64,000 bases of DNA, from assembly GCF_002288825.1 (NCBI RefSeq), contig NZ_NSLI01000002.1:1-64000 (forward strand), read 5' to 3'. The stretch's first letter is position 1, and the number at the start of each line of letters is the position of its first letter. The stretch comes from Sphingomonas lenta. Lineage in GTDB: Bacteria; Pseudomonadota; Alphaproteobacteria; Sphingomonadales; Sphingomonadaceae. The notes under the pieces were generated by a model. The model saw only the letters and a list, made by a program, of their open reading frames with translations, did not search any database and was not told where the DNA came from. Below, piece by piece: positions 1 through 64,000 of the stretch. The translations under genes and the position numbers were made by a program.

Positions 1-110
1 TGGGTGGTGGCGGGGGGCGGCGCGGGCGCGAGGGGGGGGGAGGGGAGCGCGCGCGCTGGTCCCCCCCCCCCCGTGTGGGGGGGGGGGGGGGGGGGGGGGG
101 GGGCGAGAAA
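1..110. other. Low-complexity G/C edge, probable assembly artefact
   Basis: The first ~110 bases are almost only G and C. They include a run of about 12 C and, around 77-103, an uninterrupted run of more than 20 G. No start codon with a plausible ribosome site and no coding signal is visible, and the base pattern is unlike the mixed high-GC sequence that follows. Homopolymer G runs at a contig edge are typical of two-colour sequencing dropout or failed assembly extension. I infer an artefact, not a biological element, although a true G-rich repeat cannot be excluded from sequence alone. Confidence 0.7.
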
Positions 111-113
111 GGG

Positions 114-554
114 TCAGGCCGCCTTCTCCCAGCTGCCGCCGGGTTTCTGCTTCCAGTAGTTGCGCGTGACGCCCTCGCGCTCGGCCAAGCTCTTCCATGC
201 CGTCCGCGCGTCCGCGACGCGTTCCTCGTCGAAGAACAGGAACGCCCGTTCGAAGCCGAGCGCCTCGTCGCGCCATCGGCCATCGGCGAGCGCGACGTTG
301 CGGGCGTCGTTGCCCGCCTCCGGCTCCGGCGCGATCAGCGCGGGCTGCCCCGCATCTTCTCCCGCTCCCGCGAGCGCGTGGGGGAGGAAGCTGTCGCGGG
401 CATACTCCCACAACACCCGGTCGAGCCGCTCCCGACGCCCCTCGTCCGCGTCGACGATCAGCAGCCGCCCACCGCCCGCCAGCACGCGCTCGGCGATGAC
501 GGGCAGCACGCGTTCGAGCGGCGTGGCGGTCAGGTGGTAGAAGTCGACCTGCAG
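114..554 (-). CDS. holC: DNA polymerase III subunit chi
   Basis: Product of about 147 aa matching the chi (HolC) family, which links the clamp loader to single-strand binding protein at the replication fork. The N-terminus reads QVDFYHLTATPLERVLP, the usual chi start; the middle has a WEYARDSFLPHALAG stretch and the C-terminal part an ALGFERAFLFFDEE segment ending in a YWKQ motif. No ATG, GTG or TTG fits the conserved N-terminus; the in-frame codon one base after the pepA stop is CTG at 554-552, so I place the start there. The first ATG-type start (codon ending at 509) would remove about 15 conserved residues. It lies just downstream of pepA on the same strand, so co-transcription and translational coupling are likely, as in many alphaproteobacteria. 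Confidence 0.85.
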   Translation of the reverse strand: MQVDFYHLTATPLERVLPVIAERVLAGGGRLLIVDADEGRRERLDRVLWEYARDSFLPHALAGAGEDAGQPALIAPEPEAGNDARNVALADGRWRDEALGFERAFLFFDEERVADARTAWKSLAEREGVTRNYWKQKPGGSWEKAA

Positions 555-555
555 A

Positions 556-2034
556 TCAGCCCTCGAAATTGTCGGCGATGAAGCGGTCGAGCAGCTTCAC
601 GCCGTAGCCCGTCGCGCCCTTGTCATGGGTCGCGCCGGGCTTGTCGGACCAGACCATGCCGGCCACGTCGAGGTGCGCCCATTTCACGCCATCCTCCACG
701 AAGCGCTGGATGAACTGCGCCGCCGTGATCGAGCCCGCGCCCTTGCCGCCGATGTTCTTCATGTCGGCGATGGGGCTGTCGATCATCTTGTCGTACGTCG
801 CCGACAGCGGGAAGCGCCACAGCTTGTCGCCCGTCGCCAGCCCCGCCGCGGTCAGCTGCTCGGCTAAGCCGTCGTCGTTCGAGAACAGGCCGGCATATTC
901 GTTGCCGAGGCTCACGATCATCGCGCCCGTCAACGTGGCGAGGTCGACCACCGTCTTCACCTTGTGCGTGCGCTGCACCCAGGTGATCGCGTCGGCGAGC
1001 ACCAGCCGCCCTTCCGCGTCGGTGTTGAGGATCTCGATTGTCTGGCCGGACATGGAGGTGACCACGTCGCTCGGCCGCGTCGCGCCGCCGTCGGGCATGT
1101 TCTCGACCAGCCCGCATACGCCGACGACGTTGGCCTTCGCCTTACGCCCGGCTAGCGCCTTCATCGCGCCCGCGACGGCGCCCGCGCCGCCCATGTCCCA
1201 CTTCATGTCCTCCATGCCCGCGCCGGGCTTGAGGGAGATGCCGCCCGTGTCGAACGTCACGCCTTTGCCGACGAGCGCGACGGCGGGGTCGCCCTCACCC
1301 GCACCCTGCCAGCGCATCACGAGCAGCTGGCCCTGGCGCACCGAGCCCTGGCTGACCGCGAGCAGCGCGCCCATGCCGAGCTCGCGCATCTCGGCCTCGC
1401 CCAGCACGCTGATCTCCAGGCCCAGCCCCTCCGTCTCGCGGCGGACGCGCTCGACGAAGCTTTCGGGGTAGATGATGTTGGGCGGCTCGGTCACGAGCAT
1501 CTTGGTGAGCGCCAGGCCCTCTGTCACGGCAGCCTGCTTGCCCGCCTCGGCCTCCGTGCCGTCGGGCGCGGCGGCGATCACCACGCGCTCCAGCGTCGGC
1601 TTGGACGTCTCGGGCAGCTTGGTGCGGTACACGTTGTACTGCCAGCCCCGCTGCGCCGCCGCACCCGCGAAGCGCGCGACCGACTTGGCCGCCGGCGCCG
1701 TCGCAAGCGCGGACAGATCCACAGCGACCTCCGCCGCGCCCGAGCTGAGGAAGCGCGCGGTGAGCGCTCCGCCGGCCTTCTCCCAATCCGGCTCGTCACC
1801 CGACCCGACACCGAGCAGCACGAGGTGACGCACCTCGCCTTCGCCTACGAACAGCTCGACGAGCTTGCCGGCCTCGCCGTCGAAGCGGTTCGCCGCCGCC
1901 GCGCCCTCGGCGATGGCGCGCACGGCCTCGCGCCCGCTCAAGACGGTGCGTGACAGGCCGTCCTTCTCGATCGGCAGCACGACGATGCGGGCATCTTCAG
2001 GAAGTTGCGGCTGGAACTGGATCTGGATCGTCAC
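556..2034 (-). CDS. pepA: Leucyl aminopeptidase (family M17)
   Basis: Cytosolic two-metal aminopeptidase releasing N-terminal residues from peptides, 492 aa from the chosen start. The M17 signature NTDAEGRLVLADA is visible at about residue 335, and the metal/catalytic lysine segment GKGVTFDTGGISLKP at about 255. The reading frame stays open 36 codons further upstream, but that stretch is Arg/His-rich and unlike any M17 N-terminus; the GTG at 2034-2032 gives the usual VTIQIQFQPQLP start and has a GAGG 13 bases before it. It is divergent from lptD over about 155 bases and is followed directly by holC, so both probably share a promoter in that gap. Confidence 0.95.
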   Translation of the reverse strand: MTIQIQFQPQLPEDARIVVLPIEKDGLSRTVLSGREAVRAIAEGAAAANRFDGEAGKLVELFVGEGEVRHLVLLGVGSGDEPDWEKAGGALTARFLSSGAAEVAVDLSALATAPAAKSVARFAGAAAQRGWQYNVYRTKLPETSKPTLERVVIAAAPDGTEAEAGKQAAVTEGLALTKMLVTEPPNIIYPESFVERVRRETEGLGLEISVLGEAEMRELGMGALLAVSQGSVRQGQLLVMRWQGAGEGDPAVALVGKGVTFDTGGISLKPGAGMEDMKWDMGGAGAVAGAMKALAGRKAKANVVGVCGLVENMPDGGATRPSDVVTSMSGQTIEILNTDAEGRLVLADAITWVQRTHKVKTVVDLATLTGAMIVSLGNEYAGLFSNDDGLAEQLTAAGLATGDKLWRFPLSATYDKMIDSPIADMKNIGGKGAGSITAAQFIQRFVEDGVKWAHLDVAGMVWSDKPGATHDKGATGYGVKLLDRFIADNFEG

Positions 2035-2189
2035 GTGTCGATGAGCCTCGTAACCGGTAAGGGCCTGCCCTCTAGGCCCAAGCGACCGCCAGTCAAACCA
2101 CCGGATTGCGGCGAAGTGCCCGCGATGCGATAGGCGGGCCACCAGCGCGGCCGATCAGGGCGGCCGCGCCGATCTAAAGGGCGAACCTC

Positions 2190-4433
2190 CTGACCGTTCC
2201 GCGTTCATCCGTCCTGGCGACCACGCTTGCGCTGCTCTGCGCCGCCGAGGCGCACGCGCAGGATCTGCAGGACCGCCCCGCCGATCCGCCCACCGCCGTC
2301 GAGATCGCCTCGCCCGCGTCCGACGAGCAGATCACCTTCAGCACCGACCGGCTGGAGTACGACACGGAGGCGGACGTCGTCACCGCGGTCGGCGAGGTGC
2401 GGCTGGCGCGCGAGGGCAACCGCCTTCGCGCCGACCGCGTCGTCTACAATCGCCGCACCGGCCAGGTCGTCGCGACCGGCAACGTCGCCGTCACCAACCC
2501 GCAGGGCGACGTAGCTTACGGCGACTCGATCGAGCTGACCGACTCACTTCGCGATGGCGTGGTGGAGAATATCCTGGTCGTGCTCGACGAGGGCGGCCGG
2601 CTCGCCGCTGTACGCGGAACGCGCGACGAGAACGGCGTCGTCTCCGTCGAGCAGGCGGCTTACACGCCCTGCCCCGTCGTGGACCAGGAAGACTGTCGGC
2701 CCAAGGAGCCGAGCTGGAAGGTCACCGCGGTCCGCATCGTGTATCGTCCCGACCGTAGCCGCGTCTATTTCAGTCGCCCGCGCTTCCACTTGTTCGGGCT
2801 GCCCGTCATCCCGCTTCCCAGCTTTTCGACCACGGTCGGCGGGGGAAGCGACAACGGCTTCCTGAGCCCCGACATCGGTTACAGCCGGGCGAACGGCGTG
2901 GAGGTTACCACGCCCTATTATTTCCGTCTGGCCCCGAACCGCGGGCTGACGGTCGCGCCTACCGTCTTCTCGCACGTGCTGCCGATGCTACGCACCGAAT
3001 ACCGGCAGCTCGATGAGCTCGGCGCGTTCCGGCTGACGGGCTACATCACCGCGAGCCGCCGCAGCGACGACTTGGTCGTGCAGCAGCCGACCGACCGCGA
3101 CATGGCGCTGCGCGGTTATCTCGACGGCGTCGCGCGCTATCAGCTGTCGCCCAACTGGTCGGCCAGCGGCTCGCTCCGGATAGCCAGCGACCGCACCTTC
3201 CTGCGCCGCTACGACATTTCGCGCGACGACCGCCTGCGCAACACCGCGCGGCTCGAGCGGATCGACGCCGACAGCTACCTGTCCTTCACCGGCTGGGCGG
3301 TGCAGACGCTCCGCGTCGCGGACCCGCAAGGTCTGCAGCCGATCGCCCTGCCCGAGATCGACTATCGCCGCCGCTTCGCCGACCCCTGGCTCGGCGGCCG
3401 GTTCGAGGCGCAGCTCAACACGCTGGCGCTGACCCGTACCGCCGGCCAGGACACGCAGCGCGCGTTTGCCTCGCTCCGCTGGGACCTCAGGCGCATCACG
3501 ACCTTGGGCCAGGAGGTGACGTTCACCGGCTACGCCCGCGCCGACGCCTACCACACGAACGACACGCTCTCCACGACCGTCGTCAACTATCGCGGGAACG
3601 AGGGCTTCACTGGCCGCGCGATCGGGGCGGCGGCGGTGGACGTGCGCTGGCCCTTCATCGGCCGGTTCATGAACGGCACGCAGCGGCTGATCCCGCGCGT
3701 GCAGCTCGTCGCCTCCCCGCGCATCCGCAACCTCGACATCCCCAACGAGGACGCACGCGCGATCGACCTGGAGGACTCCAACCTCTTCGCGCTCAACCGC
3801 TTTCCCGGTTACGACCGCTTCGAGGACTCGTCGCGCGTCACCTACGGGCTGCAATGGATCGCCACGCTGCCGGGCGTCGCCGTCGACGCGGTCGTCGGCC
3901 AGAGCTACCGCCTCGTCGACCGGCCAAGCATCTTGCCGGAAGGAACGGGACTTTCCGACCAGTTCTCCGACTATGTGGGCCGCACCGAGGTCCGCTTTCG
4001 CGACTTCGTCTCACTCACCCACCGCTTTCGCCTCGATAAGGACAATCTGGCGATACGCCGGAACGAGTTGGACGCGGCGATCGGCACGCGCGACACCTAC
4101 GCGCTCGTCGGCTATCTCCGCCTCAACCGCGACATCGACCTCGCCAACGAGGACCTGCGCGACCGCGAGGAGGTGCGCGTGGCGGGCCGGGTTCAGTTCG
4201 CGCGCTTCTGGTCGGCCTTCGGCTCCGCCGTCGTGGACCTCACCAACCGCGACGAGGACGTGCTGTCGCTGTCCGACGGCTTCGACCCGATCCGCCACCG
4301 TTTGGGCGTCCAGTACGAGGACGACTGCCTCCGCCTCGGCTTCACCTGGCGCCGCTTCTACCAGGCGACCGGCGACGCGCGCAGCGGGAACGGGTTCCTC
4401 CTCACCCTTTCCTTGACCAACCTGGGCCGCTAA
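2190..4433 (+). CDS. lptD: LPS-assembly outer-membrane protein LptD
   Basis: Outer-membrane beta-barrel that inserts lipopolysaccharide into the outer leaflet with LptE; about 747 aa. A signal peptide ends near AEAHAQ; then comes an OstA/LptA-like beta-jellyroll region (LRADRVVYNRRTGQVVATG) and a long beta-barrel rich in alternating aromatic and charged strands, ending in the typical aromatic pattern LRLGFTWRRFYQ. Cysteines occur near CPVVDQEDC and in DDCLRLGF, consistent with LptD disulphides. An in-frame TAA at 2175 limits the start: the only codon that keeps the signal peptide is CTG at 2190, preceded by AAAGGG. Starting at the first GTG/ATG-type codon would lose the signal peptide, so the CTG start is inferred. 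It is the first gene of lptD-surA-pdxA-rsmA. Confidence 0.93.
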   Translation: MTVPRSSVLATTLALLCAAEAHAQDLQDRPADPPTAVEIASPASDEQITFSTDRLEYDTEADVVTAVGEVRLAREGNRLRADRVVYNRRTGQVVATGNVAVTNPQGDVAYGDSIELTDSLRDGVVENILVVLDEGGRLAAVRGTRDENGVVSVEQAAYTPCPVVDQEDCRPKEPSWKVTAVRIVYRPDRSRVYFSRPRFHLFGLPVIPLPSFSTTVGGGSDNGFLSPDIGYSRANGVEVTTPYYFRLAPNRGLTVAPTVFSHVLPMLRTEYRQLDELGAFRLTGYITASRRSDDLVVQQPTDRDMALRGYLDGVARYQLSPNWSASGSLRIASDRTFLRRYDISRDDRLRNTARLERIDADSYLSFTGWAVQTLRVADPQGLQPIALPEIDYRRRFADPWLGGRFEAQLNTLALTRTAGQDTQRAFASLRWDLRRITTLGQEVTFTGYARADAYHTNDTLSTTVVNYRGNEGFTGRAIGAAAVDVRWPFIGRFMNGTQRLIPRVQLVASPRIRNLDIPNEDARAIDLEDSNLFALNRFPGYDRFEDSSRVTYGLQWIATLPGVAVDAVVGQSYRLVDRPSILPEGTGLSDQFSDYVGRTEVRFRDFVSLTHRFRLDKDNLAIRRNELDAAIGTRDTYALVGYLRLNRDIDLANEDLRDREEVRVAGRVQFARFWSAFGSAVVDLTNRDEDVLSLSDGFDPIRHRLGVQYEDDCLRLGFTWRRFYQATGDARSGNGFLLTLSLTNLGR

Positions 4434-4521
4434 GCGCAGGTTCAGCGTATCGCGACTAGCAGGGCGGCCGGCGGGGGCAGGCCCCTTTATCGCCTAAGTC
4501 ATTCGTGGGGTTGGAAAAGAC

Positions 4522-5871
4522 GTGAAGCATCTCGTGTTCAAGGCGCATGTCGCCGCCGTGTCGCTGGCGATCGGTCTGGCGGGCGCGGGCTGGGCGCAGA
4601 CGGTCCAGGACAACAGCGTGCCCGATACGGGCGGGCTGAACATCCCGTCCAACCTGCAGATTTTCGGCAAGGTCGATCCCAACGTCCGCAAGGCGACGGC
4701 GATCGTCAACGATACCGTGATCACGGGCACCGACGTCGACCAGCGCGTGGCGCTGATCGAGGCGGCGAACAACACCAAGATCGCGGGCGAGGAGCGCGAG
4801 CGGCTGAAGCTGCAGGTGCTGCGCCAGCTGATCGACGAGACGCTGCAGATCCAGGAGGCGGCGTCCAAGGAGATCACGGTGACGCCCGCCGAGCTCAACC
4901 AGAGCTACAACCGCGTCGCTCAGAACTTCAAGCAAAGCCCCGCGCAGTTCACGCAGTACCTGCGCCAGAACGGCTCCTCCGAGCGCTCGCTACGTCGCCA
5001 GATCGAGGGCGAGCTGGCGTGGCAGCGCTATCTCCGCCGCCAGATCGAGCCGCTGACCAATGTCGGCGAGGAGGAGGTCAAGTCCATCCTCCAGCGCATC
5101 GAGCAGTCGAAAGGCGCGACCGAGTACAACCTCCAGGAGATCTACATCGCCGCCCCGCCCGAGCGCGCTGCGGAAGGAGCCGCGAACGCGCAACGGATTA
5201 TGCAGGAGATCGGCAAGCAGCAGCAGCCGTTCGCCTATTACGCGCGTAACTTCTCGGAGGCGACGACGCGGTCCACGGGCGGCGATCTGGGCTGGGTCCG
5301 CGCCGAGACGCTACCTCCTGAGATCGCGCAGGCCGCCGCGCAGATGCAGGTCGGGCAGGTCGCCGGCCCCGTCGAGGTGCCGGGCGGCTTCTCGATCCTG
5401 TACCTGACCGACAAGCGCCAGGTGCTGACCGCCGACCCGCGCAACGCCCGGCTCAGCCTGAAGCAGCTGACCGTGCGCTTCCCGGAAGGCGTGACGCAGG
5501 CGCAGGCTACGCAGCGCGCCGCCGCCTTCGCGGAAGCGACGCGCGCGCTCCGCGGCTGCGGCACCGTCGACCAGCTCGCCGCGAAGCTCGGCGCGGAGGT
5601 CGTCGACAATGACACGGTCCGCATCCGCGACCTGCCGGCGCAGCTTCAGGAAATCATGCTGAACCTGCAAGTCGGTCAGAGCACGCCGCCCTTCGGCACG
5701 CCGCAGGAAGGCGTGCGCGCGCTGGTGCTGTGCGGCCGCGACGACGCGCAGAGCGCCCAGCTCCCCTCGGTCGAGCAGGTGCAGAACCAGCTCGAACAGG
5801 CGCGCGTCAACCTGCGCGCGCAGCAGAAGCTGCGCGACCTGCGCCGCGACGCGATCGTCGAGTATCGCTGA
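4522..5871 (+). CDS. surA: Periplasmic peptidyl-prolyl isomerase/chaperone SurA
   Basis: Chaperone that escorts outer-membrane proteins, including LptD, through the periplasm; 449 aa. A signal peptide (MKHLVFKAHVAAVSLAIGLA) ends near GWAQ. Residues of about 50-170 form the SurA N-domain (ATAIVNDTVITGTDVDQRV). Two parvulin-like segments follow, one from about 195 (EYNLQEIYIAAPP to GDLGWVRAETLPPEIAQA) and a more diverged one from about 310 (LSLKQLTVRFPEG). It starts 88 bases after lptD and is separated from pdxA by a single base, an arrangement conserved across proteobacteria. Confidence 0.95.
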   Translation: MKHLVFKAHVAAVSLAIGLAGAGWAQTVQDNSVPDTGGLNIPSNLQIFGKVDPNVRKATAIVNDTVITGTDVDQRVALIEAANNTKIAGEERERLKLQVLRQLIDETLQIQEAASKEITVTPAELNQSYNRVAQNFKQSPAQFTQYLRQNGSSERSLRRQIEGELAWQRYLRRQIEPLTNVGEEEVKSILQRIEQSKGATEYNLQEIYIAAPPERAAEGAANAQRIMQEIGKQQQPFAYYARNFSEATTRSTGGDLGWVRAETLPPEIAQAAAQMQVGQVAGPVEVPGGFSILYLTDKRQVLTADPRNARLSLKQLTVRFPEGVTQAQATQRAAAFAEATRALRGCGTVDQLAAKLGAEVVDNDTVRIRDLPAQLQEIMLNLQVGQSTPPFGTPQEGVRALVLCGRDDAQSAQLPSVEQVQNQLEQARVNLRAQQKLRDLRRDAIVEYR

Positions 5872-5872
5872 C

Positions 5873-6883
5873 TTGACGCAGTCCGGCCGCCCTCCGCTCG
5901 TCGTCGCCATGGGCGACCCGGCGGGCGTCGGGCCGGAGATCGTCGCCAAAGCCTGGGCTCAGCGCGCCGAGCGCAAGCTGCCGCCCTTCGTTGCCGTGGG
6001 CGACGTCCGCGCGGTGCAGCGCGTCTGGCCGGGCCCGGTCGCGCCCGTGCTCGACCTGGCGCAGGCGAGCGAGATGTTCGACCTCGCGCTGCCCGTCCTG
6101 ACCGTGGAGGACGCGGGCGAGATCACGCCCGGCCAGCCCGACTTGGAGGGTGCCCGTTGTGCGCTCATGTCGCTGGAGATGGCGGTGGGCCTCGCCCGCT
6201 CGGGCGCCGCGCGGGGTCTGGTGACGGGGCCGGTCAGCAAGTCGCAGCTTTACAAGATCGGCTTCACCCACCCCGGCCAGACCGAATTCGTCGCCGAGCG
6301 CTGCGGCGTGTCGAAGAGTAACGCGGTCATGCTGCTCGCCGGCCCCACCTTGCGCGTCGTGCCGATCACCACGCACATCCCGCTCGCCCAGGTACCGGGC
6401 ACGCTCTCGGTCGACCTCGTCCTCGCGAAAGCGCGCGCGACGGTGCGCGGCCTGCGCAAGAATTTCGGCATCGCCGAGCCGCGCCTCGCCTTCGCCGGCC
6501 TCAACCCGCACGCGGGCGAGGACGGCGCGATCGGGCGCGAGGAGATCGACATATTGGAGCCCGCGATCGCCGCGCTGCGCGACGAGGGCGTGGACGTGGT
6601 CGGGCCGTTGTCCGCCGACACTATGTTCCACGAACGCGCCCGCGCGCGCTACGACGTGGCGATCTGCTGCTACCACGACCAGGCGCTGGTGCCGATCAAG
6701 ACGCTCCACTTCGACGACGGCGTGAACTTCACGCTGGGGCTGCCAATCGTGCGCTCCAGCCCTGACCACGGCACCGCCTTCCCCATCGCCGGCCGCGACC
6801 AGGCCCACCCCGGCGCGATGATCGCCGCCATCGCCATGGCGCACGAAGCCGCCGAGCGCCGCGCCGCGTCCGCGTCGACGTGA
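5873..6883 (+). CDS. pdxA: 4-hydroxythreonine-4-phosphate dehydrogenase
   Basis: Zn-dependent NAD enzyme oxidising 4-phosphohydroxy-L-threonine in the DXP-dependent pyridoxal phosphate pathway; 336 aa, normal length. Visible family motifs are [13 protein letters not shown] at the N-terminus, the substrate/metal segment [14 protein letters not shown] (about residue 135), [14 protein letters not shown] (about 262) and [19 protein letters not shown] near the end. The start is TTG at 5873, one base after the surA stop; no ATG lies before the conserved GDPAGVGPE. The stop overlaps the rsmA GTG start (GTGA), indicating translational coupling. Confidence 0.96.
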
Positions 6884-7695
6884 CCGCCCTCCCCCCGCTG
6901 CGCGAGGTCGTCGCGCGGCACGGCCTCTCCGCGTCTAAGGCGCTGGGCCAGAACTTCCTCTTCGACGGTCAGCTCCTCGCGCGCATCGCCGCCGTGCCGG
7001 GCGACCTGACGGACGCCGAGGTGCTGGAGGTCGGCCCCGGCCCCGGCGGCCTCACCCGCGCGCTGCTGGCGGCCGGCGCGCGCGTCACCGCGATCGAGCG
7101 CGACCGCCGCTGCATTCCCGCGCTCGCCGAACTCTCGGACGCCTATCCCGGCCGCTTGCGCGTGATCGAGGGCGACGCGCTGGAGATCGACGCGCCGTCC
7201 TTGTTCGACGGACGTCCGCACATCGCGTCCAACCTGCCCTATAATGTCGGCACCGCGCTCCTCGTCGGCTGGCTCACCGGCGGGTGGCCGCCCTGGTGGG
7301 AGTCGCTGACGCTCATGTTCCAACGCGAGGTCGCCGAGCGCATCGTCGCCCCCGTCGGCTCGGACGCCTTCGGCCGCCTGGCGGTGCTCGCCCAATGGCG
7401 CGCGCACGCCCGGATTGCGATGCCGGTGCACCGCTCCGCCTTCACGCCGCCGCCCAAGGTCATGTCCGCAGTGGTCCATATCACGCCCGCCGATCAGCCG
7501 GGCGGCGTCGACCCGCTCGTGCTCGAACGCCTCACCGCCGCCGCCTTCGGCCAGCGCCGCAAGATGCTTCGGCAGTCGCTCAAAGGCATGGCGGGCGCGA
7601 TCGAGGCGGCGAAACGGGCCGGCATCGACCCGACCCGCCGCGCCGAGACGGTGTCGGTCGCCGAGTGGGTGGAGATCGCGCGGGTGCTGAGCTAA
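6880..7695 (+). CDS. rsmA: 16S rRNA (adenine-1518/1519 N6)-dimethyltransferase
   Basis: Dimethylates the two adjacent adenines in the 3'-terminal hairpin of 16S rRNA (KsgA); 271 aa. The N-terminus has the KsgA hallmark [18 protein letters not shown], the SAM-binding motif [17 protein letters not shown] lies at about residue 48-64, and the catalytic motif [12 protein letters not shown] at about 110. The C-terminal part carries [16 protein letters not shown] and [13 protein letters not shown] start overlapping the pdxA stop. Its last four bases overlap convergently with the LytTR regulator gene. Confidence 0.96.
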
Positions 7696-8447
7696 TCTAG
7701 CCTCAGCCGCTCCAGCACCGCGCGGACGTAGCTCGGCCCGACCTGGACCACCGCACCGTCCTTCATCTCCAGCGCGATCAGTCCCTTGCCGAGCCGCTGC
7801 ACCCCCGCGACCTGCGCCGGGCGCACGAACGTCGAGCGGTGCACCCGCATCAGCTGCGCCGGGTCGAGCAGCTCCTCCAGCGCCGTCATCGAAATGCGGT
7901 GAATGTAGCTGCGCGTCGGCGTGTGCAGCATCACATAGTCCTTCGCCGCCTCGATCCAGTCGATCATGTCGATGGGCAGCCGCACGCGCCCGCCGCGGAC
8001 CTGCACCCAAATCGCCTCGGCATGTCCAGACCCCTGAGGCGTTGGCGCGGCCGCCCAGGCGCGCTCGGCGGCCTCGCGCATCGCCCGCCTCCGCCGCGCC
8101 CGTTCCACCGCCTGACGCAGCCGGTCGAGGCGGACGGGCTTCAACAAATAGTCCGCCGCCTCCACGTCGAACGCGTCGGGGGCGTATTGCTCGAACGCGG
8201 TGACGAACACGATTTCCGGCCGCTTCTCCGCGGGCAGGTCGGCCGCGACCTTCAGCCCGCTCTTGCCGGGCATGGAGATGTCGAGCAGCACCAGGTCGGG
8301 CGCGAGCGCCGCGATCCGCTCGGACGCCTCCGTCCCGTTGCGCGCGACGCCGGCCACCTCGACCGCGTCCAGGTCGCCGATCAGCGCCTGGAGCCGGTCG
8401 AGCGCGAGCTGCTCGTCGTCGACTAGGAGGATGCGGAGCGCGCTCAC
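7692..8447 (-). CDS. LytTR-family response regulator
   Basis: Two-domain regulator of 251 aa. Residues 1-115 are a CheY-like receiver: acidic pair in [13 protein letters not shown], phosphoacceptor Asp in [13 protein letters not shown] (about 55) and conserved Lys in [10 protein letters not shown]. After an Ala-rich linker, residues of about 148-250 form a LytTR DNA-binding domain ([16 protein letters not shown], then [18 protein letters not shown]). Its start overlaps the end of the sensor kinase gene by four bases (ATGA), so the two form a cognate pair. The target genes cannot be told from the sequence. Confidence 0.92.
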
Positions 8448-9544
8448 GCGACCCTCGCCAGGCTTGCGACGCGGCGCTGGAGCGGCAGCCGGACGATCGC
8501 CAGGAACCCGCGCTCGCGCCGCACCGCCTCCAGCGAGCCGCGGGCGCCGTAGAGCACGGCCAGCCGCTGGCGTATGTTGGCGAGGCCCACGCCCGTGCCG
8601 GGCTTCACCTCCGCCGCCCCGTCGCCGTCGTCCTCCACCATTAGCAGCAGGTCGTCCGCATCGCGCGCCACCTCGACGCGCACCATCACCGGCCGGTTGG
8701 CGGGCGCGACGGCGTATTTAATCGCGTTCTCGACCAGCGGCTGCAGCAGGAAGCTGGGGAGCAGGGCGTCGTTCAAGTCGGGCGGACAGCTGAACTCGAC
8801 GGCGAGGCGATCGTCAAAGCGGACGGCCTCGATCTCGAGATAATGCTGCAGCGTCGCCAGCTCGTCCTCGACGCTCGTCAGGCCTTCCGGATCAGCCGCG
8901 AGCGTCGCGCGGAGGAAGCCGGACAGCTTGGACAGCATCTCGTCCGCCTCGGCCGTGCGGCGCGTCACGACGAGCGAGCTCACCGCATTCAGCGTATTGA
9001 ACAGGAAGTGCGGGTTGAGCTGATAGCGTAGCGCCGCGAGCCGGGCGGCGCTGGCGGCCGCCTCGGCCTGGGCGGCGGCTTCGCGCGCCTCGGCCAGCTC
9101 CCGCTCTCGGGCGCGTCCGAGGTTGTTCGCCTCCAGCACGGTGAACGCCGCGCCGAGCAGCGCGAACTGCCACACCAGCGCCACGAAGTTGGTGGTGGCG
9201 CGCATCCCGAACGATGCGGGCTTGGCCGAGTGATCGATCAGGTCGCGCAGCACCACGCTCGTGCCCGCGTCATAGAGCGCGAGAACGGCGGAGGCGGCCA
9301 TCACCGCGCCCGCCAGCGTCGCCAGGCGCGCGGGCGCGCTCAGCCGCCGGACGCGGCGCACGGCGAAATACACCCCGGCCGACAGGATCGCGCCCATGGT
9401 GCAGATGTTTGTGACCGAGAGCGCGACATACGCGCCCGGCCCGCCCTGAAACAGCCGATACGGGATGAGGTAGAGCGTACCCGACAGCGCCCAGGTGGCG
9501 ACGGTGAGCCAGGCGGCCTGCCGGGTTTCGGAATTGAGGCGCAT
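8444..9544 (-). CDS. LytS/YpdA-type membrane sensor histidine kinase
   Basis: Histidine kinase of 366 aa partnering the adjacent LytTR regulator. Four hydrophobic segments span about residues 10-145 (TWALSGTLYLIPYRLF; ICTMGAILSAGVYFAV; LATLAGAVMAASAVLAL; FVALVWQFALLGAAF). A short Glu/Ala coiled coil with REREL and EAREA repeats leads into the His_kinase domain, where the phosphorylated His lies in LRYQLNPHFLFNTLNAVSSL at about 200. The ATPase domain shows PLVENAIKYAV and LMVEDDGDG. It is the first gene of the two-gene unit, with about 190 non-coding bases upstream. Confidence 0.92.
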   Translation of the reverse strand: MRLNSETRQAAWLTVATWALSGTLYLIPYRLFQGGPGAYVALSVTNICTMGAILSAGVYFAVRRVRRLSAPARLATLAGAVMAASAVLALYDAGTSVVLRDLIDHSAKPASFGMRATTNFVALVWQFALLGAAFTVLEANNLGRARERELAEAREAAAQAEAAASAARLAALRYQLNPHFLFNTLNAVSSLVVTRRTAEADEMLSKLSGFLRATLAADPEGLTSVEDELATLQHYLEIEAVRFDDRLAVEFSCPPDLNDALLPSFLLQPLVENAIKYAVAPANRPVMVRVEVARDADDLLLMVEDDGDGAAEVKPGTGVGLANIRQRLAVLYGARGSLEAVRRERGFLAIVRLPLQRRVASLARVA

Positions 9545-9744
9545 CGCGGGTCACACCCTAAGCGAGTCGGAGGGAACGCCGCCAGTTCTAGCGCACGCGC
9601 CCGCCGGGCGCGTCCCGCCCCGTCGCGCGGGCGTCCGGCTTCGTCGCGGCGATCGGCGTTCGTCGCGGGGTCGGCGCGGCGCGGGCGTGGGCGTGGGCCC
9701 GTCGTGGCAGAGGCCGCTCATCGCTCCAGCCAATGAGGCCCGCC

Positions 9745-10608
9745 ATGCGCAAGCTCGTTCCCGCCCTACTCCTCGCCGCCGCCGTGCCGGCCACCGCCGA
9801 ACCGCTGGAGGTGCTGCCGACCGGCCATCCAGTCGCCCAGGTCCGTCTCGGCGACCGCGGCCCGTACCGCTTCGTCATCGACACGGCGGCGAGCAACACC
9901 AGCCTCCTGCCGCGCCTCGCCGACCAGCTGCCCGAGTTGCGACGGGACGCCGCCGATGCGCCACTCAACGCCGCCTCGGGCCGGACGACGACCCAGATCG
10001 CCAAGCTGCCCCGGTTCGTCGCGCACGGCCGCACCTTTCGCGACCTGCCCGCCTTTCTGCTGCCCGCCGGTCCTGTGGACGCGCTGGGCGTCGACGGCGT
10101 ACTCGGCGCGGACGTGGTGAGCACCTACGCGCTGGAGATCGACGCACCAGGCCGCCGCTGGTCGCTGCTCGACGCGCCCACGCCCACCATGCTCCGCGGC
10201 ACGCTGCCGCCCGTACCGTTCACGCTCGACGCCGCCCGCGCGCCGCGGGTGACCGTGATGCTGAACGGGAAGCCGGTGCCCGCCATCCTCGACACAGGCG
10301 CGCGCGCCACCTTCGTGAACTGGGCGGCGGCGAGGCTGGCGGGCGTGACGCCGGACACCCCCGGCCTGTCATCGGGCGGCGAGGCGAAAGGCGTGAGCCG
10401 ACATGCCACCCCGACCGCCTCCACGACGTTCGAAGTCGCCGTCGGCGAGTATCAGCGGCCTGCGGCGAAGGTACGGATCGCCGACCTGCCCATCTTCGCC
10501 CTGGTCGGCATGGGCAACGGCCCGGCGATGATCTTAGGTATCGACGCCTTCGCCGACCGGCGGATCGTCATCGACCATCCGCGCGGGCAGCTCCACATCG
10601 CCCGCTGA
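9745..10608 (+). CDS. Secreted retropepsin-like aspartyl protease
   Basis: About 287 aa with a signal peptide (MRKLVPALLLAAAVPATAEP). Two aspartyl-protease half-sites are visible: FVIDTAASNTSLL near residue 45 and AILDTGARATFVNW near 185, the classical D-T/S-A/G motifs of paired lobes. This architecture is common in sphingomonads and probably acts in the periplasm on unknown peptides. An ATG four codons upstream (9733) is possible, but GAGG sits at a better distance from the ATG at 9745. It is flanked by a divergent kinase gene and a convergent TPR gene only 9 bases away, so it is probably monocistronic. Confidence 0.8.
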   Translation: MRKLVPALLLAAAVPATAEPLEVLPTGHPVAQVRLGDRGPYRFVIDTAASNTSLLPRLADQLPELRRDAADAPLNAASGRTTTQIAKLPRFVAHGRTFRDLPAFLLPAGPVDALGVDGVLGADVVSTYALEIDAPGRRWSLLDAPTPTMLRGTLPPVPFTLDAARAPRVTVMLNGKPVPAILDTGARATFVNWAAARLAGVTPDTPGLSSGGEAKGVSRHATPTASTTFEVAVGEYQRPAAKVRIADLPIFALVGMGNGPAMILGIDAFADRRIVIDHPRGQLHIAR

Positions 10609-10616
10609 GCGGTCGC

Positions 10617-11123
10617 TTAGTTGCTCGCCTCGGGCTTGGGCGGCACTGTCGTCGCCGCGGCCGTGGTCAACGGCGGACCTTTGGCGATCACCGCCGCCAG
10701 CGCTCCCGCGTCCGGGCACGTGCCCTTGCACAGCGTCTTGATCTTGGCGAGGTTCTGCTGGGCCTGATTCACCGCGCCCTTGCGGACCAGCGCCTCGCCC
10801 TGCCCGCGCAGCGCGGCGGTGTCGTTCGGCTCGAGCAGCAGCGCCTCGCGATAGAGGCGGATCGCCTTGCCCGGCAGGTCGCGTGCGTCGGCCACGCCGG
10901 CCAGCATCACGAACGCGGCGCGGTTGCGCGGGTCGACGACGACCGCGGTCTCCAGGAGGTCGGTGGCGCGCTCCAGGTCGCCCGCCGCCCGCGCGGCGCG
11001 CGCCTGCGCCAGGAGCTCGACCGATTTGGGATTGATCTGATCGTCGGGCCGCTGCCCGCTCAACGAGGTGGAGATCGACGCCAGCGCCAGGGTTGCGGCA
11101 ATGGCGACGGACGAAACACGCAT
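10617..11123 (-). CDS. Exported TPR-repeat protein
   Basis: 168 aa from the ATG at 11123. Signal peptide-like N-terminus (MRVSSVAIAATLALASIS), then tetratricopeptide-type helices: ARAARAAGDLERATDLLETA and GKAIRLYREALLLEPNDTAA. The C-terminus contains two cysteines (LCKGTCPDAG) and an Ala/Thr/Pro tail. A longer reading frame upstream overlaps the upstream promoter region and has no family features. TPR proteins of this size act as periplasmic scaffolds; the partner is unknown. It is downstream of, and co-oriented with, the RsmB-like methyltransferase, 31 bases away. Confidence 0.72.
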   Translation of the reverse strand: MRVSSVAIAATLALASISTSLSGQRPDDQINPKSVELLAQARAARAAGDLERATDLLETAVVVDPRNRAAFVMLAGVADARDLPGKAIRLYREALLLEPNDTAALRGQGEALVRKGAVNQAQQNLAKIKTLCKGTCPDAGALAAVIAKGPPLTTAAATTVPPKPEASN

Positions 11124-11154
11124 GATCGTCTCCGAATGGGGCACAGGACCAGGG

Positions 11155-12324
11155 CTAGCACGCACGCCGGAGCCGCGCGACGAAAAATCCGTCGGTACGG
11201 TCCCGCGCCGGGCTGAGCCGCAGTCCGGCCCCATGTGGGCGTCCGACCGGCAGGTTCAACGCCTCCGCGCGCCAGTCCGGATGCGCGGCAAGGAACGCGT
11301 CGACCTGTCCCCGCCCCTCCTCGTCGAGCAGCGAGCAGACGATGTGCACCAGCGCGCCGCCGGGCCTGACCAGCTCGGCCGCGACGTCGAGCAGGTGCGC
11401 CTGCGTCTTGACCAGTCGCGCGAGCCGCTCGGGCGTCAGCCGCCAGCGTGCTTCGGGGTTGCGCCGCCACGTGCCCGTTCCGGAACAGGGCGCATCCACC
11501 AGCACGCAATCCGCCGCGCCGCGCCAGTCCTCCAGCGCGTCCAGCTCGCGTCCGGGTTTGAGCAGCCGCGTCTCCACGATCGATATCCCCGCCCGCTCCG
11601 CCCGAGGTCGGAGATTACTCAGCCGCCCTCGATCGGCGTCGGTCGCGAGGATCAGCCCCTCGTTCCGCATCGTCGCGGCGAGCGCCAACGTCTTGCCGCC
11701 CCCACCAGCGCATAGATCGACAATCCGCTGGCCCGGCTCGGCCTGCGCTGCGAGCGTTACCGCCTGGCTACCAGCGTCCTGCACCTCGACGAGCCCTGCG
11801 AGCGGGGTCACGTCCGTCCCCGCCGGTAGCCTGAGCGCGGCCGGCAATCCGGGAACCGCCTCCGCCCCCGGCAGTCGTCCCGCGATCTCGTCCGGATCGG
11901 CCCGCAACCGGTTCACCCGCACGTCGAGCGGCGCTCGCTCGACCAGCGCCGCCCCCTCCGCCTCGTCCAGTCCCGACGCCGCTAGCTTGTCGAGGAGCCA
12001 GCCCGGCGCGATCCCCCGCGTGGCGACCGGCTCGCCCGGCGCGATCGGCCTCGGCCCATGCGCGCTCCCGTCGAACGTCGCCTCGACCGCCGGGTCGCCC
12101 AGCGCCAGCACCGCCGCCCGCCCGCTCGCCGGCGCCTCGCCGCACGCGCGAATCGCCGCGAACACCAGCTCGCGCACCGCCCGCCGGTCCTTCGACCCGG
12201 CGTAGCGCCGCTGCGCGAAGTAGCGCTGCACCACCGTATCCGCCGCCGCCCCGCCCTCGCGCGCGGCGGCGGTGATCTGGTCGATGAGCTCGATCGCAGC
12301 TTGGGTACATGCTGCCGGCGTCAC
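11155..12324 (-). CDS. RsmB/NOP2-family RNA (cytosine-C5)-methyltransferase
   Basis: 389 aa from the GTG at 12324. The N-terminal ~125 residues resemble the NusB-like domain of RsmB (VVQRYFAQRRYAGSKDRRAVRELV). The C-terminal Rossmann domain has SAM motif IVDLCAGGGGKTLALAATM, the catalytic Cys motif VLVDAPCSGTGTWRRNPEARW and the second Cys in VHIVCSLLDEEG. This two-cysteine arrangement is that of m5C RNA methyltransferases; the most likely target is 16S rRNA C967. The frame continues upstream through a hairpin repeat (translated as PSPRPSPQRGEG), which I exclude from the gene. Confidence 0.88.
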   Translation of the reverse strand: MTPAACTQAAIELIDQITAAAREGGAAADTVVQRYFAQRRYAGSKDRRAVRELVFAAIRACGEAPASGRAAVLALGDPAVEATFDGSAHGPRPIAPGEPVATRGIAPGWLLDKLAASGLDEAEGAALVERAPLDVRVNRLRADPDEIAGRLPGAEAVPGLPAALRLPAGTDVTPLAGLVEVQDAGSQAVTLAAQAEPGQRIVDLCAGGGGKTLALAATMRNEGLILATDADRGRLSNLRPRAERAGISIVETRLLKPGRELDALEDWRGAADCVLVDAPCSGTGTWRRNPEARWRLTPERLARLVKTQAHLLDVAAELVRPGGALVHIVCSLLDEEGRGQVDAFLAAHPDWRAEALNLPVGRPHGAGLRLSPARDRTDGFFVARLRRAC

Positions 12325-12331
12325 TTCTTCT

Positions 12332-12447
12332 CCCTCTCCCCTCTGGGGAGAGGGCCGGGGAGAGGGGCAGTGCGTCACCGCATCGCCAGCTCCTGCCCCT
12401 CTCCCGCCTTCGCTACGCTCGGCACCCTCTCCCCAGAGGGGAGAGGG
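12332..12447. repeat. Paired GC-rich hairpin repeat (REPIN-like, family 1)
   Basis: About 116 bases with CCCTCTCCCCTCTGGGGAG at the left and the inverse CTCCCCAGAGGGGAGAGGG at the right, so the whole element is a long imperfect palindrome whose ends are themselves hairpins. It sits six bases from the guaB stop and just upstream of the RsmB-like gene. The same core appears at 25862-25886 and inside fmt at 27838-27955. Placement at a 3' end suggests a role in transcript ending or mRNA stability (inference). Confidence 0.85.
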
Positions 12448-12453
12448 ATAGGA

Positions 12454-15053
<2,600 letters not shown>

Positions 15054-15057
<4 letters not shown>

Positions 15058-15497
15058 GCCTGGACGACCTGTCCGGCGCGGGCGCGTGGTTCCTCCTCGC
15101 GCTCGCGCTGGGCCTCGCGGAGCTGTTCGCGCCCGGCGTCTTCCTCGTCTTCGTGGCGTTCGCCGCGGCGATCACCGGCGCGATCCTGCTCGCCGTCCCC
15201 GACCTGCCGCTTATCGGCCAGCTCGTCTCGTTCGCGCTGTGGAGCGGCGTCGCCGTGTTCGTCGGCCGCCGCTGGTACCACGAAAACCCCGTCGAGAGCG
15301 ACGACGCCCTCTTGAACGACCGCGCCGCCCGCCTGCTCGGGCAGGTGGTGACGGTGGTCGACCCGATCGAGCACGGCCGCGGCCGCGTGCGCGTCGGCGA
15401 CTCCGTCTGGCTCGCCCGCGGGCCGGAGACGGTGGCGGGCGAGCGGGTGCGCGTCGTCGCGGTGGACGGGGCGATGCTGGTGGTGGAGGCGCTCTAG
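15054..15497 (+). CDS. NfeD-like membrane protein
   Basis: 147 aa. Membrane segments at about residues 10-65 (WFLLALALGLAELFAPGVFL; FVAFAAAITGAILLAV; LVSFALWSGVAVFVG) and a C-terminal small beta-barrel (OB-like) with LLGQVVTVVDPIEHGRGRVRVGDSVW spread over about 95-120. This short form lacks the N-terminal ClpP-like protease domain of long NfeD. GTG start inside the SPFH stop (GTGA) indicates translational coupling. It probably works with the SPFH partner in membrane quality control. Confidence 0.9.
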
Positions 15498-15539
15498 CCC
15501 GCCCTCGACAGCGCCGCCTCGACCCGCCACAACCCGCCC

Positions 15540-17312
15540 ATGCACCTGACCCGCCGCACCCTTCTCGCCTCCTCCGGCGCGACGTTCGCGCTCGTCGCCC
15601 TCCCCGCCCGCGCCGAGCAAGCGGGCGACGCCAAAGCCGCCCTCGACGCCGTCGCTGAGGATTATCTCCGCGCCTTTCCCACCGACGCGTCCGAGCTGGG
15701 CATCGACACCGGCGCGCGCGCGGCGCTCCGGTCGCGGCTCACCGACAAGAGCCCTGCGGGGCAGCAGGCGATCACCGCCATGCTCCGCCGCAACGTCGCC
15801 CGGCTGAACGGGCTCGCCGCGGCCGACGCCGAGACGCGCCTCCACGCCGACGTTGTCCGCACCGCCTATGAGAGCGCGCTCCGAGGCTACGCGTTCGGCT
15901 ACGGCGACGTCCATGTCGGCGGCTGGCGCAACAGCCCCTATGTCGTCATCCAGAACGTCGGCGCGTATATCGACATCGCCCGCCTGCTCGAAGCGACGCA
16001 CAAGCTGGAGACGCCCGCCGACGCGGACGCCTACCTGTCGCGCCTCGGGGCCTATGCCGGCCAGCTCGACGGCGAGACCGCGCGTCTCCGCGACGCGACC
16101 GCCAAAGGCGTGATCCCGCCCGCCTTCCTGCTCGACAAGGCGATCGCGCAGCTCCGGCTCGCGCGCGGCGGCGACCCCGCCTCCTGGTCGCTCGTGACGA
16201 CGCTCGCCGCCAGATATCCGGACCGCCGCGCCCGCGCCGCGGAGGTCGCGCGCGCCCGCATCCTGCCCGCGCTCGACCGCCAGATCGCCGCGCTCGTCGA
16301 GCAGCGCGCCCGCGCGGGCGACGTGGCGGGCGTGCATCGCCTGCCCGACGGCCCGGCCTATTACCGCTGGGCGCTCCAGGCCGCGACCACCACGACGCGT
16401 GACCCCGACGAGATCCACGCCCAGGGGCTGGACGAGCTGAAGAACCTCCAGTCCCAGATGGACGCGCTGCTTCGCCCGCTCGGCTATACCGACGGCGGCG
16501 TCGGCCGGCGCATGCGCGCGCTGGGCCAGGACAAGCGCTTCCTCTTCCCCGGAGACGATGCCGGCCGCGCCCAGATCATCGCCTATTGCGAGAGCAAGAT
16601 CGCGGCGATCCGGCCCAAGCTGCCCGAGCTGTTCGGCCGTCCCGTCAAGGGCATCGTCGAGGTCCGCCGCATCCCGCCCGCCGAGGAGCCCGGTGCGGCC
16701 GGCGCCTATGGCGGCGCGGGGTCGCTCGACGGCTCCATCCCCGGCCGCTTCTGGATCAATCTGCGCGACCCGGGCAGCATCCCGCGCTTCACCCTGCCGA
16801 CGCTGACGATGCACGAGGCGATCCCCGGCCATGTGTGGCAGGGCGAGTACGCGCATCGCCTGCCGCTCATCCGTACGCTGCTCGGCTTCAGCGCGTACCA
16901 GGAAGGCTGGGCGCTCTACGCCGAACAGCTCGCCGACGAGGTCGGCCTCTACGCCGACGATCCCGCAGGCCGGCTCGGCTATCTCCAGGCCCAGGCGTTC
17001 CGCGCCGCGCGCCTCGTCGTCGACACCGGACTCCATTACAAGCGCTGGACGCGCGAGCAGGCCAAGAGCTGGTTCGCGGAGGCGACCGGCCAGGAACCCG
17101 GCGAGATCGAGAGCGAGGTCGACCGCTACTGCGCATGGCCCGGCCAGGCCTGCGCTTACAAGATCGGCCATTCGGAGATCGCGCGCCTGCGCGACGCGAC
17201 CCGCGCGCGCCTGGGTACGCGCTACGACCGCCGCGCCTTCAACGACGCCGTGGTGCAGGCCGGGCCGGTGCCGATGACGGTGCTGGCGGGGGTCGTGGGC
17301 GAGTTGGGCTGA
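15540..17312 (+). CDS. Exported DUF885-family metallopeptidase-like protein
   Basis: 590 aa. The N-terminus MHLTRRTLLASSGATFALVA is a twin-arginine-like signal ending near ARAEQ. The DUF885 hallmark TMHEAIPGHVWQ (an H-E-x-x-x-x-H variant of a zinc site) lies near residue 427, with a downstream Glu in YQEGWALYAEQLADEVG. The C-terminal part has WPGQACAYKIGH, also typical of the family. These proteins are probable periplasmic zinc peptidases; the substrate is unknown. It is about 40 bases downstream of nfeD and ends convergently towards pckA, with a hairpin repeat between them. Confidence 0.88.
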   Translation: MHLTRRTLLASSGATFALVALPARAEQAGDAKAALDAVAEDYLRAFPTDASELGIDTGARAALRSRLTDKSPAGQQAITAMLRRNVARLNGLAAADAETRLHADVVRTAYESALRGYAFGYGDVHVGGWRNSPYVVIQNVGAYIDIARLLEATHKLETPADADAYLSRLGAYAGQLDGETARLRDATAKGVIPPAFLLDKAIAQLRLARGGDPASWSLVTTLAARYPDRRARAAEVARARILPALDRQIAALVEQRARAGDVAGVHRLPDGPAYYRWALQAATTTTRDPDEIHAQGLDELKNLQSQMDALLRPLGYTDGGVGRRMRALGQDKRFLFPGDDAGRAQIIAYCESKIAAIRPKLPELFGRPVKGIVEVRRIPPAEEPGAAGAYGGAGSLDGSIPGRFWINLRDPGSIPRFTLPTLTMHEAIPGHVWQGEYAHRLPLIRTLLGFSAYQEGWALYAEQLADEVGLYADDPAGRLGYLQAQAFRAARLVVDTGLHYKRWTREQAKSWFAEATGQEPGEIESEVDRYCAWPGQACAYKIGHSEIARLRDATRARLGTRYDRRAFNDAVVQAGPVPMTVLAGVVGELG

Positions 17313-17340
17313 GGTCCCGTCCCTAACCGACCCTTACTCC

Positions 17341-17445
17341 CGTCATGCCGGACTTGATCCGGCATCCACGCGCGTCCGATCGTTGGAAAGCGCCTTCGAG
17401 AACAGGCGTGCCGCGCGTGGACCCCGGGTCAAGCCCGGGGTGACG
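17341..17445. repeat. GTCATGCCGG-type inverted repeat (REPIN-like, family 4)
   Basis: The left arm CGTCATGCCGGACTTGATCC and the right arm ending AAGCCCGGGGTGACG are inverse copies of each other over about 32 bases with a handful of mismatches, each arm containing its own hairpin, separated by about 40 bases. This sequence type is a widely scattered intergenic repeat in alphaproteobacteria. It lies between the convergent DUF885 and pckA genes, where it could act as a bidirectional terminator (inference). The rest of the 156-base gap shows nothing else. Confidence 0.8.
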
Positions 17446-17468
17446 GAAGAAGTGAAGCGAGCGACGGC

Positions 17469-19076
<1,608 letters not shown>

Positions 19077-19115
19077 TTGACGCATCTCCCCAGTTGTGCG
19101 CGCCGTTCGGCGCCG

Positions 19116-19125
19116 CATACGTATG
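19116..19125. promoter_or_regulatory. Perfect dyad CATACGTATG, candidate operator
   Basis: A perfect 10-base palindrome in the pckA/chvI divergent gap, 40 bases upstream of the pckA start and about 18 bases downstream of its predicted -10. An AT-rich dyad stands out in this GC-rich sequence. It could be a regulator-binding site, for example for ChvI, but I have no motif match to prove that. Confidence 0.3.
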
Positions 19126-19142
19126 TTGTGGTTGTGCCCCGC

Positions 19143-19171
19143 CGCATAAGCGGCTGTCCCGCGACGGTCAA
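19143..19171 (-). promoter_or_regulatory. Predicted sigma70-type promoter of pckA
   Basis: On the minus strand TTGACC (5/6 to consensus) is followed after 17 bases by TATGCG (3/6). The spacing is ideal and it faces pckA, with a leader of about 60 bases. The -10 is weak, which would suit a regulated gene. Confidence 0.4.
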
Positions 19172-19220
19172 ACGGCGGGCGGTTGAGCCTGTTCCGCCTT
19201 TGGACTAGGCCGGAGGGGAA

Positions 19221-19925
19221 ATGACCGCCACGATCGCGCTGGTCGACGACGACCGGAACATCCTGACCTCCGTCTCCATCGCCTTGCAGACGGAAGGGTT
19301 CATGACGCGGGTCTATTCCGACGGCGAGACCGCGCTCAAGGCGATCGGCGACAACCCCCCCGACCTCGCCATCTTCGACATCAAGATGCCGCGCATGGAC
19401 GGCCTGGAGCTGCTCCGCCGCGTTCGCGAGAGGAGCCAGCTGCCCGTCATCTTCCTGACCTCCAAGGACGACGAGCTGGACGAAGCGCTGGGCCTGGCGA
19501 TGGGCGCGGACGATTACATCGCCAAGCCCTTCTCGCAGCGCCTGCTGATCGCCCGCATCCGCGCCATCCTGCGCCGCACCGAGCTGCCCCAGGCGGCCGG
19601 CTCGGAGCCCGAGAACGGCGACGGCCCGCTCATGCGCGGACAGCTGACGATGGACCCGGCGCGCCACCGCACCACCTGGAAAGGTGAGCTGGTGACGCTC
19701 ACCGTCACCGAGTTCCTGATCCTGGAGACGCTGGCGCAGCGGCCGGGCATCGTGAAGACGCGCAACCAGCTGATGGACGCGGCGTACCAGGACGACATCT
19801 ACGTCGACGACCGCACCATCGACAGCCACATCAAGCGCCTGCGCCGCAAGTTCCGGCAAGTGGACCCGGAATTCGACGCGATCGAGACACTGTATGGCGC
19901 CGGATACCGATTTTCGGAGGACTGA
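19221..19925 (+). CDS. chvI: Response regulator ChvI (OmpR family)
   Basis: 234 aa. Receiver domain 1-120: acidic cluster [10 protein letters not shown], phosphoacceptor Asp53 in [13 protein letters not shown], Lys in [13 protein letters not shown]-terminal winged helix (about 130-232) with [18 protein letters not shown] recognition region. By gene order (pckA-chvI-chvG-hprK-EIIA-HPr) this is the ChvI/ExoR-system regulator that controls envelope, acid-stress and carbon genes in alphaproteobacteria; whether exoR regulation exists here is unknown. A GGAGGGGAA stretch precedes the ATG. Its 3' end overlaps chvG. Confidence 0.93.
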
Positions 19926-21456
19926 CAGCGACTTGACGCTTCGGTGGTCGGGTCAGATTTCGCTGACCCGGCGCATCCTGGCCGTCAACATCTTCGTCCT
20001 GCTCATGATGGTGGGCGGGTTCTTCTACCTCGACTCGTTTCGGTCGCGCATCATCGACTCGCGCTTGGCGCAGGCCGCGCGCGAGGCGCGGCTGGTGTCG
20101 GAGGCGATCGCGGCGGTGAACATGCGCTACCGCGACGCGCTGGTCCTCCGGCTGGCGCAGGACACGGGTGCGCGCATCCGCATCTACAACAACAAGGGCG
20201 AGGCGACCGTCGACTCGCGCAAGCTGGGCGTGCGCAACTTCGTCCTCGTCGACCCCGACAAGCAGGGATGGGATCAGAAGGTCGCGCGCTTCCTCGACGC
20301 GGGCATCGACACGGTGGTCAGCGCCGAGCGCCAGCCGCAATTCCGCGAACGCCACAACGGACTCGACTGGCCGGACGTGCGGGAGGCGCGGGAGACCCGG
20401 ATGGTGGCGACCACCGTCTGGCGCGCGCCCGACCGCACGCCCGTTATCACCGCCGCCGCCCCGCTGCCCGGCAACCGGGTCGTGCTCACCTCCATCAGCG
20501 CGCGCGACATCACCCAGCGCGTCCGCGTGGAGCGGTTCCGCTTGGGCGTCGTGCTGCTCGTCACCACGCTCATCTCGGTCCTGCTCTCGCTATTCCTCGC
20601 CCGGACGATCGTCCGCCCGCTGCGCCGGCTCGCGCGCGCGGCGGTGCGGGTGCGGCTGGGACGGGCGCGCGAGGTGGTCGTGCCCCGCCTGCCCGATCGC
20701 CGCGACGAGCTCGGGTCGCTCGCCCGCGCGATCTCGGATATGTCGATCGCGCTGCGTGCCCGGATCGACGCGACGGAGGCGTTCGCGGCCGACGTCACGC
20801 ACGAGCTGAAGAATCCCCTCGCGAGCCTCAGGTCGGCGGTGGACGGGCTGGCGCGCGTGAAGGACCCCGCGCTGGCCGAGCAGCTGATGGCGATCGTGCG
20901 CGACGACGTGCTCCGCCTCGACCGCCTGATCACCGACATCTCCGAAGCGTCGCGCCTCGACGCGCAGCTCAGCCGCGCCAAGTTCGAGCCGGTGGACCTC
21001 GGCGTCCTGATCGACGGGTTGCTGGAGCAGCGGCGCGCGCGGGGCGTGGAACGCGACGTCCGCATCCGCTTCGATCGCTCAGGCGAGCCGCTGGTCGTCA
21101 TGGGCGACGGATCGCGGCTGGAGCGCGTGTTCGAGAACCTGATCGACAACGCGATCTCCTTCTCGCCCGACGGCGGCCTCATCGCGATCGCGGGCCATTA
21201 CGACGCCGAGGATCTGGTGATCAGCGTCGAGGACGAAGGACCTGGCGTGCCCGAGGAGGAGCGCGAGGCGGTATTCCGGCGCTTCCAGTCGATTCGCCCC
21301 AGCTCCGAGGCGTTCGGGCAGCATTCGGGCCTGGGCCTCGCCATTGCGCGCACCATCGTGGAGGGGCATGGGGGCGCCATCGCGGTCGAGTCGCGCGAGG
21401 ACAGGACGGCGGGCGCCCGCTTCGTCGTCCGCCTGCCGCTCGCCGAGCCGCGCTGA
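19894..21456 (+). CDS. chvG: Sensor histidine kinase ChvG
   Basis: 520 aa from the ATG that overlaps chvI by 32 bases; a TTG at 19933 with GGAGG 12 bases upstream is an alternative. Membrane segment 1 ([16 protein letters not shown]) at about 30-46, periplasmic sensor to about 200, membrane segment 2 ([18 protein letters not shown]), HAMP ([16 protein letters not shown]), H-box [18 protein letters not shown] with the phospho-His at about 305, then N-box [12 protein letters not shown] and G-boxes [12 protein letters not shown] and [10 protein letters not shown]. It partners ChvI and is followed by hprK 16 bases later. Confidence 0.93.
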
Positions 21457-21472
21457 CCGCCGGAGCCGCCCC

Positions 21473-21901
21473 TTGCCCCAGACCGAGCTAGTGCACGCCA
21501 CCACCGTCGCGATCGGCGGGCGCGGCGTGCTGATCTCCGGCCCGTCCGGGTCAGGCAAGTCGGACCTGGCGCTGCGGCTGATCGACCGCGGCGCGAAGCT
21601 GGTCGCCGACGACCGAACGATCGTGCGCGCCGAGGACGCGGGCGCGCTCGCCTTTGCGCCGGAGACGATCGCGGGACGGCTGGAGGTGCGCGGCGTCGGC
21701 ATCCTCGCCGTCGAGCAGGTCGAGGGCGTGCCGCTGTCGCTCTGCGTCGAGCTCAGCCGCTCGGTCGAACGCCTGCCGGCGCCGCGCACCCGCACGGTCG
21801 CGGGCGTGCCGCTCGCGGAGCTGCTGCTCGACCCCGAGCCCGCCTCCGCCCCCATCAAGGTGGAGCTGGCGCTGGCGCATCCCGACATGGTGGTCGCGTG
21901 A
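21473..21901 (+). CDS. hprK: Short-form HPr kinase
   Basis: 142 aa from TTG at 21473, which has GGAG about eight bases upstream; upstream in-frame sequence overlaps the end of chvG and is Arg-rich noise. P-loop GPSGSGKS at residues 23-30 and the following LVADDRTIV metal/base region match the catalytic core of HprK/P. The N-terminal half of the Gram-positive enzyme is absent, which is the normal form in alphaproteobacteria. It phosphorylates HPr on the serine (Ser48 in the ptsH product below). Stop overlaps the rapZ GTG. Confidence 0.9.
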   Translation: MPQTELVHATTVAIGGRGVLISGPSGSGKSDLALRLIDRGAKLVADDRTIVRAEDAGALAFAPETIAGRLEVRGVGILAVEQVEGVPLSLCVELSRSVERLPAPRTRTVAGVPLAELLLDPEPASAPIKVELALAHPDMVVA

Positions 21902-22815
21902 GCGCGGAGCCTCGGCACGTCCTGCTCGTCACCGGCATGTCGGGCGCGGGCAAGCTGACCGTGCTCCGCACGCTGGAGGACATGGGCTGGGAGGTGGTCG
22001 ACAACCTCCCGCTCAACCTGCTCCGCTGGATGCTTCGCGCGCCGATGACGGACGACGGCGAGCCCGTCCAACCGCTCGCGGTCAGCCTCGGCGCGCATAC
22101 CCGCGCGTTCGACAGCGAACGCCTGATCGACCTCGTGACGCAGCTGAACAAGCAGGGCGGGTACGACGTCGGCACGCTGTTCCTGGATTGCGGCACGCCG
22201 GAGCTCGAGCGGCGCTATTCGGAGACGCGGCGGCGGCACCCGCTCGCGCTCGACCGTCCCGCGGTGGACGGCATCGAGCAGGAACGCGAGATCCTGGAAC
22301 CGCTGCGGCGCTGGGCCAACCGGCTGATCGACACGACCGCGCTCAAGGCGAACGAGCTCCAGGCCGACATCCGCGCCGCGTTCGGGGGCGAGCAGGCGGT
22401 GACGCCTACGCTGACCGTCGTCTCCTTCGGCTTCTCGCGTGGGCTGCCGCGCAACGCCGACCTCGTGTTCGACATGCGCTTTCTCCGGAACCCGCACTGG
22501 GTGCCGGGCCTGCGCGAGGGCACGGGGCTGGACGCGGCCGTCGTCGAGTACATCCGGAACGATCCGGCTTACGAAGACACCGTGCGGCGGATCGAGGAGC
22601 TTTTGTGCGTTCTGGTTCCGCGCTACGGCGCGGGCGGAAAATCCTATGTCACAATCGCCATCGGGTGTACCGGAGGGAAACATCGGTCGGTTCATGTCGC
22701 CGACCGGGTCGCGAGGCGGTTGCGCGAGGCGGGATTTTCCCCCACCCTCCTGCACCGCGACCTGAGGACGGCGCCGCAGGACTCGTTGACCCGTTCGCCG
22801 CCGAGCGCCACTTGA
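21898..22815 (+). CDS. rapZ: RNase adaptor / nucleotide-binding protein RapZ
   Basis: 305 aa. N-terminal P-loop domain starts VLLVTGMSGAGKLTVLRTLE, followed by the conserved DNLPL box; the C-terminal domain has the family hallmark IAIGCTGGKHRSVHVADRV, which in E. coli RapZ binds glucosamine-6-phosphate and small RNAs. Oddity: the residue after the Walker lysine (Lys19) is Leu20 (codon CTG) instead of the usual Ser/Thr. The rest of the protein looks intact. It lies inside the hprK-EIIA-HPr operon, as in related bacteria. Confidence 0.93.
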   Translation: MSAEPRHVLLVTGMSGAGKLTVLRTLEDMGWEVVDNLPLNLLRWMLRAPMTDDGEPVQPLAVSLGAHTRAFDSERLIDLVTQLNKQGGYDVGTLFLDCGTPELERRYSETRRRHPLALDRPAVDGIEQEREILEPLRRWANRLIDTTALKANELQADIRAAFGGEQAVTPTLTVVSFGFSRGLPRNADLVFDMRFLRNPHWVPGLREGTGLDAAVVEYIRNDPAYEDTVRRIEELLCVLVPRYGAGGKSYVTIAIGCTGGKHRSVHVADRVARRLREAGFSPTLLHRDLRTAPQDSLTRSPPSAT

Positions 22816-22834
22816 GCTGGACAACAAAGAACAC

Positions 22835-23242
22835 ATGATTGGCTTGGTCCTTGTCACCCACGGCCGCCTCGCCGACGAATTCGTGACCGCCATGGAGCAT
22901 GTCGTGGGCCCGCAGCCCCAGGTGGCGACGATCGCCATCGGGCCCGAGGACGACATGGAGAACCGGCGCACCGACATCGCCGACGCGATCGAACGCGTCG
23001 ACGGCGGCGCGGGCGTGATCGTGCTGACCGACCTGTTCGGCGGCACGCCGTCCAACCTCGCCATCTCGCTGATGGAGCGGGGGCGGGTCGAGGTGATCGC
23101 GGGCATGAACCTGCCGATGCTCATCCGGCTGGGCTCGGCGCGCAAGGCGATGAAGGTCGTCGACGCCGTCGCCGCAGCGCGGGAGGCCGGGCGTAAATAC
23201 ATCTCCGTCGCGTCCGAGGTGCTGGGAGAGGCCGCCGCGTGA
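22835..23242 (+). CDS. PTS EIIA component, mannose family
   Basis: 135 aa, full-length EIIA-Man domain. N-terminus MIGLVLVTHGRLADEF carries the phospho-accepting His9; the IVLTDLFGGTPSNLAISLM segment (about 66-84) is the conserved active-site partner region. No EIIB/EIIC transporter genes lie nearby, so this is a regulatory PTS component as described for alphaproteobacteria. It overlaps ptsH by four bases (GTGA). Confidence 0.93.
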   Translation: MIGLVLVTHGRLADEFVTAMEHVVGPQPQVATIAIGPEDDMENRRTDIADAIERVDGGAGVIVLTDLFGGTPSNLAISLMERGRVEVIAGMNLPMLIRLGSARKAMKVVDAVAAAREAGRKYISVASEVLGEAAA

Positions 23243-23511
23243 GCGAGGTCAGCCGGACGGTGCGGATCGTCAACCGCCGCGGCCTGCACGCGCGCGCCAG
23301 CGCCAAGTTCGTCACGCTCGCCTCGTCGCAGCCGGTCGAGGTGCGCGTCGGCAAGGACGGCAGCGAAGTGACGGGCACGTCGATCATGGGCCTGATGATG
23401 CTGGGCGCGGCGATGGGCGACGAGATCACCATCCGCGCTGCTGGGGACGGGGCCGATCAAGCAGTCGCCAACCTTTGCGAACTGGTCGAGGCCAAGTTTG
23501 GGGAGGACTGA
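23239..23511 (+). CDS. ptsH: Phosphocarrier protein HPr
   Basis: 90 aa. His17 in RRGLHARASAKF accepts phosphate from enzyme I; Ser48 in TGTSIMGLMMLGAA is the HprK target. GTG start overlapping the EIIA stop. With EIIA, HprK and RapZ in one run, it forms the regulatory phosphotransfer chain; enzyme I (ptsP or ptsI) is not in this window. Confidence 0.95.
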   Translation: MSEVSRTVRIVNRRGLHARASAKFVTLASSQPVEVRVGKDGSEVTGTSIMGLMMLGAAMGDEITIRAAGDGADQAVANLCELVEAKFGED

Positions 23512-23528
23512 CCTCCCCTGTCCCGCCG

Positions 23529-24329
23529 ATGCCGCGTCAGATCACCGCCTTTTCTAATCCGCTCGTCAAGCACGCGCGCAGCTTGCGCGAGAAGCGGCAC
23601 CGCCGCGAATCGCGTCAGTTCCTGGCCGAAGGGCTTCGCATCCTGACCGAGGCTCGCGAAGGTGGGCGCGTGCCGCGAACGCTGTTCTTCGCGGGGCAGA
23701 GCGCGGGGCATCCGTTAGTCGGGGCGCTCGTTGCGGCGGTCGAGGCGAGCGGCGGCGAGGCGATCGAGACGACGCCCGACGTCCTGTCCAAGCTGTCGGG
23801 AAAGGACAATGCGCAGTCGGTGCTGGGCGTGTTCGACGAGTTCGGGCCGACGCTCGCCGAGCTGGACCGGAGCCGGTCGGGCATCTGGCTCGTCGCCGAG
23901 CGGCTGCGCGATCCGGGTAATCTGGGAACGATGCTCAGGACCGGCGACGCGGTCGGCGCGGGCGGGCTGATCCTGGTCGGCGAATGCGTCGACCCGTTCT
24001 CCGTCGAGGCGGTGCGTGCGAGCATGGGGGCGCTGTTCACGGTGCCGGTGGTCCGGACGGAGTGGGCGCCGTTCCTTGAATGGCTGCGATCCGGGCCCGG
24101 GCAGCTGGTGGGGCTCAGCCTCGATACCGATCAGGACTATCGTGCGGCTCGGTACGAGGTACCGACGTTCCTGCTCACGGGCAACGAGGCGCAGGGCATG
24201 CCGGACGACTATGCCGCGGCATGCGACCTGCTGGTCAAGATTCCGATGCTCGGGAAAGCGGACAGCCTGAACGCGGCTGTGGCGACGGCAGTGATGGCGT
24301 ATGAGGTGTTGGCGCAGCAGCGGGGGTGA
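23529..24329 (+). CDS. TrmH/SpoU-family RNA 2'-O-methyltransferase
   Basis: 266 aa from ATG 23529; an open frame before it overlaps ptsH. N-terminal substrate-binding part (ITAFSNPLVKHARSLREK; FLAEGLRILTEA) and C-terminal SPOUT knot with the three family motifs: DPGNLGTMLRTGDAVGAGG, LLTGNEAQGMPDDY and VKIPMLGKADSLNAAVATAV. This arrangement fits TrmH/RlmB-like enzymes acting on 23S rRNA or tRNA; the exact site is undetermined. It follows ptsH by 17 bases and could be in the same transcript. Confidence 0.9.
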   Translation: MPRQITAFSNPLVKHARSLREKRHRRESRQFLAEGLRILTEAREGGRVPRTLFFAGQSAGHPLVGALVAAVEASGGEAIETTPDVLSKLSGKDNAQSVLGVFDEFGPTLAELDRSRSGIWLVAERLRDPGNLGTMLRTGDAVGAGGLILVGECVDPFSVEAVRASMGALFTVPVVRTEWAPFLEWLRSGPGQLVGLSLDTDQDYRAARYEVPTFLLTGNEAQGMPDDYAAACDLLVKIPMLGKADSLNAAVATAVMAYEVLAQQRG

Positions 24330-24332
24330 CCG

Positions 24333-25790
24333 TCACTCCGCCGCGACGTCCTGCGGCGCGACGAGCTTGGTGAGCGGGCGGGTGTTGGTCTCGACCACCG
24401 GCGCGCTCTCGATCTGCTTCGCGCCGATGTCGATGTTGAGCTGCTCGAAGCGGCGGGCTTGGGTGAGCACCTGGCTTTCCAGCGAGCCGACCATGCTGTT
24501 ATAGGCGTTGGCGGCGAGGTCGAGGTTGCGGCCGAGCTTGGCGACGTGGCCGCCCATCACCGACAGGCGCGCGTAGAGCTCCTTGCCGAGTTGGCCGATC
24601 TCGCGGGCTTCGCGGGCGAGCTTCTCCTGCCGCCAAACGGCGGCGACCGTCTGGGCGATGGCGACGAGATTGGTCGGCGTCGCCATCAGCACGCGGCGTT
24701 CGAAGGCGAAATCCCAGAGCGTCGTGTCGTACTCGAGCGCGGCGGAGAGGAAGTGTTCGCCGGGGACGAACATAATGACGTAGTCGGGCGCGTCGTCGAA
24801 CTGCGCCCAGTAGCTCTTGGCGCCAAGGCCGGTGACGTGCGCGCGCATGGCGGCGGCGTGGGCGGCGAGGCCGGTGTTGCGCTCCGTCTCGTCCACCGCG
24901 CCGAATGCGTCCTGGTAGGCGTTGAGCGACACCTTGGCGTCGATGATCAGCGTCTTTCCACCGGGGATGGTGATGACCACGTCTGGGCGGAAACGGCCGC
25001 CCTCGCCGTCGTCGACGCTGACCTCGGTCTGAAAGTCGGCGTGCTCGGACAGGCCGCAGCTCTCCAGCACGTTGCGGAGCTGCTGCTCGCCCCAGCGGCC
25101 GCGCGCCTTAGGGGCGTTGCGGAGCGCGTTGACGAGCTTGGCGGCCTCGGCGCGGACCGACTCCTGGCCGGCGCGCATTGACTCGATCTGGCCCTGGAGG
25201 ATGCCGAACGTCTCCCGCCGCTCGGCCTCGACCTTAGCGACGCCCTCCTCGTAGCGTTGCAGGCGTTCGTTGACGGGCTGGAGGAGCGAAGCGAGCTTTT
25301 GACCCGACGCCTCCTCCGACTGGCGGAAGCGGGCGTCGGCGCGTTCGAGGAACTGGCGTTGCGCTGATTCGAGCGCCTTGGCGGCGGCGGCGTCGAACTG
25401 TTGAGAAAGCTGCTCGCGCGCTTCCTTTAGCTCCTTGAGCGCCTGGGAATGGGCCTTCTCGCGCTCTTCATCGCGCGCCTTCAAGTCCGCGTGCGCTTCT
25501 GAAAGGTAACGAAGATCACGGGACGTCGTCTCGAAATCGCGACGAACCGTTGCGATCTCGGCGTCACGCTCCTCAAGCCGAGCGCGCACGGCGGCGAGGT
25601 CGCGTTGCGCGTCGTTGCGCTCGCGCTCCACTTCGTCGCGTGCGCGGCGGATCAGGTCGAGGTCGGCGGAGCGGGCTTGGGCGGCGGCGAGGTCGGCGGC
25701 GACGATGGCGTTTTTGCGGGCGGCGAGCAGCCAGCCTAGCGCAATGCCAGCGAAGAGGGCGACAACGAAGGCGATTAGGAGTTCGGCCAT
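24333..25790 (-). CDS. rmuC: DNA recombination protein RmuC
   Basis: 485 aa. One N-terminal membrane anchor (LLIAFVVALFAGIALGWLLA), a long charged coiled coil at about 40-220 (many Glu/Arg heptads such as RDEVERERNDAQRDLAAVRA), then the RmuC nuclease-like core: GRWGEQQLRNVLESCGL, RPDVVITIPGGKTLIIDAKV (PD-D/ExK-type Asp and Lys) and DYVIMFVPGEHFL. RmuC limits inversions at short inverted repeats, of which this genome has many. The frame extends upstream through a hairpin repeat, which I exclude. Convergent with the TrmH gene, 3 bases apart. Confidence 0.93.
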   Translation of the reverse strand: MAELLIAFVVALFAGIALGWLLAARKNAIVAADLAAAQARSADLDLIRRARDEVERERNDAQRDLAAVRARLEERDAEIATVRRDFETTSRDLRYLSEAHADLKARDEEREKAHSQALKELKEAREQLSQQFDAAAAKALESAQRQFLERADARFRQSEEASGQKLASLLQPVNERLQRYEEGVAKVEAERRETFGILQGQIESMRAGQESVRAEAAKLVNALRNAPKARGRWGEQQLRNVLESCGLSEHADFQTEVSVDDGEGGRFRPDVVITIPGGKTLIIDAKVSLNAYQDAFGAVDETERNTGLAAHAAAMRAHVTGLGAKSYWAQFDDAPDYVIMFVPGEHFLSAALEYDTTLWDFAFERRVLMATPTNLVAIAQTVAAVWRQEKLAREAREIGQLGKELYARLSVMGGHVAKLGRNLDLAANAYNSMVGSLESQVLTQARRFEQLNIDIGAKQIESAPVVETNTRPLTKLVAPQDVAAE

Positions 25791-25861
25791 GGGCCGGAAC
25801 GTAGCCGGAACGAGAGCTGTAGGACAGGGGTAATGTGCGCCGGTCGAAGCGCATCCCGTCG

Positions 25862-25886
25862 CCCCTCTCCCCCTCCGGGGAGAGAG
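25862..25886. repeat. Single hairpin of repeat family 1
   Basis: CTCTCCCC, a four-base loop, then GGGGAGAG: an 8-bp perfect stem at 25865-25884, right next to the def stop codon. It is half of the paired element seen at 12332-12447 and may act as a 3'-end hairpin. The rest of the ~100-base gap between rmuC and def holds nothing else I can identify. Confidence 0.7.
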
Positions 25887-25888
25887 AG

Positions 25889-26413
25889 CTAGGCTGCCTT
25901 GCGCATCTTGGCGAGCTTCTTGAGCAGCATGTCGCGTTTCAGACGCGAGATGTGGTCGATGAAGAGCACGCCGTTCAGATGATCGATCTCGTGCTGCATG
26001 CAGGTGGCGAGCAGGCCATCGAGCCATCCCTCATGCTCGGTCCCCTGCTCGTCGAGCCATTGCACGCGGCAGCGGGCGGGGCGGTCGACCCCCGCATATT
26101 GCTCGGGGATGGAGAGGCAGCCCTCGTTATAGGTGCTGAGCTCCTCCGAGGTCTCCAGGATCTCGGGGTTGATGTACGCGTGGGGGTCGCGGATCGGCTT
26201 GCCCTCCTCGTCCTCCTGCTCCTGCAGGTCGATGACGAGCACGCGCTTGTCGACGCCGACCTGGATCGCCGCCAAGCCGATGCCGCGGGCGTCATACATC
26301 GTTTCCGTCATGTCGGAGACGAGCTGGCGGACGACGTCGTCCACCCGTTCGACCGGCGTGGAGACGAGGCGGAGACGCGGGTCGGGGACTTCTACGATGG
26401 GGAGGACGGCCAT
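25889..26413 (-). CDS. def: Peptide deformylase
   Basis: 174 aa. Removes the formyl group from nascent N-formylmethionine. All three motifs are present: [10 protein letters not shown] (about residue 47), [13 protein letters not shown] with the metal Cys (about 98) and [12 protein letters not shown] with the two metal His and catalytic Glu (about 140). Normal length. fmt, which adds the formyl group, is about 700 bases away on the other strand, with recR between. Confidence 0.97.
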
Positions 26414-26444
26414 GGGCGGGAGCTAAGCGCCGCCCCCTAAAGCG

Positions 26445-27041
26445 TCAAGCAACAGGGCGTCTCGCCCGCAGCGCCTGGGCGAGTGTGCCTTCGTCGAGAT
26501 AGTCGAGCTCGCCGCCGACGGGGAGACCGTGGGCGAGCTGGGTCACGCGGACGGGGAAGCGCTCGATGCGCTCGGCGAGATAGTGCGCGGTCGTTTGCCC
26601 CTCCAACGTCGCGTTCATGGCGAGGACGACCTCGTCCACCCCGCCCTGCTCGATGCGGCGGACGAGCGAGTCGATGGCGAGGTCCTCGGGGCGGATACCC
26701 TCCAGCGCGGAGAGGCGGCCGCCCAGCACGTGGAACTTGCCTGGAAACAGGCGCGAGCGTTCGAGCGCCCAGAGGTCGGCGACCTCCTCGACCACGCAGA
26801 GGCTGCGCGCGTCACGGCGCGGGTCGGCGCAGACCGAGCAGGGGTTGGTCGTGTCGACATTGCCGCAGGTGCGGCAAGTCTCCAGCCGCTCCTCGACGGC
26901 GGCGAGCGCGTCAAGGAGCGGCGAGAGCGCCGCCTCGCGCTTCTTGAGCAGGTGGAGCACGGCGCGCCGGGCCGATCGCGGACCCAAGCCGGGCAGCCGC
27001 GCGAGCGCGTTCGTCAGCGCCTCGATTTCGGGAGAAGCCAT
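26445..27041 (-). CDS. recR: Recombination protein RecR
   Basis: 198 aa from ATG 27041; the frame extends 19 codons upstream towards fmt but [20 protein letters not shown] is the standard RecR start. Helix-hairpin-helix [15 protein letters not shown], zinc finger C-x2-C ([16 protein letters not shown]) at about 55-71, then the Toprim domain ([32 protein letters not shown]). Works with RecO/RecF in gap repair. Divergent from fmt with only 55 bases between starts. Confidence 0.96.
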
Positions 27042-27096
27042 GCGGAACAGATAGGGACTTTGCAGCCGTTTCGCCAGCGTGGCAGGGGCTGCGCGC

Positions 27097-28095
27097 ATGC
27101 GGTTGATCTTTATGGGAACACCCGATTTCGCGGTGCCGGTGCTGGATGAGCTGGTTGAGGCAGGGCACGAGCTGGCGGCGGTCTATACCCAGCCGCCGCG
27201 GCCGGGCGGGCGGCGCGGGCGACAGCTGGTCCCCTCCCCCGTCCAGGCGCGGGCGGAGGCGCTCGGTATCGAAGTGCGCTCGCCGACGTCGCTGCGGAAG
27301 GCGGAGGCGCAGGAGGCGTTCGCGGCGTTGCGCGCTGACGCGGCGGTGGTCGCGGCGTACGGGCTGATCCTGCCGCAGGCGGTGCTCGACGCGCCGCGAT
27401 ACGGGTGCCTCAACGTGCACGCGTCGCTGCTGCCGCGTTGGCGGGGCGCGGCGCCGATCCAGCGGGCGATCCTGGCGGGCGACGCGGAGACGGGCGTCGG
27501 CATCATGCAGATGGAGGCCGGGCTGGATACCGGGCCGGTGCGGCTGGAGGGACGGACGCCGGTCGCGGGCAAGAACGCGGGCGAGCTGACGGCGGAGCTG
27601 TCCGCGATGGGCGCGCGGTTGATGGTGGAGGTGCTGGGCGACCTGGACGCGCACCCGCCGGCGCCGCAGCCGGACGAAGGCGTGACCTACGCGCCGAAGA
27701 TCGAGAAGGCGGAAGCGCGGCTGGATTTCACGCAGTCGGCGGCGGAGGTTGAGCGGCAGGTGCGCGCCTTCGCGCCTGCGCCGGGGGCATGGTTCGAGGT
27801 GACGGGCGAGCGTGTGAAGGTGCTGGCGTGCGACCTCCTCCCTCTTCCCTCCGGGGAGAGGGGCGAAGCTGCGCAGCAGCGAGGGGAGAGGGGCAGTGCC
27901 GACGCGGTGGCATACTTCCCCTCTCCCCGGCCCTCTCCCCGGAGGGGAGAGGGAGTGGTCTTGGACGACCGGCTCACCATCGCCTGCGCCGACGGGGCAA
28001 TCCGCCCCACTCTCGTCCAGCGCGCCGGGCGCGGGGTGACGTCGGCCGCCGACCTGCTACGCGGCTTTCCGATCCCGGCGGGCACGCGGCTTTGA
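27097..28095 (+). CDS. fmt: Methionyl-tRNA formyltransferase with in-frame repeat insertion
   Basis: 332 aa; family members are typically 300-315. N-terminal domain [19 protein letters not shown], catalytic region [20 protein letters not shown] (about 107-126) and [17 protein letters not shown]. The C-terminal OB-like domain ([20 protein letters not shown]) is interrupted after VKVLACDL by about 40 residues, including [16 protein letters not shown] and [13 protein letters not shown], encoded by a family-1 hairpin repeat, and resumes at [20 protein letters not shown]. The frame is kept, so the protein is probably still active, with a surface loop in the tRNA-binding domain. Start ATG 27097, chosen over 27079 by homology; the stop overlaps the truA TTG. 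Confidence 0.95.
27838..27955. repeat. Family-1 paired hairpin repeat inside fmt
   Basis: About 118 bases starting with a CCTCTTCCCTCCGGGGAGAG hairpin and ending with CCCTCTCCCCGGAGGGGAG plus AGGGAG. Both ends are inverse hairpins as in the intergenic copy at 12332-12447, and the middle carries the same GGGGCAGTGC stretch. It lies wholly within the fmt reading frame without creating a stop. Confidence 0.85.
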
Positions 28096-28829
28096 CCCGC
28101 TTCGCGCTGACGGTCGAGTATGACGGCCGGCCCTTCATGGGCTGGCAGCGCCAGGATCACGGGCCGAGCGTGCAGCAGGCGCTGGAAGAGGCCGCGCACG
28201 CGGTCACGGGCGAGCGGGTCGCGGTCCATGCGGCGGGGCGGACGGACGCGGGGGTGCATGCTCTTGAGATGCGCGCACACATGGACGTGGAGAAGCCGAT
28301 CGCGGCGTTCCGGCTGATGGAGGCGCTTAACGCGCGGGTGCGGCCGCACCCTGTCGCGGTGCTCGCGTGCGAGGAGGTGCCGGACGACTGGCACGCACGG
28401 TTCAGCTGCACGGGGCGGGCGTACGAGTACCGGATCGTCAACCGCCGCGCGCCGCTGAGCTGGGAGGCGGGGCTGGCGTGGCGGGTGCCGCAGATGCTGG
28501 ACGCCGACGCGATGGCGGCGGCCGCGCGGGTGTTGGTGGGGCGGCACGACTTCACGACGTTCCGGTCGGTGCATTGCCAGGGGGGTAGTCCGGTGAGGAC
28601 GCTCGACCGGCTGGACGTGGTGCGCGAGGGTGAGCGGATCGCGGTCCACGCGGCGGCGCGATCGTTTCTGCATCACCAGGTGCGCTCGATGGTGGGATGC
28701 CTGGCGCTGGTGGGCTTGGGGCGGTGGTCCGTGGACGACGTGCGCGATGCGCTAGAGGCGCGGGATCGGGCGCGGCTGGGGCTCAACGCGCCGCCGGACG
28801 GGTTGTGGTTCGTGGGGGCTACCTACTGA
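28092..28829 (+). CDS. truA: tRNA pseudouridine(38-40) synthase
   Basis: 245 aa from TTG at 28092, which overlaps the fmt stop (TTGA) and gives [21 protein letters not shown]. Catalytic Asp52 in [27 protein letters not shown] and [17 protein letters not shown] are further family motifs. Modifies uridines 38-40 in the anticodon arm of many tRNAs. Translationally coupled to fmt; its end overlaps the RlmD-like gene convergently by 11 bases. Confidence 0.95.
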
Positions 28830-29985
28830 AGCGCGCGGCCAGCTCGACATGGGTGGACCAGCGGAACTGGCCGACGGGTTGGACCCAATCGATGCGCCAG
28901 CCCCCGTCCGTCAGCGTCTTCGCGTCGCGGGCTAAGCTGCTCGGGTTGCAGGAGACATAGGCGATCGCGCCCACCTTGCACGCGGCGAGCGCGGCCGCCT
29001 GCTCGCGCGCGCCGGCGCGGGGCGGGTCGAGGACGACGGCGTCGAAGCGGTCGAGCTCGGTCGCGGTCAGTGGACGGCGGTAGAGGTCGCGATGCTCGAC
29101 GAAGACGGGGCGCTGGCGTGCATTGGCGGCGCTCTTGAGCGCGAGCGCGGCGTCGCGGGCGCCCTCGGCGGCGTAGACCTTGGCGGGCAGTGTGAGCGCG
29201 AAGGTGCCTAGGCCAGCGAACAGGTCGGCGACGGCGCGGGCGGGGCCGACCGCCTCGCGCACGGCGGCGACGAGCGCGGCCTCGCCCTCCTGCGTAGCTT
29301 GGAGAAAGCCGTGGGGCGGAAAGGGCACGGGCGTGCCGGCGAAGGTGACGGTGACGGGTTCGGGCTCCCAACGCGTCTCCGGGCCCATGCCGTCGTCCAG
29401 CGCGAACCGGGCGACGCCGTGGGTCTGAGCAAAGGCGGTAATCGCCTCGTGCGCGGCTAAGCCCCCGGGCGCGAAGCCGGTGACGAGGACCTCCGGGCCT
29501 TGGTCGGTGAGCGTCAGGTGCACGTCGGCGCGGCGCTTGGGGCGGAGGCGCTGGAGCAGGCTGCGCAAGGGGGCGACGAGCGCGAGCAGCTCGGGCGCCA
29601 GGATGTGGCACTCGCGCATGTCGACGATGGCGTGGCTCTTCTCGGCCGCGAAGCCGAGCAGGCCCTTGTCGAAGTGGAGCGTCGCGCGGCGGCGGGTGTT
29701 CGGGGGCGAGAGCAGCGCGGGGCGGACGGGCGCGGTCAGGCCTTGCGCGTCGAGCGCGGAGGTGACGCGATCCTGAACGAAGGCGGCATAAGCCTCGTCG
29801 TCCAGATGCTGCAGCTGGCAGCCGCCGCATTCGGGAAAGTGGCGGCAGGGCGGCTGCTGGTGGTGCGGCCCCGGCACGAGCTCGCCTGCGTCGGTCAGCG
29901 TGTCGCCGGGGGCGGCGAACGGCACGTGCCGGCCGTCCTCGGCGACGCCGTCGCCTCGGGCTGCGACGCGGACGATCAGCGACAT
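28819..29985 (-). CDS. RlmD/TrmA-family 23S rRNA (uracil-C5)-methyltransferase
   Basis: 388 aa. An Fe-S cluster motif is seen as [11 protein letters not shown] (Cys47, 53, 56) with a further Cys in MRECHILA. The C-terminal methyltransferase domain has [34 protein letters not shown] and the catalytic Cys motif [13 protein letters not shown]. The N-terminal TRAM-like segment ([19 protein letters not shown]) is present. RlmD (U1939) or RlmCD are the likeliest identities; I leave the symbol blank. The start overlaps the end of the upstream NAD(P)HX gene by 10 bases. Confidence 0.9.
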
Positions 29986-31343
29986 GCGCTCAAGCCCTCC
30001 GCCAGGTCGTCGGCGAGGAAGGCGGGGCCGAGCCGGCGCGCAGCGCGGCCGTGGAGCCAGACGGCGGCTTCTGCGGCCGCGAGCGGGTCGAGGCCGGCGG
30101 CGAGCATCGCGCCGCACGCGCCCGCGAGCACGTCGCCGGTGCCGGCGGTGGAGAGCCAGGCGCTCGCTTCGGGGGCGACTATCGCGTCGCCGTGCGGCGA
30201 GGCGATGACGGTGTCCGCGCCCTTGAACACGATCGTCGCGCCCGAGCGCTCGGCGGCGGCGCGGGCGCGGTCGATCTTGCTCCCCTGGCCTAGGCCGAAC
30301 AGGTGATCGAACTCGCCCGCGTGCGGGGTCAGGATTGTCGGACCTCTGAAGCTGTGCGGATTCGACAGGTGTCGAAGCGCGTCGCCATCCAGCACGACGG
30401 GATAGGGTGTCGCGAGGACGCTGGAGAGACGTGGGATCCAGATACTCTTGTCTTCACGGCCGAGGCCGGGTCCAATCACCACCGCGCCCGGCTTCCGAAC
30501 AGACAGCGCTTCTAAACTCCAAGGACGACGAACAATGGCGTGTGGTGCGCTAGCTTCTGCGCCGAGCAGGAGCACATAGCCCGCACCGGCATGAGCGGCT
30601 GCCGTAGCGGCGAGCTCAGCCGCCCCAGGCATTTCACCAGAGACGACACAAACTAGGCCGCGGGTGAACTTGTGGCTGTCCGGGCCGGGCTCGGGCAGCG
30701 TCGGGCGGGCGAGCGCTCGGGTGCGGCTCGGGGCCGGCACGCCGATGTCGAGCAGGCGCAGCTCGCCCATGTAGCGGGCGGCGGGCTGGAGCAAGTGCGC
30801 GGGCTTGAGCGCGCCAAGGGCGAGCGTCACGTCGAAGCGGGGCGGTTCGGACGGGACCGCGCCGTCATCGGTGGCGACGCCGCTGGGGAGGTCGACCGCG
30901 AGGCGCAGGCGCGCGGCGTCGGCGAGGCGGTGGAGCGGCGCGGTCAGGCCCTCGTCGAGCGATCGGGCGAGGCCGGTGCCGAACAGCGCGTCGACCAGCA
31001 CCGGGGCGGGGTCGGCGTCGGCGAGCCGCTCGACGGGGCCGTCCCAGCCTGCCCTCGCGCGCCGGGCTAGGTCGCTCTTCGGCTCGGACGCGGCGGCGAG
31101 GCGGACGGGGTGGCCCTGCTCGCGCAAGATCCGCGCGGCGACGTAGCCGTCGCCGCCGTTGTTGCCGGGGCCGCAGAGGATCAGCGCCTCGGCACCTGCG
31201 GAGAGGCGGCGCACGGCTTCGGCCACCCCCGCCCCCGCGCGCTCCATCAGCGCGTACATGGCGTCGGGCGTGGGTGCGGCCGCCTCCTCCGCCGCGCGCA
31301 TCTGGGCGGCGGTGAGGATCGGCTGGCCGTGTATCGGGATCAT
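29976..31343 (-). CDS. nnr: Bifunctional NAD(P)HX epimerase/dehydratase
   Basis: 455 aa fusion that repairs hydrated NADH/NADPH. Residues of about 1-205 form the YjeF_N epimerase domain (MYALMERAGAGVAEAV; ALILCGPGNNGGDGYVAARI; VDALFGTGLARSLDEG). From about 225 the ribokinase-like ADP-dependent dehydratase follows (LILTPHAGEFDHLFG region; TIVFKGADTVIASPHG; STAGTGDVLAGACGAMLAAG). The start ATG 31343 lies in the stop of the upstream lipoprotein gene (ATGA). A segment at about residues 255-330 has lower GC than its neighbours but reads as normal dehydratase sequence. Confidence 0.94.
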   Translation of the reverse strand: MIPIHGQPILTAAQMRAAEEAAAPTPDAMYALMERAGAGVAEAVRRLSAGAEALILCGPGNNGGDGYVAARILREQGHPVRLAAASEPKSDLARRARAGWDGPVERLADADPAPVLVDALFGTGLARSLDEGLTAPLHRLADAARLRLAVDLPSGVATDDGAVPSEPPRFDVTLALGALKPAHLLQPAARYMGELRLLDIGVPAPSRTRALARPTLPEPGPDSHKFTRGLVCVVSGEMPGAAELAATAAAHAGAGYVLLLGAEASAPHAIVRRPWSLEALSVRKPGAVVIGPGLGREDKSIWIPRLSSVLATPYPVVLDGDALRHLSNPHSFRGPTILTPHAGEFDHLFGLGQGSKIDRARAAAERSGATIVFKGADTVIASPHGDAIVAPEASAWLSTAGTGDVLAGACGAMLAAGLDPLAAAEAAVWLHGRAARRLGPAFLADDLAEGLSACR

Positions 31344-31714
31344 CGGGCGGGCGACTGGCCCTGCACGGTCGCGGGGAGGCGGTAGCGCTCGTCGGCGACC
31401 GCCACGTCGATCTCGTTCGCGCCGGTCACGGTCACGCGTGCGGGCTCCGCGCCGTCGGCGGCGACGACGCCGCGGCCGTCGGTGGTCACGAGCAGGCGGC
31501 GGAACGCGCCGTCGGGGTGGCGGAGCGTGAGCGTCAGGCCGTCCTCGCCCTGGGCGCGCTCGACGGTGCAGTTCGGGCCGAGCTCGGCCGAGCCCTTGGC
31601 GCACGCGACGCGCGGCGCGGCTTCGGCCTGGGCGATGGCGGCCTCGCCCTCGGGCGTCCCGGCCTCTTCGCGCCCGCAGGCGGCGAGCGCGAGGAGGAGC
31701 GCCAACGCGCGCAT
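31340..31714 (-). CDS. Small lipoprotein, unknown function
   Basis: 124 aa. Signal sequence MRALALLLALAACGREE with a lipobox (LAAC, Cys13), so it is predicted to be lipid-anchored. The mature part has two further cysteines (VACAKGSAELGPNCTVE), which could form a disulphide, and a C-terminal beta-rich region (LTLTLRHPDGAFRRLLVTTDG; YRLPATVQGQ). I do not recognise a named family. Its stop overlaps the start of the NAD(P)HX repair gene, and it begins two bases after the lone receiver gene ends, so all are probably one transcript. Confidence 0.75.
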   Translation of the reverse strand: MRALALLLALAACGREEAGTPEGEAAIAQAEAAPRVACAKGSAELGPNCTVERAQGEDGLTLTLRHPDGAFRRLLVTTDGRGVVAADGAEPARVTVTGANEIDVAVADERYRLPATVQGQSPAR

Positions 31715-31715
31715 C

Positions 31716-32060
31716 CTAAAGCGCCTCCAGCGCCTTCTGCACGCCGTCCATGGTGAAGGGCTTCATGAGCCGCGGGCGGTCACGGAACTTCTCGACGACC
31801 GAGTCCTCCGAACCGCCGGTCGCGAAGACGAAGGGCACGCCCTTCTCGGCGAGCGCTTCGGCCACGGGCACGCTCTTCTCGCCGCCGCGCAGGTTCACGT
31901 CGAGGATGGCCGCGTCCGCCCCGTCGATGAGCGACAGCGCGGAGGCCACACTGTCCGCGGTCCCCGCGACCTCCTTGTCGAGCAGCTCGAGAAAATCCTC
32001 AAGCATCATGGCGATTAGGGGTTCGTCCTCGACGATGAGGATACGCTTGGGGGAGGTCAT
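31716..32060 (-). CDS. Single-domain response regulator receiver
   Basis: 114 aa, one CheY-like receiver and no output domain. Acidic cluster ILIVEDEPLIAMMLEDFL, phosphoacceptor Asp in AAILDVNLRGGE (about residue 54), Thr-like switch FVFATGGSEDS and Lys in LMKPFTMDGV. Such lone receivers act as phosphate shuttles or sinks. It lies 69 bases downstream of cckA on the same strand, so a phosphotransfer link with CckA is possible but unproven. Confidence 0.88.
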   Translation of the reverse strand: MTSPKRILIVEDEPLIAMMLEDFLELLDKEVAGTADSVASALSLIDGADAAILDVNLRGGEKSVPVAEALAEKGVPFVFATGGSEDSVVEKFRDRPRLMKPFTMDGVQKALEAL

Positions 32061-32129
32061 CGGGACCGGTGCATAGCGGCGATGCGGGCGGGTGCAAAGC
32101 GCTCCGTTTATCTCGTGTTCAGGATCGGA

Positions 32130-34514
32130 TCACCTGTTCGCCATCGCCTCGCGCGTGACTTCGGCGAGCTGCTGGACGGAGAAAGGCTTGGGCAGGAAGG
32201 CGACGTTGTCGAGGTCGATCGACTTCCGGAGCTGCTCTTCGGCATAGCCCGACATGAACACGATCGGCAGGTCCGGATATTTCTCGCGGACGTGGCGGAC
32301 CATGGTGGGGCCGTCCATCGTCGGCATGACGACGTCGGAGATGAGCAGGTCGGGGCGGCCGCTCTTGCCCAAGAGCTCCAGCGCCGCCTCGCCGTTCTCG
32401 GCGGAGAGGACGCTGTAGCCCTGGCGGGTGAGCGCGCGTTCGGCGACGGCGCGGACCATGTCTTCGTCCTCGACGAGCAGGATGGTGCCCGAACCCCAGA
32501 GCTCGGCGGGCTTGGCGGCGGGCTTGGGCGCGCTGGTCTTCGCGGCGGCCCCGGCCGAGGCGTGGACGGGCAGGTAGATGGCGAAGGTGGCGCCCTTCCC
32601 CGGTCCGTCGGAGTTCGCGAAGATGTAGCCGCCCGACTGCTTGACGATGCCGTACACCGTGGAGAGGCCGAGGCCGGTGCCCTTGCCCGTCTCCTTGGTC
32701 GTGAAGAACGGCTCGAAGATCTTGCCCAGGTCGGACGCGGCGATGCCCGTGCCGTTGTCCTTCACCTCCAGCGCCGTGTAGTCGGCGATGGGCAGCACCT
32801 CGTTGCCGAGCCGGCGCACCTCGGTCGCGGGCACCGCGCGCGTGGTGATGGTGAGCGTGCCGCCGCCGCGCGGGTTCCTTTGAAGGATGGCGTCGCGCGC
32901 GTTCACCGCCAGGTTGACGACGACCTGCTCGAGCTGGCCCGGATCGGCGCGGACGGGCCCCAGATTGCGGCCGTGATGGACGTCGAGCGTCACGAGCTCG
33001 CCCATGAGGCGCTTCAGGAGGTTGGAGACCTCCGACACGACATCGGGGAGCTGCAGGATCTGCGGTCGGAGCGTCTGCTGGCGCGAGAAGGCGAGGAGCT
33101 GGCGCGTGAGGCCGGCGGCGCGGTTGGAATTGGCGCGGATCTGCTGGATGTCGTCGTAATCGCTGTCGCCGGGCGAGTGGCGCATCAGCATCAGGTCGCA
33201 ATGGCCGATGATGGCGGTGAGGATGTTGTTGAAGTCGTGCGCCACGCCGCCCGCGAGCTGGCCGACGGCGCGCATCTTGGTCGCCTGCTCCACCTCGCGC
33301 TTGAGGCGGCTCTCCTCCGAATTGTCCTTGAGCGACAGCAGCACGGCGGCGTCGCCCAGCCCGCGCGCGCCGGCGATGGTGAGCGCGACGGGCTCGTCGG
33401 GGCTGCCGCCCAGGCGGACCGCCATGTCGGTCGAATGCGTCGCGCCGCCCGCGTGCCGGCGGATCGCGTCGGCGACGGCGGCCTTGTCCTCGCGCACGAC
33501 AAGGTCGCCCGGATAGAGCGGCTCGGCGCCTGGCTTCACGCCCGCCGCGCGCTTGAAGGCGTCGTTCATCTGGAGGAAGCGGCCGTCGCGGTCGACGAGC
33601 GCGAGCCCCAGCGGCAGGAGCGACACGAGGCTGCGGACGTGCTCGGCGGCGGTGGCCCCGATCGCTGGCGCGGCCTCCTCCTCGTCGAGCAGCGTGATCA
33701 GCACCGGCGCGTCGTCGGCGTCGAGGAACGGCACCTCGATGACGCGGAGCGGGTTGCCCTCCAGCCCCTCGCGCTCGAAGCGCACATGGCCGCGGCTGTC
33801 GGTGATGAGGTAGCGCATGAAGTCGCGTCCCTCGACCTCGCCCTCGGCGCGGCCGGTGGCGCGATGGGCGAGCACGCGGTTGGCGGCGCGGACGCGGCCC
33901 TCGGGCGTGACCAGCGCGGCCATGATGCCCGCCCCGCCCAGCCGGTCGCCGTGCTGGTCGGTGAGCAGGGTCGCGATCGTCTCCGCCAGGTCGTGCTCGC
34001 GATCGGCGTCGAAGCGCCAGACGAGCATGTCGCTCTCCTCGCCCGCGCGGGTCACGGTGGCGCAGAGCACGCGCGGGCCGGCGTGGAGCTTGACCGCCCT
34101 CGCCTGCCCGTCGCGCCACGCGGCCCTGCCCGCCTTGCCGAGCCGCTCGACGCCCGCGTCGTCGATCGGCAGGCCGGGCGGCGGGACCCAGCCGCCGAAC
34201 ATCGCCTCGAACGCGTCGTTGGCGCAGACGAGGCGCCCGGCGCGGTCGGTGACCGCGACGGCGGCGTCGCTGGCGCAGGCGAGCCCGCGCGCGAGGCTCC
34301 AGTCGACGCGGTGCTCGGCCGACTCCTCGCGCCACGGCGAGAGGATGCGCCAGGCGAGCACCGCCCCGCCGGCGATCAGCCCGGCCGCGAGGAAGCCGCC
34401 CGCGACGGGCAAGCTGCCGGCGAGGAATAGTACCAGCGCGGCGGCGAGGAGCGCGGCTAGGCCGGCGGTGATGGCGGCGCTTCGGGTGGGGTGGGTGAGC
34501 GGGGCGGAGGCCAT
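32130..34514 (-). CDS. cckA: Hybrid histidine kinase CckA
   Basis: 794 aa. Two N-terminal membrane segments (AAITAGLAALLAAALVLFLA; VAGGFLAAGLIAGGAVLAW), two or three PAS-type regions (AVAVTDRAGRLVCANDAFEAMF; GLALVDRDGRFLQMNDAFKRA), H-box QLAGGVAHDFNNILTAIIGH at about residue 430, ATPase motifs (VVNLAVNARDAIL; GKGTGLGLSTVYGIVKQSGG) and a C-terminal receiver with Asp in LLISDVVMPTMDGPTM. The HDFNNxLTAIIGHCDLM sequence and layout are those of CckA, the bifunctional kinase/phosphatase feeding CtrA through ChpT. Neither ctrA nor chpT is in this window. Confidence 0.93.
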   Translation of the reverse strand: MASAPLTHPTRSAAITAGLAALLAAALVLFLAGSLPVAGGFLAAGLIAGGAVLAWRILSPWREESAEHRVDWSLARGLACASDAAVAVTDRAGRLVCANDAFEAMFGGWVPPPGLPIDDAGVERLGKAGRAAWRDGQARAVKLHAGPRVLCATVTRAGEESDMLVWRFDADREHDLAETIATLLTDQHGDRLGGAGIMAALVTPEGRVRAANRVLAHRATGRAEGEVEGRDFMRYLITDSRGHVRFEREGLEGNPLRVIEVPFLDADDAPVLITLLDEEEAAPAIGATAAEHVRSLVSLLPLGLALVDRDGRFLQMNDAFKRAAGVKPGAEPLYPGDLVVREDKAAVADAIRRHAGGATHSTDMAVRLGGSPDEPVALTIAGARGLGDAAVLLSLKDNSEESRLKREVEQATKMRAVGQLAGGVAHDFNNILTAIIGHCDLMLMRHSPGDSDYDDIQQIRANSNRAAGLTRQLLAFSRQQTLRPQILQLPDVVSEVSNLLKRLMGELVTLDVHHGRNLGPVRADPGQLEQVVVNLAVNARDAILQRNPRGGGTLTITTRAVPATEVRRLGNEVLPIADYTALEVKDNGTGIAASDLGKIFEPFFTTKETGKGTGLGLSTVYGIVKQSGGYIFANSDGPGKGATFAIYLPVHASAGAAAKTSAPKPAAKPAELWGSGTILLVEDEDMVRAVAERALTRQGYSVLSAENGEAALELLGKSGRPDLLISDVVMPTMDGPTMVRHVREKYPDLPIVFMSGYAEEQLRKSIDLDNVAFLPKPFSVQQLAEVTREAMANR

Positions 34515-34555
34515 GGGGGGTGTTCACCATGACGGCCGAACGGGCGCAACCAATT

Positions 34556-34757
34556 CCTCCCCCGCAACGCAGATGCGGGGGAGGGGGACCGCGCCCGTAG
34601 GGCGTGGTGGAGGGGGGCGTAGGTCGATCAGCGACAAGCCGGGGGCTTCTCGCCGACCGGAGCCGGCTTGCGGAGCAAGCCGCGGGGATACCGCATCCCG
34701 TAGCTCCCCCTCCACCAGCTTCGCTGGTCCCCCTCCCCCGCTGTAAGCGGGGGAGGA
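34556..34757. repeat. Long paired hairpin repeat (REPIN-like, family 2)
   Basis: Begins CCTCCCCCGCAACGCAGATG and ends in the inverse CCCCCGCTGTAAGCGGGGG plus AGG. Internal inverse pairs (GGTGGAGGGG near the left, CCCCTCCACC near the right) make the whole about-200-base element fold on itself. The right end is 11 bases from the stop of the first M13 peptidase gene. It fills the otherwise empty 253-base gap to cckA. Related copies are at 36797-36934 and 42055-42184. Confidence 0.85.
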
Positions 34758-34767
34758 ACTTAGGGAG

Positions 34768-36771
34768 TTACCAGATCCGGACGCGCTGCTCCGGCGCTAG
34801 GTACAGCTTCTGGCCCGGCGTCACCTTGTACGCCGCGTACCAAGGGTCGAGGTTGCGCACGACCGCCACGCGCTGCTCGGACGGACTATGCGTGTCGGTT
34901 AGGATGCGTTGCCGCAAATTCGCCTCGCGGTAGTTGCGTCGCCACACCTGCGCCCAGCCCAGGTAGAAGCGCTGGTCGCCGGTGAAACCGCCGATCACCG
35001 GCGCGGGCTTGCCGTTGAGCGACTTCTTGTACGCGTCGTAGGCGACCGCCAAGCCGGCCAGGTCGGCGACGTTCTCGCCGAGGGTCAGCGCCCCCTTCAC
35101 GTTTAGGCCGGGCAGCGCCTCGTAGGCGTCGTACTGCGTGACGAGCGCGGCGGTGCGCTGCTTGAACGCGGTTAGGTCCTGCGGCGTCCACCACTCGACG
35201 AGCCTGCCGGAGGCATCGAACTTAGACCCTTGGTCATCGAAATGGTGGCTGATCTCGTGGCCGATTACCGCACCGATGCCGCCATAGTTGATGGCAGGGT
35301 CGGCCTTCGGGTCGAAGAAAGGCGGCTGCAGGATCGCGGCGGGAAACACGATCTCGACCATGCCGAAGTTGGCGTAGGCGTTGATCGTCATGGGGGTCAT
35401 GCCCCACTCCCAGCGCTGCAGCGGCTTGCCGAGGTGCTGGACGTTGTAGTCGTGCGCCCACTGGTTCGCGCGCAGCATGTTGCCGAACGCGTCGCCCGGC
35501 GTGATCCGGAGGTTTGAATAGTCGCGCCAGCGGTCGGGGTAGCCGATCTTGGGCGTGAACGCGGCGAGCTTGGCGCGGGCGGCCTTCTTCGTCTCGGGCG
35601 CCATCCAGTCGAGGCGCTCGACGCGGTCGCCCATGGCGGCGAGCACGTTCCTGACCAGCTCGTCGGCAGCCTTCTTCGTCTCGGGCGGGAAGTGGCGGGC
35701 GACGTACACCTTGCTGACCTCGTCCGACAGCGCGGCGGAGGTGAAGTCGACGGCGCGCTCCCAGCGCTCCTCCTGCTCGGGCGTGCCGGACAGCGTCGTG
35801 CCGTAAAAGCTGAACTGCTCGCGGTCGAAAGCGGAGGGCAGGACGTCGGCGAAACCGTCGAGCGAGCGGATCATCAGCTGGTCCTGCAGCACCTGCACCG
35901 GCGCCGCCTGGATAGCGGCGGCGATGCCGGTCACCGCGCTGGGCTGGCCGACGATGACGGTGTCGACGGGCGTGCCGACGCCGCGCAGATAGGCGGCGAA
36001 GTCGAAGCCCGGCGCGGACTGCGCCAGCTGCGCCACCGTCATCTTGTTGTAGGTCTTGGTCCGGTCGCGGCTCTCGACGCGCGTCCAGTGCGCGTTGGCG
36101 ATCCTCGTCTCGAAGTCGAGCACCGCCTTGGCGCGCGCCTCCGCATCCGGCTCGCCGGCGAGCTGGAGCACGCGGGCGAGGTGCGCCTGGTACTTCGCGC
36201 GCGTCTCGACGAGCTTGGGGTCGCTCGATAGGTAATAGTCGCGGTCGGGCATGCCGAGCCCGGCCTGGCGCATGCCGACGGCGTAGATCTCGGGTTGCTT
36301 CGCGTCCTGGCCGACGCCGGTCGCGAACGGGACGGGCACGCCGTTGCGGTCGGCCTGGGCGGCGAGTGCGGCGTAGGCGGCCTTGTCCTTCAGGCCCTTG
36401 ATGCGGTCGAGCCAGGGCTTGATCGGCCCTAAGCCCTTCGCCACGATCGCGGCAGTGTCGAGGTAGGCGCCGTAGGCGACGCCGATCTTGCTGTTCGCCG
36501 CGCGCGCCTCGTCCAGGATCTTGCGCGTGCGCTCCTTGGACAGGTCGTCGAGGAAGTTGAACGCGCCGTAGTTCGCCTTGTCGGCGGGGATGGGCGTGTT
36601 CTTGGCCCAGGTGCCGTTGGCGTAGTCGTAGAAGCCGTCGCCCGGCGCGGCCGAGCGGTCCATGCCCGCGGTGTCGAAGCCGAAGGTGCCGTAGGCGGGC
36701 TTGCCGGAGGTCTGGGCGACGCCGGCGACCGCGGTCGCGGCAAGGAGGGCGGTGAGGATGAGGCGTTTCAT
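34768..36771 (-). CDS. M13-family zinc metallopeptidase (PepO/neprilysin-like), copy 1
   Basis: 667 aa with a signal peptide (MKRLILTALLAATAVAGVA). Family motifs: zinc site VIGHEISHHFDDQG (HExxH), third ligand in GENVADLAGLAVAYDAY, and the substrate segment NAYANFGMVEIVFPAAIL. The C-terminus reads YLAPEQRVRIW, lacking the usual final CxxW but identical in layout to copy 2. Predicted periplasmic endopeptidase on small peptides. It lies downstream of a close paralogue on the same strand, the pair being separated and followed by family-2 hairpins. Confidence 0.95.
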   Translation of the reverse strand: MKRLILTALLAATAVAGVAQTSGKPAYGTFGFDTAGMDRSAAPGDGFYDYANGTWAKNTPIPADKANYGAFNFLDDLSKERTRKILDEARAANSKIGVAYGAYLDTAAIVAKGLGPIKPWLDRIKGLKDKAAYAALAAQADRNGVPVPFATGVGQDAKQPEIYAVGMRQAGLGMPDRDYYLSSDPKLVETRAKYQAHLARVLQLAGEPDAEARAKAVLDFETRIANAHWTRVESRDRTKTYNKMTVAQLAQSAPGFDFAAYLRGVGTPVDTVIVGQPSAVTGIAAAIQAAPVQVLQDQLMIRSLDGFADVLPSAFDREQFSFYGTTLSGTPEQEERWERAVDFTSAALSDEVSKVYVARHFPPETKKAADELVRNVLAAMGDRVERLDWMAPETKKAARAKLAAFTPKIGYPDRWRDYSNLRITPGDAFGNMLRANQWAHDYNVQHLGKPLQRWEWGMTPMTINAYANFGMVEIVFPAAILQPPFFDPKADPAINYGGIGAVIGHEISHHFDDQGSKFDASGRLVEWWTPQDLTAFKQRTAALVTQYDAYEALPGLNVKGALTLGENVADLAGLAVAYDAYKKSLNGKPAPVIGGFTGDQRFYLGWAQVWRRNYREANLRQRILTDTHSPSEQRVAVVRNLDPWYAAYKVTPGQKLYLAPEQRVRIW

Positions 36772-36796
36772 GGGGAGAGTCCTGCGGTTGCAAGCT

Positions 36797-36934
36797 CCTC
36801 CCCCGCTTTAGCGGGGGAGGGGGACCAGCGCAGCTGGTGGAGGGGAGCTACGGGATGCGGTATCGTGATGTACCCCCTCCACCACTCGCTACGCGAGCGG
36901 TCCCCCTCCCCCGCATCTGCGATGCGGGGGAGGA
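36797..36934. repeat. Paired hairpin repeat (family 2)
   Basis: About 138 bases: CCTCCCCCGCTTTAGCGGGG at the left, GCATCTGCGATGCGGGGGAGG at the right, with the inverse GGTGGAGGGG/CCCCTCCACC pair and a GGGATGCGGTATC stretch also seen inverted in the 34556 copy. It lies between the two M13 genes, ending about ten bases from the stop of copy 2. Confidence 0.85.
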
Positions 36935-36944
36935 ATTTAGAGGG

Positions 36945-39011
36945 TCACCAAATCCGGACGCGCTGCTCGGGCGACAGGTAGAGCGCGTCGCCCTGCTTCG
37001 ACCCGAACGCCTGATACCAGGGATCCAGGTTGCGCACGGTCAGCACGCGGTAGTGGCCCGGCGAGTGCGGGTCGGTCTTGAGCGCGTTCAACAGCGCGGG
37101 CTCGCGCTCCTTGCTGCGCCACACCTGCGCCCAGCCGTAGTAGAATCGCTGGTCGCCCGTGGTGCCGTCGATCACCAGCGCGGGCTTTCCGCCGAGCGAG
37201 CGGCGATAGGCGTCGAGCGCGACCGTCAGCCCCGCCAGGTCGGCGATGTTCTCGCCCAGCGTCAGCTCGCCGTTGATCTTCTGACCCGGCAGCGGCTCAT
37301 ACGCCGCGTACTGCGCCACGAGCTGGTCGGTGAAGCGCTTGAACTGCGCCACGTCCTGCGGCGTCCACCAGTCGGTGAGCGCGCCCCTGGCGTCGTACTT
37401 GCGGCCCTGATCGTCGAAGTGATGGCTGATCTCGTGGCCGATCACAGCACCTATGCCGCCATAGTTGACCGCCGGGTCGGCCTTCGGGTCGAAGAAAGGC
37501 GGCTGGAGGATCGCGGCCGGGAACACGATCTCGTTCATGACCGGGTTGGCGTAGGCGTTGATGGTCATGGGCGTCATGAACCACTCGCCCCGGTCGATCG
37601 GCGCGCCCAGCTTGTTGAGGCCGCGCTGGTACTCGAAGGCGTTGGCGCGCGCGACGTTGCCGACCAGGTCGCCCGGCACGATGCGGAGCGCCGAATAGTC
37701 GCGCCACTTGTCGGGATAGCCGATCTTGGGCGTGAAGCTGGCGAGCTTGGCCTTCGCCTTCACCTTGGTTTCGGGCGCCATCCACTCGAGCTTGTCGAGC
37801 CGGTCGCCCATCGCGGCGATGACGTTGCGGACGAGCTTGTCGGCCTCCTGCTTGGCCTCGGGCGGGAAGTATTTGGCGACGTATTGCTGCCCGATCGCCT
37901 CGCCCATCGCGCCCGAGACGAGGTTGACGCCGCGCTTCCAGCGGACCTGCTGCTGCGGCGTGCCGGACAGCGTTGTCCCGTAGAAGGCGAAGTTGGTCTT
38001 GTCGAACTCGGCCGGGAGGTAGCCGGCGTAGCTGCGCAGCGTGCGCAGCATCGCGAAATCGCGCAGCGTGTCGATCGGGGTGGCCGCGAACAGCTTCGCC
38101 TCGCCGGTGAAGGCGCTGGGCTGGGCGACGAGGTAATAGGGCTGGTTCGCGACGCCCATCGCCTGGAAGTACGACCCCCAGGGGAAACCCGGCGCCTTGG
38201 CGGCGAAGTCGGCGGCGGTCCACTTATTGTAGGTCTTGTCGGCGTCGCGGCTGTCGACGCGCGTCCAGTGCGCCTGCGCGATCTGACGCTCCATCTCGTA
38301 CACGGCGTTCGCGCGCGCCGCAGCGTTCGGCTCGCCGGCGAGCGTCAGCATCTTGGCGAGATAGGCCTTGTAGGCGGTCTGGATCGCGGCGAACTTCGGG
38401 TCGGTCCCGAGGTAGAAGTCGCGGTCGGGCAGGCCGAGGCCGCTCTGGCCGAACTGCGCGACATAGGTGTCGGGCTTCTTGTCGTCCTGGCTGACATAGG
38501 CCGAGAACAGGCCGCCCACGCCGTGGCGCTGCAGCTTCGCCATCTCCAGCGCGAGCGCGTCGCGCGTCTTGGCGGCCTTGAGCCCGTCGAACCAGGGCTT
38601 GAGCGGAGCCAGGCCCCTCGCCTCGACCGCTGCCTCGTCCATGAAGCTGGCGTAGAAGGTGCCGACCTTGTCGCCGGAGCGCCTGGACGCGTCCTCCAGG
38701 ATCAGGCGCGTGCGCTCCTGGCTCAGGTCCTGCAGGCGGTGGAACATGCCGAACGAGGCGCGGTCGGCGGGGATCTCCGTCGACTTGTCCCACGTGCCGT
38801 TGGCGTATTTGTAGAAGTCCTGCCCCGGCGCGACGCTCGTGTCGCGGCCCGCCATGTCGAAGCCGAAGGTACCGAGCGCCGGCTTGCTGCCCGTCTCGGC
38901 GGGCGCGGCGGCGGTACGGTGGGCCGCATGGCCGTCATGCGACTGGGCGAGGGCGCCGCCGGTCAGGGCGACGGTGACGAGCAGCGACGAAACGAAAAGC
39001 GACTTCCGCAT
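36945..39011 (-). CDS. M13-family zinc metallopeptidase, copy 2
   Basis: 688 aa with signal peptide (LFVSSLLVTVALTGGALAQS) followed by a His-rich stretch (SHDGHAAHRTAA). Zinc motif VIGHEISHHFDDQGRKYD, third ligand in GENIADLAGLTVALDAY, substrate segment NAYANPVMNEIVFPAAIL, and C-terminus YLSPEQRVRIW. Clearly paralogous to copy 1 over the full length. First gene of the pair; an AT-rich stretch and ATCCTTTTCGC lie just upstream of the start. Probably periplasmic; the His-rich N-terminus might help capture zinc (inference). Confidence 0.95.
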   Translation of the reverse strand: MRKSLFVSSLLVTVALTGGALAQSHDGHAAHRTAAAPAETGSKPALGTFGFDMAGRDTSVAPGQDFYKYANGTWDKSTEIPADRASFGMFHRLQDLSQERTRLILEDASRRSGDKVGTFYASFMDEAAVEARGLAPLKPWFDGLKAAKTRDALALEMAKLQRHGVGGLFSAYVSQDDKKPDTYVAQFGQSGLGLPDRDFYLGTDPKFAAIQTAYKAYLAKMLTLAGEPNAAARANAVYEMERQIAQAHWTRVDSRDADKTYNKWTAADFAAKAPGFPWGSYFQAMGVANQPYYLVAQPSAFTGEAKLFAATPIDTLRDFAMLRTLRSYAGYLPAEFDKTNFAFYGTTLSGTPQQQVRWKRGVNLVSGAMGEAIGQQYVAKYFPPEAKQEADKLVRNVIAAMGDRLDKLEWMAPETKVKAKAKLASFTPKIGYPDKWRDYSALRIVPGDLVGNVARANAFEYQRGLNKLGAPIDRGEWFMTPMTINAYANPVMNEIVFPAAILQPPFFDPKADPAVNYGGIGAVIGHEISHHFDDQGRKYDARGALTDWWTPQDVAQFKRFTDQLVAQYAAYEPLPGQKINGELTLGENIADLAGLTVALDAYRRSLGGKPALVIDGTTGDQRFYYGWAQVWRSKEREPALLNALKTDPHSPGHYRVLTVRNLDPWYQAFGSKQGDALYLSPEQRVRIW

Positions 39012-39076
39012 GCACCATCCTCGATTTTCGGAAAGCGAAAAGGATGGTCGCTTCTGTAACTAGTTAGCAGGCGCGG

Positions 39077-39640
39077 TCAATCGACCTTGGCGTGCCGCCG
39101 GTGCCGCCACTTGCGCGCGATCCACAGCCGCCAGCCCAGCGCGGACAGCGCATAGCCCGCGCCCGCGAGCACCGCCGTCAGGATCAGCAGCCCCAACCCC
39201 GTCGCCGCGCCCGCCTCCATCAGCCAGGGCAGCCAGCCGATCTGCTCCGCCGCGTCCGCGACGGGGCTGCCGGCGAAGTGCTGGTCGACGCGCAGGAACC
39301 AGCTGCCGACGAAATAGGCGGCCAGCCAGAGCGGCGGCGTCGTGAACGGGTTGGTGATGAACGTCGTCAGCGCCGCCGCCGGAATATTGGCCCTGATCGG
39401 CAGGGCGAGCAGCGCCGAGAAGAAGATCTGCGCGACGGGAAACAGGATGCCCGTCACCATGCCCAGCGCCACGCCGCGCGGCACGGAGCGGCGGGTCGCG
39501 CGCCACAGCGCCGGATGCAGCACGCGGTGGGCGACGGGGCGGATCCAGCGGTTCCGCTCCATGCCCTCGCGGGTCGGCATGTTGCGCTGGCCCCAGGCGA
39601 CCGCGCGGTGGAACAGGCCGGGAGGCGCCATGCTCGCCAT
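39077..39640 (-). CDS. DUF2062 membrane protein
   Basis: 187 aa. The start ATG overlaps the smpB stop (ATGA). DUF2062 core: RSVPRGVALGMVTGILFPVA, ALPIRANIPAAALTTFITNP and TTPPLWLAAYFVGSWFL, with hydrophobic helices and a final membrane segment (TGLGLLILTAVLAGAGYAL) before a basic tail. The N-P-x-T signature is typical. Function unknown; some members sit beside glycosyltransferases. Coupling to smpB is seen in other sphingomonads. Confidence 0.88.
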   Translation of the reverse strand: MASMAPPGLFHRAVAWGQRNMPTREGMERNRWIRPVAHRVLHPALWRATRRSVPRGVALGMVTGILFPVAQIFFSALLALPIRANIPAAALTTFITNPFTTPPLWLAAYFVGSWFLRVDQHFAGSPVADAAEQIGWLPWLMEAGAATGLGLLILTAVLAGAGYALSALGWRLWIARKWRHRRHAKVD

Positions 39641-40122
39641 CAGCCGCGCTCCCGCATGATGCGGGCCGCGTCGCGCTTCCACTCGCGCTCCTTGATGTGC
39701 TCGCGCTTGTCGTGCGCCTTTCTGCCCTTCGCCAACGCCAGCTCCACTTTCGCGCGGCCCCGGCCGTTGAAGTAAACGGACAGGGGTACGAGCGTCATAC
39801 CCTCGCGCGCGACGGCGCCGTGCAGCTTGTTTATCTCGCGCTCGTGAAGCAGCAGTTTACGCGGGCGCCGCGGTTCGTGGTTGAAGCGGTTGCCGTGGCT
39901 GAATTCCGGCACGTTGGAGTTGACCAGCCACACCTCGTCGCCCTTCACCTCGGCATAGGCCTCGGTGATCGAGCCCTCGCCGAAACGCAGCGACTTCACC
40001 TCCGTGCCGGTGAGCGCGATCCCGGCCTCGAACCGGTCTTCGATGGCGTAGTCGAAGCGGGCGCGCCGATTCTCGGCCACCACTTTTTTCTTGTCGAAGG
40101 CTTCCGGCTTGGGACGCGACAT
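39640..40122 (-). CDS. smpB: SsrA-binding protein SmpB
   Basis: 160 aa. Binds tmRNA in trans-translation to rescue stalled ribosomes. Visible motifs: [59 protein letters not shown] and the basic C-terminal tail [20 protein letters not shown] that enters the decoding path. Start ATG 40122 gives [13 protein letters not shown]. The coding frame runs far upstream but opposite to another gene, so I end it at this ATG. Confidence 0.97.
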
Positions 40123-40269
40123 AGAGGTGGCATGTAAGCGCAACACGGGCGGAACGGAAGCGGCACAGGCCGCGCGCCTGGGCCATTTCGTCGCCGCCCC
40201 GTCGCGCGGCGGTTCTCGACGACAGTTGTAATCAGTAGCGGGCGGACGACCGAGGGGGAGAACCGATTC

Positions 40270-41685
40270 ATGAGCCCGTTCCGCCATCTGATGATCACCC
40301 TGTCCGCCGCCGCGCTCGCCGCCGCCTCGCCTGCCCCGACGCCGGGCGAGTCGTTCGCGGCGGAGGTCGTCGCGCTGGCGGGCTCGACGACGTTCGACGC
40401 GGCGACCTGGCTGGCGGCTCACGGGCTGGCGGCGCAGGACGCGGATGCGGCGGCGGTGCTCGGGGCGTTGCGTCGCGCGGGGCCGATCGAGCTGGTGTCG
40501 CTCAACGAGCAGGGCACGCTTCTGGAGACGACGATGCGGCGCAAGGCGGACGGGCGCAGCTTCCGCGTCGTCGGCGTCGCCGCGAAGGATGGGCCCGGCA
40601 AACTCCGCGCGCTGTTCGCGGTGCCGGTGCCCACGCCCTACACGATGCCGGCGTTCGCGGGGCCGTTGTCCGAAGCGGACCTGAAAAAGGCGGTGGACGC
40701 GCGCGTCTCCTTCGCGGCGGAGCGCGACGAGTTCTCGGGCACGGTGCTGGTGATGCACGGCGACCGCGTCGTCTACGCCCGCAGCGTCGGCCAGGCCGAC
40801 CGCGAGGCGGGCGCGGCGAACGGGCCGGACACGAAGTTCAACATCGGCTCCATGGGCAAGATGTTCACCGCCGTCGCCGTCATGCAGCAGGTCGAGGCGG
40901 GCAAGCTGTCGCTCGATACGACCGTGGGCCAGGTCCTGCCCGACTATCCGAACGAGGCCGCCCGCGCGGTCACGGTGCGGCAGCTGCTCAACCATAGCGC
41001 CGGGCTCGGCAACCTCTGGGAGCGGAAAGGTTGGAACAGGACGGGGCGCTACCCGACCGCGGCCTCCGTCCTGCCCGTCTTCGCCGCCGAGCCGCTGATG
41101 TTCGCACCGGGAAGCAGGGCCGGCTACAGCAACGAAGGTTTCGTGCTGCTCTCCGCAATGGTGGAGCGGCTCGCGGGTGTGCCGTTCCCCGCCTATGTGG
41201 AACGACACATTCTCGCGCCCGCCGGCATGCACGATACGTCGCAGGCGGACCAGGATCAGCCGCTCGCCGGGCGCGCGATGGGCTACCGCTACGCGGAGGC
41301 GGACCTACTGGGTCTAGGCGATCGCGAGCGCATGCCGGAGCCGATCTCGCTGGGGTCGAACGGCGCGGGCGGGCAGTTCGCGACCGCAGCCGACATGCTC
41401 CGGTTCCTCCAAGCGCTACGTGGGGGCGAGCTGATCAGCGCCCGATCACTCGCTACGCTCGTCGCACCAGGGGGCGGTCAACGGAACTACGGCTTGGGCT
41501 TCGAGCGCGACGCGGACGGCGCGCTGATCGGGCATGACGGCGGAGGTCCGCACTCGGGCGTCAACGCCGACGCGAAGATCGCGCCGGTCACGGGCTGGAG
41601 TTACGCGGTGATGGGCAATTACGACGCGCCGTTCGCGCAGGTGCTGGGCAAGGACATCGGCGAGCTCCTGACCGCGATGGACTAG
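40270..41685 (+). CDS. Exported serine hydrolase, beta-lactamase/DD-peptidase fold
   Basis: 471 aa with a signal peptide ([20 protein letters not shown]). An N-terminal about-120-residue region precedes the catalytic domain. Catalytic motif S-x-x-K in [16 protein letters not shown] (about 195), Y-x-N in [20 protein letters not shown], and a third motif H-x-G-like [14 protein letters not shown]. The family (class C beta-lactamase/esterase EstB-like) is broad; peptidase or esterase action is as likely as antibiotic resistance. RBS GGGGGAGAA upstream. Ends overlapping a convergent small gene by 4 bases. Confidence 0.85.
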
Positions 41686-41987
41686 AACGGCACCTTGAAG
41701 CGCAGCATGACGCGATTGCTCTGGACGCCGCCGACGCTCGCGGCCTCCGTCTCGGCCGAGAGCTTGCCCGGACCCAGCGCCATCTCAGCGCGGGGCAGCG
41801 TCGGGTCGTCGTAGCGCTCGGGCAGCGGCTTTAGCCGGTACTGGTCGTCGTCGCGACGGCCGCAAACGACGATATCGCCCGGCTCGCCCTCGCCGGGCTC
41901 GCACTCGCGCGCCGGGCGGAGCCGCTCCGGCCTGGGCGCGGGCGGACCCGCTACGGACTGAAGGCCGAGAAGCAGCGCGACGTACAT
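41682..41987 (-). CDS. Small exported hypothetical protein
   Basis: 101 aa from ATG 41987, with a strong RBS (GGGAGGT five bases before it). A short hydrophobic N-terminus (MYVALLLGLQSVAG) is followed by Pro/Arg-rich sequence, a CEPGEGEPGDIVVCGRR motif with two cysteines, and a C-terminus [12 protein letters not shown] ending in an aromatic residue. The DIVVCGRR motif recurs in small sphingomonad secreted proteins of unknown role. No further function can be given. A longer upstream frame runs through a hairpin repeat. Confidence 0.7.
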   Translation of the reverse strand: MYVALLLGLQSVAGPPAPRPERLRPARECEPGEGEPGDIVVCGRRDDDQYRLKPLPERYDDPTLPRAEMALGPGKLSAETEAASVGGVQSNRVMLRFKVPF

Positions 41988-42054
41988 CGGACCTCCCGAG
42001 GAGAGGAGGCCAACAGCATGCCGGGCGATTGCGGCGGGAGCGTGGCCCCCCGTT

Positions 42055-42184
42055 CCTCCCCGGAACGGGGAGGGGGACCAGCGAAGCTGGTGGAGGGGCG
42101 GCTGCGACGGGAGCCGCCCTTCGCTACCGCCCCTCCACCACCGGCCCAAGAGGGCCGGCGGTCCCCCTCCCCTTAGCGGGGGAG
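42055..42184. repeat. Paired hairpin repeat (family 2)
   Basis: About 130 bases: left CCTCCCCGGAACGGGGAGG, then GGTGGAGGGG, and on the right CCCCTCCACC and CCCCCTCCCCTTAGCGGGGG. The right end is three bases from the dapA stop. Fills the gap between the small hypothetical gene and dapA. Confidence 0.82.
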
Positions 42185-42186
42185 AA

Positions 42187-43071
42187 TCAGACTAACCCGG
42201 CATGCGCCAGCCCGGCATCCACCGCGGCGCGGCTCGCCTCGCTGGGCCACGTCATCGGCAGGCGCAGCGTTTCCGGGAAGCCGGGCCGCACGCGCGTCAT
42301 GGCGTACTTCACCGGGCCGGGCGAGGCATCGATAAAGAGCGCGACGTGGAGCGGGAACAAGCGGTCGTGCAGCTCCAGCGCCTTCGCGTAATCGCCCGCC
42401 TCGCAGGCGGCCTGAAAGTCGGCGCAGAGCCGCGGGGCGACGTTGGCGGTCACCGAGATGCACCCCACCCCGCCCATGCTGTTGAAGGCGAGCGCGAGGT
42501 CGTCATTGCCCGACAGCTGGCGGAAGTCGGGGCCGAGCGCGGCGCGGTGCTCCGACACACGGGCGAGCGCACCGCTGGCGTCCTTCACGCCGACGAACAG
42601 CTCCGGGAACTCGCGGACGATGCGGATTAGCGTCGCGGGCTGGATGTCCGTCACCGTCCGGGCCGGCACGTTGTAGAGCAGGATCGGCAGCGCCGCGCCT
42701 TTCGCGAGCGTTGCGAAATGCTGGTAGATGCCTTCCTGGCTCGGGCGATTGTAGTAGGGCGGCACCATCAGCGCCGCGTCCGCGCCCGCGTCGCGCGCGG
42801 CGGCGAGGTTGCCGGCGGCGACGCGCGTGTCGTTCGATCCCGCGCCCGCGATGACGGGCACGCGCCCCCTCGCCTGTTCGACGCAGATCGCAACGGCGCG
42901 GAACTGCTCCTCCATCGTCAGCGTCGCCGCTTCGCCCGTCGTGCCGCAGGCGACCAGCGCCGACGAGCCTTCGGCGATCTGCCATTCGATCAGCTCGCGA
43001 TACGCGGCCTCGTCGACGGCGCCGTCGGGCGCGAACGGCGTGACGAGCGCCGGAATGGAACGGGAGAACAT
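42187..43071 (-). CDS. dapA: 4-hydroxy-tetrahydrodipicolinate synthase
   Basis: 294 aa. Condenses pyruvate and aspartate semialdehyde in lysine/diaminopimelate synthesis. Motifs: SRSIPALVTPFAPDGAVDEA, ACGTTGEAATLTMEEQ (about 43), Tyr in LLYNVPARTVTDIQPATL (about 133) and the Schiff-base Lys in VGVKDASGALAR (about 162). Start ATG 43071; the long upstream frame is antisense to slt. Divergent from slt with about 78 bases between starts. Confidence 0.97.
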   Translation of the reverse strand: MFSRSIPALVTPFAPDGAVDEAAYRELIEWQIAEGSSALVACGTTGEAATLTMEEQFRAVAICVEQARGRVPVIAGAGSNDTRVAAGNLAAARDAGADAALMVPPYYNRPSQEGIYQHFATLAKGAALPILLYNVPARTVTDIQPATLIRIVREFPELFVGVKDASGALARVSEHRAALGPDFRQLSGNDDLALAFNSMGGVGCISVTANVAPRLCADFQAACEAGDYAKALELHDRLFPLHVALFIDASPGPVKYAMTRVRPGFPETLRLPMTWPSEASRAAVDAGLAHAGLV

Positions 43072-43149
43072 GTTGGATTCCGCCTCTTTTGCGGCGAGCC
43101 GTGGAACGCCGTTCAGGACAGATACGGGTAAGTCCGATATTCTGTCCAC

Positions 43150-45135
43150 ATGATCGGCTTCGCTCTTCGTTCGACCGCCGCCGTCGCGGTGCTGGCCCAG
43201 GTACCCGGCGCGTCCACCACCGCGCCCGTACAATCGACCTCGCCCGCGCCCTATGCGGCTCCGGCGAGCCCGTACGGCGACACCAATATCGCCTCGACGA
43301 TCGCGGAGTGGCGCTCGCTCCAGCAGACGGACGCCCTGCCCTTCGACAGCTATGCGCGCTTCCTCGTCGCGCATCCGGGCTGGCCCGGCGAGGCGGGGAT
43401 GCGGCGCGCGGCCGAGCGGCAGGCGTTGACGGGCGTGCCGTCGGGCGTCGTCGCCTTCTTCAACCGCTACCCGGCGCAGACCGCGTCGGGCGCCTACGCC
43501 CATGCCCGCGCGCTCGCCGCGACGGGCGACCAGGTCGCCGCGCGCGAGCAGGCCCGGCGCGCTTGGCGCATGCCGTCGCTCTCCGCGTCGGACGAGAGCG
43601 CGCTGCTCGCCACCTTCGGCTTCGCGCTGACGCCCGAGGACCACGACGCGCGCGCCGACGCGCTGCTGTGGGGCGGGCAGACGAGCGCCGCGTCGCGCGT
43701 GTTGCCACTGACCTCGGCCGCGCGCCGCCCGGCGCTGGAGGCGCGGCTGGCGCTGCGGAGCAATGGGGCCGCCGCCGCGGGCGTCGCGACCAACGCGGCG
43801 GAGCTGTACCGCAACGACGCGGGCTTCATCGCCGACCGTGCGGCGTGGCTGCGCAACAACGGCGCGGAGGCGTCGGCGCGCGACTGGCTCGCCCGGCCGC
43901 GCTCGCTCGTCCACCGGCCGGCGAACGTCGAGAAGTGGTACGAGACGCTGCTCACCGCTGCGCGCGGGGCGGCGGCGGACGGGCGGCACCAGCTCGCCTA
44001 CGACATCGCGCGCCAGATCGACGACGCCTACCCGGCCGGCACCGACGTCTCGACCAAGCCGTACGGCGAGCGCGACGATTACACGAGCCTGGCCTGGCTC
44101 GCGGGCCAGTCGGCGCTCCGCATCGGCCGGCCGGCAGACGCGATGACGATGTTCGACCGCTACGGTCGCGGCGTGAAGTCGCCGCAGACGCGCGCCAAGG
44201 GCTTCTACTGGGCCGCGCGCGCCGCCGAGCGCGCCGGCCAGGCGATGCAGGCCACGACCTTCTACCAGAACGCGGCCGCCTATCGCGGGCAATATTACGG
44301 GCAGCTCGCGCTCGAGAAGCTCGGTCAGCCTATGACCGCGCCGTACCAGACCGCATCGCTCGCCGTTCAGCCCGCCGAGCGTCTCGCGTTCGAGCAGAAC
44401 GAGGTGGTGCGCGCGGCGCGCTTCCTGGGCTCGATCGGCTCGCGTCAGGACCAGACGCAGTTCATCAAGCAGATCGCGGCCAATATCGACACGGGCGCCG
44501 AGCACGACCTAGCGCTCGAGCTGTCCAGGCAGATCAACCGGCCGGACCTCGCCGTCATGGCCGACCGTACGCTGGGCCAGGGCGGTAGCGGCTATTTCTC
44601 CGCGGCGGGGTTCCCGACCGTGACGGTGCCGACCGGCTACGAGAACAACTGGGTCATGATCCACGCGATCACGCGCCAAGAGTCGCAGTTCGACCGCACC
44701 GCGATCAGCCACGCGGGCGCGCGCGGGCTGATGCAGCTCATGCCGGGCACCGCGCGCGAGCAGGCGGGCAAGCTCGGGCTCCAGCTCGGCAGCCTCGACC
44801 AGCTGTTCCAAGACCCGTCGCTGACCATCAAGCTCGGATCCAGCTATTTCGACCGCATGTACGCGCTCTACGGCAGCTACCCGCTCGCCGTCGCCGCCTA
44901 CAACGCCGGGCCCGGCAACGTGAACAAGTGGCTGCGCGCCAACGGCGACCCGCGCACGGGCTCGATCGACACGGTCGACTGGGTGGAGGCGATTCCGTTC
45001 ACCGAGACGCGCAACTACGTCCAGCGCGTGCTGGAGAACGCGGTGGTGTACGACCTGCTCAACCCCGAGCGGGCGCGGAGCCGCGGCAACACCCGGCTCA
45101 GCTGGTACTTGGGGCGCGGCACGCGGGTGGGCTAA
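43150..45135 (+). CDS. slt: Soluble lytic murein transglycosylase (SLT family)
   Basis: 661 aa. Signal peptide-like start MIGFALRSTAAVAVLAQVPG, a long alpha-helical (U- and L-like) superhelical region of about 45-480 with repeated Ala-rich helices, then the SLT catalytic domain: catalytic Glu511 in ITRQESQFDRTAISHAGARG, followed by LMQLMPGTAREQA and PLAVAAYNAGPGNVNKWL. Cleaves the MurNAc-GlcNAc bond with anhydro product. Followed 11 bases later by greB. Confidence 0.93.
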   Translation: MIGFALRSTAAVAVLAQVPGASTTAPVQSTSPAPYAAPASPYGDTNIASTIAEWRSLQQTDALPFDSYARFLVAHPGWPGEAGMRRAAERQALTGVPSGVVAFFNRYPAQTASGAYAHARALAATGDQVAAREQARRAWRMPSLSASDESALLATFGFALTPEDHDARADALLWGGQTSAASRVLPLTSAARRPALEARLALRSNGAAAAGVATNAAELYRNDAGFIADRAAWLRNNGAEASARDWLARPRSLVHRPANVEKWYETLLTAARGAAADGRHQLAYDIARQIDDAYPAGTDVSTKPYGERDDYTSLAWLAGQSALRIGRPADAMTMFDRYGRGVKSPQTRAKGFYWAARAAERAGQAMQATTFYQNAAAYRGQYYGQLALEKLGQPMTAPYQTASLAVQPAERLAFEQNEVVRAARFLGSIGSRQDQTQFIKQIAANIDTGAEHDLALELSRQINRPDLAVMADRTLGQGGSGYFSAAGFPTVTVPTGYENNWVMIHAITRQESQFDRTAISHAGARGLMQLMPGTAREQAGKLGLQLGSLDQLFQDPSLTIKLGSSYFDRMYALYGSYPLAVAAYNAGPGNVNKWLRANGDPRTGSIDTVDWVEAIPFTETRNYVQRVLENAVVYDLLNPERARSRGNTRLSWYLGRGTRVG

Positions 45136-45146
45136 GCCCGCCGGCG

Positions 45147-45629
45147 ATGGACCGTCCCAACTATATCACCCCCGCCGGCTTCGCCGCGCTCCGGGCCGAG
45201 TACGACCGGCTGTTCGCGACCGAGCGGCCGCAAATCGTCGAGACCGTCAGCTGGGCCGCCGGCAACGGCGATCGGTCGGAGAACGGCGATTATATCTACG
45301 GCCGCAAGCGCCTGCGCGAGATCGACCGACGCTTGGGCTGGCTATCGAAGCGGATGAAGGCGGCCAAAGTCGTCGATCCCGCCAAGCAGGCCGACCGCTC
45401 GCGCATCTGGTTCGGCGCGACGGTAACGGTCGCCGACGAGGACGATAACGAGCGCACGCTGACTTTGGTCGGCGACGACGAAGCGGACGCGGGCGCGGGG
45501 CTTGTGGGCTGGAACGCCCCGATCGCCCGCGCGCTGCGCGGTGCCGGCGTGGGCGACCTCCGGCGCGTGAACCTGCCCGCGGGCGAGCGGGAATATGAGG
45601 TGATCGCCGTCGCCTACCCGGCGGAATGA
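45147..45629 (+). CDS. greB: Transcription elongation factor GreB
   Basis: 160 aa. N-terminal coiled coil MDRPNYITPAGFAALRAEYD to about 75 with the acidic-tip segment NGDRSENGDYIYGRKRLREIDRR, which distinguishes GreB-type proteins (GDRSENGDY), and a C-terminal FKBP-like domain (IWFGATVTVADEDDNERTLT). Stimulates transcript cleavage in backtracked RNA polymerase. It begins 11 bases after slt, so probably co-transcribed. Confidence 0.93.
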   Translation: MDRPNYITPAGFAALRAEYDRLFATERPQIVETVSWAAGNGDRSENGDYIYGRKRLREIDRRLGWLSKRMKAAKVVDPAKQADRSRIWFGATVTVADEDDNERTLTLVGDDEADAGAGLVGWNAPIARALRGAGVGDLRRVNLPAGEREYEVIAVAYPAE

Positions 45630-45677
45630 GGAACGCGGGCGCGGGGACGCCCGTTCTCTCCGGCGAAGGAGAGCATC

Positions 45678-45926
45678 ATGGCCGAGAACCCCCGCACCAC
45701 CGCCGCGCGCGACAACGACGACAGCGACATCATCGAGGCCGCGGCCGACCTGCCCACGCCCGGCCACTCGAACGCGAGCGGCCACGGAATCGCTGCCGAC
45801 GTGGCGAGCCAGGCCGAGCTCGCCGCAGTAACCGATCCGGAATCCCGCGTCCGCCCGCAGAAGGACGACGACATCCACCACGACCAGCGCCGCGCCTCGG
45901 GCAAGCCGCGCGACATGACGGGGTGA
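45678..45926 (+). CDS. Small acidic/disordered hypothetical protein
   Basis: 82 aa, ATG with a good RBS (AAGGAG seven bases before it). Composition is rich in Asp, Ala, His and Pro with no hydrophobic core (DNDDSDIIEAAADLPTPGHS; RVRPQKDDDIHHDQRRASG), so it is likely disordered and cytosolic. I recognise no family. It lies between greB and the NYN gene, same strand, and could be in either transcript. The RBS and coding composition support a real gene. Confidence 0.65.
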   Translation: MAENPRTTAARDNDDSDIIEAAADLPTPGHSNASGHGIAADVASQAELAAVTDPESRVRPQKDDDIHHDQRRASGKPRDMTG

Positions 45927-45960
45927 CGCCGGCACTCAAGCGCGCGTACAGGGTGGGCCC

Positions 45961-46755
45961 ATGTCCGAGCCCACCCGCAACGTCGCGCTGCTGATCGACG
46001 CCGACAACGCCCAGCCCTCCGCGATAGACCCCGTGCTGACCGTTCTCGCCGAGCTCGGGACGGTCAACGTACGCCGCGCCTATGGCAATTGGTCCAAGCC
46101 CGGCCTGGGGGGCTGGCGCGAGAAGCTGGTGAGCTTCGGCATCGAGCCTCAGCAGCAGTTCGACCTCACCAAGGGGAAGAACGCGACCGACATGAAGATG
46201 ACGATCGACGCGATGGACCTCATGTTCCGCGGCCGCATCGACGCGTTCGGGATCATGTCGTCGGACAGCGACTTCATGCCGCTCGCGATGCGGCTGCGCC
46301 AGGAAGGCCTGCCCGTCTACGGCTTCGGCACCAGCCGCGCTCCCGAGGCGTTCCGCAACGCCTGCTCGCGCTTCATCGACGTCGCCGCGCTGCTCGCCGA
46401 GCCGCAGGTGGAGCAACCCACTCCGCCGCCCGCCGCGGCCGCCCCGGCCGCTCCCGCTGAGCTCGAACCCGAGCCGCACCCGCTAGGCGATGCGCTTCCT
46501 CCGCCGATCAAGGCCAAGCTCGCGCCAGGCAAAGACCCGGAGCTGCTGAAGCTGCTCTTCGATGCCTACGACTCGGTCAAGAAGGACGCGAAGGGCTACG
46601 CTAACCTCTCCGCCATGGGCCAGCTAGCTGGCAACCGCTCCAGCTTCGACGCGCGCAACTACGGGTTCAAACGCTTGTCCGACCTGATCGAGGCGGTGGA
46701 CCAGTTCCGCGTCGAGCGGCGGGAGAACGGGCTTTGGGTGAAGCGAGTACGGTGA
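45961..46755 (+). CDS. NYN-domain nuclease-like protein with LOTUS/OST-HTH domain
   Basis: 264 aa. NYN (PIN-like) domain at about 1-145: VALLIDADNAQPSAIDPVL, RAYGNWSKPGLGGWREKL, and the acidic active-site segments TDMKMTIDAMDLMF and IMSSDSDFMPLAMRLRQEG, all with Asp residues expected to bind metal. A Pro/Ala/Glu linker (about 145-180) leads to a C-terminal winged-helix LOTUS domain (LLKLLFDAYDSVKKDAKGYA; YGFKRLSDLIEAVDQF). Domain combination suggests an RNA-processing enzyme; the substrate is unknown. Confidence 0.88.
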   Translation: MSEPTRNVALLIDADNAQPSAIDPVLTVLAELGTVNVRRAYGNWSKPGLGGWREKLVSFGIEPQQQFDLTKGKNATDMKMTIDAMDLMFRGRIDAFGIMSSDSDFMPLAMRLRQEGLPVYGFGTSRAPEAFRNACSRFIDVAALLAEPQVEQPTPPPAAAAPAAPAELEPEPHPLGDALPPPIKAKLAPGKDPELLKLLFDAYDSVKKDAKGYANLSAMGQLAGNRSSFDARNYGFKRLSDLIEAVDQFRVERRENGLWVKRVR

Positions 46756-46786
46756 GCATTGATCCACGCCAGCTCACGTCCGACCG

Positions 46787-47625
46787 CTAGGGCTTTGGGA
46801 CGCTCACCCATTTACCGGCTCTACACGTGATCGGCGTGTTCGACAGCGATCGACCGGCCGCCGTCTCCCGCTCGACCGCGTCCCAGAAGCGGATCATGAG
46901 CTCCCGGTCTTCGGCTGGCGCGTACAGGAACGTGTCACGCGCCAGCACGAGTACGACCTGACCCGCAACGCCGTTGGGAGTTTTAGGACCGCAAAAGCTT
47001 GGGTCAGCCAGCACGCTGGGAGCTAACCCACTATCGGCGGTGAAACCTAAGACGCCGTTCTCGTTGGAAAGCCGAACCTGCGCCAAAGGTCCAACACGCA
47101 ATTTGATGTTTGCCGCGGCACGCGCCCAGGCAGTCTCCTCGTTCACACCCCAGCGCTTCAGGTCGTCCTTGCTCGCCGTGCGGATCGTTTCCGGCGAGTC
47201 GACGGCGAGAAAGAAGGACAGATCGCCCGCCATCGGTCGAGGGGTAATGAATTGGTCGAGCTTCGCGCCTGGCGAAACGCTGGCCTTCAGATAGTCGCTC
47301 GGCCTGACCAAGACGACGAGCTGATCGATCGCATCCGCGCCCTCGTCGGCGGCCGACAGGACGGACGCGAAACGCTGCAGGATCGCGTCCAGCTCGCTCG
47401 GGTCGGCGAGATAGGAGGCGTAAGCGTTGTCGATGAAGAAGGTGAGTTCCTCTCCGTTCGCCTTCTTGCCCTTGAACGTATGCTCGTCGACGATCGATGT
47501 CGGCTGCCCAGTTTTCTTGGCGACGGCCGAAGCTAAGCGATCGCGGAACTCCGCTTCCCGCAGCGTCTGCGCGGGAGCGGGTTCAGCATAGCCGAGCAGT
47601 AGCGCCGCGACGAGCGCAGCGGCCC

Positions 47626-47629
<4 letters not shown>
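46787..47629 (-). CDS. Secreted DUF1444-like protein
   Basis: 280 aa with a signal peptide (ALVAALLLGYAEPAPAQ). TTG start within the ettA stop (TTGA). The body resembles DUF1444 (YtpQ-like): a FFIDNAYASYLADPSELDAI segment, VLVRPSDYLKA, FFLAVDSPETIRTASKDDLK and WARAAANIKLRVG, in the family order; a lower-GC stretch covers the middle. Cytosolic members exist in Firmicutes; an exported, translationally coupled version behind ettA is less usual. Function unknown. Confidence 0.7.
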
Positions 47630-49305
<1,676 letters not shown>

Positions 49306-49410
49306 GGCGGCGCGGTCGCTCCGTTGGTTCAGGGTTTCCGGAAAGTCGCCGCCATGTAGTCGCGCGTCCGCCCGTTGGCAAACCGGGGACGGCCCCGTAA
49401 CCACTGATGC

Positions 49411-50835
49411 ATGAAGAGATTCGCCCTGCTCGCCGCGGCCGCGCTCGCCGCCCCGCTCGCCGCGCAAACCCCCGCCATCACGCAGCCCGCCGCGCCCTCG
49501 CCGCCGCCAACTCCGATCAAGGTCGACCCGTTCGTCGCCAAGCTCCGCGATGCGGCGCTTCAGGACGATCTGGCGTACGAGATCACGGAAGGGCTGACGA
49601 CCGAGGTTGGCCAGCGGCTCGCCGCGACGGAGGCGGAGGCGCGCGGGCGGACCTGGGCCGTCGCCAAGCTGAAGGCGCTCGGCTTCAGGAACGTGCGCGT
49701 GGAGCCGTTCACCATGCCCGTGTGGGTGCGTGGGCAGGAGACGGCGGAGATCACCGCGCCCTTCCCGCAGAAGCTGGAGCTCACGGCGCTCGGCAACTCG
49801 GCCGCGACCCCTCCGCAAGGGATCACCGCGCCCGTGGTTGTGTTCCGCGAGTATAACGACCTGCTCGCCGCGCCCGACGGGTCCTTGCGCGGCAAAATCG
49901 CCTATATCGGCCACGACATGGCGCCGACGCAGGACGGCTCCAGCTACGGCGCGTACGGCGTCGCGCGGCGCGCAGGCCCGGCGATCGCGTCACGCAAGGG
50001 TGCGGTCGCGGTGGTGATCCGCTCGATCGGCACCGACGAGCAGCGGCTGCCGCACACGGGCGGGACCAACTTCCCCGCCGGCGTCCAGCCGATCCCGGCG
50101 GCGGCGCTGTCGCATTCCGACGCCAATCAGCTCGAACGCATCGCCGCGCGCGGCAAGCCGGTTACGATGCGCCTGGTGCTCACCCCGCGCCAGCTCGGCC
50201 GGGGCGAGTCGGGTAACGTCGTCGCCGAGATCCCCGGCACGGACCGGAACGCGGGCGTGGTGCTGATCGGCGGGCACCTGGACAGCTGGGACCTCGGCAC
50301 GGGCGCGATTGACGACGCGTCGGGCTTGGGCATCACCACGGCGGCGGCCAAGCGCATCATGGACTCCGGCCGGCGGCCCCGGCGCACGATCCGCGTCGTG
50401 TGGTTCGGCGCGGAGGAGGTCGGCGTGTTCGGCGGCCGCGCCTACGCCCAGGCGCATGGCGGTGAGCGACACGACACCGCCGCCGAATCGGATTTCGGCG
50501 CCGACCGCATCTGGCGTTTCGAGACCAACTTCCTGCCCGGCGCGAAGGCGGTAACCGACAGGCTCGGCGCGGCGCTCTCGCCGCTTGGCATCAGCCGCGG
50601 CACGGGCAGGGCGGGCGACGGCGCGGACGTCGGCCCCATGTTCGCGCTCGGCACGCCGGCGGTCGATCTCAACCAGTCGGGCGAGCGCTATTTCGACATC
50701 CACCACACGCCCGACGACACGCTGGAGCGCGTCGACAAGGAGCAGCTGCGCCAAAATGTGGCGGCCTGGACGGCGATGCTGGCCGTGGTCGCCTATGCGC
50801 CCGAGGAGCTCGGCCCGGTGCCGGTCGCCAAATAA
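49411..50835 (+). CDS. Exported M28-family zinc aminopeptidase/carboxypeptidase
   Basis: 474 aa with signal peptide (MKRFALLAAAALAAPLAAQT). An inserted PA-like domain (about 130-250) precedes the catalytic M28 core: first zinc ligands in LIGGHLDSWDLGTGAIDDASG (split around residue 290), catalytic Glu pair in VWFGAEEVGVFG, and the late ligand in DIHHTPDDTLERVD. Layout resembles plasma carboxypeptidase Q. Periplasmic peptide breakdown is the likely role. Divergent from ettA. Confidence 0.9.
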   Translation: MKRFALLAAAALAAPLAAQTPAITQPAAPSPPPTPIKVDPFVAKLRDAALQDDLAYEITEGLTTEVGQRLAATEAEARGRTWAVAKLKALGFRNVRVEPFTMPVWVRGQETAEITAPFPQKLELTALGNSAATPPQGITAPVVVFREYNDLLAAPDGSLRGKIAYIGHDMAPTQDGSSYGAYGVARRAGPAIASRKGAVAVVIRSIGTDEQRLPHTGGTNFPAGVQPIPAAALSHSDANQLERIAARGKPVTMRLVLTPRQLGRGESGNVVAEIPGTDRNAGVVLIGGHLDSWDLGTGAIDDASGLGITTAAAKRIMDSGRRPRRTIRVVWFGAEEVGVFGGRAYAQAHGGERHDTAAESDFGADRIWRFETNFLPGAKAVTDRLGAALSPLGISRGTGRAGDGADVGPMFALGTPAVDLNQSGERYFDIHHTPDDTLERVDKEQLRQNVAAWTAMLAVVAYAPEELGPVPVAK

Positions 50836-50940
50836 GGCGAAAAAGTGGCAGAACCTCTTGACCTACTGATTTGGTAGGGTATTCAGAGCTCATCGCAACG
50901 AGCGGGGGCTCCTTGCGAGTCGAGACTTGGGAGTTTGCTC

Positions 50941-51201
50941 ATGAAGAAGATCGCTTTCGCCGTGGCCGCCGCCGGCCTGATGTCGCTCGCCGCCTGCAAT
51001 TCGCAGCAGGCCGAGAACGCCGAGGCCAATGCCGAGGCGCGCGCCGACAACCTGCACTCGGCCGCCGACAACCTCGAGGCCGCGTCCGAGAACGCGACCA
51101 CCGAGAACGCCGAGGACGCGCTGGAGAACGCCGCCGAGAACACCGAGGCGGCCGCCGACAACGTCGAAGAGAACGCCGACAACCAGACCGACGTCAACTA
51201 A
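50941..51201 (+). CDS. Ala/Asn/Glu-rich small lipoprotein, copy 1
   Basis: 86 aa. Signal MKKIAFAVAAAGLMSLAACN with lipobox LAAC. The mature part is low complexity, made of Ala, Glu, Asn and Asp repeats (NAEANAEARADNLHSAADNL; ENAEDALENAAENTEAAADN), predicting one long amphipathic helix/coiled coil like an Lpp-type envelope spacer. No lysine at the C-terminus (ends QTDVN), so Lpp-like peptidoglycan linkage is not expected. Followed 25 bases later by a similar gene. Confidence 0.78.
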   Translation: MKKIAFAVAAAGLMSLAACNSQQAENAEANAEARADNLHSAADNLEAASENATTENAEDALENAAENTEAAADNVEENADNQTDVN

Positions 51202-51226
51202 GACGCGCGGTCCGAGGAGCCCGGAC

Positions 51227-51490
51227 ATGAGGACGCTCTCGATCGCGCTCGCCGCGGCCGGCCTTCTGGCCGCCGCGGCGTGCTCCCGGTCGCCCGAGGA
51301 AGCGGCGGTGATCAACAACGCCGACGCCCTCGCGGCCGAACTGGAGGCGCAGGCCGACAACATGGAGGCGCTGGCCGAGAACGCGGCCGACGCCAACGCG
51401 GCCGCGGCGATCGAGAGTGCGTCGGAGAACCTCGAGGACGTCGCGGAGAATGTCCGCGACGTCGCCGAGGACGTCGCCGCTAATCTCTAG
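51227..51490 (+). CDS. Ala/Glu/Asn-rich small lipoprotein, copy 2
   Basis: 87 aa. Signal MRTLSIALAAAGLLAAAACS with lipobox AAAC. Mature part again helical and low complexity (INNADALAAELEAQADNMEA; SENLEDVAENVRDVAEDVA). Similar in design, not in exact sequence, to the preceding lipoprotein, so the pair is probably an old tandem duplication. The stop is followed four bases later by the left arm of an inverted repeat, and by a terminator at 51607-51640. Confidence 0.75.
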   Translation: MRTLSIALAAAGLLAAAACSRSPEEAAVINNADALAAELEAQADNMEALAENAADANAAAAIESASENLEDVAENVRDVAEDVAANL

Positions 51491-51494
51491 CGCA

Positions 51495-51587
51495 GGGCGG
51501 CTTGCGCTACCGCGTAGCGCAAGACTCGCCCAAGCTCGGCCGGCGCGAGTCCGCTCGCAACCGACGACGCGGCTCCGCCGCGGCGCT
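51495..51587 (+). repeat. Left arm of inverted repeat flanking two tRNAs (family 5)
   Basis: Starts GGGCGGCTTGCGCTACCGCG, contains a perfect 9-bp hairpin (CTTGCGCTA ... TAGCGCAAG at 51501-51523), then AAGACTCGCCCAAGCTCGG and a CGACGACGCGGCTCCGCCGCGGCGCT tail in two parts. It is matched in inverse orientation by 51952-52045 with moderate mismatches in the middle. No coding potential is evident. Confidence 0.8.
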
Positions 51588-51606
51588 TCTCCGGGTAGGT
51601 GGTTTG

Positions 51607-51640
51607 AGGGCGCTTCCGTTCGCGGGAGCGCCCTTCTTCT
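51607..51640 (+). terminator. Predicted intrinsic terminator
   Basis: AGGGCGCT (51607-51614) pairs with AGCGCCCT (51627-51634), extended by three more pairs (one G-U) around a six-base loop, then TTCTTCT. Best fits ending the lipoprotein transcript on the plus strand. On the minus strand, where the tRNAs end, it lacks a T run. Confidence 0.6.
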
Positions 51641-51657
51641 ATGGCGAAGCCGTCTGG

Positions 51658-51736
<79 letters not shown>

Positions 51737-51807
51737 GCCAAGCACCGACGCAGGTAGCGAAGCTGTTCTTGACGCGCAACTAGCCTAGCCGGTGCTGCCC
51801 GGTATGT

Positions 51808-51883
51808 TGGTGGGCCCGGCAGGACTCGAACCCGCAACCTAGCCGTTATGAGCGGCCAGCTCTAACCATTGAGCTACAGGCCC
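51808..51883 (-). tRNA. tRNA with CAU anticodon, probably tRNA-Ile2
   Basis: 76 nt with encoded CCA. Acceptor GGGCCTG/CGGGCCC (one G-U pair), D arm AGCTCAATGGTTAGAGCT, anticodon stem-loop GGCCGCTCATAACGGCT with anticodon CAT, T arm GCGGGTTCGAGTCCTGC. A CAU anticodon can be elongator Met, initiator Met or Ile read after lysidine modification. The absence of the initiator features and an acceptor stem like alphaproteobacterial tRNA-Ile favour Ile2. Confidence 0.9.
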
Positions 51884-51951
51884 CACCGGCGGCCGGACTA
51901 GCTGAAATCGTTGCAGGACAGAAGAGCGCTTCGACACGGTCCGGCGTCCGC

Positions 51952-52045
51952 CAGCGCCGCGGCGAAGCCGCGTCGTCGACCCTCGCAAGGCGAGGCCGGC
52001 CGGGCTTGGGCGAGTCTTGCGCTAGCTGCTAGCGCAAGCCGCCCG
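51952..52045 (-). repeat. Right arm of inverted repeat flanking two tRNAs (family 5)
   Basis: Inverse of 51495-51587. Contains the perfect 10-bp hairpin CTTGCGCTAG-CTG-CTAGCGCAAG (52016-52038), and AGCGCCGCGGCGAAGCCGCG at the far end. The stop codon of the first pcm gene and its last few codons (PGGLR) are within this arm. Confidence 0.8.
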
Positions 52046-52775
52046 GTGCCCGCGTGAACGGTACGAACGCGACCGGCAACACCGAGCGCCGCCGCACCGT
52101 CCCGTCCGCCCGCTTCTCGATCAGCAGCAGCTCCTGGTCGCCCCGCCCCACCGGGATCACCATGCGCCCGCCCGGCTTCAGCTGCTCCACGAGCGGCGGC
52201 GGGACGTGGTCGGCGCCGGCGGTCACGATGATCGCGTCGAACGGCCCGCGCTCCGGCCAGCCGGCATAGCCGTCGCCGTGCCGCACCTCGACGTTTGCGT
52301 AACCCAACCGCGCGAGCCGGGCCGCCGACGAGCGCGCCAGCGGCTCGACGATCTCGACGCTGTGCACCCGTCGCACGAGCCGCGACAGCACCGCCGCCTG
52401 ATAACCCGACCCGGTGCCTACCTCGAGCACGACATGGCCGGGCCGCGGCTCCAGCAGGTCGGTCATGAGCGCGACGATATAGGGCTGAGAGATCGTCTGA
52501 TCCTCGCCGATCGGCAACGGCCGGTTCTCGTAGGCGCGTCCGCGTAGATCCGGCGGAACGAACTCGTGCCGCGGCACCGCCCGCAACGCGTCGAGCACCG
52601 CGGGTGAGATCCGCGCCCTGTCCCGCACGCCCGCCGCGGCGGCGGTGGAGCGGACGGCTGCGATCATCGCCGCGCGCTCGGCCTCGTAGCCCTGCATGGC
52701 CGCGGCCGGCAGCAGCGCCGCTCCGATGCCGGCGATGATCTGTTCCAGCGTCACGTTCGGCTCCGGCATGTTCAA
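52029..52775 (-). CDS. pcm: Protein-L-isoaspartate O-methyltransferase, copy 1
   Basis: 248 aa, longer than usual (about 210-220) owing to an N-terminal extension of about 35 residues (MNMPEPNVTLEQIIAGIGAA). PCMT motifs: LRAVPRHEFVPPDLRGRAYE, PLPIGEDQTISQPYIVALM (about 95), SAM motif VLEVGTGSGYQAAVLSRLV (about 120), FDAIIVTAGADHVPPPLVEQL and GGRMVIPVG. Repairs isoaspartyl residues in aged proteins. Its 3' end lies in the inverted repeat arm. A second family member is 300 bases upstream on the other strand. Confidence 0.93.
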   Translation of the reverse strand: MNMPEPNVTLEQIIAGIGAALLPAAAMQGYEAERAAMIAAVRSTAAAAGVRDRARISPAVLDALRAVPRHEFVPPDLRGRAYENRPLPIGEDQTISQPYIVALMTDLLEPRPGHVVLEVGTGSGYQAAVLSRLVRRVHSVEIVEPLARSSAARLARLGYANVEVRHGDGYAGWPERGPFDAIIVTAGADHVPPPLVEQLKPGGRMVIPVGRGDQELLLIEKRADGTVRRRSVLPVAFVPFTRAPGGLR

Positions 52776-52849
52776 CGCCCGACACGGGCCCGCGGTGCCG
52801 TACGGAACCGGCGTGGGAGCCGAACGCTCTACGGAAAAGCAGGAGACGG

Positions 52850-53071
52850 ATGATGGCGAAGCTCAAGCGGACGGCCCCTCTCGCGCTGCTGCTCACGGCC
52901 GCGGCGTGCGGCGGCGGCGAGGACGACCGTCGGACGGAGGCGAACAGCGTCGCCGAAGATCCGTTCGGCGCAACCGGTGCGCCCGGCGCCGACATGACCG
53001 ACAACGGCGTGAACGACGGCGCGTCGGGTCCCGCCGACAACGCCGCCGAGTCGGTCGCGAACGGGAGCTGA
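52850..53071 (+). CDS. Small lipoprotein, unknown function
   Basis: 73 aa. Two adjacent ATGs (52850, 52853); GGAGACGG precedes them. Signal LKRTAPLALLLTAAACGGGE with lipobox TAAAC/AAC. The mature 50 residues are Asp/Asn/Gly/Ala-rich and probably disordered (GAPGADMTDNGVNDGASG). No family recognised. It is five bases upstream of pcm copy 2, whose start may be coupled to it. Confidence 0.7.
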   Translation: MMAKLKRTAPLALLLTAAACGGGEDDRRTEANSVAEDPFGATGAPGADMTDNGVNDGASGPADNAAESVANGS

Positions 53072-53076
53072 GCCAC

Positions 53077-53754
53077 GTGAAGGGCCTCACCGAAGACCAT
53101 CTCGCCACGCTCCGGCGGCACATGGTCGAGGTGATTGACATCGAGTACGAGCTGACGGGCGACGACACGAGCCGGCCGCGCATGGATGAGCGGCTGCGCG
53201 GGGCGATGCTGTCGCTGCCCCGCCACTTGTTCGTCCCGCCCCAGCTCGGCGCGCTCGCCTATCAGGACCGGCCGCTGCCGATCGGGTTCGACAAGACGAT
53301 CTCGCAGCCCTTCATGTCGGCGCTGATGATCGACCTGCTCGACCTCCGGCCGGGCGACCGCGTGCTCGAGGTCGGCACGGGCCTGGGCTACCAGACGGCG
53401 CTCCTCGCCGACCTCGCCGGCGAGGTGTGGAGCGTGGACGTCGTCGAGGAGTTCGTCGTCGCCGCCGCGCAACGGCTGCGCTCGCTCGACAAGACCAACG
53501 TCACGCTCCGCGTCGGCGACGGCTCGCGCGGCTGGCCCGACCAAGCGCCGTTCGACGCCATCCTGGTCAGCGCGGCCGCCAAGGAGATGCCGTCGACGCT
53601 CGCCGGCCAGCTGGAGGTAGGCGGGCGCATGGTGCTGCCCATCGGCGACAAGGGCGCGCAGAAGCTCACGCGCGTCGAGCGGACGAGCGACGACGAGGTC
53701 GCCGCCGCCGAGGTGATGCTGGTCCAGTTCACCGAGCTGGAGACCGGGCCTTAG
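53077..53754 (+). CDS. pcm: Protein-L-isoaspartate O-methyltransferase, copy 2
   Basis: 225 aa from GTG 53077, which has GGGAG about ten bases upstream; the longer frame overlaps copy 1 and the lipoprotein gene. Motifs: LSLPRHLFVPPQLGALAYQ, PLPIGFDKTISQPFMSALM, SAM motif VLEVGTGLGYQTALLADLAG and FDAILVSAAAKEMPSTL. Of the two copies it is the one of normal length. Ends with a 4-base convergent overlap with the deacetylase gene. Confidence 0.92.
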   Translation: MKGLTEDHLATLRRHMVEVIDIEYELTGDDTSRPRMDERLRGAMLSLPRHLFVPPQLGALAYQDRPLPIGFDKTISQPFMSALMIDLLDLRPGDRVLEVGTGLGYQTALLADLAGEVWSVDVVEEFVVAAAQRLRSLDKTNVTLRVGDGSRGWPDQAPFDAILVSAAAKEMPSTLAGQLEVGGRMVLPIGDKGAQKLTRVERTSDDEVAAAEVMLVQFTELETGP

Positions 53755-54755
53755 ACCTGATCGGCCGCCGCCAGCACCTCGTCCAGCGACGCCGCGCGGA
53801 CGCCTAGCCGTTCCAGCCGCGCGAACATCGCGGTCCACCACGCCCAGAAACGCCTGAGGTCCTCCGCGTCGCGCACATAGGGCGTGTGCCCCGGCGCGAG
53901 CGAGGGCGAGTGGAAGGAGAAGACGAGCAACCGCACGCCGTCGCCCACGGCTATGTCCACCGCCCGGAGCGCATCGGCGAGCGGCATGCCCTCGGGCGTC
54001 AGCGCCACGCGCGAGAGCAGGCCCGACCGCGCCGCGACGCCCCTCCCCCTCGGCAGCATGCCCAATGGCCCGAACAGCCGAGCGCCCGCCGCCCGCGCCC
54101 GCCCGGTGAACACCGTGGTGAGCGGCAGTTCGAGCAGGCCGTCGACGCGATAGGCATGGTTGCCGACCGCGCCGAAGTCCGGCCCGCCCTCCCCCACATA
54201 GCTGTAGTGCGCCCGCACCGAGCTGTCGGCGAGATAGCCACGCTCGCGCAGCAGCCGCCGGGTGTTCGGCCCGATGCCGTAGCGGCCCGCGCGATAGATG
54301 CGCGGCGGCGTCCCGAACGCCCCGGCGATGGCGTCGGTCAGTCGGTCGAGCTTGGCCGCCTCCAGCGTCTCCGGCAGTGCGCCCGGAAAGCTGTCTCCCG
54401 CCCGGCGCTCCTCCTCGAAGGGCGGATTGACCCAGGCGTGGAGTTGCGCCCCGATCGCCGACCGACCGTCCGCGAGCACCTCCCGCAAAACCTCGACCGA
54501 GGCCGGGTCGGTCGCGATCGGATGATCGACGAGGCAGGTGAGCGGCGCGCCCTGATCGGCGAAGCGGCGGTGCGCGTCCGGAAAGGCCCGCATCGCCGTC
54601 GTGGAGCGCTGCGCCCGATCGAGCGGCGCGCCCCAGTCGAACTCCTCCTCGACATCGACCGTCAGCAGGAAGCGCGTTCCCCACCGATCCGGCCAGCGCA
54701 CGAGCGCGTCGGCGGCCGGCGGCGGCTCGCGATAGGGCTGCGCGCGGTCAGCCAC
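53751..54755 (-). CDS. NodB-like polysaccharide deacetylase (WalW-like)
   Basis: 334 aa, GTG start directly after the kinase stop (TGAGTG). No signal peptide. NodB-type fold: Asp motif FLLTVDVEEEFDW (about 30), His motif IGAQLHAWVNPPF (about 100), IYRAGRYGIGPNTRRLL (about 155) and a late VFSFHSPSLAPGH His motif. These substitute for the classic HxxxH. Family members occur in sphingomonad polysaccharide loci. Substrate unknown; no glycosyltransferase is nearby. Confidence 0.82.
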   Translation of the reverse strand: MADRAQPYREPPPAADALVRWPDRWGTRFLLTVDVEEEFDWGAPLDRAQRSTTAMRAFPDAHRRFADQGAPLTCLVDHPIATDPASVEVLREVLADGRSAIGAQLHAWVNPPFEEERRAGDSFPGALPETLEAAKLDRLTDAIAGAFGTPPRIYRAGRYGIGPNTRRLLRERGYLADSSVRAHYSYVGEGGPDFGAVGNHAYRVDGLLELPLTTVFTGRARAAGARLFGPLGMLPRGRGVAARSGLLSRVALTPEGMPLADALRAVDIAVGDGVRLLVFSFHSPSLAPGHTPYVRDAEDLRRFWAWWTAMFARLERLGVRAASLDEVLAAADQV

Positions 54756-56498
54756 TCAAGACGTCGTCGCGTGCTCCATCGAACGATCTACGGCGGCGGG
54801 CAGCCGCAAAGTCAAGCGCTTGGGCCCGAACTCCAGCCCCCCGCCTAGCTCACCCGCGAGATTGCGCGAGACCCGGAGCGCGAAGCCGGTGCCGAGCAGC
54901 GGCGCGCCCTCCTCGTCGCCACCGTCCAGCGCGAGCAGCGCCTCCGCGTCGAGGTCGACCAGCGCGCGCGGGCGATCCACCGCGATCTCGACGCTCGACG
55001 GGTTGGCGTAGACGGAGGCGCGGATCGTCTCGCCCGCTACGCCCGCCGACACCAAGGTCGCGAGCAGGCGGCCCAGCAGCCGCTCCGCCGCGCGGTCGTC
55101 CGCCAGGGCGCGCGCGCCGTCGTCCGCATCGACGAGCACGCGGACGCCGCGCATGCCCGCGAGCGGCGCGAGGTCGCCGACCACGCGCTCGATCAACGGC
55201 TGGAGTAGTATGGGGCCGGGCCGGAGCTCCAGCGCCCCCATCTCGATGCGCGAGGCCGTGTCCAAGTCCTCGATCGCGGCGAGCAGGTCGGCGGCGCGCG
55301 TCCTGATCGCGCCCGCCTGCGCCCGGTACGTCTCGGGTACGGGGCCCAACAACTCGCTCTCGATCAGCTCAGCGAACCCGGCGATGGCGTTGGTCGGCGT
55401 GCGGAGCTCGTGGACGAGCTGGCGCAGCGAGTCCGGCGACGGCGCGCGCCGGATCGGCGCGGCGCTCTCGTCGGCGCGGGGCCGGCGGCCGGTGCCGCGG
55501 AAACCCGTGAAGCGACCCGTCGCCGGATCGAAGGTCGGAACGGCGCTCAGCCGCCATGATCCCGTCGCGGTGGACGCGCCGCCTACCTCCAACCGCGCGT
55601 CCTCGAAGCGGGAGCGGCGTCGGAACGCACCCGTCGCGACGCCGTCGATCTGCGCCATGCCCTGCACGCCCGCATGCGCGATCGACAAGCCCACCAGCGG
55701 CCCGCGCGCGACGCCCTGCACGCCGATGATCGCGCCGGTCGCGTCCGTCTCGAACTGGAAGCGCTCGGGCTTGTCATCGATGGGCTCCGCACTCTCGGCG
55801 GGCTCCTCCTCACGCCGGCGGCGGAACGCCTCGATGCGGGCGACGAGGTCGGAGATCGCGAAGCCGTCCGTCGGCGGCGGGGGCGGCGCCGTCTCCGGCT
55901 CGGTACGCGCCAGCGCTTCGGCGACGACGGGCAACCCGCGCGCGACCTCGCCCAGCGCCACGAACGGGCTCTCGCTCAGCGGCACGTTCGGCGGCGGCGT
56001 GAATAGCGGCTCGGCGGACGTGGCCGGCTCGGGCGCGGCGATCATGTCCGGCTGGAGCTCCAGCGCGTCGGGCTCCGGCAGGGCGAAGTCGATCGAGCCG
56101 AAGCTCTCCAGCGCGCGCACGACGTCGCCCGGCAGATCGCGGCGGTGCCGGAGCACGGAGCGCAGGGCGGGCGACAGCCTGGGCAGCAGCGCGATCCAGT
56201 CCACGGCCGGCAACTCCGCCGTACGCAGCACCGGCGCGGCGATCGCCAACGTGTCCTCGGCGAAGAAGCCGACCAGCCGCGCATCCGGCCGCGCATAGGC
56301 GAGCCCCCGCGCGCTCGCCGCGCGCACCTCGGCCGGCACGACTTCGCGCAGCATCCGTAGGCGCGCGATCACCGGCTCGTCCGTCGGCGCGCGGCCCCGA
56401 CCGGCCAGGTCGACGAGCTGCCGCCACGCCGACCGCGCGCCGAAACCGGTCGTCACGTCGGAGTTGAGCACCGTCCTGAGGCTGTCGTCGAAACGCAA
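54756..56498 (-). CDS. Sensor histidine kinase without membrane segments
   Basis: 580 aa from TTG 56498, chosen because GAGGA lies seven bases upstream and RFDDSLRTVLNSDVTTGFGA is the conserved start; a GTG ten codons earlier is also open. N-terminal about-150 residues of unknown fold (SAWRQLVDLAGRGRAPTDEP), an Ala/Pro/Glu linker (about 150-250), a PAS-like segment (FETDATGAIIGVQGVARGPL), H-box RQLVHELRTPTNAIAGFAEL with His at about 365, and a degenerate ATPase domain (AERLLGRLLATLVSAG; LGTGFALRVSRNLAGELGGG). The N-box lacks the usual Asn-rich sequence. No response regulator is adjacent. Soluble sensor, signal unknown. Confidence 0.85.
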   Translation of the reverse strand: MRFDDSLRTVLNSDVTTGFGARSAWRQLVDLAGRGRAPTDEPVIARLRMLREVVPAEVRAASARGLAYARPDARLVGFFAEDTLAIAAPVLRTAELPAVDWIALLPRLSPALRSVLRHRRDLPGDVVRALESFGSIDFALPEPDALELQPDMIAAPEPATSAEPLFTPPPNVPLSESPFVALGEVARGLPVVAEALARTEPETAPPPPPTDGFAISDLVARIEAFRRRREEEPAESAEPIDDKPERFQFETDATGAIIGVQGVARGPLVGLSIAHAGVQGMAQIDGVATGAFRRRSRFEDARLEVGGASTATGSWRLSAVPTFDPATGRFTGFRGTGRRPRADESAAPIRRAPSPDSLRQLVHELRTPTNAIAGFAELIESELLGPVPETYRAQAGAIRTRAADLLAAIEDLDTASRIEMGALELRPGPILLQPLIERVVGDLAPLAGMRGVRVLVDADDGARALADDRAAERLLGRLLATLVSAGVAGETIRASVYANPSSVEIAVDRPRALVDLDAEALLALDGGDEEGAPLLGTGFALRVSRNLAGELGGGLEFGPKRLTLRLPAAVDRSMEHATTS

Positions 56499-56677
56499 TG
56501 AAACTTCCTCGCCGCGCCGGGTCCGCACCCCTGCGTCAAGAAACCCTTAACCGTCCGATTCACCCGGTCAAAGCGCCGTTTCGGCACGTCGCATTGTGGG
56601 ACGATTGCACTTGCGCGCAATGTTCTTACGTTGAAGAGACAGTTTAGTTCAGATCAGACTAGTTCCAAGGAGTGACG

Positions 56678-57145
56678 ATGGCGTTGGACCGTATCGACCG
56701 GCAGATTCTCGCGTTGCTGCAGGCGGACGGCCGCATGACCAATGTCGACCTGGCGGAGCGCGTCGGCCTGACCGCCCCGCCCTGCCTCCGGCGCGTCCGC
56801 GCGCTGGAAGAGATGGGCGCGATCCGCGGCTACCATGCCGAGCTCGACGGCACGCGTTTGGGCTACCCGATCACCGTGTTCGCGATGGTGAGCCTGAAGA
56901 GCCAGGCCGAGCACGACCTTTCCGCGTTCGAAGCGCACGTCGCCGCGATCCCCGAGGTCCGCGAGTGCCATATGCTCAACGGCGAGATCGACTTCATCCT
57001 GAAGATCGTCGCCACCGACCTGCGCGCGTTCCAGGAAATCCTGACGACGCATCTGACGCCCGCGCCCAACGTCGCGAGCGTAAAGACGTCGCTGACGATC
57101 CGGACGGCGAAGAGCGAGTCCGGCATCCCCATCACGGCGGAGTGA
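56678..57145 (+). CDS. Lrp/AsnC-family transcriptional regulator
   Basis: 155 aa. N-terminal winged HTH (LDRIDRQILALLQADGRMTN; AERVGLTAPPCLRRVRALEE) and C-terminal RAM ligand-binding domain (LGYPITVFAMVSLKSQAEHD; VRECHMLNGEIDFILKIVAT). ATG at 56678 has AAGGAG five bases upstream, preferred over GTG 56672. Probably an amino-acid-responsive regulator, target unknown. The 179-base gap to the kinase gene has AT-richer sequence (CTTACGTTGAAGAGACAG) that may hold its promoter. A terminator follows six bases after the stop. Confidence 0.92.
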   Translation: MALDRIDRQILALLQADGRMTNVDLAERVGLTAPPCLRRVRALEEMGAIRGYHAELDGTRLGYPITVFAMVSLKSQAEHDLSAFEAHVAAIPEVRECHMLNGEIDFILKIVATDLRAFQEILTTHLTPAPNVASVKTSLTIRTAKSESGIPITAE

Positions 57146-57150
57146 ACGAG

Positions 57151-57180
57151 AAAGGGGCGGCCCCGCGGGACCGCCCCTTT
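57151..57180. terminator. Predicted bidirectional terminator
   Basis: A perfect 10-bp stem, AAAGGGGCGG (57151-57160) and CCGCCCCTTT (57171-57180), around a ten-base loop, with A and T runs at the two feet. It lies between the convergent Lrp-type and TPR genes and can serve both. Confidence 0.85.
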
Positions 57181-57204
57181 CCCTTCTCATCGAAATCGCG
57201 GCGC

Positions 57205-58488
57205 TTACGCCGTCGTATCGACGTGCAGCGACCAGAGCGCGGCCAGGTCCTTGCGCGGCGCGCCCTGCACCGCGGCGAACGCCGCCTTGGCGCCGGCCTT
57301 GTCGCCCTGACGCGCGAGCGCGATGCCGAGGCGCGTATTGACCTCGTCCGCGTTCACGCCGCCCTTCTGCAGCGCGGCGCGATAGAGCTCCGCCGCCTTG
57401 GCGTTGTTGCCCTGGCTCAGATACGCGTCGCCCGTCTGCGCGGCGAGCTTGCCGTCGCCGGCCGCCTTGGCCTTGGTCTCCAGCGGGCCGAGCGGACCCT
57501 CGTTGGAGATCAGCTTGGCGATCTCCGACTGCATCGCCTTGTACTCGGCGTTGCCCGCCGGGATCTTGCCGGCGGCGATGCCCTCCTGAAGGATCTTGCG
57601 CGCCTCGACGGGCAGACCGCGGTCGCGCAGCTTCTGCGCGAACTCGCCGTAATCATACTGGTCCGCCAGCGAGTTGGTGTCATCCATCAAACGGAACAGG
57701 TCGATCTTCTGCGGCGTGTCGAGGGTCGCGATCGAGCCCTGCTGCAGACCGTAGAGGACCAGCATGTCGCGCCAGTTCTTCTGCGTCGGGTAAGCCGCCA
57801 GGAGCCGCTGCATCCAGGGCAGCGCCTGGCCGGGCTGCTTCATCGCGCGCGCCAGGGCATAGCGGTAGACTTCCTCCGGTGCCTTCTGGCCCGTCGCGGT
57901 CGCGCGCTGGATCTCCGCCTCGTAGCTTCCCAGCGCGCCTTGGACGTCGCCAGCCCGCTCCTTGGCTTGAGCGATCTGCAACGTCAGATCCGGGCTGGTA
58001 TAGCCCAGCTGTTGAGCTTGCGTAAAATACTGAACGGCTTGCGGATACTGCTTGCTGTTGAACGAGATGATCCCGCGATTGTACGCCAGCTGCCCCTTCA
58101 GCTTGGGATCAGTGCGCGGCGAGTTGATCAGCACGTCGAGCGGCGCGGCGAGCCGCGTCTGGTCGATAACGCCCGTCGGGTTGGCCGCGCGCTGCGCCTG
58201 TATCTTGCGCTCCTCCAGGCTGATGCGTGAAGCCGCGGCGAAGTAACGATCTTCGTCAGTCTTCGCGGCGGCTTCAGCCTGGGCGATGGCAGGCTCTGCC
58301 GTAGCCAAATCGTTCACCTTCAGCGCCGCCTCGGCGGCCTGAAGCGGCTTAAGGACGTCCGGGCTCAGCTTAGGCTGCTGAACCTTCTCCTTCTTCTTCT
58401 GCGCCGCGGCGGGCTCGGCGACGATCGCGCCGCCGGCGGCGCCCGTCAGCAGCAGCGCGGACAGCACGGCGGTGGAAACGTTCTTCAT
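57205..58488 (-). CDS. Exported TPR-repeat protein
   Basis: 427 aa from ATG 58488. Signal MKNVSTAVLSALLLTGAAGG ends near AAAQ, followed by a Lys-rich patch (KKKEKVQQ). The mature protein is a series of TPR/Sel1-like helix pairs: LKPLQAAEAALKVNDLATAE, AVQYFTQAQQLGYTSPDLTL and AAELYRAALQKGGVNADEVN. Role unknown; a periplasmic scaffold is likely. Probably monocistronic, with its promoter in the 150-base gap to yaaA. Confidence 0.8.
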   Translation of the reverse strand: MKNVSTAVLSALLLTGAAGGAIVAEPAAAQKKKEKVQQPKLSPDVLKPLQAAEAALKVNDLATAEPAIAQAEAAAKTDEDRYFAAASRISLEERKIQAQRAANPTGVIDQTRLAAPLDVLINSPRTDPKLKGQLAYNRGIISFNSKQYPQAVQYFTQAQQLGYTSPDLTLQIAQAKERAGDVQGALGSYEAEIQRATATGQKAPEEVYRYALARAMKQPGQALPWMQRLLAAYPTQKNWRDMLVLYGLQQGSIATLDTPQKIDLFRLMDDTNSLADQYDYGEFAQKLRDRGLPVEARKILQEGIAAGKIPAGNAEYKAMQSEIAKLISNEGPLGPLETKAKAAGDGKLAAQTGDAYLSQGNNAKAAELYRAALQKGGVNADEVNTRLGIALARQGDKAGAKAAFAAVQGAPRKDLAALWSLHVDTTA

Positions 58489-58641
58489 GCGGGATCTCTC
58501 CTGATGGTGGGCGGGGGCCTTAACCACGGCCGGCGCTGTACCGACCCCGCCCGCCCCGTTCAAGCGATCCGCCCCATAGGCTTAGCCTACTGAACCGCGA
58601 TTGAACGCGCCCGAGCACGCCGCTAACCCGCGCCTCGCACC

Positions 58642-59403
58642 ATGATCGCCGTCATCTCACCCGCCAAGTCGCTCGACTACGAGCGCGCGCCGCCGCCCTG
58701 CACGCCCACCCGGCCCCGCTTCTCGGAGGAAGCGGAAACGCTCGCCAAGGCCTGCTCGCGCCTGTCGCGGAAGCGCTTGGCCGAGTTGATTAAGATCTCG
58801 CCCGCGCTCGCCAAGCTGAACGCCGACCGCTACCGCGGCTTCGCCGACGCGCCCGAGCGGCCCGCGCTGTTCGCCTTCGCGGGCGACGTCTATGTCGGTC
58901 TCGACGCCTATTCGCTCGACGAGGAGGCGGTGGCCTATGCGCAGGATCATCTCCGCATGCTGTCCGGCCTCTACGGCCTGCTCCGCCCGCTGGACGCGAT
59001 CAGGCCTTACCGGCTGGAGATGGGCACGCGTTGGGCGCCCGGGGATCGCTCGGGTCGCGACCGGCTGACCGACTGGTGGGGCGACCGCATCGCCCGCGCG
59101 CTCGGGGAGGAGCTGGGGGCGGAAGGCTCGGGCGTGATCCTCAATCTCGCCAGCGAGGAATATTGGGCGGCGGTGGACAAGTTCGTCCCCGCCGGCGCGG
59201 GCGTGATCGCGGTCGACTTCCGTGAAGGGCCCGACGCCAGGTTCGTCAGCTTCCACGCGAAGAAGGCGCGCGGCATGATGGCGCGCTGGGTCGTCGAGCA
59301 CCGCATCCAAGACCCGGCCGCGCTCCCCGGCTTCGACGCGGACGGCTATCGTCATGACGCCCAGGCGAGCACGCCCGACCGCCTCCGGTTCGTCCGCGCG
59401 TGA
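58642..59403 (+). CDS. yaaA: Peroxide stress protein YaaA (DUF328)
   Basis: 253 aa, normal length. N-terminus MIAVISPAKSLDYERAP is the YaaA hallmark (ISPAKxLD). Further family segments are LSGLYGLLRPLDAIRPYRLE, GVILNLASEEYWAAVD and VSFHAKKARGMMARWVV. In E. coli it lowers free iron and protects DNA under peroxide stress. Its GTGA overlap with the SDR gene shows translational coupling. Confidence 0.96.
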   Translation: MIAVISPAKSLDYERAPPPCTPTRPRFSEEAETLAKACSRLSRKRLAELIKISPALAKLNADRYRGFADAPERPALFAFAGDVYVGLDAYSLDEEAVAYAQDHLRMLSGLYGLLRPLDAIRPYRLEMGTRWAPGDRSGRDRLTDWWGDRIARALGEELGAEGSGVILNLASEEYWAAVDKFVPAGAGVIAVDFREGPDARFVSFHAKKARGMMARWVVEHRIQDPAALPGFDADGYRHDAQASTPDRLRFVRA

Positions 59404-60080
59404 GGGCGGTCGTCATCGGCGCCAGCGGCGGCATCGGCGCGGCGCTGGTCGAGGCGTTGCGCGACGAGGACGCCGAGGTCCACGCCTTCGCCCGCTCGTT
59501 CGAGGGTGACCGCCGGATCGACGTCGCCGACGAGGCGAGCGTCACCGCCGCGGCCTCCCGCGTGCCGGCGGGGGTCGACCTGGTGTTCGTCGCGACCGGA
59601 CTGCTCCACGACGACGGGCGTGGGCCGGAGAAGGCGTGGCGCGAGCTCGATGCCGACTGGCTCCAGCGCAACTTCCTCGTCAACAGCATCGGCCCCGCGC
59701 TCGTCGCCAAGCACTTCCTGCCGCTCCTGCCGCGCGACCGCCGCGCGGTGTTCGCGGCCCTATCCGCGCGTGTCGGCTCGATCTCCGACAATAAGCTCGG
59801 CGGCTGGTACGGCTATCGCGCGTCCAAGGCGGCGCTCAACCAGCTCATCCGCACGCTGGCGATCGAGGAGAAGCGCCGCAACCCGCAGTCGATCGTGGTC
59901 GCGCTACACCCGGGCACTGTGGACACGGGGCTGTCCAAGCCGTTCCAGGGCAACGTCCAGCCCGGCCGTCTCTTCACCCCCGACCGCGCTGCCGTGCAGC
60001 TCCTCGACGTGCTGGACGGGCTCAAATCTGGCGACTCCGGCCGCTTGTTCGACTGGGAAGGCAAGGAGGTCGCGCCCTGA
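59400..60080 (+). CDS. Short-chain dehydrogenase/reductase (CsgA/C-factor-like)
   Basis: 226 aa. Cofactor motif MRAVVIGASGGIGAALVEAL, FVATGLLHDDGRGPEKAWRE, NFLVNSIGPALVAKHFLPLL, and catalytic Tyr-Lys in GGWYGYRASKAALNQLIRTL, followed by the VVALHPGTVDTGLSKPFQG loop typical of C-factor-like SDRs. GTG start in the yaaA stop. Substrate unknown. A 126-bp hairpin repeat begins five bases after its stop. Confidence 0.92.
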   Translation: MRAVVIGASGGIGAALVEALRDEDAEVHAFARSFEGDRRIDVADEASVTAAASRVPAGVDLVFVATGLLHDDGRGPEKAWRELDADWLQRNFLVNSIGPALVAKHFLPLLPRDRRAVFAALSARVGSISDNKLGGWYGYRASKAALNQLIRTLAIEEKRRNPQSIVVALHPGTVDTGLSKPFQGNVQPGRLFTPDRAAVQLLDVLDGLKSGDSGRLFDWEGKEVAP

Positions 60081-60084
60081 ACAC

Positions 60085-60210
60085 CCCTCTCCCGCTTTCG
60101 CGGGAGAGGGACAGCGGCGCAGCCGCAGGGTGAGGGCCCGCTCTCGACAGGTACTGCCCTCACCCTGGCGCGTGCCGCGCCTGTCCCTCTCCCGCGAAAG
60201 CGGGAGAGGG
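60085..60210. repeat. 126-bp paired hairpin repeat (family 3), copy A
   Basis: Starts CCCTCTCCCGCTTTCGCGGG and ends CCGCGAAAGCGGGAGAGGG. The terminal inverted repeats are about 30 bases, and an inner pair (CAGGGTGAGGGC / GCCCTCACCCTG) is also inverse, so the element is one long palindrome. Copy B at 63479-63604 is the same length with five differences, all transitions. Located between the SDR stop and the gyrA promoter. Confidence 0.9.
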
Positions 60211-60227
60211 CTAAGGTGTCGCTCCCT

Positions 60228-60257
60228 CGCGCGTACGCGCACGCGTACGCGCGCGTG
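60228..60257. other. 30-base alternating purine-pyrimidine (Z-DNA-prone) tract
   Basis: From 60228 to 60257 every base alternates pyrimidine-purine, almost all CG with two TA and one CA/TG step, and it is nearly palindromic around its centre. Such tracts are the strongest known Z-DNA formers under negative supercoiling. It ends on the predicted gyrA -35 element. Confidence 0.8.
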
Positions 60258-60283
60258 ACTTTGGTGGCCGGCGTTCCTATATT
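60255..60283 (+). promoter_or_regulatory. Predicted gyrA promoter
   Basis: GTGACT (4/6 to -35 consensus) and TATATT (5/6 to -10) with a 17-base spacer, followed by a leader of about 25 bases to the TTG start of gyrA. The -35 overlaps the last bases of the alternating CG tract. Confidence 0.5.
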
Positions 60284-60316
60284 CGATCTGTAACGATCCT
60301 GAAGAAAGCTTGCCCT

Positions 60317-63121
60317 TTGGCCGACGACACCGCCCTCGCCGACCCCATCCAGTCCATTTCCATCGTCGACGAGATGAAGTCCAGTTATCTGGACTACGCT
60401 ATGAGCGTCATCGTCGCGCGCGCGCTGCCCGACGTGCGCGACGGCCTGAAGCCCGTGCACCGCCGCATCCTCTACTCGGCGGCGGAGAGCGGCTTCACCT
60501 ACAATCGCCCCTATCGCAAGTCGGCGCGCATCGTCGGCGACGTCATGGGTAAGTACCACCCCCACGGCGACAGCGCGATCTACGACGCGCTCGCGCGCAT
60601 GGCGCAGGACTGGTCCATGCGCGTGCCGCTGATCGACGGCCAGGGCAATTTCGGCTCGATGGATCCCGATCCGCCCGCCGCGATGCGCTACACGGAGGCG
60701 CGGCTGGCGCGCGTCACGGGCGCGCTGCTCGACGACCTCGACAAGGACACGGTCGACTTCCAGCCCAACTACGACGCCTCGGAACGCGAGCCGCAGGTTC
60801 TCCCGGCGCAATTCCCCAACCTGCTCGTCAACGGCGCGGGCGGCATCGCAGTGGGCATGGCCACTAACATCCCGCCGCACAATCTCGGCGAGGTGATCGA
60901 CGCCTGCCTGGCCTATATCGACAACGGCGCGATCACCGCGGAGGAGCTGCAGGAGATCGTTCCCGGTCCCGATTTCCCGACCGGCGCCATCATCCTCGGC
61001 CGCGCGGGCGCGCGCTCGGCATACAATACCGGCCGCGGCTCGATCATCGTCCGCTCGCGCCACGAGATCGAGGAAGGGCGCAACGACCGCCGCTCCATCG
61101 TGCTGACCGAGATCCCCTACCAGCAGGGCAAGAACGCCCTGGTCGAGAAGATCGCCGAGGCCGCCAAGGAGAAGCGGATCGAGGGCGTCACCGACGTCCG
61201 CGACCTGTCCAACCGCGAAGGCGTGCGCATCGTCATCGACCTGCGCCGCGACGCCACGCCTGAGGTGGTGCTGAACCAGCTCTGGCGGCACACGCCCGCG
61301 CAGTCGAGCTTCTCCGCCAACATGCTCGCCATCCGCGGCGGCCGGCCGGAGCTCCTCAACCTTCGCGACATCATCCAGGCGTTCGTCCAGTTCCGCGAAC
61401 AGGTCATCACGCGGCGCTCGAAGTTCGAGCTCGCCAAGGCCCGCGAACGCGCCCACATCCTGCTCGGCCTCGTCATCGCCGTCACCAACCTCGACGAAGT
61501 GGTGGCGCTGATCCGCGGCTCGCGCAGCCCGGCGGAGGCGCGCGACAAGCTGCTCGCCCGCGAGTGGCCGATCGCGGAGATCCTGCCCTACATCCGCCTC
61601 GTCGAGGCGATCGAGCACGAGGTGGAGGGCGACACCTACCGCTTGTCCGACGCGCAGGTGAAGGCGATCCTCGACCTCCGCCTGAACCGCCTGACCGCGC
61701 TCGGCCGCGACGAGATCGGCGACGAGCTCAAGCAGCTCGCCGCCTCCATCACCGAGCTGCTCGAGATCCTGGCGAACCGCGCCAAGCTCTACGAGGTCAT
61801 GCGCGGCGAGCTCCGCGCCGTCCGCGACCAGTTCGCGACGCCGCGCCGCACCGAGATCGCGGCAGCGGCCGAGGGCATCGACGACGAGGACCTGATCGAG
61901 CGCGAGGACATGGTCGTGACCGTGACCATGCAGGGCTACATCAAGCGCACGCCGCTCGACACCTTCCGCGCCCAGCGCCGCGGCGGCAAGGGCCGCGCCG
62001 GCATGGCGACCAAGGAAGAGGACGCGATCGCCAAGCTGTTCGTGACCTCCACGCACACGCCCGTGCTGTTCTTCTCCACGCACGGCAAGGTGTACCGCAT
62101 GAAGGTGTGGCGCCTGCCCGAGGGCGGTCCCGCCACCCGCGGCCGGCCCATGATCAACCTCCTGCCGCTCGCGCCCGGCGAGACGATCTCGACCGTGCTC
62201 CCGCTGCCCGAGGACGAGGCGAAGTGGGGCGACCTCCACGTCATGTTCGCCACCGCGAACGGCACGGTGCGTAGAAACTCGATGGACGCGTTCACCAACG
62301 TGCCGTCGAACGGCAAGATCGCGATGCGCTTTGATGAAGGCTCGGACGACTGCCTCGTCGCCGTCGCGCTCCTGACCGAGGAGGACGACGTGCTGCTCGC
62401 GACCAAGGGCGGCCGCGCGATCCGCTTCGCCGCGACCGACGTGCGCGAGTTCCAGAGCCGCACCTCGACCGGCGTGCGCGGCGTCAGCCTCGCCGAGGGC
62501 GACAAGGTCATTTCGCTCTCCATCCTCAAAGGCTTCGCCGCGACTACCGAAGAGCGCGAGGCGTACCTCCGCGCCGCTCCGTGGAAGGAGGGCGAACGCG
62601 AGATGTCGCTGTCGCCGGAGCGCATGGCCGCGTTCGAGGAGGCGGAGGAGTTCATCCTCACCGTCACCGCCAACGGCTACGGCAAGCGCACCAGCGCCTA
62701 CGAATATCGCCGCACCGGCCGCGGCGGCCAGGGGATCACCAATATCGTGACCTCCGACCGCAACGGCCCAGTGGTCTCCTCCTTCCCTTCGCACAATGGC
62801 GAGCAGCTCATGCTCGTCACCGATCAGGCCAAGCTCATCCGCATGTCGGTCGGCGACACGCGCGTGACCGGCCGGAACACGCAGGGCGTCAGGCTGTTCG
62901 ACGTGGCGGCGGACGAGCACGTCGTCTCCGCCGCCCGCATCGACGAGGCGGAGGACGCCGAGGATCCCGCCGAGGAGGAGGTCATCGCCGAAGTGCGTGA
63001 CACGCCCGCGCAAGCGCCCGACCCTGACAAGCAGCTGACCGTGGACGACGGCACCAGCCCGCACACCATGGCCGAGCGGGTCGATGAGAGTGGGGACGAG
63101 AGCGGGGAGGAGGACGAATGA
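60317..63121 (+). CDS. gyrA: DNA gyrase subunit A
   Basis: 934 aa. Cleaves and rejoins DNA in the A2B2 gyrase that adds negative supercoils. N-terminus [20 protein letters not shown]; quinolone region [15 protein letters not shown] with Ser86 and Asp90 (the Ser83/Asp87 positions of E. coli) unaltered; catalytic Tyr125 in [12 protein letters not shown]; GyrA box [11 protein letters not shown] at about 553, needed for DNA wrapping. The C-terminal beta-pinwheel repeats follow ([40 protein letters not shown]) and end in an acidic tail. TTG start 60317, no better start upstream. The stop overlaps the DUF952 gene. Confidence 0.97.
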
Positions 63122-63471
63122 GCGCGCCCGAACTCGTCTACAAGGTCCTGACCGGTGCCGAGATGGAGGCGTTCGAGCGCGACGGCCGCTTCGAGGGCTC
63201 GAATGCGGACCGTCGCGACGGCTTTATCCACCTGTCGACCTGCGACCAGCTGACCGAGACGGTGGACAAGCATTTCGCCGGCCAGGACGGCCTCCACGTC
63301 GCCGCGGTCGATCTCTCCGCCTACCGGTCGGAGAAGGTGAAATGGGAGGAGTCGCGCGGCGGCCAGCTCTTCCCGCACCTGTACGAGCCGATGCTGCTGG
63401 AGACGGTTACCGCTTACAGCCCGCTCCAGCGCAACGCCGACGGCACCGTCCGCCTGCCGGTGGCGGGCTGA
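63118..63471 (+). CDS. DUF952 protein
   Basis: 117 aa. The family pattern is seen in LVYKVLTGAEMEAFERDGRF, DGFIHLSTCDQLTETVDKHF and LHVAAVDLSAYRSEKVKWEE, ending with FPHLYEPMLLETV. DUF952 domains resemble ADP-ribosyltransferase-like folds but no activity is known. ATG overlaps the gyrA stop (ATGA), so it is translated with gyrA. A family-3 repeat begins eight bases after its stop. Confidence 0.9.
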   Translation: MSAPELVYKVLTGAEMEAFERDGRFEGSNADRRDGFIHLSTCDQLTETVDKHFAGQDGLHVAAVDLSAYRSEKVKWEESRGGQLFPHLYEPMLLETVTAYSPLQRNADGTVRLPVAG

Positions 63472-63478
63472 AGTCCTA

Positions 63479-63604
63479 CCCTCTCCCGCTTTCGCGGGAG
63501 AGGGACAGCGGCGCAGCCGCAGGGTGAGGGCCCGCCCTCAACAGGCACTACCCTCACCCTGGCGCGTGCCGCGCCTGTCCCTCTCCCGCGAGAGCGGGAG
63601 AGGG
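63479..63604. repeat. 126-bp paired hairpin repeat (family 3), copy B
   Basis: Same length and structure as 60085-60210, with five transition differences counted by eye (four in the central loop, one in the right hairpin). Located between the convergent DUF952 and PilZ genes, where it may end both transcripts (inference). Confidence 0.9.
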
Positions 63605-63612
63605 CTAGAATG

Positions 63613-64000
63613 TCACCGCCGCCACAGCCCCAACAACCCCCGCGGCTTGGGCGGCGGCGCCTCCGCCTCGGCGCGTAGCCGGTCGAACCCGGCCACGGCT
63701 TCCTCCGACCGCAACACCGCCTCCAGTTCCTCCGCCTCCAGCGGCGCCTGGAACAGGCACCCGTACCCGTTCCCGTCCCGCCGCACGACGCGCACCTCGC
63801 GCGAGCTGCCCGCGGGCAGCGCGGCGGTGAACCGCGCCCAGAGCGGCAACTCGATCGGCGATCGCACGAACATGCCCGTGGCCGAGATGTTCGCCGCCTC
63901 CGCCTCCACGGTCGCCGTCTCCGTCCGGTCGAGCGTGATCACGAAGGAGACGGGGACGCGGGCTGCGCCCCGGCGCTCGGCGGGCTGTGTCGCGGGTTCG
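63613..64000 (-). CDS. PilZ-domain protein (partial, runs past window end)
   Basis: The 3' end is inside the window; reading continues past 64000. The visible 129 codons hold a PilZ domain: ERRGAARVPVSFVITL, where R-x-x-x-R is the c-di-GMP binding element, and AEAANISATGMFVRS, matching the (D/N)xSxxG second motif. The C-terminus is Pro/Arg-rich (PKPRGLLGLWRR). A short form could start at the ATC/GTG near 63942, but that would cut off the R-x-x-x-R motif, so the true start lies beyond the window. Predicted c-di-GMP receptor. Confidence 0.8.
   Translation of the reverse strand, partial: EPATQPAERRGAARVPVSFVITLDRTETATVEAEAANISATGMFVRSPIELPLWARFTAALPAGSSREVRVVRRDGNGYGCLFQAPLEAEELEAVLRSEEAVAGFDRLRAEAEAPPPKPRGLLGLWRR

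Follow-up and report, generated by a model that had tools for sequence, protein, structure and literature searches.

In-frame palindromic repeats of more than one kind in a single loop of Sphingomonas methionyl-tRNA formyltransferase

The fmt gene and its hairpin insert

The window, by which we mean the whole 64,000-nucleotide stretch of DNA analysed here, is part of a 3.76-Mb genome and contains the gene fmt, whose product matches TIGR00460 with 258 bits (cut-off 201.5), with recR upstream on the opposite strand and truA downstream (Table 1). An earlier note on this DNA had placed a hairpin repeat in frame inside fmt, and this was borne out: the element begins exactly at a codon boundary (27838 opens codon 248, offset 741), it is free of stops in all six reading frames and it is multicopy. 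The open frame of truA reaches back through the repeat in a different reading frame. The element starts with CTCCCTC and finishes with GAGGGAG, the fold predicted for 27835-27960 is stable (-101.5 kcal/mol), and the DNA of the fmt loop folds with z = -8.6 relative to dinucleotide shuffles.

Table 1. Features of the window discussed in the text
Feature	Position	Strand	Basis
fmt, methionyl-tRNA formyltransferase, 332 aa including the insert	27097-28095	+	TIGR00460, Pfam Formyl_trans_N and Formyl_trans_C
Paired-hairpin repeat, family A, 118 bp, fmt codons 248-286, in frame, stop-free	27838-27955	+	Sequence comparison, fold
Outer arm 1, complementary to outer arm 2	27838-27865	+	Opposite-strand self-match, 93%
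Outer arm 2	27928-27955	+	Opposite-strand self-match, 93%
truA conserved part, downstream of fmt	28098-28829	+	ORF 27789-28829; TIGR00071 match at ORF residues 104-339
Second copy of family A, start of open frame upstream of RsmB-like conserved part	12330-12448	-	80% identity; inverted repeat

The note had also stated that about 40 residues were added after VKVLACDL. The position is right, since the approximately 39 residues encoded by the insert directly follow VKVLACDL, but the size is not: the loop segment GERVKV..IACADG counts 64 residues against 33 in the commonest loop across the genus group, a net gain of 31. The ancestral residues of the VEGSGAPG type are absent, and the hairpin thus replaced part of the old Fmt loop.

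The AlphaFold2 model of the window Fmt has a mean pLDDT of 90.7, with 257 of the 332 residues at 90 or above, and its top structural matches are solved Fmts, including the tRNA complex 2FMT. Residues 251-280 have a pLDDT of 48-60 per block. In the model, the Fmt fold is well predicted and the insert is left floppy, as a predicted unordered loop, in agreement with the loop position that the earlier note had proposed to check by modelling. In another Fmt (L037), family A hairpins flank the residues MILDPA; the mean pLDDT of its model is 92.5 and the first of these residues remain a short strand (261-263). Family A hairpins likewise surround a stretch (MVIDPAS-like) resembling the native Fmt strand in the Fmts of L112, L115 and L119.

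Family A copies in this genome

Family A gave 77 BLAST pieces (E<=0.01) in this genome, which merge into 32 places, and together with the fold score of the fmt copy this argues that the repeat is not due to chance. The second copy in the window reads PSPRPSPQRGEG at the very start of the open frame 11158-12453 on the minus strand. RsmB-type profiles match this frame from residue 143 on only, with none reaching its cut-off, and the earlier note was thus justified in assigning the repeat string to an extension upstream of an RsmB-like gene.

We examined 26 distinct family A places out of the 32 (the first 30 loci), fmt included; for the remaining 25, every frame that crosses the element and reaches 60 codons or more beyond it in both directions (20 frames) was scanned with Pfam. 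As far as these scans show, the element lies inside genes at three of the 26 places (fmt, dnaE and hrpB), and the other 23 are intergenic or start extensions. The repeats just 5' of genes for an acyl-CoA dehydrogenase, tyrS, tsaE and metH (L002, L014, L020 and L026) were judged to be start extensions. Among the 26 copies (three of them genic), a mean of 5.27 out of six frames is open, compared with 3.86 in shuffles; even intergenic copies have few stop codons, and this helps a repeat to survive in frame. An Rfam search returned 13 matches at E<=1, nearly all to miRNA families far below their gathering scores; such matches would fit any GC-rich hairpin and were set aside.

The Fmt loop across the genus group

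The best named Fmt relatives of the window are Sphingomonas species, and the genus group is treated here as Sphingomonas. Fmt was searched in 121 genomes, including that of the window, and the loop could be read in 119, the census leaving out one locus that was cut off (L219) and one partial (G006). Two genomes, G025 and G087, have an Fmt frame that is interrupted before the loop is reached, an interruption we put down to sequence errors. Long hairpin inserts occur in 16 of the 119 loops, all in frame. The insertion is missing in relatives, as the earlier note had suggested should be examined, the other 103 loops having no long hairpin insert. According to family labels assigned by eye (A to F), four of the 16 inserts belong to family A and twelve to a CGTC type in four variants, B to E (Table 2). 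Fmt inserts are also found in named assemblies of other species (L036, L037, L040, L041, L042 and L055), including those of a third kind, family F. The presence of other hairpin kinds at this loop in relatives had escaped the earlier note.

Table 2. Hairpin families in Fmt and BLAST pieces in individual genomes (G025 and G014 lie outside the 16 carriers and have short loops with repeat-like remnants)
Family	Fmt carriers	BLAST pieces by genome
A	window, L112, L115, L119	G118 28, G109 9, G003 72, G014 7
B	L116, L117, L121, L134, L193	G030 67, G068 47, G021 73, G072 7, G052 2
C	L114	G101 80, G113 99
D	L118, L120	G009 12, G112 62
E	L113, L122, L123	G061 66, G065 32, G099 30, G113 66, G025 21
Mixed E + C	L148	
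F (third kind)	L041, L042 (S. jeddahensis, S. lycopersici)	

The representatives of families B, C, D and E resemble one another by BLAST and most have CGTC-type ends, so that most of the Fmt census consists of variants of one CGTC type, whereas no mutual BLAST match was found among the representatives of A, F and the CGTC type. In the mixed carrier L148 (G113), two different CGTC-type families are adjacent in a loop segment of 95 residues. For copy number, the carriers' own genomes were searched for families A to E, at most 40 candidate stretches per genome being scored. In 13 of the 15 other Fmt carriers 9 to 99 pieces were found; since pieces include the fmt copy, both strands and separate arms, the places are fewer than the pieces. 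Counts are low in G072 (7), G052 (2) and G109 (only 9).

Runs of at least eight extra residues occur in 19 rows, of which three show no recognised repeat, and all lie at consensus positions 251-259 of 301; this leaves out a separate run in L229, set aside because the frame there stayed open and the run is at its C-terminal end. L223 (a 52-residue segment on a long branch), L135 and L150 (9 extra residues) are not recognised repeats and were set aside as well. The single A hairpin of L142 brings almost no net gain in length. A short-loop motif, (P/A)Gx(V/I/L), is present in 67 of the 103 insert-free loops compared with 1 of the 16 insert-bearing ones; it also occurs in 57 of 74 further named rows, among which other genera are well represented. 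Fold z falls below -4 in only 7 of the 16 carriers. A decayed hairpin was also considered for the LPFSFPGGEG-type loop found in a large Fmt clade; by eye, its DNA shows no clear palindrome.

Independent gains on the loop-free Fmt tree

A quick maximum-likelihood tree was built from 138 Fmt proteins with the loop removed, including the 16 census carriers together with L036, L040, L041 and L042; it contains 46 open forks. Filled rows are scattered over this tree, on which presence and absence require at least 16 changes, or 18 when family labels are taken into account. The window row has no well-supported sister on it and, in our search, no close relative of the window fmt lacking the insert was found (the nearest Fmt core is 82% identical), so that pairs of filled and empty loops were taken from other species. 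The filled L112 is sister to the empty L178 (SH-aLRT 100, genes 86% identical), the filled L121 is paired with the empty L194 (SH-aLRT 98), and L119 contrasts with L139 (SH-aLRT 95). One small clade unites L116 (family B), L115 (an A dimer) and L142 (one A hairpin), with SH-aLRT values of 83 and 86. L118 and L120, whose genes are 90.5% identical, have a single D insert in common by descent.

Inserts in dnaE, hrpB and metH

The family A hairpin is also in frame in the dnaE (L017) and hrpB (L007) genes of this genome, with conserved domains on either side. L017 encodes the DNA polymerase III alpha subunit (DnaE equivalog PRK05673, 1113 bits, cut-off 1002), its insert falling between the PHP and polymerase parts, at about E. 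coli residues 304-317 by alignment, and L007 encodes the helicase HrpB (TIGR01970 match). In relatives, the DnaE and HrpB loops are filled by other hairpins too. Each was sampled from the 30 best-scoring loci and 40 hand-picked regions (39 readable for HrpB). All 70 DnaE loops are in frame, and 10 of them have at least 50 residues and a fold z of -3.0 or lower, while fold z is below -3 in 28 of the 69 HrpB loops, two of them short; as best-scoring matches favour carriers and the regions were picked by hand, these counts are not unbiased rates. Two of the 69 HrpB loops stand apart: the insert is clearly out of frame in L346, and L343 is ambiguous. In L346 (G082) a stop follows the insert and the frame is broken; in L343 (G023) the frame breaks at the hairpin together with an ambiguous base, possibly an assembly fault. 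HrpB is a dispensable protein. A fourth gene, metH, has an in-frame hairpin in G017 (L307, frame 2726-5509, residues ~693-730) and an in-frame insert at the same place in G092 (L308), the inserts separating two parts that each match solved methionine synthases.

Slow change of the inserts

Between orthologues, the inserts diverge at a much lower rate than fourfold sites close by. For one hrpB insert common to seven species, fourfold differences summed over pairs, which are not independent, amount to 38/621, against 1066/2685 upstream and 466/1441 downstream. In four of the hrpB genes (L272, L281, L282 and L283) the arms and spacer show 0/192 fourfold differences, whereas outside the value is 0.19-0.45 and the transition at the insert boundary is sharp. 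Of all spacer positions, 4.3% differ. A second hrpB hairpin, in three related species, shows 9/86 fourfold differences against 154/390 and 75/198. In the fmt pair L118/L120, pS is 0.079 and pN 0.113 in the insert, compared with a dS of 0.28 and 0.52 in the flanks, and what is conserved is therefore not obviously the peptide.

Pairing in the hrpB fold is broken in 27 of 342 cells; changes on one side were seen in four and on both sides in none, which gives no covariation support. Differences run at 0.051 in paired versus 0.107 in unpaired positions. Gene conversion by paralogues was considered as a source of the slow hrpB change: among the matches listed, full-length paralogues in those genomes are at most 86% alike, against 91-100% for orthologues, so that copying from paralogues is no obvious explanation of the sameness, although identity reaches 98-100% in short arms, where conversion may have played a part. 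Orthologous copies at other places were compared in six sets, with the metH insert as one, all chosen for their similarity and so biased towards conserved copies; p was 0.018-0.092, in four sets lower than in either 40-bp flank and in the other two intermediate between the flanks. Since orthologous copies elsewhere are also well conserved, the slow change is not peculiar to coding inserts.

Relation to known palindromic elements

The kind of element is already known, from Rickettsia palindromic elements and from intragenic REPs, and what is new is that one loop has been used again and again by hairpins of more than one kind. In the portions available of the sources used here, the Rickettsia elements (Ogata 2000, 2002) are described as ~105-150 bp long, inter- and intragenic, and in frame in conserved genes, and the product of an element-bearing guanylate kinase gene is reported to be translated and active (PMC2229807, PMC10969869). 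The window repeat is likewise multicopy, palindromic, intergenic and in frame in conserved genes, and the analogy drawn in the earlier note seems to us a sound one; it is a likeness by description, and the hosts here are GC-rich (elements 68-76% GC), with one loop reused by several repeats.

The sphingomonads include E. litoralis and S. alaskensis. These two species are among the hosts of intragenic copies of the CGTC and GTAG REPs covered by the accessible part of Di Nocera 2013 (PMC3733652). That part also mentions a REP inside DnaE of R. conorii, as well as different REPs near one recB site in two Xanthomonas; such same-site REPs are given there for recB only, other genes of that class having them at different sites. 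It gives no transposase association for CGTC repeats. Most inserts of families B to E share with these REPs the CGTC ends and two facing hairpins, whereas family A of the window has no CGTC tag at its ends. Family A resembles the GTAG REP/RAYT systems in its short paired hairpins, mostly intergenic, but the window element has no GTAG ends and no match to the Y1 (RAYT) transposase PF01797 was found in this genome, the control search being positive in 6 of 14 genomes; this transposase was therefore rejected as the mover. Enterobacterial RU/ERIC repeats have open frames fused in frame to genes (Delihas 2007, PMC2759123), in other hosts, and the phrase "same position" is absent from the accessible portion of that paper. 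Among the papers listed by our search of a partial literature, none dealt with in-frame palindromes in Sphingomonas fmt.

Origin of the inserts

We consider it probable that palindromic repeats insert widely, that most coding insertions are purged, and that a few permissive loops are refilled repeatedly. A copy of a REP-like palindromic repeat dimer would have landed in frame in a loop of the Fmt C-terminal domain, and would be translated as a flexible bulge of about 39 residues that leaves the enzyme fold intact; we infer that activity is retained. Several repeat kinds in the genus would insert at many places, selection would clear nearly all insertions from conserved genes and leave survivors in the few loops that tolerate extra residues, and the Fmt loop would have been filled independently many times by whichever repeat was active in each lineage. 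The slow change at fourfold sites is left unexplained by this reading and counts against it, as an idle bulge does not predict it in the hrpB inserts. In another reading, the loops are preferred targets, a copying machinery directing palindromes to certain sites, and the structure of the hairpin as DNA or mRNA is what preserves it, through translation speed or mRNA stability. The refilling of the fmt, dnaE and hrpB sites by different hairpins speaks for such targeting, as do the sharp-edged lack of fourfold differences in the four hrpB inserts, for which paralogue copying is no obvious cause among the matches listed, and the low insert divergence of L118/L120; the likewise well-conserved orthologous copies elsewhere (in similarity-picked sets) and the hrpB fold, in which no pair has changed on both sides, argue against it, and we regard it as unlikely. 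A still bolder proposal, that the fmt, dnaE, hrpB and metH loops are true docking sites for directed, unrelated palindromes kept nearly constant between species by selection on DNA or mRNA structure, is in our opinion doubtful; if true, mobile palindromes would have become regulatory parts within coding sequences. Tolerance best explains why hairpins of more than one kind occupy the one loop repeatedly; the bold alternative is targeting combined with a role at the nucleotide level.

If the loop had been filled only once, in the ancestor of the genus, and the repeat had since been lost or replaced by others through recombination, the different families within the small clade of L116, L115 and L142 could be accounted for. 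The short-loop motif, common to empty loops and to the other named rows and missing in 15 of the 16 carriers, would need to be recreated by exact excision, and this, together with the scatter of filled rows on the tree, makes such a history improbable. Yeast mitochondrial byp elements are hairpins skipped by the ribosome, and the very stable hairpin predicted within fmt could similarly be bypassed, or removed like an intein, and so be absent from the protein; a bypassed insert would be free to carry stops or shift the frame, yet the 16 Fmt carriers and the 70 DnaE loops are without exception in frame and stop-free, and no intein domain appeared in the Pfam scan of Fmt, so that we give this idea very little credence. 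That the assembly of this genome is chimeric here or has collapsed a repeat, for which the ambiguous base and frame break of the hrpB L343 hairpin could be quoted, is just as hard to credit: three of its genes carry the element with their frame intact, and the chimera objection raised in the earlier note is countered by the in-frame inserts that recur in independent assemblies, among them the named assemblies of other species listed above.

Whether such repeats land where proteins tolerate them or alter activity was open before, the available part of PMC3733652 arguing both ways, with loops suggested as a neutral place and altered activity also speculated upon. The refilled fmt, dnaE and hrpB loops of this one genus group, with their empty relatives, form a natural replicate set that makes this question testable and that maps loops of universal enzymes accepting foreign peptides.

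Other repeats in the window

A different kind of paired hairpin occurs twice, at 60085-60220 and 63479-63614 (136 bp each, 94% identity), flanking the ORF 60317-63121, which we take to be gyrA-like. Between 34552 and 42106, copies of the palindrome CCCCTCCACCAGCTTCGCTGGTCCCCCTCCCC lie close to a region duplicated in tandem, whose two copies (34747-36727 and 36924-38910) have diverged.
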